From contig BCHH01000002.1 in NCBI GenBank assembly GCA_001599595.1, positions 1,092,390-1,156,389 of the forward strand: a stretch of DNA of 64,000 bases. The letters run 5' to 3'. This stretch comes from Beverwykella pulmonaria (Eukaryota > Ascomycota > Dothideomycetes > Pleosporales > Melanommataceae). Shown piece after piece: positions 1 to 64,000 of this stretch; within the stretch, counting starts at the first letter, position 1; each line of letters starts with the position of its first letter. Position numbers and translations under genes: made by a program. Under the pieces are notes generated by a model that was given only the letters and a program-made list of their open reading frames with translations, had not been told where the DNA came from and ran no database searches.

Positions 1-182
1 TCTATTCTTTTTCTTTTCCGTTGTGAAAGCTTTCCTATTGTGCTTCCGCCATCTTTGAGTAACCAATTATCAGTATCGCTGCGGTAGGGCAATGGGAGCC
101 GAGTGTATGCATCTTCAAAGCATATATTGCAATTCGCACTATAAAATTAGCAATTTCATTTGAAGGTGATTTTCACCATAGC

Positions 183-1352
183 TTACCATTGCTTCCTCCC
201 GTCCGATGAAAAAAAAGTAGAGCTTCGGCAGCCTGGTTTTGGGCATCGCTCATTTCGGCCAAATGCATGAGAATACTGGCCGATGATGAATGCCATGGTC
301 AAACTCATACCTGGCCTCAAGCCTTTAAAGTTGGACTTCGATATAACCTCTGATCGATTTAGGGGATCAAATAGCTCATACTCGTTAGCGGCGACTTTAG
401 GATGACCAGGGCCTGTTGAGAAATGGGCTAGAATTATAGCTTCGACTTTCTGTCACCTGTTCAGCATAACATAACAGGTGTTAAAGGTTAGTCATACGAG
501 CCAATCGAATTCTGATGGAATGGGGAGAATTCGTCCTAGAGCATCTTCAAATTTTACTGGGGCTTGAAACCAGGTGTATTGCAAAGCCGGAGTCGGTGAC
601 TCTTGCATTTTAACCAGGAGACTGATAACTCTAGCATTTGACTGCCATATCCTAGTTACTTGCTGTACTAATGTTTTCAGCTGCGGAATTACTTCGCTTG
701 CTGTTTGTTAGTACACTAGAAAATGATGTGGGTGAGGTTACTTGCCCTGTTATTGCTGTAGCAATCTTTTCCAGGGATGATAGTATACTCTGCGCAATCT
801 TACTAGTCGCCTCGGTATTCTCACGAACCTTGACAAGGCTCGTTTGAGCCCTTTCAACTGTTTCACCTGTCAAGTATGTGGAACATCTGAGCAAAGGTCA
901 GTTAGTTATGGCATGAACCGAGAAAGAAAAAATGCTTACAACTCCTCCGTGATCAGTCTCATATTTAGGCTCCCGACATGCGCTGCAACATACGCCCGCA
1001 AATTACGCACTTCATCAATCATAGTGAATCCCCACCGCAGCTTTTGAGTCCATATCTTCATCTTGGATATTTCGGGCTGGCCGGCTAGACCCTCAAACTT
1101 CTTAAGCTTGCCGGCGAATTCGTCCAGAACATGTGTACACATAAGCGCAGCGACCTTAATGCTCACAACGGACATCTGCCGTTCCGGTGGAGCTTTTAAG
1201 CGCTCGATTTGATGCAAAGCTCGCTGGAGGCCGTGTAGCTCAAGCATGAGCTCTTGATATTCAGATCTAGCAGAGATGCGGAGAATCGTGATAATGTCTT
1301 TGATAAGCTTGCCGGCGGCAATGAAGTCGCCGACTGCGAAACCGAATGACAT
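183..1352 (-). CDS. Fungal ubiquitin-like-domain protein (ULD_2 type) with N-terminal NLR-like helical region
   Basis: The protein opens with a helical region (start MSFGFAVGDFIAAGKLIKDI) like the N-termini of fungal STAND/NLR-associated proteins. It ends in a ubiquitin-like module recognisable from FEDALGRILPIPSEFDW, GHPKVAANEYELFDP and RPGMSLTMAFIIGQY, then a CPKPGC stretch. Exon 1 is 1352-940, with donor GTAAGC and acceptor before 886. A second intron, probably about 100 nt, lies around 740-640. A third of 48 nt (GTATGACTAAC... CAG) interrupts the domain near 490-440. The stop is at 183-185. The second junction is the weakest; phase 0 from GGGCAA to TCAAATGCT keeps the frame. The role is unknown; related proteins are common, expanded and often strain-variable in filamentous ascomycetes. 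I see no nucleotide-binding domain, so this is a stand-alone member. Confidence 0.72.
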
Positions 1353-2041
1353 TATGATCGATTACAAGGCGTATAATGTAATGACACGAGGGGTTGTGAA
1401 AATTGGTGGATGGAGAAGGCTGGCAGGCATCAGAATTGAGGCCTGGCTGTGCTTATGTCATGTGAAGCATCAGAATGGCAGTCACATGCATATTATGAGT
1501 GGTCAGGCTGAAGTAAATAATTTTATCTCAGACTTAAGTTAAAATGCAGCAAAGTATTTGCCAAATTGGCGAAAAAGAGGGTGCTTGCGGGAGAGCATTC
1601 TTTCACACTAGTCAGCATGGCCAAAATCACAGAGGCACTTAAATCCCAAGCTGAAATGAGGAGGCTATCTGGAAATATGCTTCCAGTTGCGGAATCAGAT
1701 CCTTGATATTCATCATCCTGATATAGTGCCTTCGTCTGAACATATGGCAAATGGTGAATCACAACCCTCTCTTGTAGAATACATGTGAGAGTGAGTTGAT
1801 AAAAATTGGGATGGGGAAGGCGAGGTGGCGAGTGGAGCGAAGTGAGAGGTAGAGGTTGAGTTTTGTGTGAAGATGAAAGAGGATGGCTCTATGTAATGGC
1901 GTTATGTGGAATGCGCACCACGACCTCACGTTAATCTCTCGACTCTTTACAGAAATTCTAGCAACGGGCTAAAAGGATCGTTCATGACCTACGGAGTACT
2001 TCTGTAGATGCTAGAGTTTCCTATATACTCCTACTACCACT
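1353..2041. other. Intergenic, no gene seen
   Basis: This holds the 5' flank of the ubiquitin-like gene and the 3' flank of the DUF8021 gene. A short minus-strand ORF (1523-1762) has no recognisable motif. Nothing else is supported. Confidence 0.5.
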
Positions 2042-2806
2042 TCACTTCCCCGTGACAGTAATAGTATGCACGTATCTCAATTTTCCCCCTTCAATCCTAA
2101 ACTCATGACTATCCGGGATTCCCGCAAAGCTCAAGAACACGCCTACAGTCCCATACTCCTCATCAATAACATACCTCCTGTTCTTCAGCTCAACACCGCT
2201 CGGGATACCCACATTGCAGCTATCACTCGGCTCGCCCTTCCCAGTATAAGACCCGCCTTCTAGTCGCGCACAGGGCGTACCCCAGGGTACTTTGGTGTTC
2301 TTGTCCTTGAAGACGTCACAGTAGGCGTCGGCTGCAGCTTGAATCACGGCGCGGGTGTCACGTTTATCTTCAGGGATAGGCGTCCATGCTTCTTTCGATG
2401 CCCATTTTAGTGTGCCGGCAGCGTCGAAAAGCCAGTCGCCTTTGTCGGTGACGAGGGTTTCAACCTTGGTGATGATACCGTCTGTGAGGTGGATTTGTGT
2501 ACCCAGGACGTAAGGGTGCTTGGAGTCAGTGATGATAACCTCGGTGTACGTAGAGCAATTGGTGGAGTCGTGTTGGCTACGCGTGAAATCGATCTTTTGA
2601 GCCGTGGATAGGATACCCTTGGTGATGTCGGCCTTCTTGTCGTTCTCGAAGTATGCGAGACTGCTGGAGACAGGTGCGAGAGTGCCCGGCTTTCCTCCCG
2701 TCTGAGCGGCAACGTAGCTATCTGTGACTGATTTGAGGAGAGTCTTGTCGCATTCAGCCGCGAGGGCCACAGCGAGGCCGGTGAGGCCAAAGAAGAGGTG
2801 ACGCAT
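2042..2806 (-). CDS. Small secreted protein, DUF8021 type
   Basis: This is a single-exon gene for 254 residues. Residues 1-17 (MRHLFFGLTGLAVALAA) form a signal peptide with a good cleavage site before ECDK. The rest looks like a compact extracellular domain with five cysteines and repeated beta-rich segments, ending HTITVTGK. It resembles the fungal DUF8021 family: a SVTDSYVAAQ start, an IIxDxKHPYVLGTQ motif and a C-terminal SGVELKNRRYVIDEE...GxVGVFLSFAGIPDSHEFR segment. No enzymatic function is known to me for this family, although the fold-like pattern suggests a small ligand-binding domain. The start is fixed by the signal peptide. A palindromic TATA-like CTTATAAG sits about 70 bp upstream. 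It could act as a secreted effector, but nothing in the sequence proves that. Confidence 0.82.
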   Translation of the reverse strand: MRHLFFGLTGLAVALAAECDKTLLKSVTDSYVAAQTGGKPGTLAPVSSSLAYFENDKKADITKGILSTAQKIDFTRSQHDSTNCSTYTEVIITDSKHPYVLGTQIHLTDGIITKVETLVTDKGDWLFDAAGTLKWASKEAWTPIPEDKRDTRAVIQAAADAYCDVFKDKNTKVPWGTPCARLEGGSYTGKGEPSDSCNVGIPSGVELKNRRYVIDEEYGTVGVFLSFAGIPDSHEFRIEGGKLRYVHTITVTGK

Positions 2807-3314
2807 GCTGGTCGATGGGTTGAAAAGAAATTGGCGCAGTTGAAGGGTAGAGTGTGCAGAGTGCGTTTGTTGGATCTTATAAGTAGCCTACCCCTTGGCT
2901 GTAAAGTTATCCGGCACTTCGCATGTACATGGATAATTCAAGCACTGTCCAGTCCTTGATAAGTTGTCCACTCTCAACAGAGAACCGTGATGACGACTCG
3001 TGTTGAAGAACCTCAAGGTTAATATAGGTCGACGTTATTGGCCTGCATAGATTGATAGCGGGGAGCGATGATGAAACTCCAGTTATACACTCGGCAGTTG
3101 GGCCTGATCACCTATGGTAGACACACAATATTTTGCCTATTTTCAAGGCGTTTTCTCGATGAGGATATCAAATAGGCAGGTCCTCGAGAGTACAGTACAG
3201 GTGAGCATAGCAATTTTTGTTCTACCCACTTCATACTGCAGAATGGTCAACCTGGCCCCGACGGAGGATTGAAATACTATCCAAGTTGGTTAATGGTATT
3301 GTTGTACAGAGTCC
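2807..3314. other. Intergenic, no gene seen
   Basis: This is the promoter of the secreted DUF8021 gene and the 3' flank of RPC31. Apart from the TATA-like site I see no ORF or RNA gene. Confidence 0.5.
2876..2883 (-). promoter_or_regulatory. TATA-like element upstream of the secreted DUF8021 gene
   Basis: The palindrome CTTATAAG lies 70 bp before the ATG at 2806, a plausible TATA position. The assignment rests on sequence and spacing only. Confidence 0.3.
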
Positions 3315-4343
3315 CTATTCGTATGTATTTTCGTACGGATCGCCGTCGTCGATGTCATCGTCGTCTCCGTTATCGAAGTACTGTTCCGCGTTGTAATCAT
3401 CGCCCGATTCCTCGGAGTCACTTGAAGCAGCGGAGAAGTCCTCGTCCTCGTCGACAGCATCTGGCTTCTCGTCGTCTTCCTCGACTTCCTCATCTTCGTC
3501 GGCGTCCTCGTCAGCTTCCTCTCCATTCAGATCTTCGCGGGCGCGCTGGTCTTCTTCTTTTAAATAACGGTCAATTCGGGTCACAGCAGTGACCTTGGAT
3601 ACAGAGAGCAGTTTCCGCTTCTTAACTGACCCTTCACCGACTGTGTCGCCGTCTGCAACCTTTGGGGTATTGTCTAGTATGGAGCGCAATTCCGGTGGGA
3701 AGAGATCCACGACTGGTATCCGTTAGCTGCTGCTGCTTCCGCGCTGAGCACTTCTCTTTATTCGCACTCACCATATGGGCGTGTGTCTAGCTTTGGTATT
3801 CTACGCCGCACTTTCAAGTACTTGGATGTGTATGTCTGGTTGTCCGCGAATGGGTTGAATAGTGAGGCTTCTGTGGGCGCAGGCTGATTCGCTTTTCGTT
3901 TCATGCCATTCTTCATACCATCATTCAGAATTGTGTAGAAGGGACCTTCGTGTATGCGGTCGCGCACGGCTAGATAGTGTTGGACTGTGGCACTCTCGTC
4001 ATTGGTAGGCGGCGGTGCTTGCGGTGGTGGGGCGTCCTGCGCGGGTTAGTACTGGAAGCGCATACTTCAGTTGGGGCTGTGACTGCGACCGCGACTGGCG
4101 AATCGCAGCTTCGACATGTTGCAATGCGCAAAGCGAATATGGTGTAGAGTGCGGTATTCCTGCTGCAATAGAGATGAAGAGAAGAAAGAGGCTGCTCACT
4201 GGAAAGCGCTCGGCAGGTGCCTTCTGGATCTCCAGTCCCGACAGGTCCCAGTTGAGCTCGACGCCGCCGATACTGACGGTCCCTGGCGCTGAGCGGTAGC
4301 CACCACGCCCTCCTCCTCGACCTCCTCGCCCTCCAGGTGCCAT
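3315..4343 (-). CDS. RPC31: DNA-directed RNA polymerase III subunit Rpc31 (C31/RPC7)
   Basis: Three exons (4343-4200, 4036-3772, 3712-3315) give 268 residues. Rpc31 is a Pol III-specific subunit. With Rpc82 and Rpc34 it forms the trimer that contacts TFIIIB and opens tRNA and 5S promoters. The visible signature is a Gly/Arg-rich N-terminus (RGGRGGGRGGYRS), a central block with HEGPFYTILNDG and FNPFADNQTYTSKYLKVRRR, the conserved LFPPELRSIL, then a long acidic tail (EADEDADEDEEVEEDDE) ending DYNAEQYFDNGDDDD. Tail and length fit the family. Introns begin GTGAGC and GTGAGT and end CAG, in phases 0 and 1. It is divergent from HSM3 across a 575-bp spacer. Confidence 0.88.
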
Positions 4344-4918
4344 ACTATGGGTTTGTGGGCAACGCGCTCGCTGCTAGGCGCAAATACTGAGGTAGAGAGA
4401 AAAAGAGAGAAGGGTCACGATTAGGTCTGTAGTCAGAAGTCGGGTGCGCTTGAGGACGGACCTTGCGCCGGCTTTTTTCGGTGGGGCACCGCAGCCGAGC
4501 CTGCCTTCATTTCCCCGCCAAAGCTCCGCCATCATCCCACCACCGCCAGACGCCTGTGTTTACTCTCGTCGCCGTAGGAGATCGCCAAAGTTCTGTTGAA
4601 TAGAGAGCCTTCCTTGGTACCGGAAAGGCTCGAGTTCTTGCAAGGTGGATATTTGGCCGCTCGTTGCTGAACGTTACAACTTAGGTCCTTTCACAGCCGG
4701 CCCCAGGAGGGAGCTTGCGAACCACCGAGACGCGACAGATCTTACATATACTATCCAAGACGCGTCTACTTGGCTTTTCTACGCGTAATCACATGGGTGG
4801 AACTAGAACCTTCTCCTAACCATCGCTACGTCACGCTTACTTACCAGGATCGTGCGTAGGCAGGTCGTCTTTGCACCCTCGCCTTTCACCATATCTGCCC
4901 CTAGCAATATCTCCTATC
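4344..4918. promoter_or_regulatory. Divergent promoter region between RPC31 and HSM3
   Basis: This 575-bp spacer separates two divergent housekeeping genes. It is GC-rich in the middle, with no canonical TATA and no ORF of note. Shared promoter activity is inferred from the layout. Confidence 0.45.
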
Positions 4919-6834
4919 ATGGCAGAGCCACCCGCCGTCTTGGCCGAGCTGTCGGCACACCTGCACAAGGTTGACCAAGATCCTGCTACCCCGCTAGACA
5001 TAGAGCTCCTGGAGCAATGCGAGCTGTTCACAAGCACGCCAGAATACCGCACCCAGCTGTGGAACGAGACGCAGCCCCTCTTTCTGCAGTTGGCCGGTCT
5101 GCTGCCCAAAATCCAACAGGATCCGTCGCCTGTCATACGCTTCATCGCGAAATTGGCCGTCCCATATCGTTTCGAGGACATCAAGGATCTGGGGTTTGAG
5201 ATTGGCCTCGATCTGGATGCCACACCTTTCCATAGCCTAATCCTCTCCTTGTTGGAGAAGGCTGCCGCGAGTAGCCACGATGCTCAGGCACTAGCAAACA
5301 GACCTGCTGTTATATCGGCCGTTGTCCGCCTATGGCTGTGCACCAAGGACACCGGAATAGCCACTCAGGCCGCTGACCTCCTCATCTCCTTATTACGAGT
5401 CTCCAAGAATGAACCAATGTCTGTGCCAGGTGAGGCTCAGTTGCACAGTTATGGAACAGGCCCAATCTGGAAACGACTCTTCAACGACCGGGACATATAC
5501 TCGCTCTACTATCAGTACACGTACTTCTTGAACTTCACAGCATCCCCGCTCCTCAACAAGCGCGACAAGACCGTTTGTCAGGCGAGACTACTAGAATGGC
5601 TACCCAGAGTCGGCAAGATGGACTGGAGTACCATTATCTCCGGTCACGGTTCCGATGCGGAGCGGGAGGTTGGACTTTCCGAATCTGAAGGTCTTCTTCA
5701 TTACGCGGCTTTGAAGATGGTGAAGACCGCGGACGACATCCTGATGCATATGACACTCATCAACTTCTTCAGTGATCTCATCACAACGGTGAGAACGAAG
5801 CCACACCTTACGCAAGTGCCCTCAGTAGACAATACAGACTACCCGGTTCAATCTAACCGTGTAGCAGGCATTACGATTCGAGCCTGTCTCTGGACTTCGT
5901 CAAAGACCAAGGCATTCACAAGGAGATTATCAGACTTCATACGGACCCGAATCCAAGCATGGAGCAGTCTTTTCTGGGCACCCGAACCGCACACTACATC
6001 AGCGAATACGCCATCACGTACCCGGAGAACTTTGAGAAGAGTTCAGAGTTGAGTGTCATCCGCCAGTTCATCCAACGCAACATCTCCAGGTGTGAGCCCA
6101 ACGATCTCAACATTCTTGTTTCGATGCCGCGTCAAACTCTCATTCCCCGCACGTCGGCTGGTTTTGCCTGGGGTGACTGTGTCTTGTTAGATGTACCAAT
6201 CGTCAAGACCAGGCCGGAAGCACTCAAGACACTCGCGACAGTGTTCCACGGTCCGCCAAAGGCACCCATCACCTTTCCTCAAGTCGAATCCGTGGACATC
6301 GATAGAAGGCGAAATGAGGTCGAACGGATCTACGCCCGCATCCTCACGTCCCTCTACTACACCAAGAACCCCACCATGTTTGCCAACATTGTTACTCACT
6401 CAGAAACAATCGCCATCAAGGAGAACGCCCTCGCTGCATTAGCATTACTTAGAGCAATCATCACATCAGACTGGGAGGCCAACATCCCTCCAGACCTCAT
6501 CCCAGACACGGAGCCGATATTTCTACGTCTCCAGGAATTTCCCAAGACCGGTATCGACGTGATTCTTGACCCAAGTCTAAGTGGAGGTGTGCTCCCCTCT
6601 CTACTTAAGCCTGCTACCTCGTTTTCCAACCTGGTTGGCGGTCACGGCGATGCGGAGGATGCAGCCTATCAGGTTGCGATGGCGAAATTTGACGTACTGA
6701 AAGCGCTCGGGAAGAGGCTGGAACAAGAGGGTAGGCGACAGGACGTTCTCACAATGGTGCAGAGGAGGATTTCGGAGGGTCCGTGGGGTGTCAGTGGTGG
6801 TGTAGGAAGCAGAATTGGTACCCTTGATCTCTAA
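4919..6834 (+). CDS. HSM3: Hsm3-like 19S proteasome assembly chaperone (PSMD5/S5b type)
   Basis: Two exons (4919-5811 and 5868-6834) encode 619 residues of all-helical, HEAT/ARM-like sequence. Yeast Hsm3 binds the C-terminus of Rpt1 and helps build the proteasome base; it is also named a mismatch-repair protein. Family-like blocks are IELLEQCELFTSTPEYRTQLW, LISLLRVSK, LHYAALKMVKTADDILMHM and LDFVKDQGIHKEIIRLHT. The start is the ATG at 4919, reading MAEPPAVLAEL; an upstream in-frame ATG at 4871 would add 16 unlikely residues. The intron uses a GC donor (GCAAGT at 5812) and ends at GTAGCAG (5867). No GT donor in reach keeps the frame, whereas this one gives HLTHYDSSLSLDF. Family assignment is by pattern and is good but not certain. 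Confidence 0.8.
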
Positions 6835-8459
6835 GCTAGGGTGAGTATTCCCACGTCAACGAGACCAGTGGATGCTGAATTCTACCCAGTATGCAATTGA
6901 ATGCCTTTCTCATTGAAGAATTACTTTACTCGGCAATCAAGCCAGTCATGCTAACATTGCGTTATTTCTTGTCTCTGCGCACTCACTGAGCGTCATCTAT
7001 CAAACCTCTCAGCTCATGCAGACTCCCCATCGAACTGTGCACTTCAGCCTTCTATTTGTGCCTTTAGCCCACCACAAGATATATCTCTACCAATTCTTTA
7101 GTTCTCCGCGTCGAGCTTCCCGGATTCCTGCCGACTCGCACCCTCTCGTAGAATACTACATCTGGGAGTACAACAACGGCGCCGGAGCCGCGCAGGGCGC
7201 GCCAAGATTGGCTCGCTCGTACGCGGCGGGCCCACGTATGATATCTGAAAGCACCAACAAGTCAACCAGCCATCTATCTAAAGCATGCCGACCTTCTAGC
7301 AGTACATCTCCGTCCAGCGAACGATGTGGCCCGGCAGCGGCACGGTTACTATTAGTAACCACTCACGTGCCACTTCGACGCCTGGAACGCTGCGAGCTTG
7401 AACTTGGGCTCACTTAACTACCAGACCCTTTCTACAGAGGGCTAGGGAAATGCTAGCGGGAACGCTAAGTACACGATTAGCTAGATAAATCCCAGGGTGG
7501 ACATGGAGAGTAAGGTGCTACCTGGCGCGTGGTTGAGTAGCCTGGGTTTCTTGCGAATTAAACCATGATTTAGCATCTTAGTCAAACATTAAAACGCCAA
7601 AACTTTACTTAGTCCACTCTCTTATTGTAAGGAAAGCAACATGCTAAAACTTAGCCTGCGCAAGAGTAGCGAAACATATAAAGTTCTCCTGGAGGATAGT
7701 AGTGGCACTGCAGGAGGAGAGCTCGCCTTGGTGATATTTAGAGAGTCACGTGGAGGAATGTTTCCTCAACTCTAAGAACACCCGGGTAAGGGGAGAGCCC
7801 AGAGTCAAGAATCAAACCTTAGACTCTTTTCCGGCAAGCAAGAAACTTGTACCCGCTCTTAGTCAACCCGACCTTGTTTCACTACCATTTTACAATTGTA
7901 ATGCATGACATCACGACCACGTACCCCACACCCCGCAAATCCTTAAGTCTCTTCCGTCGCAGTTCCTGAATTCTGACCCCCAAGCCCCCCCAAAATGTCC
8001 GAGAATAGACTTGTGCAGCCATCATCCCACCTGAAAGTTACATCTATCCAGGTTTGGATAATGCATGCGCCTTGGATTGCGACTATGGCGCAGCTGTGGC
8101 GTTGTACGCTTGAATGACGTAGATGTGGCGTGTTTCGTGTGCAGAGAAAGAGTAAGAACTTGATTAAAGAGACAATGGCTGCATGCAGCATCTTGCATAC
8201 ACCAATCTGTTCCTCGACATTTTCTGGCGATTATTGTTGTTCTTGGATTATTAGAGACATCGTCATAGAAACCTCATCCCGTGGTGTAGTGGTGCCACCG
8301 CCCCATCAAAACATTATTCTTGATCCGGAACTCGTCCAAAATCTGCCTTTTAACGGAGCAACGCCTGTCACCGCCGCCATCTTCCCTATTTCAAACCAAC
8401 TCTACATATCCATCCTCCTGTAACAAACTCGAGCAACGTTCACGACCAGCGGGCGTCCA
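6835..8459. other. Intergenic region, no supported gene
   Basis: This is 1.6 kb between HSM3 and the next small gene. A GC-rich plus-strand ORF (7016-7417) has no recognisable motif. A perfect short palindrome, GGTTACT-ATT-AGTAACC, lies at 7344-7360. I see no RNA gene or transposon. Confidence 0.4.
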
Positions 8460-8939
8460 ATGAAAGAAGTCAACATGACGAGCCCAACGTACTCACACCC
8501 GCAAATCATCGTCTCGGAATACACACGCACGTCCGAAGACTTGATGCGACGCACCACATCCGAAGACTCGCGGTGCACATCTACATCCTCTACACACACT
8601 CGCTCCCAACGCTCCCATTCGCAATACTCGCAACCCTCAAACTCGCGTTTCAGCTCTTATGAAGATGAGAACGAAGACCAAGACCAAAATCAATACTCAC
8701 ACCCCGGGACACGCATATACACCACAGAAATGCATCAAGGTGATGATGACGACGAGGAAGACGAGGGTGAAGCGGAGGTGGAGACTGTGAGGAGCATGGA
8801 GGATGAGACAATGAGGCGGAAACGCGATTATGCTATTCAGTTGAGCAAGATTATGGGTAGTCAGTTGGTTAGTGGGATTAGTAAGTCGTCGAGGGCGGAG
8901 GCGAGGGAGAGGGCGGGGCTAAAGGGGATGGGGAGGTAA
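8460..8939 (+). CDS. Hypothetical acidic, serine-rich protein
   Basis: This is a single-exon ORF for up to 159 residues. It is low in complexity: a Ser/Thr/Gln-rich middle (THTRSQRSHSQYSQPSNSRF) is followed by an acidic run (DDDDEEDEGEAEVE) and a basic, helical C-terminus (RRKRDYAIQLSKIMGSQL...) ending LKGMGR. No domain is recognised. The start could be 8460 or the second ATG at 8475 (MTSPTYS). The even codon pattern, the conserved-looking C-terminal helix and a similar layout in the next gene favour a real small gene, probably an intrinsically disordered protein. Function is unknown. Confidence 0.55.
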   Translation: MKEVNMTSPTYSHPQIIVSEYTRTSEDLMRRTTSEDSRCTSTSSTHTRSQRSHSQYSQPSNSRFSSYEDENEDQDQNQYSHPGTRIYTTEMHQGDDDDEEDEGEAEVETVRSMEDETMRRKRDYAIQLSKIMGSQLVSGISKSSRAEARERAGLKGMGR

Positions 8940-9349
8940 ACAAACAAGAGATGGAAGGAATGGGCTGGTCCTGTTTTGCTGAATTAGATATACCAGTAAG
9001 CGTAAGGCTTACGGTGCCCAGTACATGAATATTCTGACATACCAAAGCAGAATGGAAATTTTTTCGAATTCTAGTCTGCAAATAGTTAAGTGAGATGCAC
9101 GTATAATGTTGCCAGTGTAGGTGTCAGCTCAGGCCTAAAGCAGTAAGACGTTATGCGAATGTTCACCACGGGATCGGCAGATCGACACAAGGCGCAGCCC
9201 AACCCCAGCCTTGTGACGCAAGACTCTGAATCCTACCACTTCCTACTCTGTGTATGAGCATTAAAGAAGCATCAGAATGGTCACCACGACTCTACAACGA
9301 TTAGCCAATATTGACAACTGCATTCCGCTACCAGTCTCCACCTACAAAC
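8940..9349. other. Intergenic, no gene seen
   Basis: This short spacer separates two co-oriented small genes. Nothing in it is recognisable. Confidence 0.45.
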
Positions 9350-9701
9350 ATGGCAACCAACCCAACTTCGTCGAAAGGTGCTCCATCTCCCCTCTCCCTG
9401 CACACTCTCTAATCCCATTTTAGAACTCGAACCAGAACCTTCTAACCCTATAACCACCTCCAAATCCTCTAAGAAAGACAAACTCCTCTCACACATACTC
9501 CCATCCTACTCTTCATCCAAGAAGGAAGAAAAGGACATGTCGCCTCAGCTCCAAGAAGCTATTGAACAGATGAAAGAACGGAAGGCGCAGAAGTTGGAGG
9601 AGATGGAGAGGGAGGGAAAGAAACCGAATGCGAGGACGTCGAGGACGAGTGCTTTTGAGGGTGGGGGTGTTTTCCAGGGGGGGTTAGGGGGGATTAGTTG
9701 A
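9350..9701 (+). CDS. Small lysine/glutamate-rich hypothetical protein
   Basis: Two exons (9350-9377 and 9424-9701) give 101 residues. The 46-nt intron runs GTGCTC to TTTTAG with a CTAAT branch. The product starts MATNPTSSKELEPEPS. It has a charged helical centre (IEQMKERKAQKLEEMERE) that could form a coiled coil, and a glycine-rich end (FEGGGVFQGGLGGIS). No family is recognised. The intron is supported because it joins an ATG in reasonable context to the long open second exon. It may be a small conserved fungal protein of unknown role. Confidence 0.55.
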
Positions 9702-10338
9702 AGGTAGGGGGTTGTGGGGCTACCTGGTTGCGAGGTATGCAAAGGGAGTTGGTATTTTGACGAATGATTTCTTTTGGCTTCGAGTCTCATAAAGGGAGGC
9801 TGCAAGTCTTTGTGAAAGGGGATTTGCAAACAAGGCATGTAACGCAAAGGAATAAAGGAGCCCCTTTTTACAGAATCGTACAACATTGAGAGCGGCTTGT
9901 ATGCAATACGGACGCTAGCAGGTTTTTCTTTGCCTTTGATTCCATCGGTTATACTATTATCTCGCGAATTTTCCCAATCTGAGCGTCGAGGGATCAATAC
10001 GAGACGGATTAGTCTGTAAACCTCTTTCGACGATCTCATGACGTCTGGCCCCAAATCTCCATTATGTATCACTTGAACAGAGGCAAAGGAGAAAGTGAGG
10101 TCAGCTTACTGTTTTCGCTAATTTTTGAGATTCTACGCCATTTCTACCGAGTCTCACCTCAGGGACGGAATATCGTAGCGCGGTTCTGGGTGCGGAATAA
10201 AAATGTAGTAGCTATCACCTTATAACATCAAAGACGTAGTCCTCGCCATGAAATTTTATTCTTATGAAGGCTTGAGAGCGATTTCAGACAATCAAATGCC
10301 ATTTGTTGCAAAATTTGGTGTTAAATTTTAACTTGCAA
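9702..10338. other. Intergenic between convergent genes
   Basis: These are the 3' flanks of the small gene and of the membrane glycoprotein. The minus-strand ORF at 9545-10072 overlaps the preceding gene and has no motif. Nothing else is supported. Confidence 0.45.
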
Positions 10339-12710
10339 TCATGTTGTATCAGGTCCTCTCAGTCTAACAATTCTTTTCACAAGACTGCCTCTTCCTTCAC
10401 CCTCGTCCTGCATAGAAATACTTGCACTAGTTTGGTCATCCCCCAGAAGTGCATCGCTCTCTGGTAGCCATACCTCCAGGACTGCAGCCCAAGCATTGTT
10501 GAGATTCAAGTATTTTCCCTTCAAAATAAATATTGCCACAATAACCATCGTCAACACCCAGTGAGTAGCCACCATTGCTGCAACTGCAATGAGTCCACTA
10601 TTTTCCATGGGTATTTGTTCCTCATCAATCCTACTCATCACAGCCTGCTGACTGTAGTCGAAGAACGGAAGTGCATCGTAATATGCGGTTCGTAGAACCG
10701 TTGTCCATATTGCTTGGAGTGCTAGAGCTGGGTTTTGCGTCTCTACCAAGGTGTCAAGGAATATGGTTCTGAGGACAATATTCATGCCTGTCATAGTGTC
10801 TGTTGGAACGAGAGGTGTGGTAGTGTTTAAGGAGGCTCGTAAGCGCTCTTCCGGAACCGCTGACCACACATTGAGCCAGAGGAAGGGATTTGTTGTTGTG
10901 GTGTAGGCTGTTTCGTTCCATGCACCTCCGAGCCTTTGGGTGATGTTGGCTATCTGCTCATCGACGGGTTTGATATCGAACGGAATGACACCTCGGTCTA
11001 GAGTGGAGAGCTTAGCTACGTCTAACGTTGCACCGAGCTGTCTTCTAGTAGAGAATGTGTCAAAGTGTTTTGAGCTGTCATTGTAATTGACGACCGGCTC
11101 TTGGGGAAGATTCTGGTCAAAGGAGATAGAAACGTTGAAATCGTGCGGGGTTGCATCTAATGGGCGTAAGTGTCCCCTACACTGCGTTAGCTACGGCGAT
11201 TTGACCACTTGATATCTTGAACATACATTGCATCATAACAAACTGATACGCGTAGTTGTTGCACATTGTTGGACGAATTGCTGACTATGAAACTCTGCCA
11301 CGGACCAGATTGAACAGTGGCGTTAACGATCTGATCCAAGCCACAAGCCTCATTCGGGTAGGCCAAGCAGAAGGACGGAAGATCCCAAAGCAAGTAAGCA
11401 TGTCCATGCCATACTGGCAGGTCTGTCGTACGCTCACTAGGCTGAAGTCTTGACATTAGGCCTTGACCTGGGAAGAATGCATCAAAGTTCAGTTGACAGA
11501 GCTCCAAGGAGGAATTTCCTTGGTCTCTATTGGGGAATGAACAGTTGAAGCTGATTGGGTTGCTCTTATTGTCATAAACGAATTCTGGCAAGACAAGATT
11601 GCTGGTCATCTGTCCCTCAAGCCGGAGTACCCTGTCAAACATGGTATAGGAAGCGTTTGGGGGTGTGATATTGATCTCTTCTATCCCAAGCGCGGTGAAG
11701 TTGATGGTTGGGCGAGAACATACGACGCGTGTGTCGAATAATGCTGCAATGCCTTGATAGGATCGCAGACTACCTCTTAAAGCCTGGGTGCCGAGGGGAA
11801 GAAATCCGCGAACGGAGACGCCAGTGTCAGCAACATCGTCCTGTGGTTTGATCGACTCCGAATACTCAATGAAATTCGCAAAGGTGGTTGGTGTGGTAGT
11901 CCAGTAATTGATGTTGTGCAAGGGTCCGCCGCCTAGCATCCCACTACTTTGGTTCTTAGACACTAGGGGGCCGAGGAGCGAACCTCCTCTGACATTGGCA
12001 AGCAGGATGGTAGAAGTGAACTGAAGAGCCGTCGTGACCAAGGCTAGAAGGAATAAGACAGCCAAGAGAAGTATTCTCTTCAAACCACGGCTATTTCGAA
12101 GAAAGACCCATAGATTTAGCAAAGGCCCTGAATTTGAGTATCTCAGAATCGAGAATTCAGCCGCATCCTTGAGTCGCACACCTTGAACCTCTAGGAGATG
12201 AGCCGCTAGCATAGAAGTAGCCACTACAGCCTGAGCTGAGGACGCGGTGCGAATGATTTCAGATGCGATTGCAATCGTTATGGTAACCCATCGCTTCTTG
12301 ACAATGCGGGCCCAATTAGAATTGGAGGAGCTGCCTGTCCAGAGCCAGCTAAGATAGACAAGTGGTGCGATCAGGAAAGCAAACGAGAGGATCAGTACTG
12401 CACTGCGCCATTTTCCTATTCGTCGAAGTGCTGGTCGGCGTGAGGATTTCTCTTTCATGCGTTCTGTCGAGATCTCGCGACGACTTGACTCGCTTCGTTC
12501 GGAGGGCTCAACAATGTTCTCATTCTGCCGAGTGTCCTGGTGCCTGTTTTGTGCTGGAGTGTAATGAACATTAAGTGGTGGCAAAGCGAAGTCATTACTC
12601 TCTGTAGGCTGGAAAGATGAACGTTTCGATGACTTTGAGTGAGAAGCGTGGCGCGAACCGAACCAAGTAGGCGATTCGACATGCGGAATTTCGAAATATG
12701 TACTGCTCAT
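10339..12710 (-). CDS. Large fungal membrane glycoprotein, uncharacterised
   Basis: Two exons (12710-11227 and 11176-10339) encode 773 residues. The intron starts GTATGT and ends GTGTAG, and joins ...SVCYDAM to GHLRPLDATPHDF. The N-terminal 100 residues are polar and probably cytosolic. Transmembrane segments lie at about 103-124 (SAVLILSFAFLIAPLVYLSW) and 213-232 (ILLLAVLFLLALVTTALQF). A long luminal or extracellular domain follows with many N-glycosylation sequons (INFT, NITPPNAS, FNCS, NSS), and a last transmembrane segment (VAAMVATHWVLTMVIVAIFIL) sits near residue 700. This layout is common in Pezizomycotina proteins of unknown function. The ATG at 12710 (MSSTYFEIP) is the first in-frame ATG; the open frame extends further upstream without one. 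Confidence 0.78.
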
Positions 12711-13300
12711 TGCTTCACAATCCTCGAGGGTGGTGGTCTGTCGCAATAAGCGCAAGCTCTCAAATCTTTCCTTGAAGAAATCGAGAGGAGAGGTCGTCAA
12801 TGTAATTGCACTAACATGAGAAAAAATGGGTAGCAAAAACCAAGAGAGTTAGGCAGAGTTTAAGAGAGATTATTCCAGAGATGACTACCCATCGTACCAA
12901 ATCTTACCCAAACGCCCACCATTAACGTGTGTGATCAAGCGAAGCCGCTGGGGCGTTCAGAAACAATTATTCGATATGGAATGTGGCTATGTTGGTTGTG
13001 TTGGCCCCCAACCCTGCGCCACTTGTTTCAAAAAAAATTGTGCACCTGCATGAAACATGCAGTCCGAGACTCGGTACAAATTGCTTGGCCGCCTGGGTTG
13101 TATCCAATCGCATTGGCACTTACAATAGCACTCGAGTATTTCTCTTGCCCATTCATTCATAAAACGGTAGTCTGTAACGAGCGCAAGACACCAAAAGGAG
13201 GATTCTAACAACGTATGACAAAAAACACCCACGTGCATTTAAACATCTAAATTCAGGACGTAAGGCTTCTATCTCTCAACCATTCTCGATATCCATCCTC
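12711..13300. other. Intergenic, no gene seen
   Basis: This holds the 5' flank of the membrane glycoprotein and the 3' flank of the GFA gene. Short ORFs on both strands (12927-13238) overlap each other and lack motifs. Confidence 0.45.
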
Positions 13301-13888
13301 TCATAAGCCAAAAGCGTGCCCTGCAACCTGTGTCGCCCCCTCCACCCCCTTGAACCACGAGACACGATCTTTCGTGAATTGCTCAATTTTCGGATACAAC
13401 TTAGTCTCATGCAGATTGAAGTCATCGACAGTGCCAATTCTCAAGATGCTAAAACCAGGGAAAGCCGAACCGCGACGGTACATGAGCGTTCCGCAGGTAG
13501 GGCAAAAGTAGTTGGTCATTTGGTTTCCTGAGGCGATTGTATGTGATTGAGCAAAGGTCTTGAGCTCGCCGCGGATGTGCTTGAGATGTGTGTCCGAGAC
13601 GACAAAGTTGGAAGCGAACATCGAAGCGGTGATCTTGCGGCAGTCATAACAGTTGCAGACGAATGAGTCCCCTAGACCTGGGCCTTGGGTTGGCTGGATG
13701 GTGTTAGAGAAGGGGACGAGAAGAGTAACTGCGGTGATTGAACTTACGAATGCTAGTTGTGCTGCACCACAAAAGCAGGTCGCTGTCGCTTCGTCTTCCT
13801 TGGACCAGCCATCACTGGCAATTCCAGCTAGAGGGAAGTAGGATTTGGAATCATTGGCGGCAACGGCAGGGCTCGTAGTGGTGGACAT
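13301..13888 (-). CDS. GFA/CENP-V family zinc-binding protein (Mss4-like fold)
   Basis: Two exons (13888-13748 and 13693-13301) encode 177 residues. The 54-nt intron (GTAAGT... CTAAC... CAG) is a multiple of three and carries no stop, so unspliced RNA would still be open. The family is named for glutathione-dependent formaldehyde-activating enzyme; most fungal members have unknown substrates. Zinc ligands are visible as ATCFCGAA, FVCNCYDCRK and YFCPTCGTLMYRRG, the usual CxC, CxxC and CxxC pattern. The C-terminus LYPKIEQFTKDRVSW is the usual end of family members, with the substrate-side Trp. A cytosolic protein is expected, as there is no signal peptide. Confidence 0.9.
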   Translation of the reverse strand: MSTTTSPAVAANDSKSYFPLAGIASDGWSKEDEATATCFCGAAQLAFVSSITAVTLLVPFSNTIQPTQGPGLGDSFVCNCYDCRKITASMFASNFVVSDTHLKHIRGELKTFAQSHTIASGNQMTNYFCPTCGTLMYRRGSAFPGFSILRIGTVDDFNLHETKLYPKIEQFTKDRVSWFKGVEGATQVAGHAFGL

Positions 13889-15030
13889 GTTTGCGGGTTC
13901 AATATATGGATGGAGCTTTAATGATGAAGTTATTAGGGATGTGGATGTTGTGTGTGCTGGAGAATGGTCGCCCTTTTATACACATTTTGCTCAGATGAAC
14001 TTACCAGCTGTGCTTGAGACTCTGATTATCAAACAACCCTAATTGTGACCAATTACAGTATCCACCGCATACCCTCAAGCCCCACTTTGGTGTGTAGAAT
14101 GCTGAAAAGGCCTTGCAATCAGTGAACTCCTCCCAACACATCATTGCTTTGTTATTCATGGATCACATATCCATAAATCGCAACACCCAGTTTCGGTAGC
14201 TTTCTAGCGCATCGCATTGTAATTCTCAGTCTAGCCCCGGGCTAGTGATAAAGTCCGACATTCGGGAATGGGAATGGGTGAAGTGAAGAACGCTGCCAAG
14301 ATGTGCAATGACCGTTTTAGGTTTAGACACAAAATGATTACATATTTCGCATCGAGAACTTCAACCTTGGAAGGGTTCAGTTGCAACATCAAATTTTAAT
14401 GAATACTTTTCTTAGAAAGAGGAGAGATCAGCTTTTGCTTGGAAACAGCAGGTACGATTACATATCTGTGATCAAACAGTAATTGTTCTGCTTGTTGCAA
14501 AGCATCCGCTTCTTCATCCTAGTCGGTGGTCTCAACGGGAATCAGTAGACGAAAGTTAACCATGGCCCGAGAAGAGACATTCTAGCAATTAAGATTGACT
14601 TGAATCATTGCCCTTGGGATTTAACTAGAAGAATATATGCTCAGCCATTCAACAATTTCGTTTTGCTGACAAGACTTGTTTTCTTAATTCGTAGTCTGCC
14701 CGCTTTACCACACCTATTCTTCTCATTCCACGACATCGCTCCGGCATCTATTGACTTTTGTGCCTTCTACAATTTCTCTCCTACATGGTCCTCCCATGAA
14801 CAGGTGACTAGCGTTATCTTTGCGTTTCCTTACATATCTTTAGTTTTTCATATGAATTTTACATGGGCGGTGGCTCGCGCTAGTCACTTGTTCATGGGAG
14901 CGAAGCCAGAAAGGTCACGCTAGTCTACATTGGGGTTAGCATCTTCGGCTGTAGGCAGCTCTCGCAGATCAGATAACTTCGCACTATTTTCTTCTATCAT
15001 CACTGCAAACCGTCCACCACACCCACGAAA
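13889..15030. other. Intergenic between divergent genes, no gene seen
   Basis: This is 1.1 kb between the GFA and F-box genes. A plus-strand ORF (14600-14923) has a hydrophobic, coding-unlike composition and no motif. I see no RNA gene. Confidence 0.45.
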
Positions 15031-16091
15031 ATGGAAGATCAAGACTCTGAGTCTGCTTCTGGCATGCACAAAGTACTAGCTGTCCCCGAGCTTCTCGAGC
15101 AAATCCTGTTGAACCTCAGCCTTAGCGACATCCTTTACAATGCTCAGCGAGTAAACAAGTTTTGGAGGGATTGCATCGGCATCACTAAGAGCGAAGGAGG
15201 ATCCCTGAAATTGCGACAGAAATGCTTTATCTCCGCCAAGCTCATGAGTGAAGAGGAGGCAAAAGCCGACCCGCTATTCCTAACCCTCGATAACCATGAA
15301 CCCATCCGGCCAACCACCGAGCTAATGACCCGCAAGTATCTCAATTTCCTTGCGAAAACCGGCAACGCACCCTTCAACTTATCGGAAATCCGAAAATATT
15401 TCACGAACAATTTCTCAACAGACAGGTCGGCGCTAATAGACTACACCTTCGAGGTCGATTGTCTTACGGTGTCGACTAGCCAGCTTCCACCCGGACTCGA
15501 CCAGTTCACCGATAATTTTCCGAATCGGGTCTGGAATAGAGGTCATTACCAACTGGACAATGCAAAGCGACACCCCATTCTGAGTTGCTTCAACGATATA
15601 CCATACTTCTGGACTGGATACGGGGCACATCTTATCTTCATGATTGGCGATAGACATGACGACGCGTACCCCGAGATGGAGCAGATCATGAAAGTTTTGG
15701 TATTTCTGCTGAACACCGAGCCAGCCGGAGCGACTTGGAAACGAGCCATGGTCACGCACCCGGCTTGCACCAAGGTTACTGTCTATGTACGCACGCCAAA
15801 CCGCGCGCTTTGCGAACATCGGACTTTTGTCAATATCGAAGGAGTGGCTATTGAAGAGCTTTTCCAACTCATTACAGGAGTCTGCAAGGTCGCACTGGGC
15901 GCCGTTAGCGACGCAGATTTGGCGGCAAGGTTCCTCGGAAACTATGAGAAAAGTACGAAACTACAAATACATATTGGAGGGCATTGAACTAACGTCTAGT
16001 CCCACGTTTAGTCGCCAAAGACCAGCTTGAAGCTATTGTGACGGTGGCAGAATTCGAGGAGCTTCTCGCAGATCTTAGCTTGAACCCTTAA
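15031..16091 (+). CDS. F-box domain protein
   Basis: Two exons (15031-15952 and 16012-16091) encode 333 residues. The F-box is at about residues 14-52 (KVLAVPELLEQILLNLSLSD followed by QRVNKFWRDCI), the helix set that binds Skp1 in SCF ubiquitin ligases. The remaining 280 residues have no recognisable repeat and presumably form a lineage-specific substrate-binding region; such fungal F-box proteins are numerous and poorly conserved. The last exon is short. Intron GTACGA...TTTAG joins NYEK to IAKDQLEAIVTVAEFEELLADL, giving a helical C-terminal end. Without splicing the frame would end slightly earlier, at 15987, so the exact C-terminus is the least certain part. Confidence 0.83.
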
Positions 16092-16657
16092 ATTTTGCTC
16101 CACTCCGCATCCATTAGAGCCTTCGATTTTCGCTCACACACAAGAATTCTTGATGACTATGGGGATAACAGAAGTCGGGTTCTACGTACGGAAATCGCTC
16201 ATTATGTCGCACAGTTTGCTGAGACGCACGGAAGGATATAGTATGGAGAGGTCAGCTATTTGAATCATGCCGAGTGACTGGACTGACAGAATTCTCAGGC
16301 GGCATACGGTTAACTACCATAATCTACGCCGGGTTGGGATCTTTCGAGCACTCGGCTTTATGGATAGCGCACGAATATTCATCGTCCTGGCGAGCCCCTG
16401 CCCTTCAATAGACATTCATCTTTCATCCCAATTTGTGGCTTCAGGAGAAGGCACCATAGCAATTCTTAATGTTCTTCAGATATTTCCTTATGTAATTATG
16501 TGCTTATGTGCTTATGTGCTTCCCGTATCGTTGCATCTTTCTCCAACTTCGCAATAGGGCAAAGGCCCTTACATACAAATTGCTTTTCGTGCGTCCTGTG
16601 TTTCCCATCTCAAACCATCGCTACCTTAAATATCTACAAACTCCGTAGCTCTCCCCC
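16092..16657. other. Intergenic between convergent genes
   Basis: This spacer joins the 3' ends of the F-box and FAD-oxidase genes. Overlapping short ORFs have no motif. A small TATGTGCT tandem (around 16495-16520) is the only structure seen. Confidence 0.45.
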
Positions 16658-18683
16658 TCAAACCCTACACAACCTCCCTTGCTGCGTAGTTAACCCCTGC
16701 GTCCCCTCGACCACCCACTCCTCGCTCCCGACCGCCGTGACCGCATAAAACACCTTCCACGGATCCGTCCTCTCCTTAAAAGCCTTCAACTTCGCATAAT
16801 TACCCCCATAAAAGCTCTCTTGGAAGTTCGGCTCTTCAGGATCGGCTTCATTCATATACGCCCCGGACCCTGGAGTCGCATCTCTCAGCTTGTTTAAATA
16901 CTGGTTGAGTCTCGCATGGCTGGCGATTTTCTGCGCGGTGCTGGTGTCTGGCCCATAGGACGCGAAGTCGAAGCCCGTCGAGTGCATGATGGCGTTGCGG
17001 AGATGCGGGTTCACTGCGTTCGTGCGGCCGGGGTATCCTGCTGTTTCGCGCGTGGGCGTGTAGTCGACTGAATGCCATGTGTACCCGCCTTCTTCAACAA
17101 AGGCGCGGATTGCGGCCATTGCAGCAAGAAATTCCTTCGATGTAGGATCGACGAAATTCTTGCGTGGAAACAGACGAGAGCCGAAGCGGCCGTAGGGAAT
17201 TTGACCGTCGGGATTCTGGCCGAAGCCTTGCTGTCCGTAGGTGGGGTACCAGCTGGGCTCTGGGTTTGTTAAGTTGAAGCCGACTTTGTTGAGGTCTGCG
17301 ATTAGTGGCGCGGCGAAGGCTTTAGCTTCGATGGCGGTGAAGTTGTTGAGCGTGATTTGGCCGATAAATGTGAAGGTGCGCGACATGTTGGTTGTGGGAG
17401 CCACGGTGTTGATGTAGTTCCATCCGATACCCTTGGCGTCTGTGATACGGACGAGGTGTGAGAAGTAGGCGTGGATACCTGCCCAAAAGGTTTCGTTGGA
17501 GACTTGGTTGGGTCCGGCACTCGTCCGCCACTGGATAGTGGTGAATGAGATGGAGGTAGGATCGTGTACTTTGATGACGGCCGAAGTCACGATGCCATAG
17601 TTGCCTTGGTCTCGTTAGCTTTAAGGCAAGGGATATGGATAATGACTTACTGGGCCCGCCACCTCGAAGTGCCCAGAACAAGTCCTCATTCTCGTCGGGA
17701 GCTGCATGAATAAACTTTCCATCCGCTGTCACGACCTCCAAGGAAAGAACCTGGTCGGCCATAAGTCCAAGCTTGGATGTAAGAACGGAGAAACCACCGC
17801 CTTGCATCCAACCTCCTATCGAACTGACGGTCATCCCACCTGCGCATGGCACTGTTATGTTGTTCGTTACCATGTAGTTGAACATATCATATGTCATGAC
17901 TCCAGCTCCGACTTTGGCTGCCTTTCCAGAATACTCTCCCACTTCAACAGATGGGATAACTTCGAATGCTTTCATTGGGTGTACCCACACTTGGAGAGCG
18001 CCTCCTCCAGTATTTCTACCAAGGAAGTCATGGCCAGAATTCCTGGGTTTGTGAGTTTCCTTTCTGCTGATTGAAGATATATGTACTTACTTGATAGTCA
18101 GACGGATATTGTTATTCCGCGCAAAATTGACAGCAAGTTGTACGTGCTTGGCTGTAGTTGCATTTACGACATACTGTGGTAGACTAGTGAGGTTGCAGCC
18201 GCTCATTGGAGGCGTAGACGCTAGCGGAACAGGACAAGGATTGTCCAATTGCCATTGTTGAAAAGGGATGGTAGGATCGTCGGAGCTATTGTGAAGGGTT
18301 AGCAGATGATGTAGCGGATAGAAGCGAAGATAACCGTACGCGAAACGTGTGCTAAACTGGCGAGTCTTCACTTCTGCACATCTCGCCTCGTTGTAATAAG
18401 GTCCTTCATAGCACGCTGCGGCGGGCGGAATACCCTTGATCAATGCCCCATCGAGGCTTGAGTTGAATGCGCTCCATCTCTCTGTAGACGGCCAGTTGGA
18501 ATCTCCAGGGAAGGCCTTGCACTTTTGGCCACTGCCAGAGGCTGGGAGCTTGCCAAAAGCTATGTCTGGGTTGTTGGCAACATCAGCTTCTGTCAATTGG
18601 ATGCTCTCATATGGGAAATTGAACGCAAATGCGGAATGAGAAGTACATGACAAGACGGCAAATACTTTCAATAGAGACAGCAT
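16658..18683 (-). CDS. Secreted FAD-linked oxidase (VAO/BBE family)
   Basis: Four exons (18683-18340, 18285-18091, 18042-17651, 17604-16658) encode 625 residues. A signal peptide (MLSLLKVFAVLSCTSHSAFA) is followed by an FAD_binding_4 domain and a C-terminal berberine-bridge-enzyme segment (AYMNEADPEEPNFQESFYG... NYAKL). The FAD-linking histidine is probably H184 in NSGHDFLGRNTGGG. The usual second flavin-linking cysteine motif (GxCxTVG) reads GGMTVSSIGGW here, so single covalent attachment is likely. Many sequons suggest an extracellular glycoprotein. Such enzymes oxidise sugars, alcohols or secondary metabolites; the substrate cannot be told. All introns are 46-54 nt with GTACGG or GTAAGT donors. 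The initiator at 18683 is chosen because it begins the signal peptide. Confidence 0.88.
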
Positions 18684-19772
18684 CGTATCAAGTTGTTTTA
18701 ACCAAGAGATGAAGTAAACTGTGAGTCCTGCGACGAAGACAACTATCCAAGGAAAACGCAACGTTTTGTATAGTTGCTGTATAGTGCCCTGCTATTTCCG
18801 ATTCTCGCATTCCGGGCAGTCGCTCCGCAGATAGCTATAATAGATGTGAGGGTGGTATGATATATTGAGTACCCTCCATTCGTTACAGAATCGTAGACTA
18901 CCATGGGACACATTCTGAGTAAGAGAACGCCCGAATACGATTAGAATATGGCTTGAGATTTGTCAATTCTCAAAGCCAGGATACGCACGAAATTAACCGT
19001 GTGAAGTTCCGTCTTGGACGCCATGCATTGCGCAATTTGTGTATCATCTCGGCGGGTGTCATTGGTGTATGCCCGCAGGAACGCCAGAATCTCGTAGGGC
19101 TGAAAGAAAGTTGCTTGAAGCCAGTTCGTGAAGACGTGCATATTTCGCCCGACTTGGCTGATGGCCTTATCATAAGTCTAGAGATTCGCATGTCGCTGTA
19201 ATGGTGTTGTCGAGATGGGAACGGAGAGATGAGGGCCGGAAGCTTTACCGCCTGTCGTTTAACTTCTACAAAGGGTAATACACCCGAAACGCATTGTAAA
19301 GGTACTCCGGAGAGAGAGAGATGGATTTATTGTTGCCACCGAAGGGCTAAAAGAAGAAAAGTTATGGATATATTGGCGTTGTTGCGAGGGTGTTTGCGAT
19401 GCCACGTTGCCTCTACCGGGGTCTTACGAATAAAGGGGAAAGTTACATAAGTGAACATCTAATCTCTCATTGGCTAGAGTTCGACTGGACGATTATTTAC
19501 GAGGACTTGAAATAAGGTGTAAAACCGTTCTCTATCTTCGACTCTGTCCATTAGAAACCTAGTTCACAATAGGATCAGGGATATGCTTGGGAAATTTATA
19601 ATCGATAATACAGTCACTTATAAAAAGTCTCCGAACAAGCATTTGTCAGCAGAAAATCACTAAATTGACCCCGATACTTTTGAGAATATATAGAAACGGA
19701 CAGGGACCGCACTCGTACGAGAGCTACTACTGTAATTGATCAAGGAGCATCCTCCGGATCTCAGTACTTTGC
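18684..19772. other. Intergenic, no gene seen
   Basis: This is the upstream region of the FAD oxidase and the flank of a decayed transposase. Short overlapping ORFs (18941-19201) show no family resemblance. I did not find terminal inverted repeats for the adjacent element. Confidence 0.4.
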
Positions 19773-20225
19773 TTACCAGCCCTTTGCCTTTCTTACTGCT
19801 GCCAATTGGCGGGGCAAGCTCATGATGAGTCGGCGTAGGAGTGAATTAGGTATTGCCCGCCACGCCTCCTTCAAAGCACGTCGTAGTGCATCCCAGTCCT
19901 CCTTCTTGTTGCCCATCTCTTTGAGCTCAGGATGGTGCTTCTGTACGTACTTTTTAAGGGTCCATCAGAGGTGCTCTATTGAGTTTAAATCGGAGTATAG
20001 AGGCCATTCCATGGTGTGAACGTCATGGATTTCTAGTCACTCTTTGACCTGGTTGTAAGTGTGTATTGGCGCGTTGTCTTGCATGAAGATATCTCCAGCA
20101 GGCCAATGAAAAGGGTCATAATGTGAGGTTTAGTTTCGAGCCATCGCTTCTATCGGTGATTTCGGTCCTACCATAAAAGGACCATTTTATGTAAGCGTAG
20201 ACACGACCCCCCATTAGCTAGATTG
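19773..20225 (-). pseudogene. Decayed Tc1/mariner-type transposase fragment
   Basis: Read on the minus strand, one frame shows the C-terminal half of a Tc1/mariner-class DDE transposase. It contains HWPAGDIFMQDNAPIHT (second catalytic Asp in QDNAPIH), EWPLYSDLNSIEHL (normally EWPPYSPDLNPIEHLWW, third catalytic region) and LKEAWRAIPNSLLRRLIMSLP, ending in RKAKGW before a stop at 19773. At least three in-frame stops break it. One replaces Trp in the IEHLWW motif, and Pro-to-Ser changes occur where CCN would become TCN. That C-to-T/G-to-A pattern is what repeat-induced point mutation leaves. The N-terminal half is missing; the O-methyltransferase gene starts about 255 bp beyond. The fragment is inactive. 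Confidence 0.82.
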
Positions 20226-20480
20226 CAGCGAGACACAATGGTGTGAAGGCAACAACATTCAAACCCACAACAACTCGGCCTAGCGCATCGCTCGCCGCTG
20301 TTATCGAGACCGAAGGCCGAATGGAAATGCTAGCCCTCCTAGACGTTTCGATGGCTATAAAGCCTGTCAATGTCGCGAGAATGGTTTCCCCATATCGCTC
20401 ATCTTCTAAACCGCATCAATTGTCCCCTTGTTCATCAGTTTCTTTAGCATTCCCCACCTCTTCATATCATACCAGGAACC

Positions 20481-21898
20481 ATGGAAGCTATTACAGATCA
20501 AGTTCGCGAGCTCTACACAAAAGGAACTGAGGAGGAGCGTAGACAAATCCAAGTCGACCTCCGCGAGCTGCAGACTTCGCTCGACACTGAATGGGACATG
20601 GTCGTTAGACTAGGTAGTGGTGTACATATTCCCGATATTATTTCTAATGAAAGGATTATTGACATTTTCACTTTAGTATCTCCAAATGGCGCTGGTCAAA
20701 ATCGGCGTAGATTTGAAAATCTTTGACATGCTGGCTGCTACCTCGACTCCACTTAGCCTCGAGCACATTAGAGAGAAGACTGGCGCTGCGGCGAGTCTTT
20801 TAGGTATTTGTAAACCTTCCAGCTCAGTCCAACACAACTCACTAAGGAATCCAGGCCATATCCTCCGCGCCCAAGCCGCCTTCGGCCAGATCAAAGAATC
20901 TGGTCTCAACGCCTTTACCTCCTCCCGCCTGACTCACGTATTGGCCGAACCTAACGTCTCCGGCGCCGTAGAGCACGCCTTCGATATCCAAGCTCTCGTC
21001 GCGCACGCCCTCCCATCCTACCTCGCCACCCATCACTACCGCGACGTAACATCCAACCTTGACCTGCCCTTCCAGCAGGCCTTGAAAACCGACCTTGCAC
21101 CTTTCGACTGGCTACGTCAGCATCCTTCGCAGATGAAGGCTCTCGGGCACGCCATGGCGATGCAGCGTGATGAGCACTGGATCGATCACTACCCGGTGCT
21201 CTCCGAACTCGGCTCCTTCACCCCTTCTCCTTCCTCTGTCCTCCTCGTCGACATCGGCGGTGGCTTCGGCCAGCAGGCTGCTGCTTTCCATAAAAAATTC
21301 CCCTCACTCTCCGGCCGCATCATTGTGCAAGACATCCCCGAAACGTTGGATCTTGTGCAGTCTATTGCAGGCATTGAATTCCAGGTCCAAGACTTCTTCA
21401 AAGAGCAGCAGGTCAAGGGTGCGAAGTTCTATTACCTACGACAGTATGTACCGCTCTCCTCTTCATCTAAAATCGAGACTCTCCTGCTACAAACTTATCT
21501 CAGGGTACCCTAGGTGGCATCTAAGCCATCTAAGCCATCTCGCAAAGTTGTCATGTCAACTATCCCAGTTAGTCCCCTTCACTTCCAACCTCGTACTAAC
21601 CCACATCCCCAGTATTCTACACGACTGGACAAACTCCGACTGTGTGAAGATTCTCTCCGCCATCATCCCAGCCATGAGCTCTCATTCCCGTCTCGTCATC
21701 GACGAAATTGTGCTGCCAAACGAAAAAGTCCCGTGGCAGGCGGCGTACATGGATTTGACAATGATGGCAAATCTGGGCGGGATCGAGAGGACGAGGGCAG
21801 AGTATGAGGTGTTGTTGGAGAAGGTCGGGTTGCGGGTTGTGGATGTGAAGACTTATGATGCGAAGATGCAGGCTGTTGTGATTGCGGCACTGAAGTAA
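20481..21898 (+). CDS. SAM-dependent O-methyltransferase (COMT-like, PF00891 type)
   Basis: Four exons (20481-20621, 20677-20803, 20855-21443, 21613-21898) encode 380 residues. The N-terminal helical dimerisation part (YLQMALVKIGVDLKIFDML, ILRAQAAFGQIKE) is followed by the Rossmann SAM site LLVDIGGGFGQ (D222 and glycines 224-228). The catalytic His is expected at H289 in HILHDWTNSDC, rebuilt across the third intron. The end (EIVLPNEK, MDLTMMANLGGIERTRAEYEVLLEKVGL) is typical of fungal secondary-metabolite O-methyltransferases. It probably methylates a phenolic or polyketide hydroxyl. No backbone synthase lies in the window. The third intron is long (169 nt) and contains a 9-bp tandem CATCTAAGC at 21518-21540. 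Intron 2 (51 nt) is in frame. Confidence 0.9.
21518..21540 (+). repeat. 9-bp tandem repeat inside an O-methyltransferase intron
   Basis: The unit CATCTAAGC occurs about two and a half times in a row. It lies wholly within the third intron. Confidence 0.6.
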
Positions 21899-23850
21899 GA
21901 AGACTTGGGAAGGTGGGGTTTGGTATGGATCTCTGCTCATTTATATACCCATGTTCGAATACAGCACTCTCTTCTCTTCCTCTCTGATCACACAATGAGA
22001 TTGTATGGATCACGGTAAGGTGAATAACAAAGTCAGAGTCACAGAGGGAAAAGAAAGGTGTAAAGGTTTGGTGGAGTTAGCGATTTTATGTCGAGGCGAG
22101 GCATTGTCGGGCTCTACTAATGACAGGGGAGACTCAATAATTGTGCCCTCTTCCGGATGTGAAGATAGAACCTCTTGCGCTACAAGTGTAGGAGGCGAGT
22201 TGCGAGCTGATGAGGCAAGCTTGGGGACGGATGACGACACAGGCTTGGTCACTTCACCCGGAGTTCGATCATTTACACCGCGGCCGTAACCAAAGGCTGG
22301 ATGGGGTGCTAGAGTAGAAGGGAGATTGTGCCAGTCGGGTGGAACTGGGGTGGTGGAGTGTGATACTAAGCGACAGGGAGAGGTATACAGACATCTAGAA
22401 AGGCTAAAAGCTGAGATATCGTGGCTATATATTTTGTATTGGAACGAAATAGCATATATATGTAAATATAGTTCTTACATCTTGAGTGGCCAAGGTACAT
22501 TTGACATAGTGTCTAAAGAAAATAGCAATCCAGACCTCTTGATGGTATTGCTAACTAACACTGTTAGACGTCTTACATACCTTCGCGTGAAGCAAGCTCA
22601 GAGGAGCAAGGAGGCCATTTTCATCAACTCATGCACAAGCCGAAATACTCCTGAATAATGTTGTAACACCTATGTATCTGGTCTTGAGTCTTAAATCTCA
22701 GGTCATTGACTTTAGGAAGCTCTTGCAGTCCTCCAGACTAGTGATACGTCCAGATTTGGGTTGCGCAAGGGCTCGATTCAGGGGATCAACCTAGAAGTGG
22801 TCGCTAGTAATGGCATCGCGCAGACTCAGGTGGCCGTCTTCGCCTTCGCGTTAGCTGAAGTTGGAATTGGAGTTGAAAGAGGCGAAAGCGCCGAAGGGAC
22901 GGCGTAGCGGGCTTTAAATGTACGCGCGTGCTAATGACCTGGAGGTGAAGCAGAAAGGCGAAGAGATACTTGAGAGGGAAAAGAGCCTGTGAGATATGGG
23001 TCTGTGATGGAAGGAAAGATGCAATTATAAATCTGAACTTCAGTTCAGCTTTTGTCCTCAGGGTGTGCCATCGTCGGCTTCGTGCTGGGAGGTCAGTATT
23101 TCCTCAATTTCGCCATACTACCTCAGCTTTTGATATACACTCAATATCCGTACAAGCCTCTTTACTGATGGTCCCAACCTCTTGCTCCCAATAAAGCTCG
23201 CATGGTTCGCAGGTTCTGGGTTGCAGCCAAAAATGGTAACTCGTTTAGCGGAGTGTCTGTTGAGTTTGCAATGATAGCGTGTCTCAGAAGTGTTCCATCT
23301 GATGAACTTGCTCTGAGGGTCGCATTCTTCGCAAGCGATATATGGCGATGGCGGTGATGGCGAAAGGTGGCGGAGAGCAGGGGCGAGGTAGCACTCTATC
23401 TGTCAGGTATGACTAAGATATCTTTAGAATCCTGGTTGTACGACATCAAGAAAACGCAATGTTGTAAAAGAAAACAAAATATGAGAAGCTGAAGGAAAAA
23501 GCCCAAAGCTTAAACGTGCTTAGCATTGACCGTTATAAACGTACTGCAGCCTCAACACCGCAAGGCTAGCCTTGACCGGAGAAACGTTCACCCTAAGGCC
23601 GAGGCGTTTGAGACACTGGGACACAGCTGTAAATGAACGCTCGACATCTCTCCACACCGCATACTCTCACTACTCGCCACTCGACATTCCTACCATACGC
23701 CTCACACCTACCGCAAACTACACCTCAAACCACCAAATCTTCTCACGTATCACCGTAACCCTGAGAAAATCCCTGTAGAACGCCCGGCGGCACCCCCGAC
23801 TCGAACAAAGCCGCCACCCCTCACCCCCGCGGCGAAGCAACAACTCCACC
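21899..23850. other. Intergenic, about 2 kb, no supported gene
   Basis: This separates the O-methyltransferase and ARL1. ORFs of 80-110 codons occur on both strands around 22005-22660 but overlap each other and show no motif or splice-supported extension. The right end is the ARL1 promoter. Confidence 0.4.
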
Positions 23851-24619
23851 ATGGGCACCTTCGCGTCCCGCTTTGCGTCGCTCATCTGGTCGAAGAAGGA
23901 GATCCGGATACTGATATTGGGGCTTGTGAGACTTCTCGATTTCGCAAGTGCGAGAGCGAGACGGCTGATTACAAATGTAGGATAACGCGGGAAAGACGAC
24001 GTTGCTGTACAGACTGAAGGTATGGATACACTCTGGAATACGAGGAGGAAATTGTACTGATGCAAATATGCTAGATTGGGGAGGTCGTCACGACAATACC
24101 GACAATAGGCTTCAACGTCGAATCAGTAACATACAAGAACCTCAATTTCAACGTCTGGGTACGTCACGCATTCCCAATACCAGTTTTCCCCACAACTTCC
24201 ACCCCAAACTACATACCTCTCTCTTCCTCCTCTTTTCCTCCCTCCCCACCCCTATCTAACCCCCGTCTTAGGACCTCGGCGGCCAAACTTCGATCCGCCC
24301 GTACTGGCGCTGCTACTACGCGAACACGGCGGCCGTAATCTTCGTCATCGACTCCACCGACATCGACCGGCTCCACACTGCCTCCGAAGAATTATCCGCT
24401 ATGCTCAACGAAGAAGAGCTGCGGGATGCCGCCCTCCTCGTCTTCGCGAACAAACAAGACCAACCTGGCGCAAAGGGCGCTGGAGAAATAAGCGAAGCGC
24501 TGAAACTGGGCGAGTTGAAAGATAGGAATTGGAGTATTGTCGCGTGCTCGGCGATTGATGGGAGGGGTGTGGATGAGGGTATGGATTGGTTAGTTCAAAC
24601 GGTGAATTCAGAGAGTTAG
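23851..24619 (+). CDS. ARL1: ARF-like small GTPase Arl1
   Basis: Four exons (23851-23925, 23981-24019, 24075-24158, 24272-24619) encode 181 residues, the normal length. Arl1 acts at the trans-Golgi, where its GTP form recruits GRIP-domain golgins. Visible motifs are Gly2 for N-myristoylation, P-loop GLDNAGKT (24-31), switch 1 with [14 protein letters not shown], switch 2 [16 protein letters not shown] (67-82), the base-specificity motif NKQD and the CSA-like [22 protein letters not shown] identifies Arl1 rather than Arf1 (which has QDKIRPLWRHYF). Introns start GTGAGA, GTATGG and GTACGT; all are phase 0. The second exon is only 39 nt. Confidence 0.96.
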
Positions 24620-25288
24620 GTGGGGAAGGTACACTAAGGGTGAAGTTATATATAAGGGAATGAAGGGATGAGGAGTCGAAAAGCGAGCGGGGATGGATGG
24701 ATTCGTATGAGGACGAGTGTAGTGTTGGAAGGGCAGACGGGCGTTAGGTGCAGAAAGCATGGCGGTGTTAGGGCGTTTGGCCTCGTGCATATTCATGTTT
24801 AAAGTTACTGTCGTACTCACGAACAAGACTGTCGCGCCCATTGATTCGTGAGAGGGACTTCTTGGTTTAGGAAACAGCTTCGCTCCCTATCTCATTTCTC
24901 TTAGCAAACTCAGCTGGATACTATGCAGGCTAGGAGTAACAGAAAGTTGGGCTACTGAGTGGTGGGAGGAACGGGAGCATAGTGTAGATCCTTTGTCTGG
25001 CGGAGGCGAACAATGTGGCATGAGAAGAATTGAGGTCGAAGAATATTCTACATTATCTGAAACGACATGCTATGCTCGCTAGGATTATAGTATCCAAACC
25101 TATTTACAACAAGAAAGCACAAATCCCAATATCGACGATGACGATCAACCAACCAAAGCCTCCCACATAGGTATCATAACGTAATTTCCAAAACTCTAAT
25201 ATTACACTCCAGCTCTTTGCTCCTATATGTGTCGTTATGCATTCCAATGATGGGCCAAATCCCCCCCCCAAAAAAATTCCCCATTCGA
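24620..25288. other. Intergenic between convergent genes
   Basis: These are the 3' flanks of ARL1 and the DUF3433 gene. There is a C7/A7 homopolymer pair near 25261-25277. No gene is seen. Confidence 0.45.
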
Positions 25289-28083
25289 TTAGTACTGCTC
25301 CCAAGTCCCAATCTGGTTCCCGAGCACTCTAGTCTTGGTCCAGTCGACGCCGTACTTATACGGTGCCAATATTGGTTCCTCATCAATACCGCAATGATCA
25401 TCGCCATCTCTTCCGCTAAACCAGCCTAGACTATAAGTCTTCCCCTGCCTAGCCAGATGATGTGTCATCTGATCACTGCTGAGTTCCTCCGTATCTACGA
25501 AATTCACTAACATCTTAGACTGGTGAATGAACGCAAGAACAGAGGCCATAGTGCCAACCTCCCGCGGCATAAACTTGTGGGAGCGCCGTAAGTAAACGAT
25601 ACTTGCGATAGCGACGAGGATAAGGAGGATGCCTATGACAAGCGCGAAGGAGATCCAGAAGGAACGGAACGTTTCATCGGTGTTGCAGCGGTCGGTTTCC
25701 AGGCCCGCACCGTCCCTCCGTCTATCGCCGTGCTTGTTGTTAGGCTTTTCATTGTCCTCGTCGCATCCTCCGTGGCCAGGAATAAATTTCTTGCCGTCTA
25801 CAGAGAAGGATGAGACACAGACGGTGAGGATCTCGGTTAAGATGGAGCCGATGCCCACAACGGCGACCAAATAATGCCTATTGAAAAAGGCCTTGAAGGG
25901 GAGGAAAAAGGGATTTGTTCCGGTATAGTCCAATGTCAGCGTCTTCGCTGGAGCACGGCGTTGGGCGAGAATCCAGTACGGCTCTAACATGCGGATGTCG
26001 CAATTCATAGTACCCCAGAGAATCTTGACGACAGTAGCGAGCGCAGTAAGAAGAAACGGCAGCTTTTCTGTAACAATGCCTGCTCCATCAACAAACATAA
26101 ATATCGGGATAGAAACTGTAAAGAGGATGATGAAGCAGATGTAGGGAACACCGGCTCGGAGTCGAAGCATAAGAGGCCGCGGGTCGGTGCTGTGCTCGTG
26201 AAATTTTTCGGTGCTGTTGCGGATATATTCTCCCTGCCAGAGTGTGCTCTTGTGCAGAATATAACGTCGATGTCGGAGTTGCTTATGGATCTGGTTCAGA
26301 GGAGCTGTATCCAGGCCGTGAAAATCTGTAAGAATGTGGCTTTTTGTAGCCATGGCAGCGACGCCTGCGATTCCTTTGGGATCGGAGAGCAGGCCACTTT
26401 TCCGCCGCATTGCATAAATGAGCGTAGAGCCGCAAATGGCGACAAGAACCAGGCAGCCCGAAACGGCTCTTGACCATGGAGGGTCGATGCGGATGGATTT
26501 CCATTCATCCGGTTTACGTCTGCTTTGAGGCGGATACATGTTCACGGACGCGGACTGTAGGACGGGTACCAAACTACTAGCGAGCAGTGTCCCCAAAGAA
26601 GAATAAATAACAGCGTACTGCTTGTGCCGAAGTGCTCGCAAGGGAACCAACCATGACATAAAAGACAAGTAGTCCATGTTGAGTGATTCAGCAGCGGTCG
26701 CGCCCGTCTTCTTCGAGAGTTGGTAGTAAGGCTCCAATCGCTTCACGTCGAAGTCCGTAATCTGCCACAAAATACCGTAAATGACAAAAAATAGGATAGG
26801 CGCATACTTCCAGGTGAAATACTCCATGATGGTCAAATCTTTTGGGTTCTTGAACTTGATCAACCCGAGACGGTCGGGGTCTTTGGCCCTCTTCATCGAG
26901 ATCTGGCAAAGGACCTCTTGAATAACTGCCAGTATCAGAGCTATCACAACGAGCATAATTAACCAAGGCCAGCCCATCGAGAACGGGCGCCATGCAGGCA
27001 TGTCAGGATCTAGATATCATAAGTATATGTGTAGGCCACTTTCGCTGGAGGTAACCTACCTGGCGGGAAGTAATAGCTGGTCTGGGATGCATCGTTGTCG
27101 CCGCGGCCAGTCGTTAGCACGCTCCGCGTATCGAAATCGGCGCCACCGAATTCGCTAATGTCCATAGTTATGTCTGCGCCGTAGTTAGATTTCGGAGACT
27201 GGAAAGGTAAGTAGGGTCGTGGGTGCTTACCCGGAACAGCAATAATCTCTCCAGTCTTCTCGGCCTCTCTCAAGGCTGCGTCGGCGGCCTCTTCGTCTGT
27301 TGATGCAACTCGCCGATGGGTTGGGCCTGTTCGAGTGGTACCAGATCCCTGCACATTTTGAGCAGCTTGGTGGGTGAATGGTACTTCCACAACTGATGAC
27401 ATGCCCGCTCCCAATTGTGCCTCCAGCCTCTCGTACTCTGCAGCATAGCCTGCCTCGTTCAGATTTTGCTCCTGTGCTCTTGCATCCGCAGCGCTAGTGA
27501 GCGTCTTAGGCGCAAACTTCTTCATTGGAAGTCCATCGTAGCCGCTCAAGTCGTAGGCAATCGGCTCATCAACTTCCTTGACACCTCGCAACCGCCCTCC
27601 CGACTCCTCATCCTCCAACTTGCTGTAATCTGCTCCCCTTGCCCGTCCGCCTTTTAACGAGGTGATGCGATTCAGTAAGCGCTTCTTCCCACTGCTACTC
27701 TGGAACCCAGGCTGGGAACCTTGATGATCAAACGGGTCATGGCTTGGGTTGTAGGAGGTGTCTTCTGAGAAGGAGGGGGGCGCCGGGGCGCGGGGTATTT
27801 GGTACGCGTGCTCGACTGGGGGCGAGGGATAGGAAAGTCGTCTTGACCCAGGCGATTCGGCGGGGCTTATAGAGGCGGCCGATTGAGGGCGAGAAGGGAA
27901 AAGCTGCGAAATTCTGTCGGAGCCGGATGTGTCTCGGCGCGTGAGGAGTGGTCGACCGAAGGGTGATGAGGTACCACGGTCGACAGCAGGAGAGCCAGCG
28001 CGGAGGGCAGGGTGGTGGTCTTGAGAGGGCCTCCTCGCCGCCGCAGGAGTACCTACCCGGAGAGGAGAGGGAATGCCTGCCAT
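25289..28083 (-). CDS. Large DUF3433 multi-pass membrane protein
   Basis: Two exons (28083-27060 and 27009-25289) encode 914 residues. The first 340 residues are a disordered cytosolic N-terminus rich in Ser/Pro/Arg. The intron (GTAGGT... ATCTAG, 50 nt) joins YYFPP to DPDMPAWRPFSMGWPW, the entry to the membrane part. DUF3433 blocks occur twice: TITDF-like FFVIYGILWQITDFDVKRLEPYYQLSKKTGA with SLNMDYLSF, and later ILWGTMNCDIRMLEPYWILAQRRAPAKTLTLDYTGTNPF. Seven or more hydrophobic helices are visible. HILTDFHGLDTAPLNQIHKQL is a conserved loop. The family is fungus-specific and its biochemical role is not established. A GTAAGC inside exon 1 is not used: removing the 32 nt to the next CAG breaks the frame. 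Confidence 0.88.
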
Positions 28084-29289
28084 GGCGACTCTTCACGCGC
28101 CTCCACTCCCTCTGATCCTAAGAGTCCGGCACAATGGTAGATGCGGTAAGGCAGTCGATGCCCGTAGACGGTAAGAATCTTGTTCGCGTTGTACGGAGGA
28201 CGAACAGTAAGGGGCCGAGAACAGCGTTCCAGAAGGTGATTGCTATTATTTGTTCTGCGCAACGCAGCTGAAGATGCTCTGCAGACCGCATGTTAGCAGT
28301 AGCTCAGCCCCACCGCAGACGAGCTCGACTTACCTCGAAGAAGCTGTCACAAACGATCGGGATGTCAGGCTACTAGTCGATGCCCGACCGCGATCGACAG
28401 AGGCCCAGGTAGAGGAGAAACGAAAGTGTGGTGGACAGCAATTGCGATGACGGCCTTTAGTGCCCCAGGGTCCTCAGCCCTGGATCGGCGCACGACGGGC
28501 CGAGCTGACAGCGAGATTAACGTCAGGAACGACGCACCCGCCAGCCTGGTGGGCGGCGCCGGGGGGGGGCTTGGGAGTTCGTGGGGATCTGTGGGCGGGC
28601 AGAGAGATGCAGAGCGCAATCGGGTGGTGAAAAGGAACTCTGAGGTTTGAAGGTCGCGATAACAACGATCCCCTCCTTGCACACAGTCTCGAGCCATCGT
28701 TTGCGCATCTGGGGCACGGTGGTGGTGGATGCTAAAAATACGACCAGCCGCATTCGAGCGTGGCGCAAGAGAAATACGAGAGGGCGTTGGGGGCCGGAAG
28801 ACCAGCAGGTACCGTGTCACGCCAACATCAATACCGGGGTGTTAGAATGCTGAAGCTGTGGAGAAGGATGATGATGGAGAGAATGGAGGGAGAGAGATGG
28901 AAGGAGATGAATGAGATGAAGTTTAAAGGATCTTTTTCGGTCAGACCCAGGAACGTGGCCGGATGATGTGCACAGGGGTGGATTGTCCATTGGGGAACCG
29001 GTACCGCCTTTACCTCCCTGGGAAACATAAGCTTGCAACGCCGACCCCGAGTTGACGTCTGACGTCTCGAGGAGACGGTCTTATCCAGCAGGCAACTATG
29101 TATCTTCTTTCCAGAATTCTTTGAATTCACTCGTCGTCCGTGCACTGGGCTGAACCGAAAAAGGGCGGAGCAACGGGTGACTCAAAATACCATACCTAAC
29201 ATATAAACTAGGTGCGCCAATGGAAGCAGGAGATAGCAACGCCTTCAACACACTACATTTCTCTCAACAAAACAAAACATAATTGGGCA
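28084..29289. promoter_or_regulatory. Divergent intergenic region between DUF3433 and DUF4291 genes
   Basis: This is 1.2 kb, GC-rich near the DUF3433 start, with overlapping ORFs on both strands (28365-28853) that look like chance openings in GC-rich DNA. It contains a G7-9 run at 28561. No RNA gene is seen. Confidence 0.4.
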
Positions 29290-30009
29290 ATGACATCTTC
29301 ACGTTCCGCAGCCGTACCTTCGGCCACGCCCACAATCGCGATGACCAAAGCAATCACCCCCTTCCGCCAAATTCGCGCCCACTACGACTCCCAAACAATA
29401 ACTGTCTACCAGGCTTACTCTGCCGAAATCGCCTCTGCCGCTGTAAAGCACCAAAAGCTCAATGCATCGCCCTCTTTCAGCCTAGGCAGGATGACCTGGA
29501 TAAAACCGTCGTGGGCTTGGATGATGTATCGTGCGGGTTACTCGTACAAAGACCCGAGACAGACCCATATTCTCGCCCTCACAATGACACATGAAGCCTT
29601 CACTGGCCTCTTACGGCGCGCTGTTCTATCTCATGGCCCTGCAGCTGGGAAGAGCAATGAAGGAGATAGCGGGAGAAGGGCGAAAAGTGAGGGAAGAGCA
29701 AAGCCAGCGGACGTGAGAGTACAGTGGGATCCCGAACGTACTGTGCGGTTGGGGAAGTTGGAGTATAGGAGTATTCAGATTGGGGTTCCGGGAGCGCTAG
29801 TTCCAGAGTGGGTAAACGGCATTGTTAGCATTGAAGATGTCACAGACAGGGCAAGAGAGTTGAAGAGGGTGATTGATGAGGAGGGGGAAAATGAGGTTGA
29901 GATGGAGGAGCTGATAAACAGGGGACTGGTGCCGGTTGAGAGGCCGTTTGATGTTGATGAGGGCTTGAAAATGGTGTTGGAGATGGGAAGTGAAGAGCCA
30001 AAGGGATGA
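29290..30009 (+). CDS. DUF4291 family protein
   Basis: This is a single-exon gene for 239 residues. The DUF4291 signature is clear: FRQIRAHYDSQTITVYQAYS, then FSLGRMTWIKPSWAWMMYRAGYSYKDPRQTHILAL, then the VQWDPERTVRLGKLEYRSIQIGV block. The family is widespread in bacteria and fungi. It has been predicted to share a fold with nucleic-acid-modifying enzymes, but I know of no settled activity for the fungal members. A cytosolic protein is expected. The start at 29290 (MTSSRSAAV) is the first ATG in frame; the conserved core begins about 27 residues later. The C-terminal 45 residues are acidic and family-specific. Confidence 0.88.
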   Translation: MTSSRSAAVPSATPTIAMTKAITPFRQIRAHYDSQTITVYQAYSAEIASAAVKHQKLNASPSFSLGRMTWIKPSWAWMMYRAGYSYKDPRQTHILALTMTHEAFTGLLRRAVLSHGPAAGKSNEGDSGRRAKSEGRAKPADVRVQWDPERTVRLGKLEYRSIQIGVPGALVPEWVNGIVSIEDVTDRARELKRVIDEEGENEVEMEELINRGLVPVERPFDVDEGLKMVLEMGSEEPKG

Positions 30010-30211
30010 GCAAGGATAGGTAGTAAGAAGTAAAATTGCGTTGACGCATCTTGGAGCATATCCATCATTGTCACGATGAGAAGAGGCAGTCAATCGTCCG
30101 ATGGGTAAAAATGTGTATAAAGAGTATGAAAGTCGTGAAGAGCTGACTGCTCCCACGACGACTATATATACCCATGAAGGGGAGCTAGCTATAATAAGAC
30201 ATATGGTAGAA

Positions 30212-30226
30212 CACGTGCGACACGTG
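30212..30226. promoter_or_regulatory. Twin CACGTG E-box-like sites
   Basis: Two CACGTG hexamers lie 9 bp apart, at 30212-30217 and 30221-30226, about one helical turn. CACGTG is bound by fungal bHLH factors. No gene start lies close by, so function is unproven. Confidence 0.3.
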
Positions 30227-31903
30227 ACAATCATGCCGCTTCCGTATGTATACTGAGGTGGTCGCTTGGTAATAGTAACATAATGTCGGCTCAAGAGGGA
30301 AAAGTAGAGTGAATGCTAGCTAGTTAAAAGGCTAGATGTGAACTAACTCGATTGAGACGAGTACCCCTCTTGTAGGGTACGCTGCTCCAAGCCTTTTATG
30401 CCTGAATGGCTTAATTTGCGAGTATCTCACTGCTGTATCTTTGATAAAAGTGCGACCAGCGACTTGCGACCTTCAATACCTACACAGCACACCATACCAG
30501 AATGAATTGCGTGCCGCTACTACAGGCCAGCGTTGCATCTGGAGACTTTCATCATTGCATCGATATTTCCACCTATCGATATCATCTTCAACGGCTCCAG
30601 CATGGCACCCCTCCCTACGGAAACTCACTTGTTGGAATGAATGTGATATTTACTGTCGCTGGATCTCACACTGTCACCTCCGATACTCCTACGATACCAG
30701 TTGCTCTCACTGAGGAGTAATATCAGCGCGTCGGTTATATTTGGATTACCATGAGGAGTAGCAGTTTTTTCATGCCTTCAACGAATGTCGAACCTGAACT
30801 GAACCTACTCGCAGTTACACGTCACGCGCCAATCAGTTCAACTTCTACTTTCTGATTTCGATGCATGCAAACCCAGACTAAGGCCTACGTTGTTCGTTGA
30901 AGTGGCTGGGCTATTTCCACGGGACAATACAGTTTATAAATGCTTTCGGGAACCCGCAGCATCACTCTTGGCAGTCTTCACCCCCACTGCTAGGTACTAG
31001 AACCCGACTAATGTTCTTGCGGAGTTTTCTACTTGCAACTCTAGCACAGCTGCCCCCAAAACGCCGCTATTCCTATGAACACGTGCCTGTCTTGAAGTAC
31101 GACTAAGGTGAGGCGCTTTGACTCAGGGTGTGATTTGTTTTTCAAACCTGCTCGGGATACTGCTTGGTTCTTTGTTCATCACTGAGAATTTTTACGCACT
31201 TGTAGTCCTCTGGTCTCGTCGGACCTCTTCAGCCATCTCGATTTAATCACTTGCACCCTCTCGTAGTGGCTTGTCCTCCGCAACAAGCGCCAGTCATGAC
31301 CACAGCACGAGAGCGCCGCAGAGAGGCGCACGGCTTGAAGAAATGTCATCACCACATCAGTCAATGCACCAAACTTCCACGCTCCGATTCTACAGATCTC
31401 TTCAAAGTTCATCGTCCCGATACCGCAACACTCAATGTCCTACCAGATATCCTGATCGATCTTAGAAGTTGAATGAAATTATTCAGTCGCTAGAATTGAA
31501 GACTGTAGACAAATGGGGAAGTGAACATTGACCATCAGCATGGACATATTGGTGCTCGAGACAAGCACGAACATGTCCTAGACAGCTCAGTTCCTCTCGT
31601 CATCCAGAAGAAGGTCTATCGGGTAGATCTATTAGACGATACCAACAAGCACCGAAACTAGTAAGTTGCTTCTCACGTCGTCTGCAAATAAACCGAATCT
31701 AAGTTATAGCACTGTCTCGTCATGAAAGTATCGTACCTGATCCTGCGCAAGGCCTTAGAGTGCTAAAGGAATTAAAAATGCCAACGAAATCGTGCGAAGA
31801 ACAAAACTCCCAAACCCGAAGATCAACACCCCACCCATGACGAGATACAACATACAGGATCTCGAAGTAGGAGAAAAACTGCGCTAATTTCAAGGACATA
31901 TAC

Positions 31904-32371
31904 TTGTACAAGGTCCGAGAGTGCGCGATTCAAACTTGGATCAACCTCGGCGAGAAGCAACACGTAGCACACAAGAACAACAGTGGACTTTGGCGTGTCA
32001 ATGGACGGGGCCTGGAGGCAGCTCGTTATCAGAGGTTGCTCATTGTCAGAGGCCGTTGGCGCCGATTGAAACTAAAAAAGGACTGGGTAGCGTATCTCAG
32101 GTGGTGGGATGAGATGGAGGAAAAAACTGGTGTTCATGCTGTGAAGTACTTGATCGAGATTTTGATGTATCTATGCCTGTCATTCTACCGGAGAGGATAC
32201 TTCTTCTCAGGAAGTTGGGAGGCATATCTGGGAAATGCTACAAGCAGAGACAGAGCGAGTGAGATGGGCTTGTTAGTTGAGGCTCTGGGTCACCAGAAAT
32301 ATGGGGGATATCGGATGGCTCGCGCTAGTGGCTACTGTATTTTGGAAAAAGTGAAGGTAATTTCATCCTAA
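31904..32371 (+). CDS. Possible hypothetical ORF, perhaps a gene remnant
   Basis: This is a 155-codon ORF with a Trp/Arg-rich, plausible composition: RGRWRRLKLKKDWVAYLRWW, a hydrophobic helix LIEILMYLCLSFYRRGYFF and AYLGNATSRDR. It has no recognised domain. A second frame is also open over 31921-32112, and an upstream stretch (31560-31670) ending in a GTAAGT donor and resuming after TTATAG at about 31710 could be an exon. I could not join these into one frame. Either this is a decayed gene or it is chance. Confidence 0.25.
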   Translation: MYKVRECAIQTWINLGEKQHVAHKNNSGLWRVNGRGLEAARYQRLLIVRGRWRRLKLKKDWVAYLRWWDEMEEKTGVHAVKYLIEILMYLCLSFYRRGYFFSGSWEAYLGNATSRDRASEMGLLVEALGHQKYGGYRMARASGYCILEKVKVISS

Positions 32372-34575
32372 TGGAAGCTTGGTTCTTGGAAGCAGTCGAG
32401 GTTCAGGCTTAATTCACTGCTTTCTCATTGTTAGAATCGGTATGCCTTCATCACTGTATTTCATTCTTTCATTGGCTGTTGAAATGTTTCTGGAATCGAG
32501 ATCCGTAATGTTCCGCGCAAAAGTGACTGTCGATCCCAGGACGCCGCCAATTTCACACATCCGAGTTACTACAAACAACAACCTCAGGATGGTAATGATT
32601 CTCCCTGTGTACCACCTGCTCATATACGTGCGGCACAGTCACATTGGAACAATTAGCGTCTCCTCGCTGCATGAACTATAAGATAACTATTCCGCGTATT
32701 AAATTGACAACCTTGTGCTTCGGTTTCTTGCCATGGCGCCTCACCGCAAACCTTCACCAACGCCTTGCACATTGAAACTGCTACGCGAAGGTTATATTTA
32801 AGTTCAGACTTAAGAGTGAAAATCCACACGGGAAACATATCCGCCAAAGCCTAGGATTCCTCTAGATTAGCTTACCGACTGCCTCCGTCCCCAGGTTCAC
32901 GTTGGAGGTCATCCACGACTCCTACAATGCTATTGAAAAATTCTCGAAACCTCATCTTCTGCTAGACAGCGTAGCAAATGCGTCAAGTGTGGCATGGAGG
33001 CAGCCTTCTTCAACCAGAGATCAAGGACTTGTGAGAACGCTGGCGACAAGATCTCGGGCACGCCACTAGAGGGATGACGTTTTACTTCCGATCCTAAGTC
33101 GCACTTGCTTATCAAGGGAAGGAGATAGCTTCTATAACACGAATTTTTCCTATGATGTGAAGGAGCATCGTGAATAGTAAAATATGCCAGCTTTACAAGT
33201 GCCTTCCAGTACTCTACTTACGTTGCGAATACCGGTAGTACTGAATTGCAGCTTGAGTATCTTGCCTACACAAAGGTAATCATCTATTAGAGAAACTATG
33301 TCAAGAATAAGTCGAACGAAAGCGAAGCTGTAACTGTAAGCAGGGTTGTGGCCATGGAGTATGAAGATGTGTATTGTGTGTATGCATCGATGATGTGTAT
33401 GTTGAGATGCAATCAGCCGAGTCAGTGACATAGTGCAGCATGAGTCAGCACTACAGTAGCGTCCTGCTTACAGTAACGCCATCCAGAAAATGCTCTTCCA
33501 GTACTCAGAAAGACGGAGCTCATAACGCTGGGGTCCGGAAGGACAATTTCAGAGAGGCGATTTCTCAGAAGACGTTCCCTAACGAAACCCCGCGTAAGAG
33601 CAGCTCTTTGACAGTGGTGCTTTCATTATCTAGAGGCATGCTACTAAAATTCTACTGAGAACCTAATGAACAACGTTACATGGAAGATGATGACAAGTAC
33701 ATGCCCGAATTCGTTAACACGCTGACCAAACGTTACCACGGACTGTGAGGTTGGAGATGGGGACGAACATACGGTCCAACGGTGTCGCCGTAGTAGACGT
33801 ACAATCGAGGAGACGGAAGCGACCGAGATCCCTATTAGAAAAGACAACAGAATGCCACGACGCACTCCGAACATTGCCTGTCTCTTAACTTAGAATGTAT
33901 TGGATGAGATCAGGGACAGTAGGTTGCGTCGACGTTCCATCGAGCTTAGTAGTCTAATCACCTTGTATATACAGATCGAGACTCAATGCTGCCCAATCGA
34001 TCTGACGACATCCTCCGCAGCCAAGTGGACAAAAGTCAATTGTAGAGACCGCTGTGAGCGTGGACAACTAAGAACGCCCACGAGAACAGTTTCTCGCTGA
34101 CCGTGAGAAAATCCTCCACACCAAGATCCCACTGAATGATGGAGGCAAAAACAAATGGCCAAGCGCTCTACAAATTCTTTCCTGCTTGCCCAAAATGTTA
34201 AAGAAGCGGCGGTAGTGGCCAGGCGATAGTCCAATCTCCTTGAATGCACAGTTTCCTCCCAGCTTTTCTGCCCATTGTTGGCCGGTAAGACGCTGGAGAG
34301 CCGGTCCTTGAGATAGATGAACGCCCGCGAGTATTCCGAATTTCGCGGTGTTGTTGCATCATACTAACCATCCAGTAACAACATCGTCAATCTCCTTGTA
34401 CCTCTCTGCGCTCATCTCAAGTTCATTTTCTTTTTGGCTACAAGCCACACGGACTTAAGCTCGAGGTTAATCTCGTGGGACACGCTTTACAGCTCTGCTG
34501 CATCTCTTGTTGGGTGGGGGCCCTCAAAATTACAAATTTTCACCGCTGAATAAGACATTTACCGTACGCTAGCCC

Positions 34576-34591
34576 TTTTTTTTTTTTTTTT
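34576..34591. repeat. T16 homopolymer
   Basis: A run of 16 T within otherwise mixed sequence. On the minus strand it reads as A16 and could mark the tail of an old retroposed sequence, but no coding trace of one is visible beside it. Confidence 0.5.
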
Positions 34592-35552
34592 GGTGGCAAG
34601 TCGACTTCAATTGCGTCTCCTGCAACCAATTTATCTTTAGGGGATTAGTTGATTCGCCATCCTTCTAGAATACAAGGCTTTTCTCGTTGCCTTCTATAGT
34701 AGGTTGATTTTCGCGGATGTTGGTGGTGTCGACCCCGCACCTCGCGCCTAGATGGTGAGGTGATTGATGGCAACGGCTATGTGGGACTTTCTAAATGTCT
34801 CCTGACGGATGTTTTTGCTTATTATATAATTCTTTTTCTATGCTTTAAGGGCTGTTCCGTTAGATATGGGGCGGGAAAGGGTGTTACATCTCGGCTACTC
34901 CGGCATCGATTTACCTGATCGTTGTTGGCGCTAATCCGAGATATTATTGGCAAATTTCTACGGCTACGCTTAGGCGTGTAAGAATCTTACCTCTTCCTCT
35001 CAACTGTGGTATATCTTTTGATCCGAGATCGGGCAATGATTTGGGCTCTACTGCATGCATGCCTGTGACTACACACAAGAGGAAGTTAGTGTCTGTACGT
35101 CAGCGTGTGGTACCCATGAGACGATGAAGGCGTGATGACAGAATGCGAAACGCTCTGGAGCGAGCGAGCTAGAAAATTTAAAATCTCGATAAGCGCAGTT
35201 GTGGCTTGTTAGAGATGTAATTGGCCTCGTATATTAGCGCGTTTCGCTGTGGCTGAGGTCCAGTGTAAGAAACCTTTCCAACGCGCCCTGGTCCCAGTTT
35301 CCATCTCTTACTTTTGTCAACATTCATCAACGGGAACCTTGTAATGACACGGTTTCATCACTGCACACACCCAACAATCCGACCAGAAATTATTCTCCGG
35401 GTACACTCATAGCGAACGTCCTGCACGCAATCTCCCTTGTTTGCATACTGCATCAACGCTTGGCTACCCTATTTCGTGGCTTTTGTGAGCGGAACTTCGC
35501 CACAGCATCCAAGTTATTTTGCTCCATCCTGTGCGCCGATTCATCGTCCGCC

Positions 35553-37273
35553 ATGGAAGGCGCCGACATACACTATGCGACTTTCAAAGACTGGGAGGAC
35601 ATCATGAAGAATCGATCTAGTCTGAGGATGCATGCGCTGATACAAAGATTGGGGTTGCGAGCAAAGTGGAGCTCGAACAAACGCGGTAAAACGAATTTCG
35701 AAAACCCCTCAGTAAAAGCCTTGGTCGCGGACATGGGCGAGATCGTTGCGGGCCTGCCAAAAGACAGCGAAGAGCTCGTTCGACATCTCGCCTCGCCAGA
35801 CAGTCTGCGAAAAGAGGTGGAAGAGCTGATGGGCAAGCATGGTTCGGCGATTTGGGGACGCATGAGTTTGAGGGAGCATCTACTCAATGCAGATTCAGTA
35901 GATGCAGATACACGCGTCTTCTACCCTAGGGATCTGTACTACGAAGATGAAGAGGACAGAACACTGTAAGTCACGATCTAGATACGCTTAAAATCATCCG
36001 TACTAAGCAGTCTTTCAGTATCCAAATGCTGCTTCATTGGTGGATAGGTCTGAAAGCTTGCAACGTGATATTGGCACGCGAGCGATTGGACCGAGAAAGG
36101 AGAAAGAAGGAGCATGATAGAAAAGCAATGGCTGATCGCGACAGTCCTCGAGAGGCGGCTCCCTTGAGTTTTGTGTCGCTCGCTCCGACACCAGACATGC
36201 CAACTGCATCAACCACGGATACCACAGGCCTGCCACTGCCACCTCTAACTCAAGCATCGCGCCATGCGCAAGCCTTTCGGCTCGATGCATCATCACGTGG
36301 CAGTTCAATGTCTCCAGCAGTGCACACTCCAGCTTCGAGTGAGAGTCCAACAATCGTCGCGCGGAGCATCGCCAAGGCCGGCGATGGCCACTACGCTTCT
36401 AGGGACACGAGCGGTTCTTCCGCCGTCCCCACTATGAGCGGAAACTCGAGTTCGAGTCATGCTTTCTCGAGAGACCCAAACGGGTACTATCAGAGAAATG
36501 TACCATCGCAGCCAGATTTGAGAAAATTGAGTTTAGAGTTGGGAAACCTTGTGTCAAACTTTCTTCTAGAAGATGGACTACAAGAGCGCGCATCCCCAAT
36601 TACTCCACTGTCCGCCCCTGGAGACACGCCTCACAATGGAGTAGGTTTTCGTGTGCTCGACCTCGACACGGTGCTCGCTCTTCGCGCATACGTATACCGA
36701 GAGGTACATGCGGTGCAGTGGGACGAAGACACTCTTCTTCGCCGCCTTGAGTCGGCCTGGAGGGATGGAGTCAGGACCGGTCGCGACCAGATCTTGGAAA
36801 GCACTCCTCTTTTCATTGCCATGGATAGGACATTTCTGACGTGGATCGAGCTTAGGCGACATCTAGCGGATCTGGAGCGCGCAGATAGACGTAAGTGCGA
36901 GATAGGATATTTACTGCAAGTTTCTCTAGGCGCTGACTGCGGACTAGGGTGGTGCGATGAAGGTAACTCGGATCACGAGATCGAAGCTCGGGTACAGCAG
37001 CACAGGACATTGATGAGCGCTAGCCGAGAGATGATTCGCAATTGGGAAGATATTGAGCAGGGTCTGAACTTTGTCAGCGATGGTGCGGCGAAGCTGTCAG
37101 CGGACGACGTGCTGGTGCAGGCCTTTGTGCTCCTAGTAAATGATGGCAATACGGCGGACACGACGTGGGTTCCCGTAAATGTCGAGGGCATCATCCGGTG
37201 GTTAGCCGAAAATCTGGAGCGGTTTTCAAGTGAGGAAGAAGGCCAGGGAAACCTGCTCTATGTGGGCTCGTAA
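35553..37273 (+). CDS. Uncharacterised protein, tandem paralogue 1
   Basis: Three exons (35553-35965, 36019-36890, 36948-37273) encode 536 residues. The conserved N-terminal module (about 50-150) reads FENPSVKALVADMGEI, EELVRHLASPDSLRKEVEEL, GSAIWGRMSLREHLL and FYPRDLYYEDEEDRTL. After the intron comes LHWWIGLKACNVI. A Ser/Pro/Thr-rich linker follows, then a helical C-terminal module (DTVLALRAYVYREVHAVQW through LSADDVLVQAFVLLVNDG). The same plan is found in the next gene, which is homologous. The second intron (57 nt, GTAAGT... CGGACTAG) is in frame and stop-free, so it is easy to miss. The start is the ATG at 35553 in a strong Kozak-like context. The family is unrecognised; there is no signal peptide or membrane helix. 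Confidence 0.72.
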
Positions 37274-38364
37274 TCTTACGTAGAGCAGACCACTACCGTC
37301 AGTGGCAGGGGCACCCCGGGGCAGGTGGCACTTGACCGGCGTAATATTTATCATTGGGAGAGTGCGAGCCAAGAAATCCACTCGGATATTTGCTAGATCA
37401 AGACCAAGTCCAGAGATAGATGGCATTAATGAGTAATGATGATAATGGCGGCCGTAAAAGCGTAATAGGCAGGGGTTAGGTCTATCCGGCCCAACCAATG
37501 GACAGCCCGCCTTAGTATTAGCGCGAGTCATAACATGGCCCAGGCGCAGTCTCATGCGACGCCCGCTCGCCGCCATCTCGGATACATTATTTGGCAATAA
37601 TTGTTTGATGATCCTTTTTCCTGCTGCCTCTTTCTTTTTCTGTGCTCGTACTTGGCACACACCGCTCTGGTACTCGACTACCATCCACCACCCCGGCATC
37701 GTCTTGGGGGGAAAAGTACTCGCCGCCAATCTTCTTACACACGCCATCTTTCCCTCTCACCGCGGAGTCATCGCCGCGGTACCCTACCGCCAGGCTTTCT
37801 CCTGGCGCACGACAGGGCGGCGTAGGAGATTAACCCTGCTGGTCGCTCGTCTCTCGTGCGGATCGCGCTGATAGGCGACAACCTTGTCTCATCTGGGGAC
37901 GTGCTTTAAACCTTTCAAGGTCCAAGACACGCCCGTACGCTAGTGGGACGAACATAATTGCCCCTTTCCTAGATGGTTGGCCTGCTTAACCGAACATACC
38001 TGCACCCCCAACAACCATCAACTGGCGCACGCGATTTCTTTCTCTTGTACGCTGCTGCACCCTCCGACTTCATCAACTCCTGTAAGGACGCATACATCCG
38101 CAGGGTGCACACGACGGGACTGCGTGACGCCGAATCAATCCTTTTGGCCCTTGCCTGTCGCCAAATTTGACGTAGTGGAACCACCGTGTTGCATCAGAGC
38201 GAGCTGGAACCCTGCGGCATTACTGAGCCCCAAGAAATTTTCCTCAATATCACACCTTGCCGCCGCCACTGCAAAATTCCTTGGTAGGATACGACATCAC
38301 TGCATAGGCCTGCCCCATCACTTTCCCTTCACTTCCAACCTAAACTGCGTTCACTCTGAAAACA
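37274..38364. other. Intergenic between the tandem paralogues
   Basis: This is 1.1 kb with overlapping ORFs on both strands (37226-38184) lacking motifs. It presumably holds the promoter of the second paralogue. Confidence 0.4.
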
Positions 38365-40561
38365 ATGTCGAGAAGAGCCAGCACGGACGAGACAGGTGTC
38401 CAGCGCTGGGATAGGAGCAGATGGATTTCCGTGTTCAGCAGCCACAACCCGACAATTCGCGAGGTGACAGAATGCTTGGGTCTAGGACTGTCCGCATCGA
38501 GCTCCACGACAAATCGCGGCATACCAAAATTCGACAACCCAGAGTATCGGAAGATTTCTAGCGAGGTCACCAAGTTGTCGAAAGAATTGCCAAAGGAGCG
38601 AGAGGCGCTGCTTGATTTCGCGGCAGATCCCAACTCCCTTAACGACAAGCTTGAAGAGCTCCTTAGTGTTTACGGCCCTGCGATCTGGGGTAGGGACAGC
38701 GATCGGACGTGTCTGCTCAAGCCTGATGATGCAAAAAAGACATACACCAAAGATCTGTTCTTTGAGGATCCTGAAGATAAGGAAGTGTAAGCACGTGACC
38801 ATCCATTCTGATTTTGGATATTAATGGCTTGATAGACTGAAAATACATCTGCATCGATGGATCATCATCAAGGCATGCTACTACATCCGTAACATGAAGC
38901 TCAAAAGGTCATCCATCGAATACGAGACTCTCGCCGACATCGACATGGACGGTACTGAGAGTCCAAAGCCGCAACTACTAGTAAAGCTCCCGAATCCATC
39001 AATGATGTCAAGTATTCTAAATGAGTTACAGTCACCCGCTGGGACACCTCAGCAGTCGGTTAGCCCGCCACCGACAACCATCCCTACGACCAAAAGTGAG
39101 GGCGAGAAACAACCTAACATACGAAAACGTAAGAGTACCGCCCAACTGTCCGTCTCTGATGGTGAAGAGAACCCACCTCCGGCATCCAAGCGGCCTTACC
39201 ACAGCGCCACGGTTCCAGTCCAAAGAAAGAGCCCACGCAAGTCATTGAAGTCTCTCGCCATGGCACAAACAAGCAGCGAGAACGTCCCGCCAGCTCCAAG
39301 CCAAACTAGTCATTTCTACCCCCCGGTTGGCGCTGGAGCTGGACTCGACGCTGCTAGACCCTTGCTCACCCCTCTCACCAGCAATGATCTGAATGGTGCA
39401 GCCAGACCGGTCAATACTTCACCTAGTACATTTACGGCTGTTAACGTAGCACCAAGTGGCCATAGTACCCCACATGCTCGCAACTACTCTAGCCCTTATG
39501 GCCCACCTGGTTCTCAGATTCAGCCAAGTTCAACGAGTCAACCAGCTCAACAGACGCCAAGTCAACATACGCCAAGCGTCAGTACCACACAGAGTCCTCC
39601 AAATGGATTCCATGCTATCAATTCCCCTGTCGTTTCCAACCAAACTAGTGCGCGGAATTCCCCAGTTGTTCAAAATATGAGCTACGCCAATATTGCCCCA
39701 CAACCTGTTGTCGGCCCTCAGCCACAATCCGCTCCTCAGCAGCAGACCGCTCCTCAACCACAGACCGTACCTCATCCACACACCGCTCCTCACCCACAGA
39801 CAGCTCATCATCCTCAGACCACGCCTCCACATCCACGGCTTGCTGCTCATCACCCTCAAACAGCTCCGCATCTGCAAGCTGCTCATCACCAGCAGACCGC
39901 TCCTCATCCACAGTCATCTCATTATCCACAGACCACGCTTCATGCCAATATCGCACCAATTTCTCCCATTGTCACCCATTCCCTCCACGCTCCCCCGGCT
40001 CCTCCAGTTCAAAGGATTCTCAAAAGCCAGCCAACTGAGATGCTACAAACCACCAACGACACAGAGCTCCTTCAATGCGAACTACTAGGATCTCTCATGC
40101 AATACCTCTTCCCTAAGCCAGACGCCAAACCTAACGAAGCTGCGCTCCTCGGCAACCTCGAGTACCTTTGGAATCTCAAAGCCATCTCATTCCGCCAACA
40201 GCTGAGTCACCTCTACGACGTCCAAGGCAAAGTCCTGCTCGCCTGGATCGAAGAGAGACGCAAAATCAGCCTCCTCCGCCGCTCAATGGAGAACGAGCCA
40301 GGTGTCCCAGCACCGGAGATGGTCGATCGGCTGCTGGCTATGAACGACTTGCGTGTTCTGCGCCTGAAGTGGAAGACTATGAACATGCAGGATGGAAATC
40401 AAACTTTGTCACCCGAGGACCTGCTGTGCAGGACTTTTGCGCTGATGACGAATACAGAAGGGACGGAGTATTTGTTCAAGGATGGGCTGAACAAGTTGAA
40501 TGACAGTATGTTTGAGTTTTTGAGGTCTGAAGATATGAAAATCATGATGACGAAGCGGTGA
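38365..40561 (+). CDS. Uncharacterised protein with His/Pro/Gln/Thr repeat, tandem paralogue 2
   Basis: Two exons (38365-38786 and 38836-40561) encode 715 residues. The N-terminal module matches paralogue 1 closely: PKFDNPEYRKISSEVTKL, LLDFAADPNSLNDKLEELL, GPAIWGRDSDRTCLL, DLFFEDPEDKEV, and after an intron at the identical position and phase, LHRWIIIKACYYI. The middle is low complexity with basic patches (RKRKSTAQL, SKRPYHS) that may serve nuclear import. Next is a His-Pro-Gln-Thr repeat (about residues 433-509) and a helical C-terminal module sharing LSPEDLLCRTFALMTN with LSADDVLVQAFVLLVN of paralogue 1. The intron begins GTAAGC and ends GATAG. Function is unknown; a scaffold or regulatory role is only a guess. 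Confidence 0.75.
39712..39940 (+). repeat. Coding minisatellite (CCTCA-CCACAGACCGCT-like units)
   Basis: There are roughly a dozen imperfect 15-18-bp units encoding variants of P-H-P-Q-T-A. All spacing changes are multiples of three, so the frame is kept. Such arrays change length by slippage or unequal exchange. Confidence 0.75.
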
Positions 40562-41185
40562 GGTGTCTTTAGGCTTGGCGAGTGGAGAGTCATTTATGGC
40601 GTACTTACACCTCTGAGACTGGAAGCACGGGCCAACGAGTGCATGCCCTGGAAGGCTGCCGACTACTTTTCCTTTCTTATACCCTGCATCAGGGATTTTT
40701 TGGATCTCTCTCGGGCTTAGCGATGGCGTTAGGGCAGAAAAGTTCACCTGGTTTGTGTTTCGGCGGCAGATGACATCTTTCATTGCAAGTCTGAATGGCT
40801 TTCGGTTTAACCCAAAGGTTGTGTATAATTTTTTAATCACTGTAACACTACATAATTGATACTTTTCAAATCTGGTCTGCTTTGCACAAGAATTCGTCTT
40901 ACTGAACTAGCTCCACTAGTGACATTACCGAGTCCGAAGCTGCATTTGATGGTGTCGCGAGGGCTGTTTCATGCACAGGAGGATTTAATTTCATTGTTTG
41001 ACTAAGTACTGGCATGGCACACCTTAATTATCGAGCTCTACCTCAGGCGAGATCACACTAGCCATCTAATCTAATCTAATTTCCTACAGATCTTGGCACA
41101 ACAACCTATCACGAACCTCACTAACACCTCATCACTCCCTCCACCACTCTGATGCACGCGAGCGCTCCCACCTTAATTCCATGCT
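40562..41185. other. Intergenic, promoter side of the Zn2Cys6 gene
   Basis: 624 bp holding the 3' flank of paralogue 2 and the upstream region of the regulator. It contains a short TCTAA tandem near 41067. No gene is seen. Confidence 0.45.
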
Positions 41186-43149
41186 ATGCCACCCGCATTC
41201 TCACGCCGGGGCCGACGCATAGCTTCCAAAGCTTGTGACCTCTGTCGCGAGCGCAAAGTACAATGTCTCTTCGAAGGCGAGATCACGGTGTGTAAGAGAT
41301 GCCGCGATGGGAGGACAGCATGTACGTTTCTTAGAGAACGGAAGCCGAGGGGGCCTGTTGCAAGGTGGGTATGCCTCCACACTCGCCGCTCACAATTCGA
41401 TCACCCCGTATCTCTTGCGCAAATGAGAGTCTAAACTCGACCACCCAGCCCTCACCGTGTCTTCACAGGCTTTCTGGAAACGTGGACCACCAGACCACCA
41501 CACCCTTCCTGCTCCGCTTATTATACAATAGCGGTTCATTCCACCGTTCTAGTTCGGGCAGTACTAATATTCTAACTACAGACAGCAAACAACCCCACTG
41601 AGTCTTCCCATTGGTGATCTCGTGATCGAGCATCTCTGTCCCCGGGACACGTTCCTCACGATCATCAACGACTACCTCGATATGGTGTACCCACTGCTCC
41701 CGCTCATTTATCGGCCCTCCTTCCGGTCCCTCCTCTCAACCCACGCGTACACGACCGTGCCGCCCTTCTTCCGCCTCTGCCTCTCCCTCTGTGCCGTCAC
41801 CGTGGCCTCCGTCTCGCGCAAATTCTCCGTCTACAACAGCGACAGCCGCTACACAAATGTAGGAGCAATGGTCGATCAAGCTTGTCGCATGGTGATGATC
41901 AGTCGGATCGTGTCCGAGCCTGATTGGCAGAATCGGCCAAGCATGGAGACTATGGTCGTTAGTATATTGCTGACGATGGGGAGTCATTATGCCGGCAGGC
42001 CAAATCAGGGCTGGGGTTATGCGAGTGAGGCGATCCAATTCTTTAGGTCGTTGGAGCTTTTTAGGAGAGAGGGGTATGAGGGGTTAGGACTGTGGGAGAG
42101 TGAGCTTTGTAAGAGGGCTTTTTGGGTGCTTTATATCATCCAAATCCACGATCGACTTTCTTTCATCGTACCGCACACCGGGTTGAGCTTCGATCCGGTC
42201 CACACTGACTGGGAGTTCCTTCTTCCTGCGTCAGTCGACGACGAAGATCTTACGGTCGAGCCGCATACTCCGTTGAAACACGTCAGTGGGGTTCTCAACC
42301 ATGGTAATAATGGTGAGCTTCCTCTGATTTCCGGATTCATCGCCCTCATCAAGGTGTTCTTGTGTGTTGATGATCTACTGTCAAATGGATTCCCCGGGTC
42401 TCCCCCGAAGGCATACGCAATGAGCTCTGGATCGCTTCGGCCACGCGTGTTCCCTGAAGACGCCACTGGCCCTGCGCTCTCTCAATTTGCACCTGCACTC
42501 TCCAGATCAGCTTTGAGCTTGAGTGGGCTGCTTCGCATCATCAGGAAGTTACAGACCACTTTAGAGGAACTTCCCGACGAACTCAAAATATATACCCTCG
42601 ATCCGCAACTCCGATCACCTGATAACTACGAGGAGACTCAGTTAACGACCTTGCATCAATTCGACATCATGCGCGCAAACATCCACATCACGAGCTTATA
42701 CATTCAAAGCACTATCCTAGAAACATGCTCGGGTGCCTTTGCTAGCTCGCCTACCGATACCTTTACTGCGTCCCTGAGAGATGATACAAGAGCGAGCCTG
42801 AGATGCACCCCCCAAACGCAGCTGTGGAAGTTCAGAGAGAGTATTGCGCGAGAGCTGCTCGAGGTGCTGAATTTTTGCTCGTCGAGGACGTTGGAAGCAA
42901 ATGGGTCGTCGATGGTTAGTGAACATCCTTGGCTGCTGATTGCAGGTTTTTGGCTGATGTAGATATTTCTAGATTGTGAAGATTCGCGAAATCGCTGCAA
43001 CACTGCTCGATGATGATAATGATATTCAAGTGGCGACTGAGCAAGAAGAGCAGTCAAAACGATATGTGACGCAATTTGCAAATATCCTGGCGAACTTGGA
43101 TTATATTGGGCAGTCGACGATTATTCCGGCGATCTTTTCTGTGCACTAG
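41186..43149 (+). CDS. Zn2Cys6 transcription factor with fungal-specific regulatory domain
   Basis: Four exons (41186-41364, 41449-41533, 41586-42914, 42973-43149) encode 589 residues. The binuclear zinc cluster is at residues 17-46, with ligands C17, C20, C27, C36, C39 and C46 (ACDLCRERKVQC then VCKRCRDGRTAC). The fungal transcription-factor middle domain (PF04082 type) starts near residue 105 (FLTIINDYLDMVYPLLPLIYRPSF) and includes PNQGWGYASEAIQFFRSLEL and KRAFWVLYIIQIHDRLSF. Introns 1 and 2 (84 and 52 nt) flank a short linker exon; they were chosen because they alone keep the frame, so this junction is less sure. It is convergent with the sugar transporter, 86 bp away. By position it is the likely regulator of the transporter and glucosidase. 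Confidence 0.85.
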
Positions 43150-43235
43150 GACACAAGCATATGGTACGAGAATATCCTTTAGTTGCTACTAACACCCGTC
43201 TCGATTCTACTCTATCTGCTCACTCTTTACCTCTA

Positions 43236-45034
43236 TTAATTTACGTCTTTCGTGTCAGTCACCGTCACGATCTGGGTCTTCGCCCAGTGCCTCGCTGGTA
43301 CACTGCGCTCCCACAACTCATCAATCTCAGTGTATGTCCTTCCCTTTGTTTCTGGAATGAAAAACCAAACGAAGACGAACGAGACCACCAACACCGCGCC
43401 GAAGATGAATGCAATTTTGCCACCGAGATTACCTTGGTCAGGGTTGATTGCATATGGTAGTGAGAAACTCCAAATACAGGAAGATAGACCATTCATCATC
43501 GTCGCGAGAGATTGTGTAGGCGCGCGAAGACGCGAGGTTGGGTTCTCCGCACTGATAGGCCACGCGGCTGATCCGATAGTTCCTTGGTAGACTGTGGAAA
43601 AAGTCAGATGAAAAGAAGGGACAAAAGTTATGAGCGCGCTTACCGAATGACCATATTGCCATGAATACGACTTGGCCCCAGATTGCATTAGACGACTTAA
43701 TGCATGCCAGGACACCGATTAGGAAAAGAGCGATAGTCAAGATACCGGTTCCGTAGAGCGCCGTGTTACGTCTTCCGAACTTCTCGACGAATACCCAGCC
43801 ACACATATTACCAACGACCATGAGACCAGACATTCCAACAGTCGTGTTGAAAGACCTCGCAGCCGACATGCCACCCAGCTGCATGAAGTAGCTCATGTAA
43901 CCGATAACCCATGCATTTCCACTTGCGTTCTGGATGAAGAACATGCTGCTGGCAACCATTGTTCTCTTGATATGCTTTTTGGAGAAGCACTCTGCGAGCG
44001 AGCCTTGGGATTCATTGTCTTGGTTCATGCGAGCCAGGGAGTTGTGAATCTCAGCCATGTGGCCGTCAACATCGTAGTCCGAGTCGTGGAGTTTGACGAT
44101 GTTGTGGCGAGCTTTCTCGTGTCGGCCGTGGGCTACAAGCCAGTATGGAGACCTAGAAACTTAGCACCGGTCCGCCTCTATTTAGGAAAGGAAGACTCAC
44201 TCAGGGAAGAAGGGAAGCACAGCCAGCCCCAAAGCGACGTATCCCCACTGCGTCGCGAATAAAATCCGGTATGTCATCTTCCCGACATAGAAGCTAGCTT
44301 CGCGCATTACACCGTACCCGATGAGCTGTCCAAGAACGATTGCGAAGTTCATGCCTGCAGTGATCGCGCCTCTGATAACAAGGGGAGCCAACTCAGAAGC
44401 GTACGTGGGTGCCACGGTGGTGAAACAACCCAAAGGAATACCTGTTAGGACCTTTCCACCGAAGAACTGTGCCAGGGTCGTGGAGAAGAACTGGAGGAAG
44501 ATACCGCCAGTGTTGATTATGTATGCAATAAAGATACAAGGCTGACGACCGAACTTGTTTACACCAAAGCCGGTGACGAGACCGCCAAAGACGATTCCTA
44601 TAGTATGTTCAGATTAGTTCCTGATTGGGGTTGGTGGGATGAAGTGGCAACTCACCGAACAGTGTTGCAGCTTGGAATCCGAGCTGCCAGTTGGCGTCGA
44701 CCACATAGTCTCCAGCATAGGGATAGCCGAAGTCTTTTCGAAACTCTGTAATACTCACGACGACTCCTCCGGCGAGACTGTCAAATCCAAACATGATACA
44801 AGTGTAGAACATGTACTGCGAAGCTGTTAGCATACATCCTCAATGCTCAAACTGCAGTCTTCTTACCAAGCACCATGCAATCGCCCTCCAATTCTCCTTG
44901 ATGGCTTGCATGCGCGTCAGGGAGTGTTGGCGGGCTTCGAAGTCATTGAGAACCTGGGAGGCGCCCACTACTGCAGTGTTATGATCACCTGACGCTTCGA
45001 CATAGTCGACAGCTGCTGGTTTGGAATCAGACAT
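43236..45034 (-). CDS. MFS sugar transporter (alpha-glucoside/sugar porter type), frameshifted in this sequence
   Basis: Five exons (45034-44867, 44815-44656, 44597-44201, 44154-43644, 43591-43236) rebuild a 12-helix sugar porter of about 529 residues. Sugar-porter marks are YMFYTCIMFGFDSLAGG, GGLVTGFGVNKFGRQ, LGCFTTVAPTYASELAP, PESPYWLVAHGRHEKAR, EKFGRRNTALYGTG and the C-terminal FIPETKGRTYTEIDELW. It should import a di- or oligosaccharide with protons at the plasma membrane. At 44099-44102 the dinucleotide AT is doubled, shifting the frame at about residue 260 in the central loop, and a stop follows at 44025-44027, leaving 284 residues. Both sides are otherwise intact, so this is a very recent mutation or a sequence error. 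It shares a divergent promoter with the GH3 gene. Confidence 0.87.
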
Positions 45035-45686
45035 GATTAGAAAATGTGAAGTGACGACAGCGACAGCCCAGGTCAATCCACTCTAATGAAATGAGGGAAG
45101 TGACCAACAAGAGATCCTTCACTAATGGGCTCAGACCAAAACACCGGGATCAAATCGTGATATATATGCATTTCCTTACCCCATATCCCATGGCTATGGT
45201 CCCCCCGCAAATGCCGGAAACAGAATCTGGAGTAGGCGCACTAACGGAGTATCAGCGGAGAATTGCTAGCCTTGACCAAAGTCGCAATGTCTGCGAGTCA
45301 GGGAGGAAATAGGCCAATCAGAAGACAAAGAGGGAAAAGGACCTCCGCAGAACACGTGAGGACGCGGAGAAGAGCAGTTTCTCCGAGATTCTCCGTCAAA
45401 TAGTTCTAAGGAACCAAGCAGCTGTTTTCGCCGCCTCCCCGATGTTTCTCCAGAGACGAGGTCAGAATGGACAGCTTCTTAAGATCCAGAACATCCACTG
45501 AGCCGAGTCTACATGAATGTTGGAATCTATCATCAATCCACCTGCATACTCATGTATCGTCTCCTCGGGCAGCTACCAAAGATAATTCATAGGTGATTTT
45601 GCCTCTTTGGCCTCTTTCTAACATTGAGTTCGTTTGCTTCAACTTTCTCAGTTGGAGCTGGAGACTCGCAGTAGTCGAAACACACA
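45035..45686. promoter_or_regulatory. Shared divergent promoter of the sugar transporter and GH3 glucosidase
   Basis: This 652-bp spacer carries CGGAGAA at 45256-45262 and 45365-45371, its complement TTCTCCG at 45379-45385 and 45389-45395, CTCCGC at 45343-45348, CACGTG at 45353-45358 and a CCAAT box at 45314-45318. CGG/CCG triplets in pairs are the usual targets of Zn2Cys6 regulators. Confidence 0.6.
45365..45385. promoter_or_regulatory. Candidate Zn2Cys6 operator: CGGAGAA-N7-TTCTCCG
   Basis: A perfect 7-bp inverted repeat with a 7-bp spacer, giving CGG-N15-CCG. A third half-site follows at 45389-45395 and a fourth lies at 45256-45262. It sits about 300 bp upstream of the GH3 start and 330 bp upstream of the transporter start. 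Confidence 0.5.
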
Positions 45687-48450
45687 ATGGCGCAGACAAA
45701 TGGAGACTTTGCTCAGGGTCTGAACGACCTTGTAGACCAGATGACACTAGATGAGAAGATCACGATGCTTGCGGCAAAAAATGTCTGGGAAACGCCTTCA
45801 ATCGATCGATTAAGTATCCCTTCTCTCAAAGTACGGTCCAGCACTCCCGCTTTACTCCTACCATATGTTTCCTCATCTAAAAACCATCAAGGTAACAGAC
45901 GGACCCAACGGCGCGCGAGGAGGAGATTTCTTTGGCGGTACAACAGCAGCATGTTTCCCCGCCTGCGTTTCCCTCGCTGCAACATTCAACCGCACTCTTT
46001 CCCATCAAATCGGCAAAGCGCTTGGCCAAGAAACTATCACCAAAGGCGCGTATGTGCTTCTTGGACCCACTGTGTGCTGCCATAGATCTCCACTCGGTGG
46101 TAGGAACTTCGAAGCTTTCTCTGAGGACCCTTTCTTGTCCGGGACGCTGGCGAGCGAGTACGTGAAGGGGTTGCAAGGGGAGAGGGTCGCGGCGACAGTC
46201 AAGCATTTTTTGGCGAATGAGCAGGATACGAGGAGGTTTTCTGTCAATCAGAAAATTTCTGAGCGGGCTCTACGGTATGTCGACTACTTCGATTCCTAGA
46301 AGAGGGATTGCTTAAAAAAATATTGACAGGGAGATCTATCTAAAGCCGTTCGAAATGGTAGTAAAAGATGCAAATCCTTGGGCGTTTATGTCAAGTTATC
46401 CTAAGATCAATGGGGGGCATGTTGATGCACAGGCCAAGTTCTTGATTGATATTTTGAGGGGAGAGTGGGGATATAAAGGGTTGGTTATGTCGGATTGGGG
46501 TGCGGCGAGCACGGTTGAGAGCGTTAAATATGGGCGAGTACAATTTTCATTCTTGATCAACTCATCACTAATAATGTAAAGTTTGGACCTCGAAATGCCA
46601 GGACCAGCTCGACAGAGGACGCCAGAAGCAGTCCAGAAAGCTCTAGAGGAAGGGAGAATCAGCAAAGCAGATATTGACAACCGGATATTCGCTACCCTCA
46701 AACTGCTGAAACAGACGGGCAAGTTCGACGACCGCAAAAACACCCCGAACGAGCAAGCGATAAATCGACCTGAGCACCGTGCCCTAATACGGAAAGCTGG
46801 TAGTGAGGGAATCGTGCTTTTGAAGAACAATAACAATATCCTCCCCATTGACGTGGGTAGAACGACAAAGATTGCGCTACTTGGTCCGTTGGCAACATAT
46901 TCAGCTGCTCATGGCGGCGGGAGCGCGTCACTGAATTGCCATTACAAGGTTTCGCCGTACGATGCCTTCACAGAACGCCTGGGGAAGCAGGTGAAGATAA
47001 CGCATGGCAAGGGTACGTCTTAGTTTTTGTGCAAAGGTACAGCACGCTAATAGAATTTCAAGGTGCACATATCTTCCGCGAATACCCCGATATTGAGGCT
47101 GGCTGTACAAACGCTCGCGGAACTCCCGGGTTCCTGGCTGAATACCATATGGCTTCTGACGCTAAAGGTGAGCCCTTCCACGTTGAGGAATTTCCCCGTG
47201 GTCGATTTACGACGCTCATGAACACCGCCGTGACTGGGTGCCAAACCGTTCGCTTCACTACAACATACCGTCCACCAGTCTCCGGAAACCACTATCTTAG
47301 CTTCTCTGGCCTTGGGCCATCTAAGCTATTTATCAACGGTGTCCTCATCGCCGACCAAAAAGCCCCAATCAAAGACGCTATGGGCTTCTTCCTCGGCGTG
47401 CAAGAGGAAATCCGCGTCCAACACCCCTTTTCCCACCAACCTTACAACATCGTCATAGAGACCCACCCTTCACCATATTCAAACTCAGAACTTTACCTCA
47501 TGGATGGCCAGTGCTCAATTCATCTCGGCTTCATCACGCAAGCGGAAATGGAACACAACGTCCTGGCCGAAGCCGTCGCATTAGCAAAAGAAGCTGATCT
47601 CGCCATCCTCTTCGTAGGAAATACCACACAGTGGGAAACCGAAGGGCAAGATTTATCTTCCATGACACTGCCAGCTGACGGTTCGCAAGATCTGCTCATC
47701 TCTTCTGTCGCAGCCGCCAATCCCAACACTATCGTCGTCAATACGACCGGCGTCCCGGTAGAACTCCCCTGGCTCGATAATATCTCTGCCTTCTTGCAAG
47801 CATGGTATGCCGGCCAAGAGACTGGAAACGTGATCCTGGACGTGCTGCTTGGAGACGTCAGTCCGAGCGGGAAATTACCCATTTCCTGGCCGAAGAAGTA
47901 CGAGCACACAGGCTGTTATGGGAATTTTGGACTCGATAGTTATGAGAGTAGGGAGGTGAAGTATGTAGAAGGTGTGTTTGTAGGTTACAGGTGGTTTGAT
48001 AGGCACTGGGGTGAGGAGAAGGAGGTCAGGTTTCCGTTTGGATACGGGTTGAGCTATACGGAGTTCGACGTTAGCAGAGCTGCACTCACAGGAGCTATAT
48101 CCAGCGATCCTAAGGCGGAGGTGAAGGTCACCACGCAAGTGAAAAATATAGGAACTAGACCAGGAGCAGAAACGGTGCAGGTATATCTCGAACCGCCGGC
48201 TGTTGAGGGTCTTGAGAGGCCGGTGAAGGAATTGGTAGGCTTTGTGAAGGTGGAGTTGCAGCCAGGTGAAGAGAAGAGTGTTGAGGCGGTTTTTAAGAGG
48301 GATAGGGCGGCGTATTGGGATGAATGGGGGAAGAGGTGGGTTGTCAGTCGTGGGACATATGGGGTAGTGGTTGCGACGAGCTCAGGACCGGGAGATGTTA
48401 AGGCGAGGTTGGAGACGTGTGTGGAGATGGGGTTTACGTTTAGTCCTTGA
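45687..48450 (+). CDS. Intracellular GH3 beta-glucosidase with PA14 domain
   Basis: Five exons (45687-45830, 45892-46274, 46330-46533, 46582-47012, 47063-48450) encode 849 residues. GH3 enzymes hydrolyse terminal beta-glucosyl residues with retention. The N-terminal TIM-barrel shows VTDGPNGARG, CCHRSPLGGRNFEAFSEDP, VKHFLANEQ and the nucleophile in VMSDWGA (about D231). The second domain holds LLKNNNNILPI; a PA14 insert lies at about 400-560 (GFLAEYH... LYLMDG). The fibronectin-III-like end has FPFGYGLSYTEF. No signal peptide is present, so the enzyme should be cytosolic and act on an imported beta-glucoside, matching the neighbouring transporter. Intron 3 uses a GC donor (GCGAGT at 46534); no GT donor there keeps the frame into LDLEMPGP. 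Confidence 0.93.
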
Positions 48451-48825
48451 GGTGGGGCCACAGAGTCTTTTCACGCCTTTGTTTTCTGGTTAACAACTCA
48501 CAGTTGGATTCAAATCGGTCAATGTCACCTAAACTTTTTGGATATGTATAGAGTGTGCACTGCCTTTTTTTTTTCTCCCATCAGTTCTGCTCTCATTCAA
48601 ATCTACTAGTCATGTTTCATCTCCATACTTTCTTCTTGCTCTTCGTTACGTTTCAAACGCATATTATTGTTATTTTATTGTACAGATATTATGCTCCCTA
48701 CGCGCTCACGCTGGCAGAGAAGCCGATACGTCATTGCTTCATACGCTTGACTCCCTTCCCACTGTAGCGCAATCAGGATAAGCTCAAGTCCATTCACATA
48801 AAAGGAGAACCCCATAGACTTACCT
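48451..48825. other. Intergenic between convergent genes
   Basis: This is the 3' flank of the glucosidase, pyrimidine-rich with a T9 run near 48566. A short hydrophobic ORF (48555-48767) is not supported as a gene. Confidence 0.45.
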
Positions 48826-49419
48826 TCAATCATTCGCATGCTGAAAGCGCTTACTATCCGAACGGCCACGCAATCGCTTATCCCCATCCCTCGGATCCGC
48901 CAATTCCCCCTCCAACCCCGGACCTCCCTCCCTCGCCTCCTGCCAGTTCCACCCCGTAAACACCCCCGCATCGTCCTCCTTGAACAATGCCCACCCATTC
49001 TCCACATCGTACCTATCCACCTGATTCAGCATCCCCTGCCTCAACTTTTCCACCTTATCCTCCCACTTTAGAATCTGCTCGATCGTAGCAGAGTCCCCGA
49101 TGCAGGAAACTTGCGATTGCACGGGGTAGAAAATGCGGTTTTCGGCTTCAGCCCAGAGTCTCCAGCGTGTGTTGCGCGGGGAGGTAATGTTGTAGAGCGG
49201 GTTTTTGGCAGCTAGCGTAATGAGGAGTTTGCGGTTATCGACTGAAATCTTGATCTCTTTGAGCTGTTCTTGAATCACGTTGATGCGGGCTACCAGGACA
49301 TGACGTCGACCGCTCTCTATGGTATCAGTCGAGTTGTGGGCCTCTGAGGTAGAAGTTGGTGGGAAGATGTCTAGCCAGGAGTCAGTCTCCGCGATGTTGG
49401 TGGGGAAGACGGGAAACAT
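48826..49419 (-). CDS. Hypothetical protein
   Basis: This is a single-exon ORF of 197 residues with ordinary coding composition. It contains a helical segment (RHVLVARINVIQEQLKEIKISVD), a motif NPLYNITSPRNTRWRLWAEAENRIFYP, one Cys, and a charged C-terminus (LRGRSDSKRFQHAND). No domain, signal peptide or membrane helix is recognised. The start is the first ATG in frame. Length, balanced composition and the absence of a competing long ORF on the other strand favour a real gene, perhaps lineage-specific. Confidence 0.55.
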   Translation of the reverse strand: MFPVFPTNIAETDSWLDIFPPTSTSEAHNSTDTIESGRRHVLVARINVIQEQLKEIKISVDNRKLLITLAAKNPLYNITSPRNTRWRLWAEAENRIFYPVQSQVSCIGDSATIEQILKWEDKVEKLRQGMLNQVDRYDVENGWALFKEDDAGVFTGWNWQEAREGGPGLEGELADPRDGDKRLRGRSDSKRFQHAND

Positions 49420-49883
49420 GATAGAGATGGAGGCTGCAGTACGGTTCCTCTTCCGTTCTGTTTCTACGTGATTGCAATGACTGGGCCGGTTTTCTTGGCG
49501 ATGTTGGTGTTGTTAGTGTCGAAGAGTTTGGATATGGAGAGGCGGGATAGGACTGGAGTTGATGACAATCACTCAATCCCGGTTGCCTGGTGAGAATGTA
49601 TTGATATAAGGGCCTTCGCCTTCCAGTGGTGAATAATATTGAGATCGCATTGTGTGGATAAGGTTGACAGATTGTTCTAGCCTATTCACCCTCTTGGTAA
49701 CAATAAAAGTGATAGATAGCACATGCAAAATGAGTCGTGGAAGCGAGAGAATGCATAATACTAATGTGATACTAATACAGGCTTCTCTCTCATGTACGGT
49801 ATTCAGACGTCTCTGTCGCTCTGAACAAGCGTGGCGTTGCTTACTCTTGAACAACGTAAATATGCAAAAAGATATCATTGTAA
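49420..49883. other. Intergenic, upstream of the hypothetical gene and downstream of the tRNA
   Basis: No protein gene is supported. It contains the Pol III terminator of the tRNA at its right end. Confidence 0.45.
49866..49870 (-). terminator. RNA polymerase III terminator (T5)
   Basis: Five T on the minus strand, 13 nt beyond the tRNA 3' end, is the standard Pol III stop. No T4 or longer run occurs within the tRNA or its 49-nt insert, so the whole gene should be transcribed. Confidence 0.7.
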
Positions 49884-50013
49884 CGACACCTGAGTGATTC
49901 GAACACTCGCTCCCTGAGTATCGTTAGTACTTGATTTAAGGAATAGAACTGAAGTAGCTTACCGAAGGAACGGGCTTAGCAGGCCCGCGCGTTAACCACT
50001 CCGCCAAAGTGCC
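49884..50013 (-). tRNA. tRNA-Ser(GCU) with a 49-nt intron-like insert in the variable arm
   Basis: Read on the minus strand, the acceptor stem is GGCACTT/AGGTGTC with discriminator G. The D arm is GCG-GAGTGGTTAA-CGC, the anticodon arm CGGGC-CTGCTAA-GCCCG with anticodon GCU, and the T arm GAGTG-TTCGAAT-CACTC. Box A (TGGCGGAGTGG) and box B (GTTCGAATC) are intact. The anticodon loop has no intron. Instead the variable arm is split after TTCCTTCG by 49 nt, with GGAGC following. Without those 49 nt the gene gives an 81-nt tRNA with a variable arm TTCC-TTCG-GGAG closed by a UUCG tetraloop, typical of serine tRNAs. Confidence 0.9.
49914..49962 (-). other. Spliceosomal-type intron inside the tRNA-Ser variable arm
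   Basis: The 49-nt insert begins GTAAGC, carries a perfect TACTAAC branch site and ends ACTCAG, with the branch A about ten bases before the end. Length and signals match the mRNA introns in this window. The location (variable arm) is not where tRNA splicing endonuclease cuts (after position 37). A small internal stem TACTT/AAGTA is possible. Confidence 0.75.
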
Positions 50014-51185
50014 TTGATGACATAATTACCCTCATACATATTAATTATATATACACCATGTCTAGTTTAATGATTCTAGGAGTTCAACAGTTGTGCGCGC
50101 GCGTGAATGCTTATTCGTTTGCTCTTTCTTGTAGAGAGCGGGGTAAGATGTGACTAGAAGCGCATTTTAGGCATCCCGGATCCACATCGTACCACCAATC
50201 CCACCAACTTATCTGATCAAGATACCGCGTACATTGCTCTGCGATCGCAGAATTAATTGAAATACGAGTTCAATGTTATTCTCGCGTCTATACTAATGTC
50301 AGAGAAAAGCCAACTAGTTTGGAATCAAGAGCGGAAGGGTACAAAGGAGTAAAGAACGTTGAATCAGTAAGCTAGAATTTTCATCACATCATAGTAAGTG
50401 CATAAATGTAGAACAATAACTGTGCGCAGTCGAGCGCCACAGTTTAAAGTGCATGCCGATCATTCTGGCATACACAACTCGTTACCCTTATTATCCACTC
50501 CAGATTCGCCGCTGAACCTTTCATAGTTTCCCTTCTCTTCAAGCTCTAGCCTAATAGCCCTGTTTCGTGTCTGTAGTTAATTCATTCCCGGCTGCGTTTC
50601 ATTGGATCTTCTCAGCGGGTTCTTCCAATTGATTTCAAGCTTGCCTCGGCGTAAAATCGATATACTGACGCTTATGGAAAGCCCTACATAATTAGAGCAT
50701 CTACTATTAGTCTTCTCGGCTCAGACTCCGCAATGCGGAATCCCGCTCCGCGTTCTCATTCCACTCCGCACTCATTCCCGCGGACTTGCGCTATGTCACT
50801 GGTAAGATTGTGAGAGCAAGCAATGGATACATAGGTAAAAGGCTCTAATGCGGCATAAAATGTTCGAAACACTTCCCAAAAGCGTAAGCAGTGTGGATTC
50901 TCTACAGTTTAATCCTTCAGGCAGACGAGTTCCTGAGACGAGAAAAGTGGAGACAAAAATATCAGGCAGCATTATTCTTTTGTTTTTAAACATTGGAGGT
51001 TGTTTACTTCCCATTTACTATACCAATAGTTGAAATTGATAGCTGAGAGATTTTCAAAGGGTTTTCTCTTTCTTGATCCCAATTCCACTCTCAACACCGC
51101 TTTTGCAATCCAACTCCATCTCTAACCACCAACTCCAGTCCAAATATCCTTTCCAGAAACTCAATCACCAACACAAACCACTAAG
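50014..51185. other. Intergenic, upstream of the short-chain dehydrogenase
   Basis: No gene is seen. It holds a short GC-alternating run near 50093 and a cluster of CTCCGC words at 50725-50770. Confidence 0.4.
50725..50770. promoter_or_regulatory. Cluster of CTCCGC motifs upstream of the SDR gene
   Basis: ACTCCGCA occurs at 50725-50732 and 50763-50770, CTCCGC at 50746-50751, and the inverted GCGGAA at 50735-50740. The first copy and GCGGA can form a small hairpin. The same CTCCGC word occurs in the glucosidase promoter. Confidence 0.35.
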
Positions 51186-52300
51186 ATGTCTAACGCCCAC
51201 TTTGGTTTCCACACCACTGCCGAAGAAGTCGCCTCCACCTACTCATCCCAGATAGCCGGGTGCACTATCCTAATCACCGGCGTATCCCCCAATGGTCTCG
51301 GCATCTACACCGCGAAAGTCCTCGCCTTGCACTCCCCCGCCCTTCTCATCCTTGCTGGTCGCTCACCCTCCACCCTCGCAGCCGCTGACGCGGAGATCAA
51401 ATCGGCAAATGCAAATTGCCCTACCCGACTCCTGACCTTGGATCTGGGCTCGATCCGCACGGTGCGGACCGCTGCCTCCGAAGTCAATTCTTGGGACGAT
51501 ATTTCGAGCATTGATATCTTGATCAACAACGCAGGGATAATGTCATGCCCGTGGAAGCTGAGCGAAGACGGGATCGAAAGCCAGTTCGCAACAAACCACA
51601 TCGGGCCATGGCTATTCACGAATCTGCTCATGCCTAAGATCACTGCTGCGAAGGGAAGGATTATTATCTTGAGTAGTGTGGGACATATGTACGGGCCTGT
51701 GCGGTTTGAAGACTACAATTTCAAGGTTCGTTGTCTTTCAAAGGCGAAATAATGGAAGGGAAAGGGAAGGGAAGTAGTACTGACAAAGCAGCAGGATGGC
51801 GCAGAATATAACCCAGACACCGCATACGGACAATCCAAAACCGCAAACATGCTCTCCGCACTCTCTTTTGCCTCCAAATTAAATTTCCAGGGTGTGACGG
51901 CATTTAGTGTGCACCCAGGCGTTGTGTATACGAATATCAGTCGGCACATGTCCATCGAGGTGCTGAAGGAGAAAGGTATTTGTCACCACATATATCCCCA
52001 TCTGTCCCATCCCTTTCTTGTTCGACTTTCTCCAGAGGCGATTGCTAACACACACCAGGCTTCATGGACGAGCACGGTAACTTCACAGATGTGGTACCCG
52101 TGAAGACACATTCCCAAGGAACCGCTACTACGCTCGCAGCGGCCCTAGACCCCAATATTGCAGACCGGAGCGGTGAGTATCTGGCAGATTGCAAGGTCGA
52201 CCACGAGGACATGTACGCGGAGTATGCAAAAAGCAAAGACGACGCAGAGAGACTGTGGGCATTGAGTGAAAAATTGGTTGGGCAAAAATTTGAATATTGA
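51186..52300 (+). CDS. Short-chain dehydrogenase/reductase (retinol-dehydrogenase-like)
   Basis: Three exons (51186-51725, 51795-51975, 52059-52300) encode 320 residues. The classical SDR marks are the cofactor loop TGVSPNGLG (31-39, TGxxxGxG), the NNAG motif at 113-116, the catalytic Ser in ILSSVGH (about 162-163), and YGQSK with Y191 and K195. HPGVVYTNISRHM after it is the usual substrate-loop region. The preference for NADP or NAD cannot be read with certainty. The first intron's acceptor is ambiguous because CAGCAG allows 51791 or 51794, changing one residue. The enzyme is probably cytosolic and reduces a carbonyl or oxidises an alcohol of unknown identity; such SDRs are numerous in fungi. 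Confidence 0.92.
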
Positions 52301-52673
52301 GCAGGCACGTCTAGGACTACATCATCAGGGGTTCAATGAAGATCAAGGGGGGCACCGCCAAACAAGTTTGAGAACGAAAAGGACTGAGTAGAATCGTATT
52401 ATTTTTGTTCCTAGCCCTACTATCTAGACGCCGAAGTAATAAAGGAATCCATCTTGAAGTTGCCTACTCGAAGCACATTTGAGCAGAGCTGTCACTGTCC
52501 ATCCATTTGCATAACCTAACTATAGGGGAATATCGTTTTAAGCATAAAATTACAAGACACCGGTTTTCCATGGCCGGTTCGATTCGTAAGGTATCGTATG
52601 CTTCGGTAACCACGTCCACATTCGCGATCATGGCTCAAGCGTTGTCATTTCGTAGCGTAATGGGATTCACCAT
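52301..52673. other. Intergenic between convergent genes
   Basis: These are the 3' flanks of the SDR and ISH1 genes. No gene or RNA is seen; a GGTTCGATTC near 52575 resembles a tRNA B box, but no cloverleaf forms around it. Confidence 0.45.
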
Positions 52674-54116
52674 TTACAACTCTTCCTTGGCGTAGTCGGA
52701 AGCTTTCCTGGCGCTCTCGGTAACAGCGTCGTAGCCCTTCTGAGCAGATTTGGAAGCCTGCGAAGAGAGGCTTGATGCGGACGACGAGACGACGGAGCCA
52801 GCGCTGGATGCGCTCTTGGACACGCTGCTGATGCTAGCCTGATAGCCGGTCGCGATGCCGAGCTGGGCCTTGATCCAGTCGGTGTAGCCGGCAAATCCAG
52901 CAGTAGCCTGGGTATAGTGGCTGTTGGCGTTGGACGTGGCCGCACCGTAGACGCTGGTAGCGGTAGCCGAGAGGTTGTCGCCCATGAGAATGGCACGGTG
53001 CTTGCGGGCGAGGGCAAGGAGTTCGTTGCGCTTGGAGCCCTGAGGAACCTTGACGCCGTTCTTGTCGGCCCACTCCTTGATCTGGCTGTCGGACCACGAG
53101 TCGAGAAGGGCATCGCTGAGGCTTGCCTTCGCAGCCGCGGCGGAAGATGAAGCGGAGGACACAGCGGCGTTCAGGTTAAGGCTGGCCTGGCGGGAGTTGC
53201 GGCGGATAGCGGCAATCAGCTTGTCGCGCGTGGTGGGCTGGGGGACATTGTAGCCACGCGCGTCGAACCAGGACTTGAGGTCAGAGTCGGACCAGGTAGC
53301 ATAGAGCCAGTCACCAGGGTACGCGGCAGTCTCGGAGAGCTTGTTGGCGACGGACTGGTAGTTCTCGCGAACGACCTTGAGGAGTGAGTCGCGTTGACGG
53401 GGTTGGGGGACGGGAATGCCGTGCTTGTCGGCGAAGGCCTTGAGCTGGGAGTCGGTCCAGCTACCATTGGTTAGTACGCACTGCTGTATACACATCGAAT
53501 AAGAAAGAACACACCTGTCGAAGATCCAATCGCGGACGCTCGCGTATGCCTGATTGGTTGACTCTTCCGTCTCGGTCCAGTACTCCTTCACCTGCTCGAC
53601 CAGGCTCTGCGTGTTCTTCTCGGTACCCTCCTTTGCCTGGTAGCCCTTGAGCGTCAGGTAGTTTTGGAGAGTCTGGGCGTCCCAGCTGTTGTAGGGAGTA
53701 ACGACCTTGTCATTCCAGTTGGTCTTGACCAGGTTTTCCAGGTCTTTGCGGTCGGAGGCCTTGGGATAGGGTACGTTGTGATCCGAGAGCCATCGCTCGA
53801 GCTCCGTCTCGTGCCACTTGTTGTATACTATGTGAAGTTAGCTAATTGCCTTGTAGGGTGTGTGCGGTGCGGTCCAAAAGCGGGGATATATCGCCACTGC
53901 AGCTGTTGCCACTTCCTTCTCTGCGTAAACAAGAAGGCTTTAGGATTCAAAGCCACGGATATTTCCATGGAAGCTGGCAACGCGCAACGATAGATATGGG
54001 AATGGGAGGAGAGAGCAGGGCCTACAGTACGCACCAGGCTTGCCGAACCAAGTGCTGGCAACAGTGCCCTGGGCGGCGAGGGCCACCACGAGGGTGGAGG
54101 TGAGTGAAAACTTCAT
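52674..54116 (-). CDS. ISH1: Ish1/Msc1-type stress-response protein
   Basis: Three exons (54116-54035, 53827-53515, 53460-52674) encode 393 residues. A signal peptide (MKFSLTSTLVVALAAQGTVAS) is followed by a series of Ish1 repeats, each starting with a W and an L-rich helix: WHETELERWLSDHNVPYP, WDAQTLQNYLTLKGYQ, WTDSQLKAFADKHGIPVPQP, WSDSDLKSWFDARGYNVPQP and WSDSQIKEWADKNGVKVPQG. The C-terminus is Ala/Ser-rich and helical. In fission yeast Ish1 is a stress-induced nuclear-envelope/ER protein, and yeast Msc1 is the relative. The intron before the third exon has a perfect TACTAAC branch site. The protein is most likely luminal in ER/nuclear envelope. Confidence 0.93.
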
Positions 54117-54704
54117 GGCAGTAGGGGAGGTGCAGGCGTAGAGATAGAGGGTGGGTATGGAGGTAATATGGAATATATGAGGACGAGGGTTTGAAAATGC
54201 AAGTGTAAGGGAGACGGAGCAGGAACTAGGCGCGGCGGCCGTGGCTTTTAGGAGGAGGCACAAGGGACATGTGTGGCCGTGACGTAGTAGTAACGTCTGC
54301 GTCAAATCCGCGGGCTCTCTCACACACGCACACAAACAAGGTCGTGCCTGCAGCCTGTGCTGAGGCGAGCAGCCAATGGGCAGAGCGCCCGCGGTTGGCT
54401 TGTGTATGCGCGCCCATCGACAATCGAATTGTGTTTTCACTGTCGAGATCGCGTTTTGCGGGGCCGCATCGCGCTAAGCCTCTGACATCACCAACAAAAC
54501 AGTCGCCGCGCATAATTTGTGTGCATAGCAGAATGGCAGAATTTTCATATTTTCAGCAGGCGACTTTTATGCTTCACGGTGCTGTCAACGTCAAAGGGTC
54601 GATGCCAAATGACCTATTCATATTACTTGTAGGAATCAGAGTCACACAATAGGTACGGTACGGTACAACTATAATACAACACACGCCACTCGCTGTTCCA
54701 CATC
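54117..54704. other. Intergenic, ISH1 promoter side
   Basis: This is the upstream region of ISH1 and the 3' flank of the mitochondrial-type gene. It has an ACAC-rich stretch near 54320-54340 and TACGGTACGGTAC near 54654. No gene is seen. Confidence 0.45.
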
Positions 54705-55160
54705 TTACTCCTTCTCCCACCCCGCATAGGGCTTATCCCTCCTCGATCTCATCTCCTCATTATGCTTCTTCGTGCTCTCGCTCTCCTCCGGGGGCGTGCT
54801 CTCATCCAGAATCTTCGGCTTTGCGCCGGGCTTGCCTTTGCCCTCTGTCTTAACGCCGCCACTCTTGTGCTCCCCAACCGACGGCTCGTTGCTGTTTCCA
54901 GGCGTCTCGCTGCTCTTTGATTTCGGGAGTGATGAGGTTGGCGATTTCCCTCCTCCAACGTTGGGTGCATCTGGCCCAGGGTGCTCCATATGGCTCTTGG
55001 GGTTCTGGCCTTGCTCTTGAGGCTTCTCGCCTGTGGGGTTGCCGTCGCCGCTGCCGTAGTCTTGCGTAGCGAAGCGTGCTTGGATGCGCGTTGTTTGGGG
55101 AACGCGCAGGAAGGGGCGAAGAGCTTGGGAGCCTAACATTGTTTTGCTGAGGAGTGGCAT
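54705..55160 (-). CDS. Small protein with predicted mitochondrial presequence
   Basis: This is a single-exon gene for 151 residues. The N-terminal 30 residues (SKTMLGSQALRPFLRVPQTT and RIQARFAT) are rich in Arg, Leu, Ser and Thr and free of acids, as in a mitochondrial targeting sequence; the RFAT segment may be a cleavage site. The rest is disordered, Gly/Pro/Lys/Ser-rich, and ends with a conserved-looking tail KKHNEEMRSRRDKPYAGWEKE. The tail resembles small fungal mitochondrial proteins of unknown role. No known domain is recognised. The start is the first ATG of the open frame. Confidence 0.68.
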   Translation of the reverse strand: MPLLSKTMLGSQALRPFLRVPQTTRIQARFATQDYGSGDGNPTGEKPQEQGQNPKSHMEHPGPDAPNVGGGKSPTSSLPKSKSSETPGNSNEPSVGEHKSGGVKTEGKGKPGAKPKILDESTPPEESESTKKHNEEMRSRRDKPYAGWEKE

Positions 55161-55663
55161 TGCGAGTGTATATGTGTGTAGTTTGTGATGTGGTGAGCGA
55201 TTGAGTGATCAGCTGGTTACGTTCTGGTTTAATGAAACGTCTTTGTGCGTGAGTTGGAGGCTGGTGGTAGTGGCAAGTGTAGCTGAGGCAGAGGGGATAT
55301 CGTGATATCGTAGTCGCGGTGATGCTGTTACCGCTGGAGCTAGGCGCCATGCCGAGTGTGGACCTTGGGGACGCTTTCGTGCAGATGACATCACCATGCT
55401 AACCTTCGCCAAGCCATTGTCTGGGCATCCACATGTTCAGTCCCACGCCAAGCCACCTCGCCTCACCTCACCGCTTCAAACGTCTTGCCTTCCGTGCGAG
55501 TGGAATTTCTCTCCTATTTGATGCGTAACTAAAAGTCGGGGGTATCTCAAGCCCATGCAAAGTTTCGCCATCCAAAGCCCATGCCACCCGTCCTGCCGTA
55601 ACCCAAAATTAGTATGCAAAGCCTTTGATGATGGCGGATAGGAAACGCATAACCAGCGTATGA
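55161..55663. other. Intergenic, no gene seen
   Basis: This is the upstream region of the mitochondrial-type gene and the 3' flank of the RBR ligase. Overlapping minus-strand ORFs extending over the gene start are not supported. Confidence 0.45.
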
Positions 55664-57856
55664 TCAGTCAATCCCCACCATGGATCCCTCGACTCTCCAG
55701 TCATCTACTTCGACAAATCGTGGAGCCGTGGCTATCGCCTCGGCATCGAGTTCGATGTGATTCAGCCACGTCCCGACCCGGTTCGCACCGCGTTTGGTAC
55801 CGTCGCGAGACAATCCGGCCATAGTAGACGAGCTTACCGTGGGCGCTGCAGGGCGGGGCGCAGCGCGAACGGCTACGGGTACCGGAATCGGGGCCGGCTC
55901 ACCAACGGGGACAAGGCGACGGCTGAAGACGCGCGGAGCAGACGTAGACATGCGTGCAGCCGTTCGCGCTGCTGCCGTGGCCAAAGGTCGAATCGTGTAC
56001 GATTCGTTCATATGATGGACTCCTGAGTTGCCGAGACCATAGACCTGGACGTTCGGATCCGTTCGTCGGACCTCTGACACAGCTGGAGCGGAGCCGAGTC
56101 GGAGCTGTGCTTGGAGATGCGCTGCGAGAGCGTGGTCGGCATGTTCCAGTTCCCGATCGTCTCGATGGCGAATGCGCGTGCTGCTACGACGAACCGGTGG
56201 AGGAGCGGCATCGAGCGGCATTTCTATGACCTCGACCATGTCTTCACGCCGAGTATAGGGAACGCGCATGTCGTTCAGGCGGTCCTCGTCGTCGATGTGG
56301 CTATAATTAAACCACGGGCAATTACACGTCTTCCAGGGCAAGGCACAAACCATGCAGAACTGAGCGGTGCAACGACTGTCGGATGATGAGCTGATGTCCA
56401 AGTGGTAGAAAAGGGCCGACTTACCAAGTCATGTGATTACAGCCTTCTTTGAGCTCAACCAAGGCCTTGCAGCTATAGCACCTTTGCCAGCCCTGGTCCT
56501 TGGCCATTTGAACGAGTGTGTTCGTCTCATCGTCCTTGGGACATTCCCTCCTCGTATGGAACTTGGCATTGCACAAGACACATACTTTGGTCTGGCAACG
56601 ACCGCAGCGGGCGTACTTCCTACCATACGTCAAGTCCATCCGTACCCTCCCCGGTTTGATCCATTCTCCGCATCCCTTTGTGGGGCAATACAGTCTATTC
56701 CCTGTCGTGTATTCTTGATATTTCTTGTTCCACAGCTTCTTGAACTTGTCATCCAAGAGGCGCTCTACGTATTTGAGGGGTATGTGCTCAGCAGTACAAC
56801 ATCTTGGAGGCATATGCTGAGGGTCGTTGACGGAGAGGATGAATTGGCGCTTGAGGCAGGAGTGGCACATGCGGTGGCCGCATCCGAGTTTGGCCGTTTT
56901 GTGAGCAGGAAGGTCATCATTCATGCAAACAAGGCAATCGACCCTGGCCATCCTGTTAGCAAAGCACAATGCATGTGGGATATACAACCCACCTTGCAGG
57001 TTCCTTTTGCACCTGAGTTGGCACCCGCACGGGCGGCCTGAAAAGGGTTGCCAGTAGGCCTCCGGTACTTCTCCGCTGTGGGGAACTGTAAGGAACTTCT
57101 CTCACAGAAACCGAACGAGTTCGCATGGGTGTAGCGGTAGCTGTGGGGAGCTTCAGGGTGCTAGTACGTCGTAGGACGGGTCTGGTGGACATGTAGACCC
57201 TGCTTGGGTCTCTCGTAGATGTGCTCCTATCCCTTGTCAGCCTGATCAGCCTGGTCGTGATTGGGAGAAACTCACCTGCTCAGCTTGGGGGCTTCGACCC
57301 TCCGTACGGAAGCTGATCTGGAGCCCGATTGTGGAGAGTATCCAGTCCTACTAGAGCCTCCCTCGTCGCTCCTCCGGCGTATCGACGATCGCTTGACGGC
57401 AACCTCCTCGACGGCGCCTCGGGACTGCGGTCTACCGTACACATATTCATCGCCCCGGTCGTCGTCGTCGTTCACTGTCCTCCGCCGCGTCTTGGTCGTC
57501 CCGCTCCGTCGGACCTCCTTGTGCGTGCTCCGCGATTTAGCCTTCTCCCTTTCGATTCGGATCTCCTGTGCCATGCGTTGGGGTTCCCGTCGTCTCTCAG
57601 GTGCTGGCCTGGAATAATACGACTCTCTCCGGGCCCTCAATTCATCGAGGTCCAGTTCGGCCTGTCGCCTGGCCTCCTCTGCGCGGCGGCGCTCCCTTCG
57701 CTCTCGTCTGGCGATTGAAGACTCGTCGTCGTGCTCGCGGTGGCGGCGGCGTCGGCGGTGGCTCCTGTGCTCGCGCTCTCTGTCGGGCTCTTCGGTGTAG
57801 TAGTCGTAGTCGTCGTGGAAGTGTCGTGAATCGCGCTCGGCTCGGTCCCTGGGCAT
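55664..57856 (-). CDS. RBR (RING-IBR-RING) E3 ubiquitin ligase
   Basis: Four exons (57856-57276, 57226-56993, 56952-56425, 56375-55664) encode 684 residues. Residues 1-270 are a disordered, Arg/Glu/Ser-rich lead. RING1 begins at C278 (CLVCMNDDLPAHKTAKLGCG then HRMCHSCLKRQF). An IBR region follows (YCPTKGCGEWI... CGRCQTKVCVLC... HTRRECP). RING2 is CYSCKALVELKEGCNHMTCRC then FCMVCALPW. RBR enzymes take ubiquitin from the E2 onto a RING2 cysteine, here C443 in GCNHM, before passing it to substrate. The RING2 zinc site is split by an intron (GTAAGT... CGACAG). A long Pro/Ala-rich C-terminal tail ends the protein. The substrate is unknown. Confidence 0.93.
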
Positions 57857-58687
57857 TCCTGGAGGGTGCGGGTATATACAGGGCGGCTGCGTGGCTGCGT
57901 CGCAGGTCACAGACGCTGGCAGACACTCGGGCAGCGGTGCAGGAGACGTACAGCGGGGCGCTGTAGGGAGCAGAGGTGTGGGTGGATGGATGGAGCGCGA
58001 GATGGATTGACAGCGAACACCTGCAGCGATGAGCAGCACCGTCGACCTTGGTCGGCATGGGAGAGCTGACCAGCGCACGAGTCAAGCCGCTGGACGGTCA
58101 AAGCGGTGACCCTGATTGAGTGCTGGGTGCCTGTTGATCGGTGCGACAACGCTGTCGCTTCAAGGGGGTCTAGCGGGTTGCAGGGAACAGGCCGCAGAGC
58201 GAATGTCAGGCGTAGGCCGGCGGCTGCCAGTTGTCTCAGTGGACATATGATGGTTTGATGCCTGGCTGTCTGTCTCTGTGCATGTGTATGGCAAGACAGC
58301 AAACGAGTGCATGTTGGGCATGTCTGCAGTGATCTTGGAGGGCAAACAGCTGACGCTTTGTCATACGTCTGGCGGCCATGTTCGGGCTGCGGCGACGGAC
58401 TGCGAGCTGGAGCTGGATTGCCACCACCTACGAAAGGGGAATCGCAAGCCTATACAAGGGGCAATGGTAAGAAAATTTCCCTGCGTCTACTACCATCAAC
58501 TCTAATATTGTGAAGTGTAGTTCTTCTGATTCTCCTGAGAGAAAGCCACCATTTGCACACCGCCCTGACCCGTGAAGCACGTGACCGGAGAACAAACATC
58601 GCAAACATCGCCTCAAGATTTCCGCCACCATGCGGCTCTTCCCCGCGTTCGCCAGGATGAATTCCTTCACCCCCCCAAACTTCAACC
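57857..58687. promoter_or_regulatory. Divergent promoter between the RBR ligase and the 2OG oxygenase
   Basis: 831 bp between divergent genes. GCACGTGACC lies at about 58577-58586, 100 bp before the oxygenase start, and may be a bHLH site. ORFs here are chance openings in GC-rich DNA. Confidence 0.4.
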
Positions 58688-60163
58688 ATGGCCAAAGCAA
58701 AGAACAAACGCAAGCAAACTGTACGGGACACTGACAATGTACCTTTCAAACGCCAAAAATCCGCTGCAATCGTCACTCCTCCTCCAGACACGGGCACGCA
58801 CACCCCGAAAACTATATCCAGCATCGGCCTCTTCCCCGATGATCTCGAAATTGCCGTCGACGCCCTCAACACGCTCGCCGCGAACCCTAGCGTCATAAAA
58901 TCGAAGGCATGCAAAGATCTCCGGACCGCAGTGTATCAATTTGGGCAAGCTTGTACGACGGGCTTCAATGCGTCGATTGATACGAATCTCACGGCGCGGA
59001 TCAGCGGGGCATTGGCAGATGGAGGGTACACCGAAGCGAGGATATTGCTAGCGGAGATGCGGATAAGGAATCAGACGCCAAAGCTGGGTGCGCTGTGTAG
59101 ATGGGTGAGAGATTTGGATGTCGTGTCTGGTCTTGCGGAGCAGTTGGATGAGCATGCGAGCAGTCGGACGAACAAGGAAGAGGTGTTGTTGGTTGTGCTG
59201 GATGCAATACTGCGACTCACTGGACCCATTGATTACACCATGGAAGAGACTTCGAAATCAATACCAGGGCCGATCATCCCACAACAGGCGTGGAATCTCC
59301 GGGACGACACTCCTCGAAGGAAAGTTTATAGCAGCGTCCTGGACAGTAGCATCTTCACCTCCCTCCCGCCCTCCACCGCATCTGCCTTCCGCATAATCGA
59401 AACCACCCCCGGCCTCTTGCGCAAACCACCAAACCTCCACCCCGCAATCCTCCACGCCTCACACGATGACTCGATTCCGCTCTCCACCACCCCTCTAAAC
59501 ACAACGCACCACCGCCACCCCACTGTCCCCAACCTCCATCTCCTAAAAGACGTCCTCGCCCCCTCAGAATGCGACCAGATCATCGCAGCCGCAGAAACTA
59601 TCGGCTTCACACCCGACGCCCCGATCCGCGCCAAAGGCGAAGAAAGCAGCATCCTCGCGCATAACTTCTACTGGATTGTAGACACAGCGTTCTGCACAAA
59701 ACTCTGGAACCGGGTCGCAAAGTTTGTGCCCAAAGAGGTCGATGGGAAGAAAGTCAGGGGCCTGAATAGGAGGTTCAGGGTGTATAGATATGTGCCTGGC
59801 GCTGAGTACCGCGCGCACATCGATGGCGCGTGGCCGCCCTCTGGCATCTCCCCCGAGGATAAATATATTTACGACTCTTCGCCGCCGACGGCCAAGCAAT
59901 CTTCGCTCTTCACATTCCTGATTTACCTGAACGACGAGTTCGACGCCGGAGAGACGACGTTCTTCCTCCCGAGTGCAAGGGAAGGAAGCATGAACGCGTA
60001 CTCAGTGAAGCCGGTGCAAGGTAGCGTGGCACTGTTCCCGCACGGCGAGACAGAGGGAAGCTTATTGCACGAGGGGACAGGCGTGAGGAGGGAGGGAGTG
60101 CCGAGTGCAAAGTATGTCATCCGGACGGATGTCGTATATGATGTTGACGCTGGGAGGGATTGA
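58688..60163 (+). CDS. 2-oxoglutarate/Fe(II) oxygenase, prolyl-4-hydroxylase type
   Basis: This is a single-exon gene for 491 residues. The C-terminal half is a prolyl-4-hydroxylase-like double-stranded beta-helix. The iron ligands are H377 and D379 (RAHIDGAW) and H461 (LLHEGTG), and R479 (KYVIRTD) is the 2-oxoglutarate-binding residue. LLKDVLAPSECDQII and LIYLNDEFDAGETTFF are the usual family blocks. The N-terminal 300 residues are helical and unrecognised, with a basic start (AKNKRKQTVRDTDN, PFKRQK) that could be a nuclear signal. The absence of a signal peptide argues against a collagen-type ER hydroxylase; a nuclear or cytosolic target is more likely. The start is in good context after TCAACC. 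Confidence 0.9.
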   Translation: MAKAKNKRKQTVRDTDNVPFKRQKSAAIVTPPPDTGTHTPKTISSIGLFPDDLEIAVDALNTLAANPSVIKSKACKDLRTAVYQFGQACTTGFNASIDTNLTARISGALADGGYTEARILLAEMRIRNQTPKLGALCRWVRDLDVVSGLAEQLDEHASSRTNKEEVLLVVLDAILRLTGPIDYTMEETSKSIPGPIIPQQAWNLRDDTPRRKVYSSVLDSSIFTSLPPSTASAFRIIETTPGLLRKPPNLHPAILHASHDDSIPLSTTPLNTTHHRHPTVPNLHLLKDVLAPSECDQIIAAAETIGFTPDAPIRAKGEESSILAHNFYWIVDTAFCTKLWNRVAKFVPKEVDGKKVRGLNRRFRVYRYVPGAEYRAHIDGAWPPSGISPEDKYIYDSSPPTAKQSSLFTFLIYLNDEFDAGETTFFLPSAREGSMNAYSVKPVQGSVALFPHGETEGSLLHEGTGVRREGVPSAKYVIRTDVVYDVDAGRD

Positions 60164-60404
60164 AGTACAAAAGCAGGTTACATATAGAGACTGCCACAAA
60201 ATTAAGAAGATACCCGGACTTTCAAATTTCATTTTCGTGCAAGGATTGTCACTTGACCAGACAAAATTATATGTTCATTGCATGATCCTACACACAGGTA
60301 AACCATGGAAGAGTTTTTGAACTCAAATCTTGCTACAAGCATGTAAAAGGGTATATCCAAATCTATCTACAACGCCTCCATAAACGCCGAATCATACAAT
60401 GCTC

Positions 60405-61921
60405 CTAATCCTTCTCCAGCGTGATCTGCGTAGAAACCTCCCACTTCTGTCCGCCTCCACTTCCATATCCGCCCCCCAGTCTATTTCTAACCATGCTCCC
60501 AATTCTATCCCTCAACCGTCCTATCTCCTCAATATTCCTGACTCTCAACTTAAGATTCGCCTGGCACAGCCCGTAATGCACCTGCCAGAATTTTGCCTCT
60601 TCGACTGCGCTCACAGCCGGGTCCGTCTCGATGTCATACATGACGGCGGCCACACCCGGGCCGGAATAAGACATCATGAGCATCTTACCGAGCGTCCAGC
60701 CCTGGATCCAGCCCAGTGCTACCATAGCGATGGCTACTGAGAAAGAGAGTGTGCGATCAAGCCATACGTACATCTGGATGCTGAGGAGTGGTAATAGGAG
60801 CAGAAGTGCAGCGCATGAGAGGGTCAAGAAATGTGATGGGTTGCTGAGTACTGAAGGAAGGTTGGCAATGGCGCTTAGTCGCATTACTTTGCCGATGCGG
60901 GCATGATTCTTGAGGAGGATTGCCGAAACGAGGGTGGATATGATACCACTCAGTGCTGCGAGGTCGATGCTTCCCGGCGATACGCGCTCGTGGGCATGTG
61001 CGTGGTGCGGTGTATGCCCCCCTTTATCTTCCAGCGCATGTGTCAGGCCGTGTGAGATGAGGTCCAGTCCCATGAAAAGAAGACCAACGGACATTCCAAG
61101 CCCTGCCACGACCTCTGAACGCTCAAACCCAAACGGATGGCGGATGGTCGATCGCTTCCAGACCTCAAAATTCGATCCCACTTCCACGGCTATGCAGAGA
61201 AACGCTCCAAGCGCATCGTAAAACAGCAGTCGAGACAGCACCGTAAGTGCCAGAGACTCATGTGCTCCCCACTGCACAAGGCCAGCTACAAGTAGGTGGC
61301 AGAAGCACCATGCCAGCCGTAGTGATTGGTCCTTCGACATGCTCGAGCGGTATTCCTTGAATGTAGGAACTGGGAGGGAAGCCGGGAGTTGGAGAGGTGC
61401 GCGGGGTGGAGGCTCGAGGAAGATCTGATGTGATACGCTGCTATGCTTGTACTTGTGTCCACGTCTGCGTCCAATGTCCTGTTATGCTTAGTATGCGGTC
61501 ATCGGAAGTTGAGGCGCATACTCACGGCTTGTTTCGCCGCGGCCTGAGCCTTTCCAGGCATGTATTGAACTGGCTGGAAGTTGAACGGATTTCCCGGCAT
61601 GTCTGAACCACTCAGCGAAGCTGCCTCATTGTCACTTGCGCCGCTCACAGCGCTGGCCGGGGTATGCGGAAAGGTAGCGCTCGAAGGACTGTAAATCGTG
61701 CTGGGACTCGGTCTCTGCGAAAGGGAATCGTTCGGGGCCAGTGTTCCATAGCGTTCGGACGGGAAAGTGGCAGACATGGGCGACAGGGCATTGGGATTGA
61801 AGCCAAGCTTTGTGGGAGAGAGTTGATTCTCAAATCCAAGGCCGACGGGTTGATCCCACTCTTCCTCAGGAGGTGGAGTGGGAGTTCTCGGCGGGACGGG
61901 AAGCGGCATTTCGGACGCCAT
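60405..61921 (-). CDS. ZRG17: Zrg17-like cation-diffusion-facilitator zinc transporter
   Basis: Two exons (61921-61526 and 61478-60405) encode 489 residues. Zrg17 pairs with Msc2 to load zinc into the ER and early secretory pathway. The N-terminal 150 residues are Pro/Ser-rich and cytosolic (FNFQPVQYMPGKAQAA). After the intron (GTGAGT... TACTAAG... CAG) come RRRGHKYKHSSVSHQIFLEP and SSMSKDQSLRLAWCFCHL, which are characteristic of fungal Zrg17. The CDF membrane domain includes RHPFGFERSEVVAGLGMSVG, a His-rich loop (HTPHHAHAHE) and later helices. The expected pair of acidic/His metal ligands is partly replaced, as in Zrg17, which is thought to need its partner. It is convergent with the 2OG oxygenase. 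Confidence 0.9.
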
Positions 61922-62260
61922 GGTGGTGGGCTGAACCAAAGGGGTGTATATAAAGAATGAATGCTATCTAAAACATGGACAATGTTGGAGAAAGGGACGT
62001 CGAAGCAGACTCACTGGGAGACTGTAGAAGTAGTAATGGGGAGCACCTCCATGCGGTTAGACGATGCGCGCGCGGATGATTCTCAGTGGCTGCAAGCCAG
62101 TCAGCCAATCAGCGCCGTTCGGCGTCCAGGGCGGTTTGCCACATTTCGAACTCATTCCTCGACACCACCACCACCGTGCTCTTTGGGATTTCCATTGCAT
62201 ATCATGGCGAACGCTTGTTGACCACAGCCAACAACCGAATGGGTTGCATGCCCAAGGAGG
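61922..62260. promoter_or_regulatory. Divergent promoter between ZRG17 and the conserved membrane protein
   Basis: 339 bp between divergent starts, with no separate gene. Short ORFs here lack support. A shared promoter is inferred from the layout. Confidence 0.4.
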
Positions 62261-63337
62261 ATGGAAAATGGGACAACCTCAAGACAACACGATGAGTCCT
62301 CGGACCAGAAAGTAAAGAAGACGGACAAGGAGGGCAGTGAGGGCAGCCACAAACGAAGCCTGTCAGGCAGCATTCTGGGGGGTCTGCATTTCTTGCGGTC
62401 CTCCGCAAAGGACGCCGCACCAGGCTCACCACCCAAACGCGAGGCAGACGAGGGACGTGACAGCGACGAGAGCTCCAAGCAGCGAGGGCTGTCCATCGCG
62501 ACTGCCCTGCGCCAGAGCCAAGGCCGAAAGAGAAAGGGGTCACTGAGGAAGACAGCCATCTTAGGGAAACGCCGCAACTCGATTCTCAACCGTGCCCCCA
62601 CCAAACCCTCCACCATCAACACGCAGATAGACCTCCCACCCTCCCCCGACGGCGACGACGACGACGACGAAGCCACGCCTCGCCGCTTCAGCTACGAGAA
62701 TCCGTCGCTCAACTCATCCTCCGACAGCGGATGGCCGCCTACAGGAAGCCTCTCTGTCTCCACCGCCAGTAGCAGCTATTATTCCCACAATGGTCCCGAC
62801 CATTCCACGCCGCGGGTGCTCGCGTCGCCTCTTACAAGCCCCGTCGGCCCGTATGCCTCTACAACAGACGACGACGATTCGCTGTCCTTCTTCCGCCCTT
62901 CGGCCTCCAGCGGTAGCACCCCATATAATTCAGTCCAGCAACCTCTGGGAACCACAGCTTCACTGCAACGACGCCGATCCAACAGATCCGGGCCACATTC
63001 CTCCTTAACGATAGTACACACACCCGCAGATCTGGCATTGGACGAAGAATGGGACTATAGTGAGACAGAATGGTGGGGCTGGGTGGTCCTCATTGCGACG
63101 TGGGTGGTATTTGTCGTAGGAATGGGATCGTGTCTGGGGGTATGGAGCTGGGCTTGGGATGTAGGAGAAACACCATATGCTCCACCCGAACTGGAAGATG
63201 ATCCAACGCTGCCCATCACAGGATACTATCCTGCATTGATAGTATGCACAGCGGTGATGGCCTGGGTATGGGTTGTCGTGGCCTGGGTGGGCATGAAGTA
63301 CTTTAGGCATGCCAAAGTGGTAGGAGAAGACGGCTAG
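62261..63337 (+). CDS. Conserved fungal membrane protein, two C-terminal helices
   Basis: This is a single-exon gene for 358 residues. The first 260 residues are disordered, Ser/Arg/Lys-rich, with an acidic run (DGDDDDDE) and basic clusters (GRKRKGSLRK, GKRRNS) that may be phosphorylated. The C-terminal 95 residues are far more structured: EEWDYSETEWWGWVVLIATW begins the first transmembrane helix (WVVLIATWVVFVVGMGSCLG), then DVGETPYAPPELEDDPTLPI as a loop, then a second helix (LIVCTAVMAWVWVVVAWVG). The Trp-rich membrane unit looks highly conserved, which suggests a broadly kept fungal protein. I do not recognise a named family. The start at 62261 is the first ATG of the open frame. Confidence 0.82.
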   Translation: MENGTTSRQHDESSDQKVKKTDKEGSEGSHKRSLSGSILGGLHFLRSSAKDAAPGSPPKREADEGRDSDESSKQRGLSIATALRQSQGRKRKGSLRKTAILGKRRNSILNRAPTKPSTINTQIDLPPSPDGDDDDDEATPRRFSYENPSLNSSSDSGWPPTGSLSVSTASSSYYSHNGPDHSTPRVLASPLTSPVGPYASTTDDDDSLSFFRPSASSGSTPYNSVQQPLGTTASLQRRRSNRSGPHSSLTIVHTPADLALDEEWDYSETEWWGWVVLIATWVVFVVGMGSCLGVWSWAWDVGETPYAPPELEDDPTLPITGYYPALIVCTAVMAWVWVVVAWVGMKYFRHAKVVGEDG

Positions 63338-63876
63338 CCGCATCACGACACACCTGGATTAGGTGCGCCATTTCTATTATTACTGCGCCGTTGCATATAT
63401 TCCGTCCAATATCGGGAATAAGATCTCAGGTCTGAAACATTAAGTCTTAATATCGCACTTAAGCATATCGCATCTCACCTGGCCTTAGCAGCATCTTAGT
63501 TGGATCGCTACTTCAGGCGAGTTTTTCAAATACCGTTGCGATAGTCTCTACTTGTTATGTAGTGCACGCTCCCTTCAAATATCCCAACACGGCCGTTCTT
63601 TGGCCATCGAGTTTGCCTCTGGTTCACTCGACGCACGGCCCTTCTGGATACTAAGATTGCCGTCTTGTCCCTCCAATAACTCAAGATTGCGACCATGGTC
63701 AGAATACACAGGCGCACTCATAGTGTGTCGGGCCCACCATCTGTGCACTGTTTGATGAAGGATATAGCTTGCTGTTGCAATATGAATAAGGTATTTCGGA
63801 TCAACTCTTTCCTTGCCCTGCAATTTGCGAACGCATATCTAACTGACAACAGATCCACCAATTTTACATGTCAATA
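63338..63876. other. Intergenic at the right end
   Basis: Overlapping short ORFs on both strands (63526-63877) show no motif. Nothing else is recognised. Confidence 0.4.
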
Positions 63877-64000
63877 ATGGCGCTGCGAAGAAATCCTCAG
63901 CGACAGTGCAAAAAAGAAGAAATACCGTCCAAGCCAGCAACAGTGCCTATACCAGAGTTTGACGAAAGACCAACCGCAGTGAGACTTCCACCCCCGAAAG
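63877..64000 (+). CDS. Possible start of a gene running off the window
   Basis: From the ATG at 63877 the frame stays open for 41 codons to the window edge, giving a basic, Pro-rich start (MALRRNPQRQCKKEEIPSKP, then VPIPEFDERPTAVRLPPPK). The composition resembles the disordered N-terminus of many fungal proteins. There is no domain to judge by. Confidence 0.3.
   Translation, partial: MALRRNPQRQCKKEEIPSKPATVPIPEFDERPTAVRLPPPK

Follow-up and report, generated by a model that had tools for sequence, protein, structure and literature searches.

In the fungus Beverwykella pulmonaria, at least 16 nuclear tRNA genes are interrupted by introns, at least 20 in all, that are very probably spliceosomal (U2-type) and would be removed to make working tRNAs. 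These introns suggest that the machinery of mRNA splicing is used for making tRNAs in this fungus. Nuclear tRNA introns are otherwise taught as the domain of a protein endonuclease acting at one position, and tRNA finders have been built on this assumption. Behind the reading put forward here stand features directly visible in the DNA: where the introns begin and end, their splice signals, the tRNAs restored by their removal, empty sites, and motifs for promoters and terminators.

An interrupted tRNA-Ser(GCU) gene

The window, by which we mean the whole 64-kb stretch of DNA analyzed, contains on its reverse strand an interrupted tRNA-Ser(GCU) gene of 130 nt (49884..50013) that shortens to 81 nt once an insert is removed. 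A preliminary description of the window had read this locus as a complete serine cloverleaf with anticodon GCU, and that assignment holds. The Rfam tRNA model (RF00005) matches the locus over its full length at 50.9 bits (gathering threshold 29; E 5.7e-8) with the insert aligned as an insertion. ARAGORN called no tRNA in a scan of the 64-kb window and, when introns were allowed on the gene itself, miscalled it as Leu(taa); from the spliced sequence it reads Ser(gct), with the anticodon GCT at 49978..49980 on the reverse strand. The insert is an mRNA-type intron of 49 nt located in the variable arm between G and G (49914..49962, reverse strand), dividing a 5' exon of 51 nt (49963..50013) from a 3' exon of 30 nt (49884..49913). 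On the same strand it begins with the 5' splice site GTAAGC (49957..49962), contains the branch-site-like TACTAAC (49923..49929) and ends with the 3' splice site CAG (49914..49916). Both internal promoter boxes are unbroken in the DNA, as had been described earlier: TGGCGGAGTGG (49996..50006), which we take in name and extent to be the A box, and GTTCGAATC (49896..49904), which we take to be the B box. A T5 run resembling a Pol III terminator lies 13 nt 3' of the gene (49866..49870), and 5' of the gene is TATATATA (50046..50053), with TATAWA at -40 and -38, these features all being on the reverse strand as well. Folding of the whole precursor gave nothing distinctive (z -0.73).

A search for other tRNA-Ser(GCU) genes, which the preliminary description had proposed, found one intronless paralogue in the same genome at C7:2756790-2756870. 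It is identical to the spliced window gene at 80 of 81 positions, so the 81-nt product predicted earlier is matched by an existing gene. The sole exon difference, T for C at position 6, turns a C-G pair into U-G and keeps the pairing. No long match was found in common when the flanks of the two genes were compared. Because the intronless paralogue represents an empty site, it fixes the length of the insert, whose position a self-match confirms. Aligned to the paralogue, the insert can slide by one base in either direction, and of the three resulting placements one gives GT..AG. The insert in the window gene is thus confirmed as an observation. The presence of the empty-site paralogue, together with 15 more genes carrying the same intron type, makes chance an unlikely explanation.

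Interrupted tRNA genes across the genome

The genome (45.6 Mb in 31 contigs) was searched by DNA and pattern searches, and the fetched stretches were then read by eye. Beyond the window Ser gene, mRNA-type introns interrupt the genes for His(GUG) a and b, Leu(CAG), Leu(AAG) a and b, Leu(UAG), Glu(CUC), Val(AAC) a and b, Val(UAC), Arg(UCU), Trp(CCA), Phe(GAA), Thr(UGU) and elongator Met, at sites that range from the acceptor stem to the T arm. The interrupted genes are spread over nine contigs, which rules out an assembly artefact. The second His gene, whose sequence is unlike that of the first, is interrupted as well. Three introns each are found in Arg(UCU) and Thr(UGU), and in Arg(UCU) only three bases of the first exon lie inside the tRNA. 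A short intron at position 37/38 was also read in 13 of the 16 interrupted genes, the exceptions being Ser, His_a and Leu(CAG).

No mRNA-type intron was seen in 32 other tRNA genes inspected, comprising 28 from a genome tRNA scan (63 of 1174 candidates scored) and four further genes read as Gln(CTG) (L040), Glu(TTC) (L043), Leu(TAA) (L090) and Ser(TGA) (L104); ARAGORN assigns L043 to Arg tct and L090 to tta. The interrupted share among inspected genes is therefore 16/48, which is no census since the searches scored part of the candidates, one pattern was covered for part of its matches, and fetching was targeted. One genome pattern search gave 206 matches, compared to 133 in a backward control, and was read among the first matches listed, on the earlier contigs. 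No readable tRNA was present at seven B-box sites (L037, L042, L056, L066, L069, L071, L072) or at eight sites from later patterns (L093, L094, L096, L098, L099, L100, L105, L106). A genome query with 24 tRNA sequences matched the Glu gene alone. The tRNA set is incomplete, since tRNAs for Asp, Tyr, Cys and Pro, and Gly(GCC), were not read among the search returns.

Several side observations were made during these searches. The terminator string TTTTTGC is common to the ends of many tRNA genes here. A Lys(CTT)-like sequence (L091, C2:3821710-3822120), whose D arm is shortened and whose acceptor stem is poor, is probably decayed. At L068 (C11:306700-308700), ARAGORN gives three odd and doubtful tRNAs (Asn att, SeC tca, Tyr gta) inside 500 bases. 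The sequence GTTCGACACGAACCCAAACCACTTGCGTTGTTTTTTGC has 13 unchanged occurrences and several variants (e.g. C1:549837, C1:2735695, C2:2495917), and belongs to a dispersed repeat family.

Splice signals and intron lengths

The 20 tRNA introns begin with GT in 19 cases and with GC in one, that of Leu(UAG), and all 20 end with AG. Past the GT, G is found at +5 in 20/20, A at +3 in 18/20 and A at +4 in 16/20, and the base preceding the intron is G in 14/20. A CTRAY branch-site motif lies at -20..-12 in 16/20 introns, compared to a mean of 0.95 and a maximum of 6 over 2000 sets of interior shuffles; it is missing from that range in Leu(CAG), Val(AAC)_a and introns 1 and 2 of Thr. Intron length is 47-58 nt in 19/20, the remaining intron having 72 nt. 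The GT and AG counts are partly by construction, since both dinucleotides were looked for when the genes were read by eye. The +5 G, the branch site, the length and the upstream TATA were not used as criteria in reading the genes, and the GT/GC-AG ends are permitted independently by the Ser and Phe empty sites. In their ends, their 5' consensus past GT, their branch site and their protein-gene-like length, these introns have the features of the U2 type.

Introns of protein genes in the window provide a local comparison. Three of the four sought, all but the first GH3 intron, were delimited, by spliced alignment restricted to GT/GC-AG ends, and are 50-56 nt long, with CTRAY at the usual distance in 2/3. 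Two, both delimited against two Pleosporales homologues, belong to a GH3 beta-glucosidase gene on the forward strand: one of 55 nt (46275..46329; GTATGT..AG) has no CTRAY at the usual distance, and one of 50 nt (47013..47062) reads GTACGT..GCTAAT..AAG. The third, delimited against three homologues, is a GC-AG intron of 56 nt (5812..5867, forward strand; GCAAGT..TCTAAC..CAG), the same rarer type as that in the Leu(UAG) tRNA gene. Since lengths and signals are alike, the tRNA introns resemble the ordinary introns of the genome, as far as a small sample of three can represent them. Among proteins encoded in the window, one has 85% identity to proteins of Pleomassaria siparia and Melanomma pulvis-pyrius, and a second has 83% identity to a Melanomma protein.

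Restored tRNAs and intron boundaries

With the mRNA-type introns alone removed, ARAGORN calls a tRNA in 16/16 genes and the expected anticodon in 15/16. The remaining gene, Val(AAC)_a, is misread by ARAGORN after splicing, and its mature sequence was read as identical to that of Val(AAC)_b. Before splicing, only three of the 16 are called at all, namely the window Ser gene as Leu, the Met gene as Gln, and Leu(CAG), whose anticodon comes out right and whose 5' half is wrong, so that no interrupted gene is right end to end.

Boundaries were also assessed with a home-made tRNA shape score that is blind to splice signals, shifting the cuts by up to 10 nt per side. The annotated cut is among the top shape scores in 15/20 introns, and another cut scores 1-3 points higher in the other five: Ser, Leu(AAG)_a, Val(UAC) and introns 1 and 2 of Thr. 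Of these disputed cuts, paralogues back those of Ser and Leu(AAG)_a; the cuts in Val(UAC) and in introns 1 and 2 of Thr, which have no such backing, are the least certain. Shape scores are lowest (37) for the three Val genes. Once spliced, His_a aligns to the Rfam model with nonstandard pairs, and at minimum energy it does not fold into a cloverleaf.

Paralogues as empty sites

Empty sites back the insert length or the spliced product in three families: Ser, Phe and Val(AAC). For Phe, a 3'-truncated copy aligns through the intron site to the spliced gene, with 90.8% identity over 130 columns including 5' flank. This copy (L101, C3:2370050-2370420, reverse strand) is without the D-loop intron and has one anticodon base changed, and its T arm stops exactly at the start of a GTAAGT-like sequence. 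The Val(AAC) a and b genes have identical mature sequences and carry introns at different T-arm sites; with the same mature tRNA and different intron sites, each serves as an empty site for its partner. In the Leu(AAG) pair, the intron site after base 6 is shared and the exons differ by one inserted base; between the introns the splice signals are kept while the remainder has diverged.

Transcription signals of the interrupted genes

A TATAWA motif lies at -65..-22 in 13/16 interrupted genes, compared to 2.1 expected from shuffles. The same motif is upstream of 14/28 uninterrupted tRNA genes (3.5 expected), and so is not special to the interrupted ones. These upstream motifs also lend weight to the 5' ends as assigned, a number of which depend on exons only 3-11 nt long. 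A T5 run starts 0-30 nt 3' of all 16 genes. Within the introns TTTTT occurs in 0/20 and TTTT in one (Leu(AAG)_a), compared to 3.8 in shuffles. With box extents as generally given, the A box is split by an intron in five of the 16 genes: Leu(CAG), Glu(CUC), Phe, Val(UAC) and Thr. The B box is split in Val(AAC)_b, and the B-box core is kept where T-arm introns end in AG just before TTCRA. Split A or B boxes should weaken Pol III promoters.

In a non-exhaustive DNA search of the genome, 12 spliced sequences, representing 13 genes, returned an intronless version for Phe only, and that one truncated. These queries left out Leu(UAG) and Met, and Ser has its intronless sister. All His and Trp genes found are interrupted, in non-exhaustive searches that may have missed intact copies.

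Alternative explanations

The preliminary description had left two readings of the window gene side by side, processing by the spliceosome or an inactivated copy into which an intron was recently inserted. Generalized to the genome, the latter would make the interrupted genes pseudogenes struck by intron-like insertions while intact genes do the work. The intronless tRNA-Ser(GCU), the further truncated copy of Phe (L101) and the possibility that non-exhaustive genome searches missed intact copies would fit this, as does the treatment of eukaryotic D- and T-arm insertions as mostly pseudogenes in PMC4090602, a review. However, all 16 genes splice to tRNAs, 13/16 have an upstream TATA motif and all have T5 within 30 nt; among 13 genes tested, an intronless copy exists for Phe only; and +5 G and branch sites are kept in diverged introns, which is unexpected of dead copies. 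Wholesale pseudogenization is accordingly a very improbable account of the set, and of the two earlier readings the spliceosomal one is favored, with 16 genes and 20 like introns behind it. For the window gene alone confidence is somewhat lower because of its intronless sister, and there an inactivated copy with a recent intron keeps some probability, although the window copy departs from that sister by a single change that preserves the pair.

An origin of the whole set in a recent introner-like burst, placing near-identical introns in tRNA genes, is highly unlikely. The presence and absence of introns among the Ser, Phe and Val paralogues do show gain or loss after duplication, as such a burst would require. 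Nonetheless the 20 introns share no BLAST match longer than 9 nt with one another (E up to 1), so that the introner-like families raised in the preliminary description find no counterpart among them, and a genome search with the window gene for copies of its 49-nt insert matched only the exons of the gene elsewhere, a search insensitive to diverged copies. As for catalytic introns, Rfam on the window and on four of the 16 loci matched tRNA alone, with no group I/II catalytic core. Group I/II introns are far larger than the 47-72 nt seen here.

It is also most unlikely that the tRNA splicing endonuclease cuts these introns as bulge-helix-bulge structures at odd positions, in the manner of archaea or Cyanidioschyzon. 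The intron sites do overlap the archaeal 3/4, 25/26, 45/46 and 53/54 positions given in PMC4090602, and multiple introns per gene are known in archaea according to PMC8450103. Yet the 4-bp central helix is complete in only 1/20 introns, compared to 0.34 in shuffles (a single register, relaxed forms excluded), and the spliceosomal signals would be left unexplained. None of the 20 mRNA-type introns is at 37/38, and the introns that these genes carry at 37/38, delimited as 12 sequences, measure 7-29 nt, none of them GT..AG. Transcription of some genes by Pol II, with splicing through spliceosome coupling and T runs surviving as relics, would account for the upstream TATA motifs and for the split A box in five genes. 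It is nevertheless a very unlikely arrangement given T5 at 0-30 nt after 16/16 genes and in 0/20 introns, and TATA motifs at 14/28 uninterrupted tRNA genes as well.

Other Pol III genes

A general invasion of Pol III genes is unsupported, since the 5S and U6 genes listed are uninterrupted, although the searches could have passed over interrupted copies. One U6 gene was listed, a full-length model match without insert (47 of 2588 candidates scored), and of 23 5S genes listed (47 of 2265 candidates scored), all whole-model matches, none is interrupted. The 5S rRNA genes are dispersed, with at least 23 full-length copies across 9 contigs. The U6 gene (L073, C3:4042637-4042737) has a B-box-like GTTCGAATC (C3:4042806) followed by T5, about 70 nt downstream; this recalls yeast U6, which has a downstream B box.

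Relation to known introns

Introns of the mRNA type occur in the U6 snRNA genes of some fungi. Like the introns described here, they are spliceosomal-type introns in a Pol III transcript; unlike them, the present introns lie in tRNA genes, in many genes and several to a gene, while the one U6 gene found in this fungus is uninterrupted. The canonical 37/38 introns also lie in tRNA genes, 13/16 of them here, and differ from the mRNA-type introns in position, length, signals and presumed enzyme.

Among published cases, PMC5832005 concerns introns in fungal U3 snoRNA genes, which are alike in lying in a fungal small RNA gene and different in that the gene encodes a snoRNA rather than a tRNA. Spliceosomal introns in ascomycete rRNA genes, for which PMC11889510 cites Cubero 2000 and Bhattacharya 2000, are likewise mRNA-type introns of non-coding genes, yet of large rRNA and not tRNA. 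PMC4090602 and PMC8450103 treat non-canonical introns in the tRNA genes of archaea, Cyanidioschyzon merolae and nucleomorphs, with similar positions and several introns per gene. In archaea and C. merolae such introns depend on the bulge-helix-bulge motif, whereas here its central helix is incomplete in 19/20 and spliceosomal signals are present. The searchable text of PMC4090602 has no occurrence of "spliceosom-", and PMC8450103 (tRNAscan-SE 2.0) limits eukaryotic tRNA genes to one intron. Searches of an open-access library, which lacks most subscription papers and all bioRxiv preprints, turned up no earlier account of nuclear tRNA genes with spliceosomal introns.

Proposed processing and implications

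The preferred reading is that U2-type introns in these genes are removed by the spliceosome, and it implies an order of events. Pol III would transcribe the interrupted genes and stop at the T5 run. The upstream TATA box probably aids this transcription, a role proposed because five genes, Leu(CAG), Glu, Phe, Val(UAC) and Thr, have their A box divided by an intron. The spliceosome would then excise the GT-AG introns, and in one case a GC-AG intron, before the cloverleaf forms; this step is placed first because the acceptor, D or T arms would otherwise be unable to form. RNase P and RNase Z would next trim the ends, and the tRNA splicing endonuclease would take out the 37/38 intron where one is present. 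Judged from the sequence, spliceosomal introns have probably invaded the nuclear tRNA set on a large scale. The spliceosome would then be obligatory for a number of tRNAs, among them His, Trp, Phe and Arg(UCU), and the supply of tRNA would depend on the two splicing machineries one after the other.

If tRNA production here requires the spliceosome, the spread of introns reaches past protein genes, and translation capacity would be coupled to spliceosome activity. Such genes would also escape ordinary annotation, as illustrated by ARAGORN, which got none of the 16 unspliced genes right from end to end. The Ser, Phe and Val paralogues, with and without an intron at one site, offer unusually clean material on intron gain and loss in genes whose bases are almost all under constraint.
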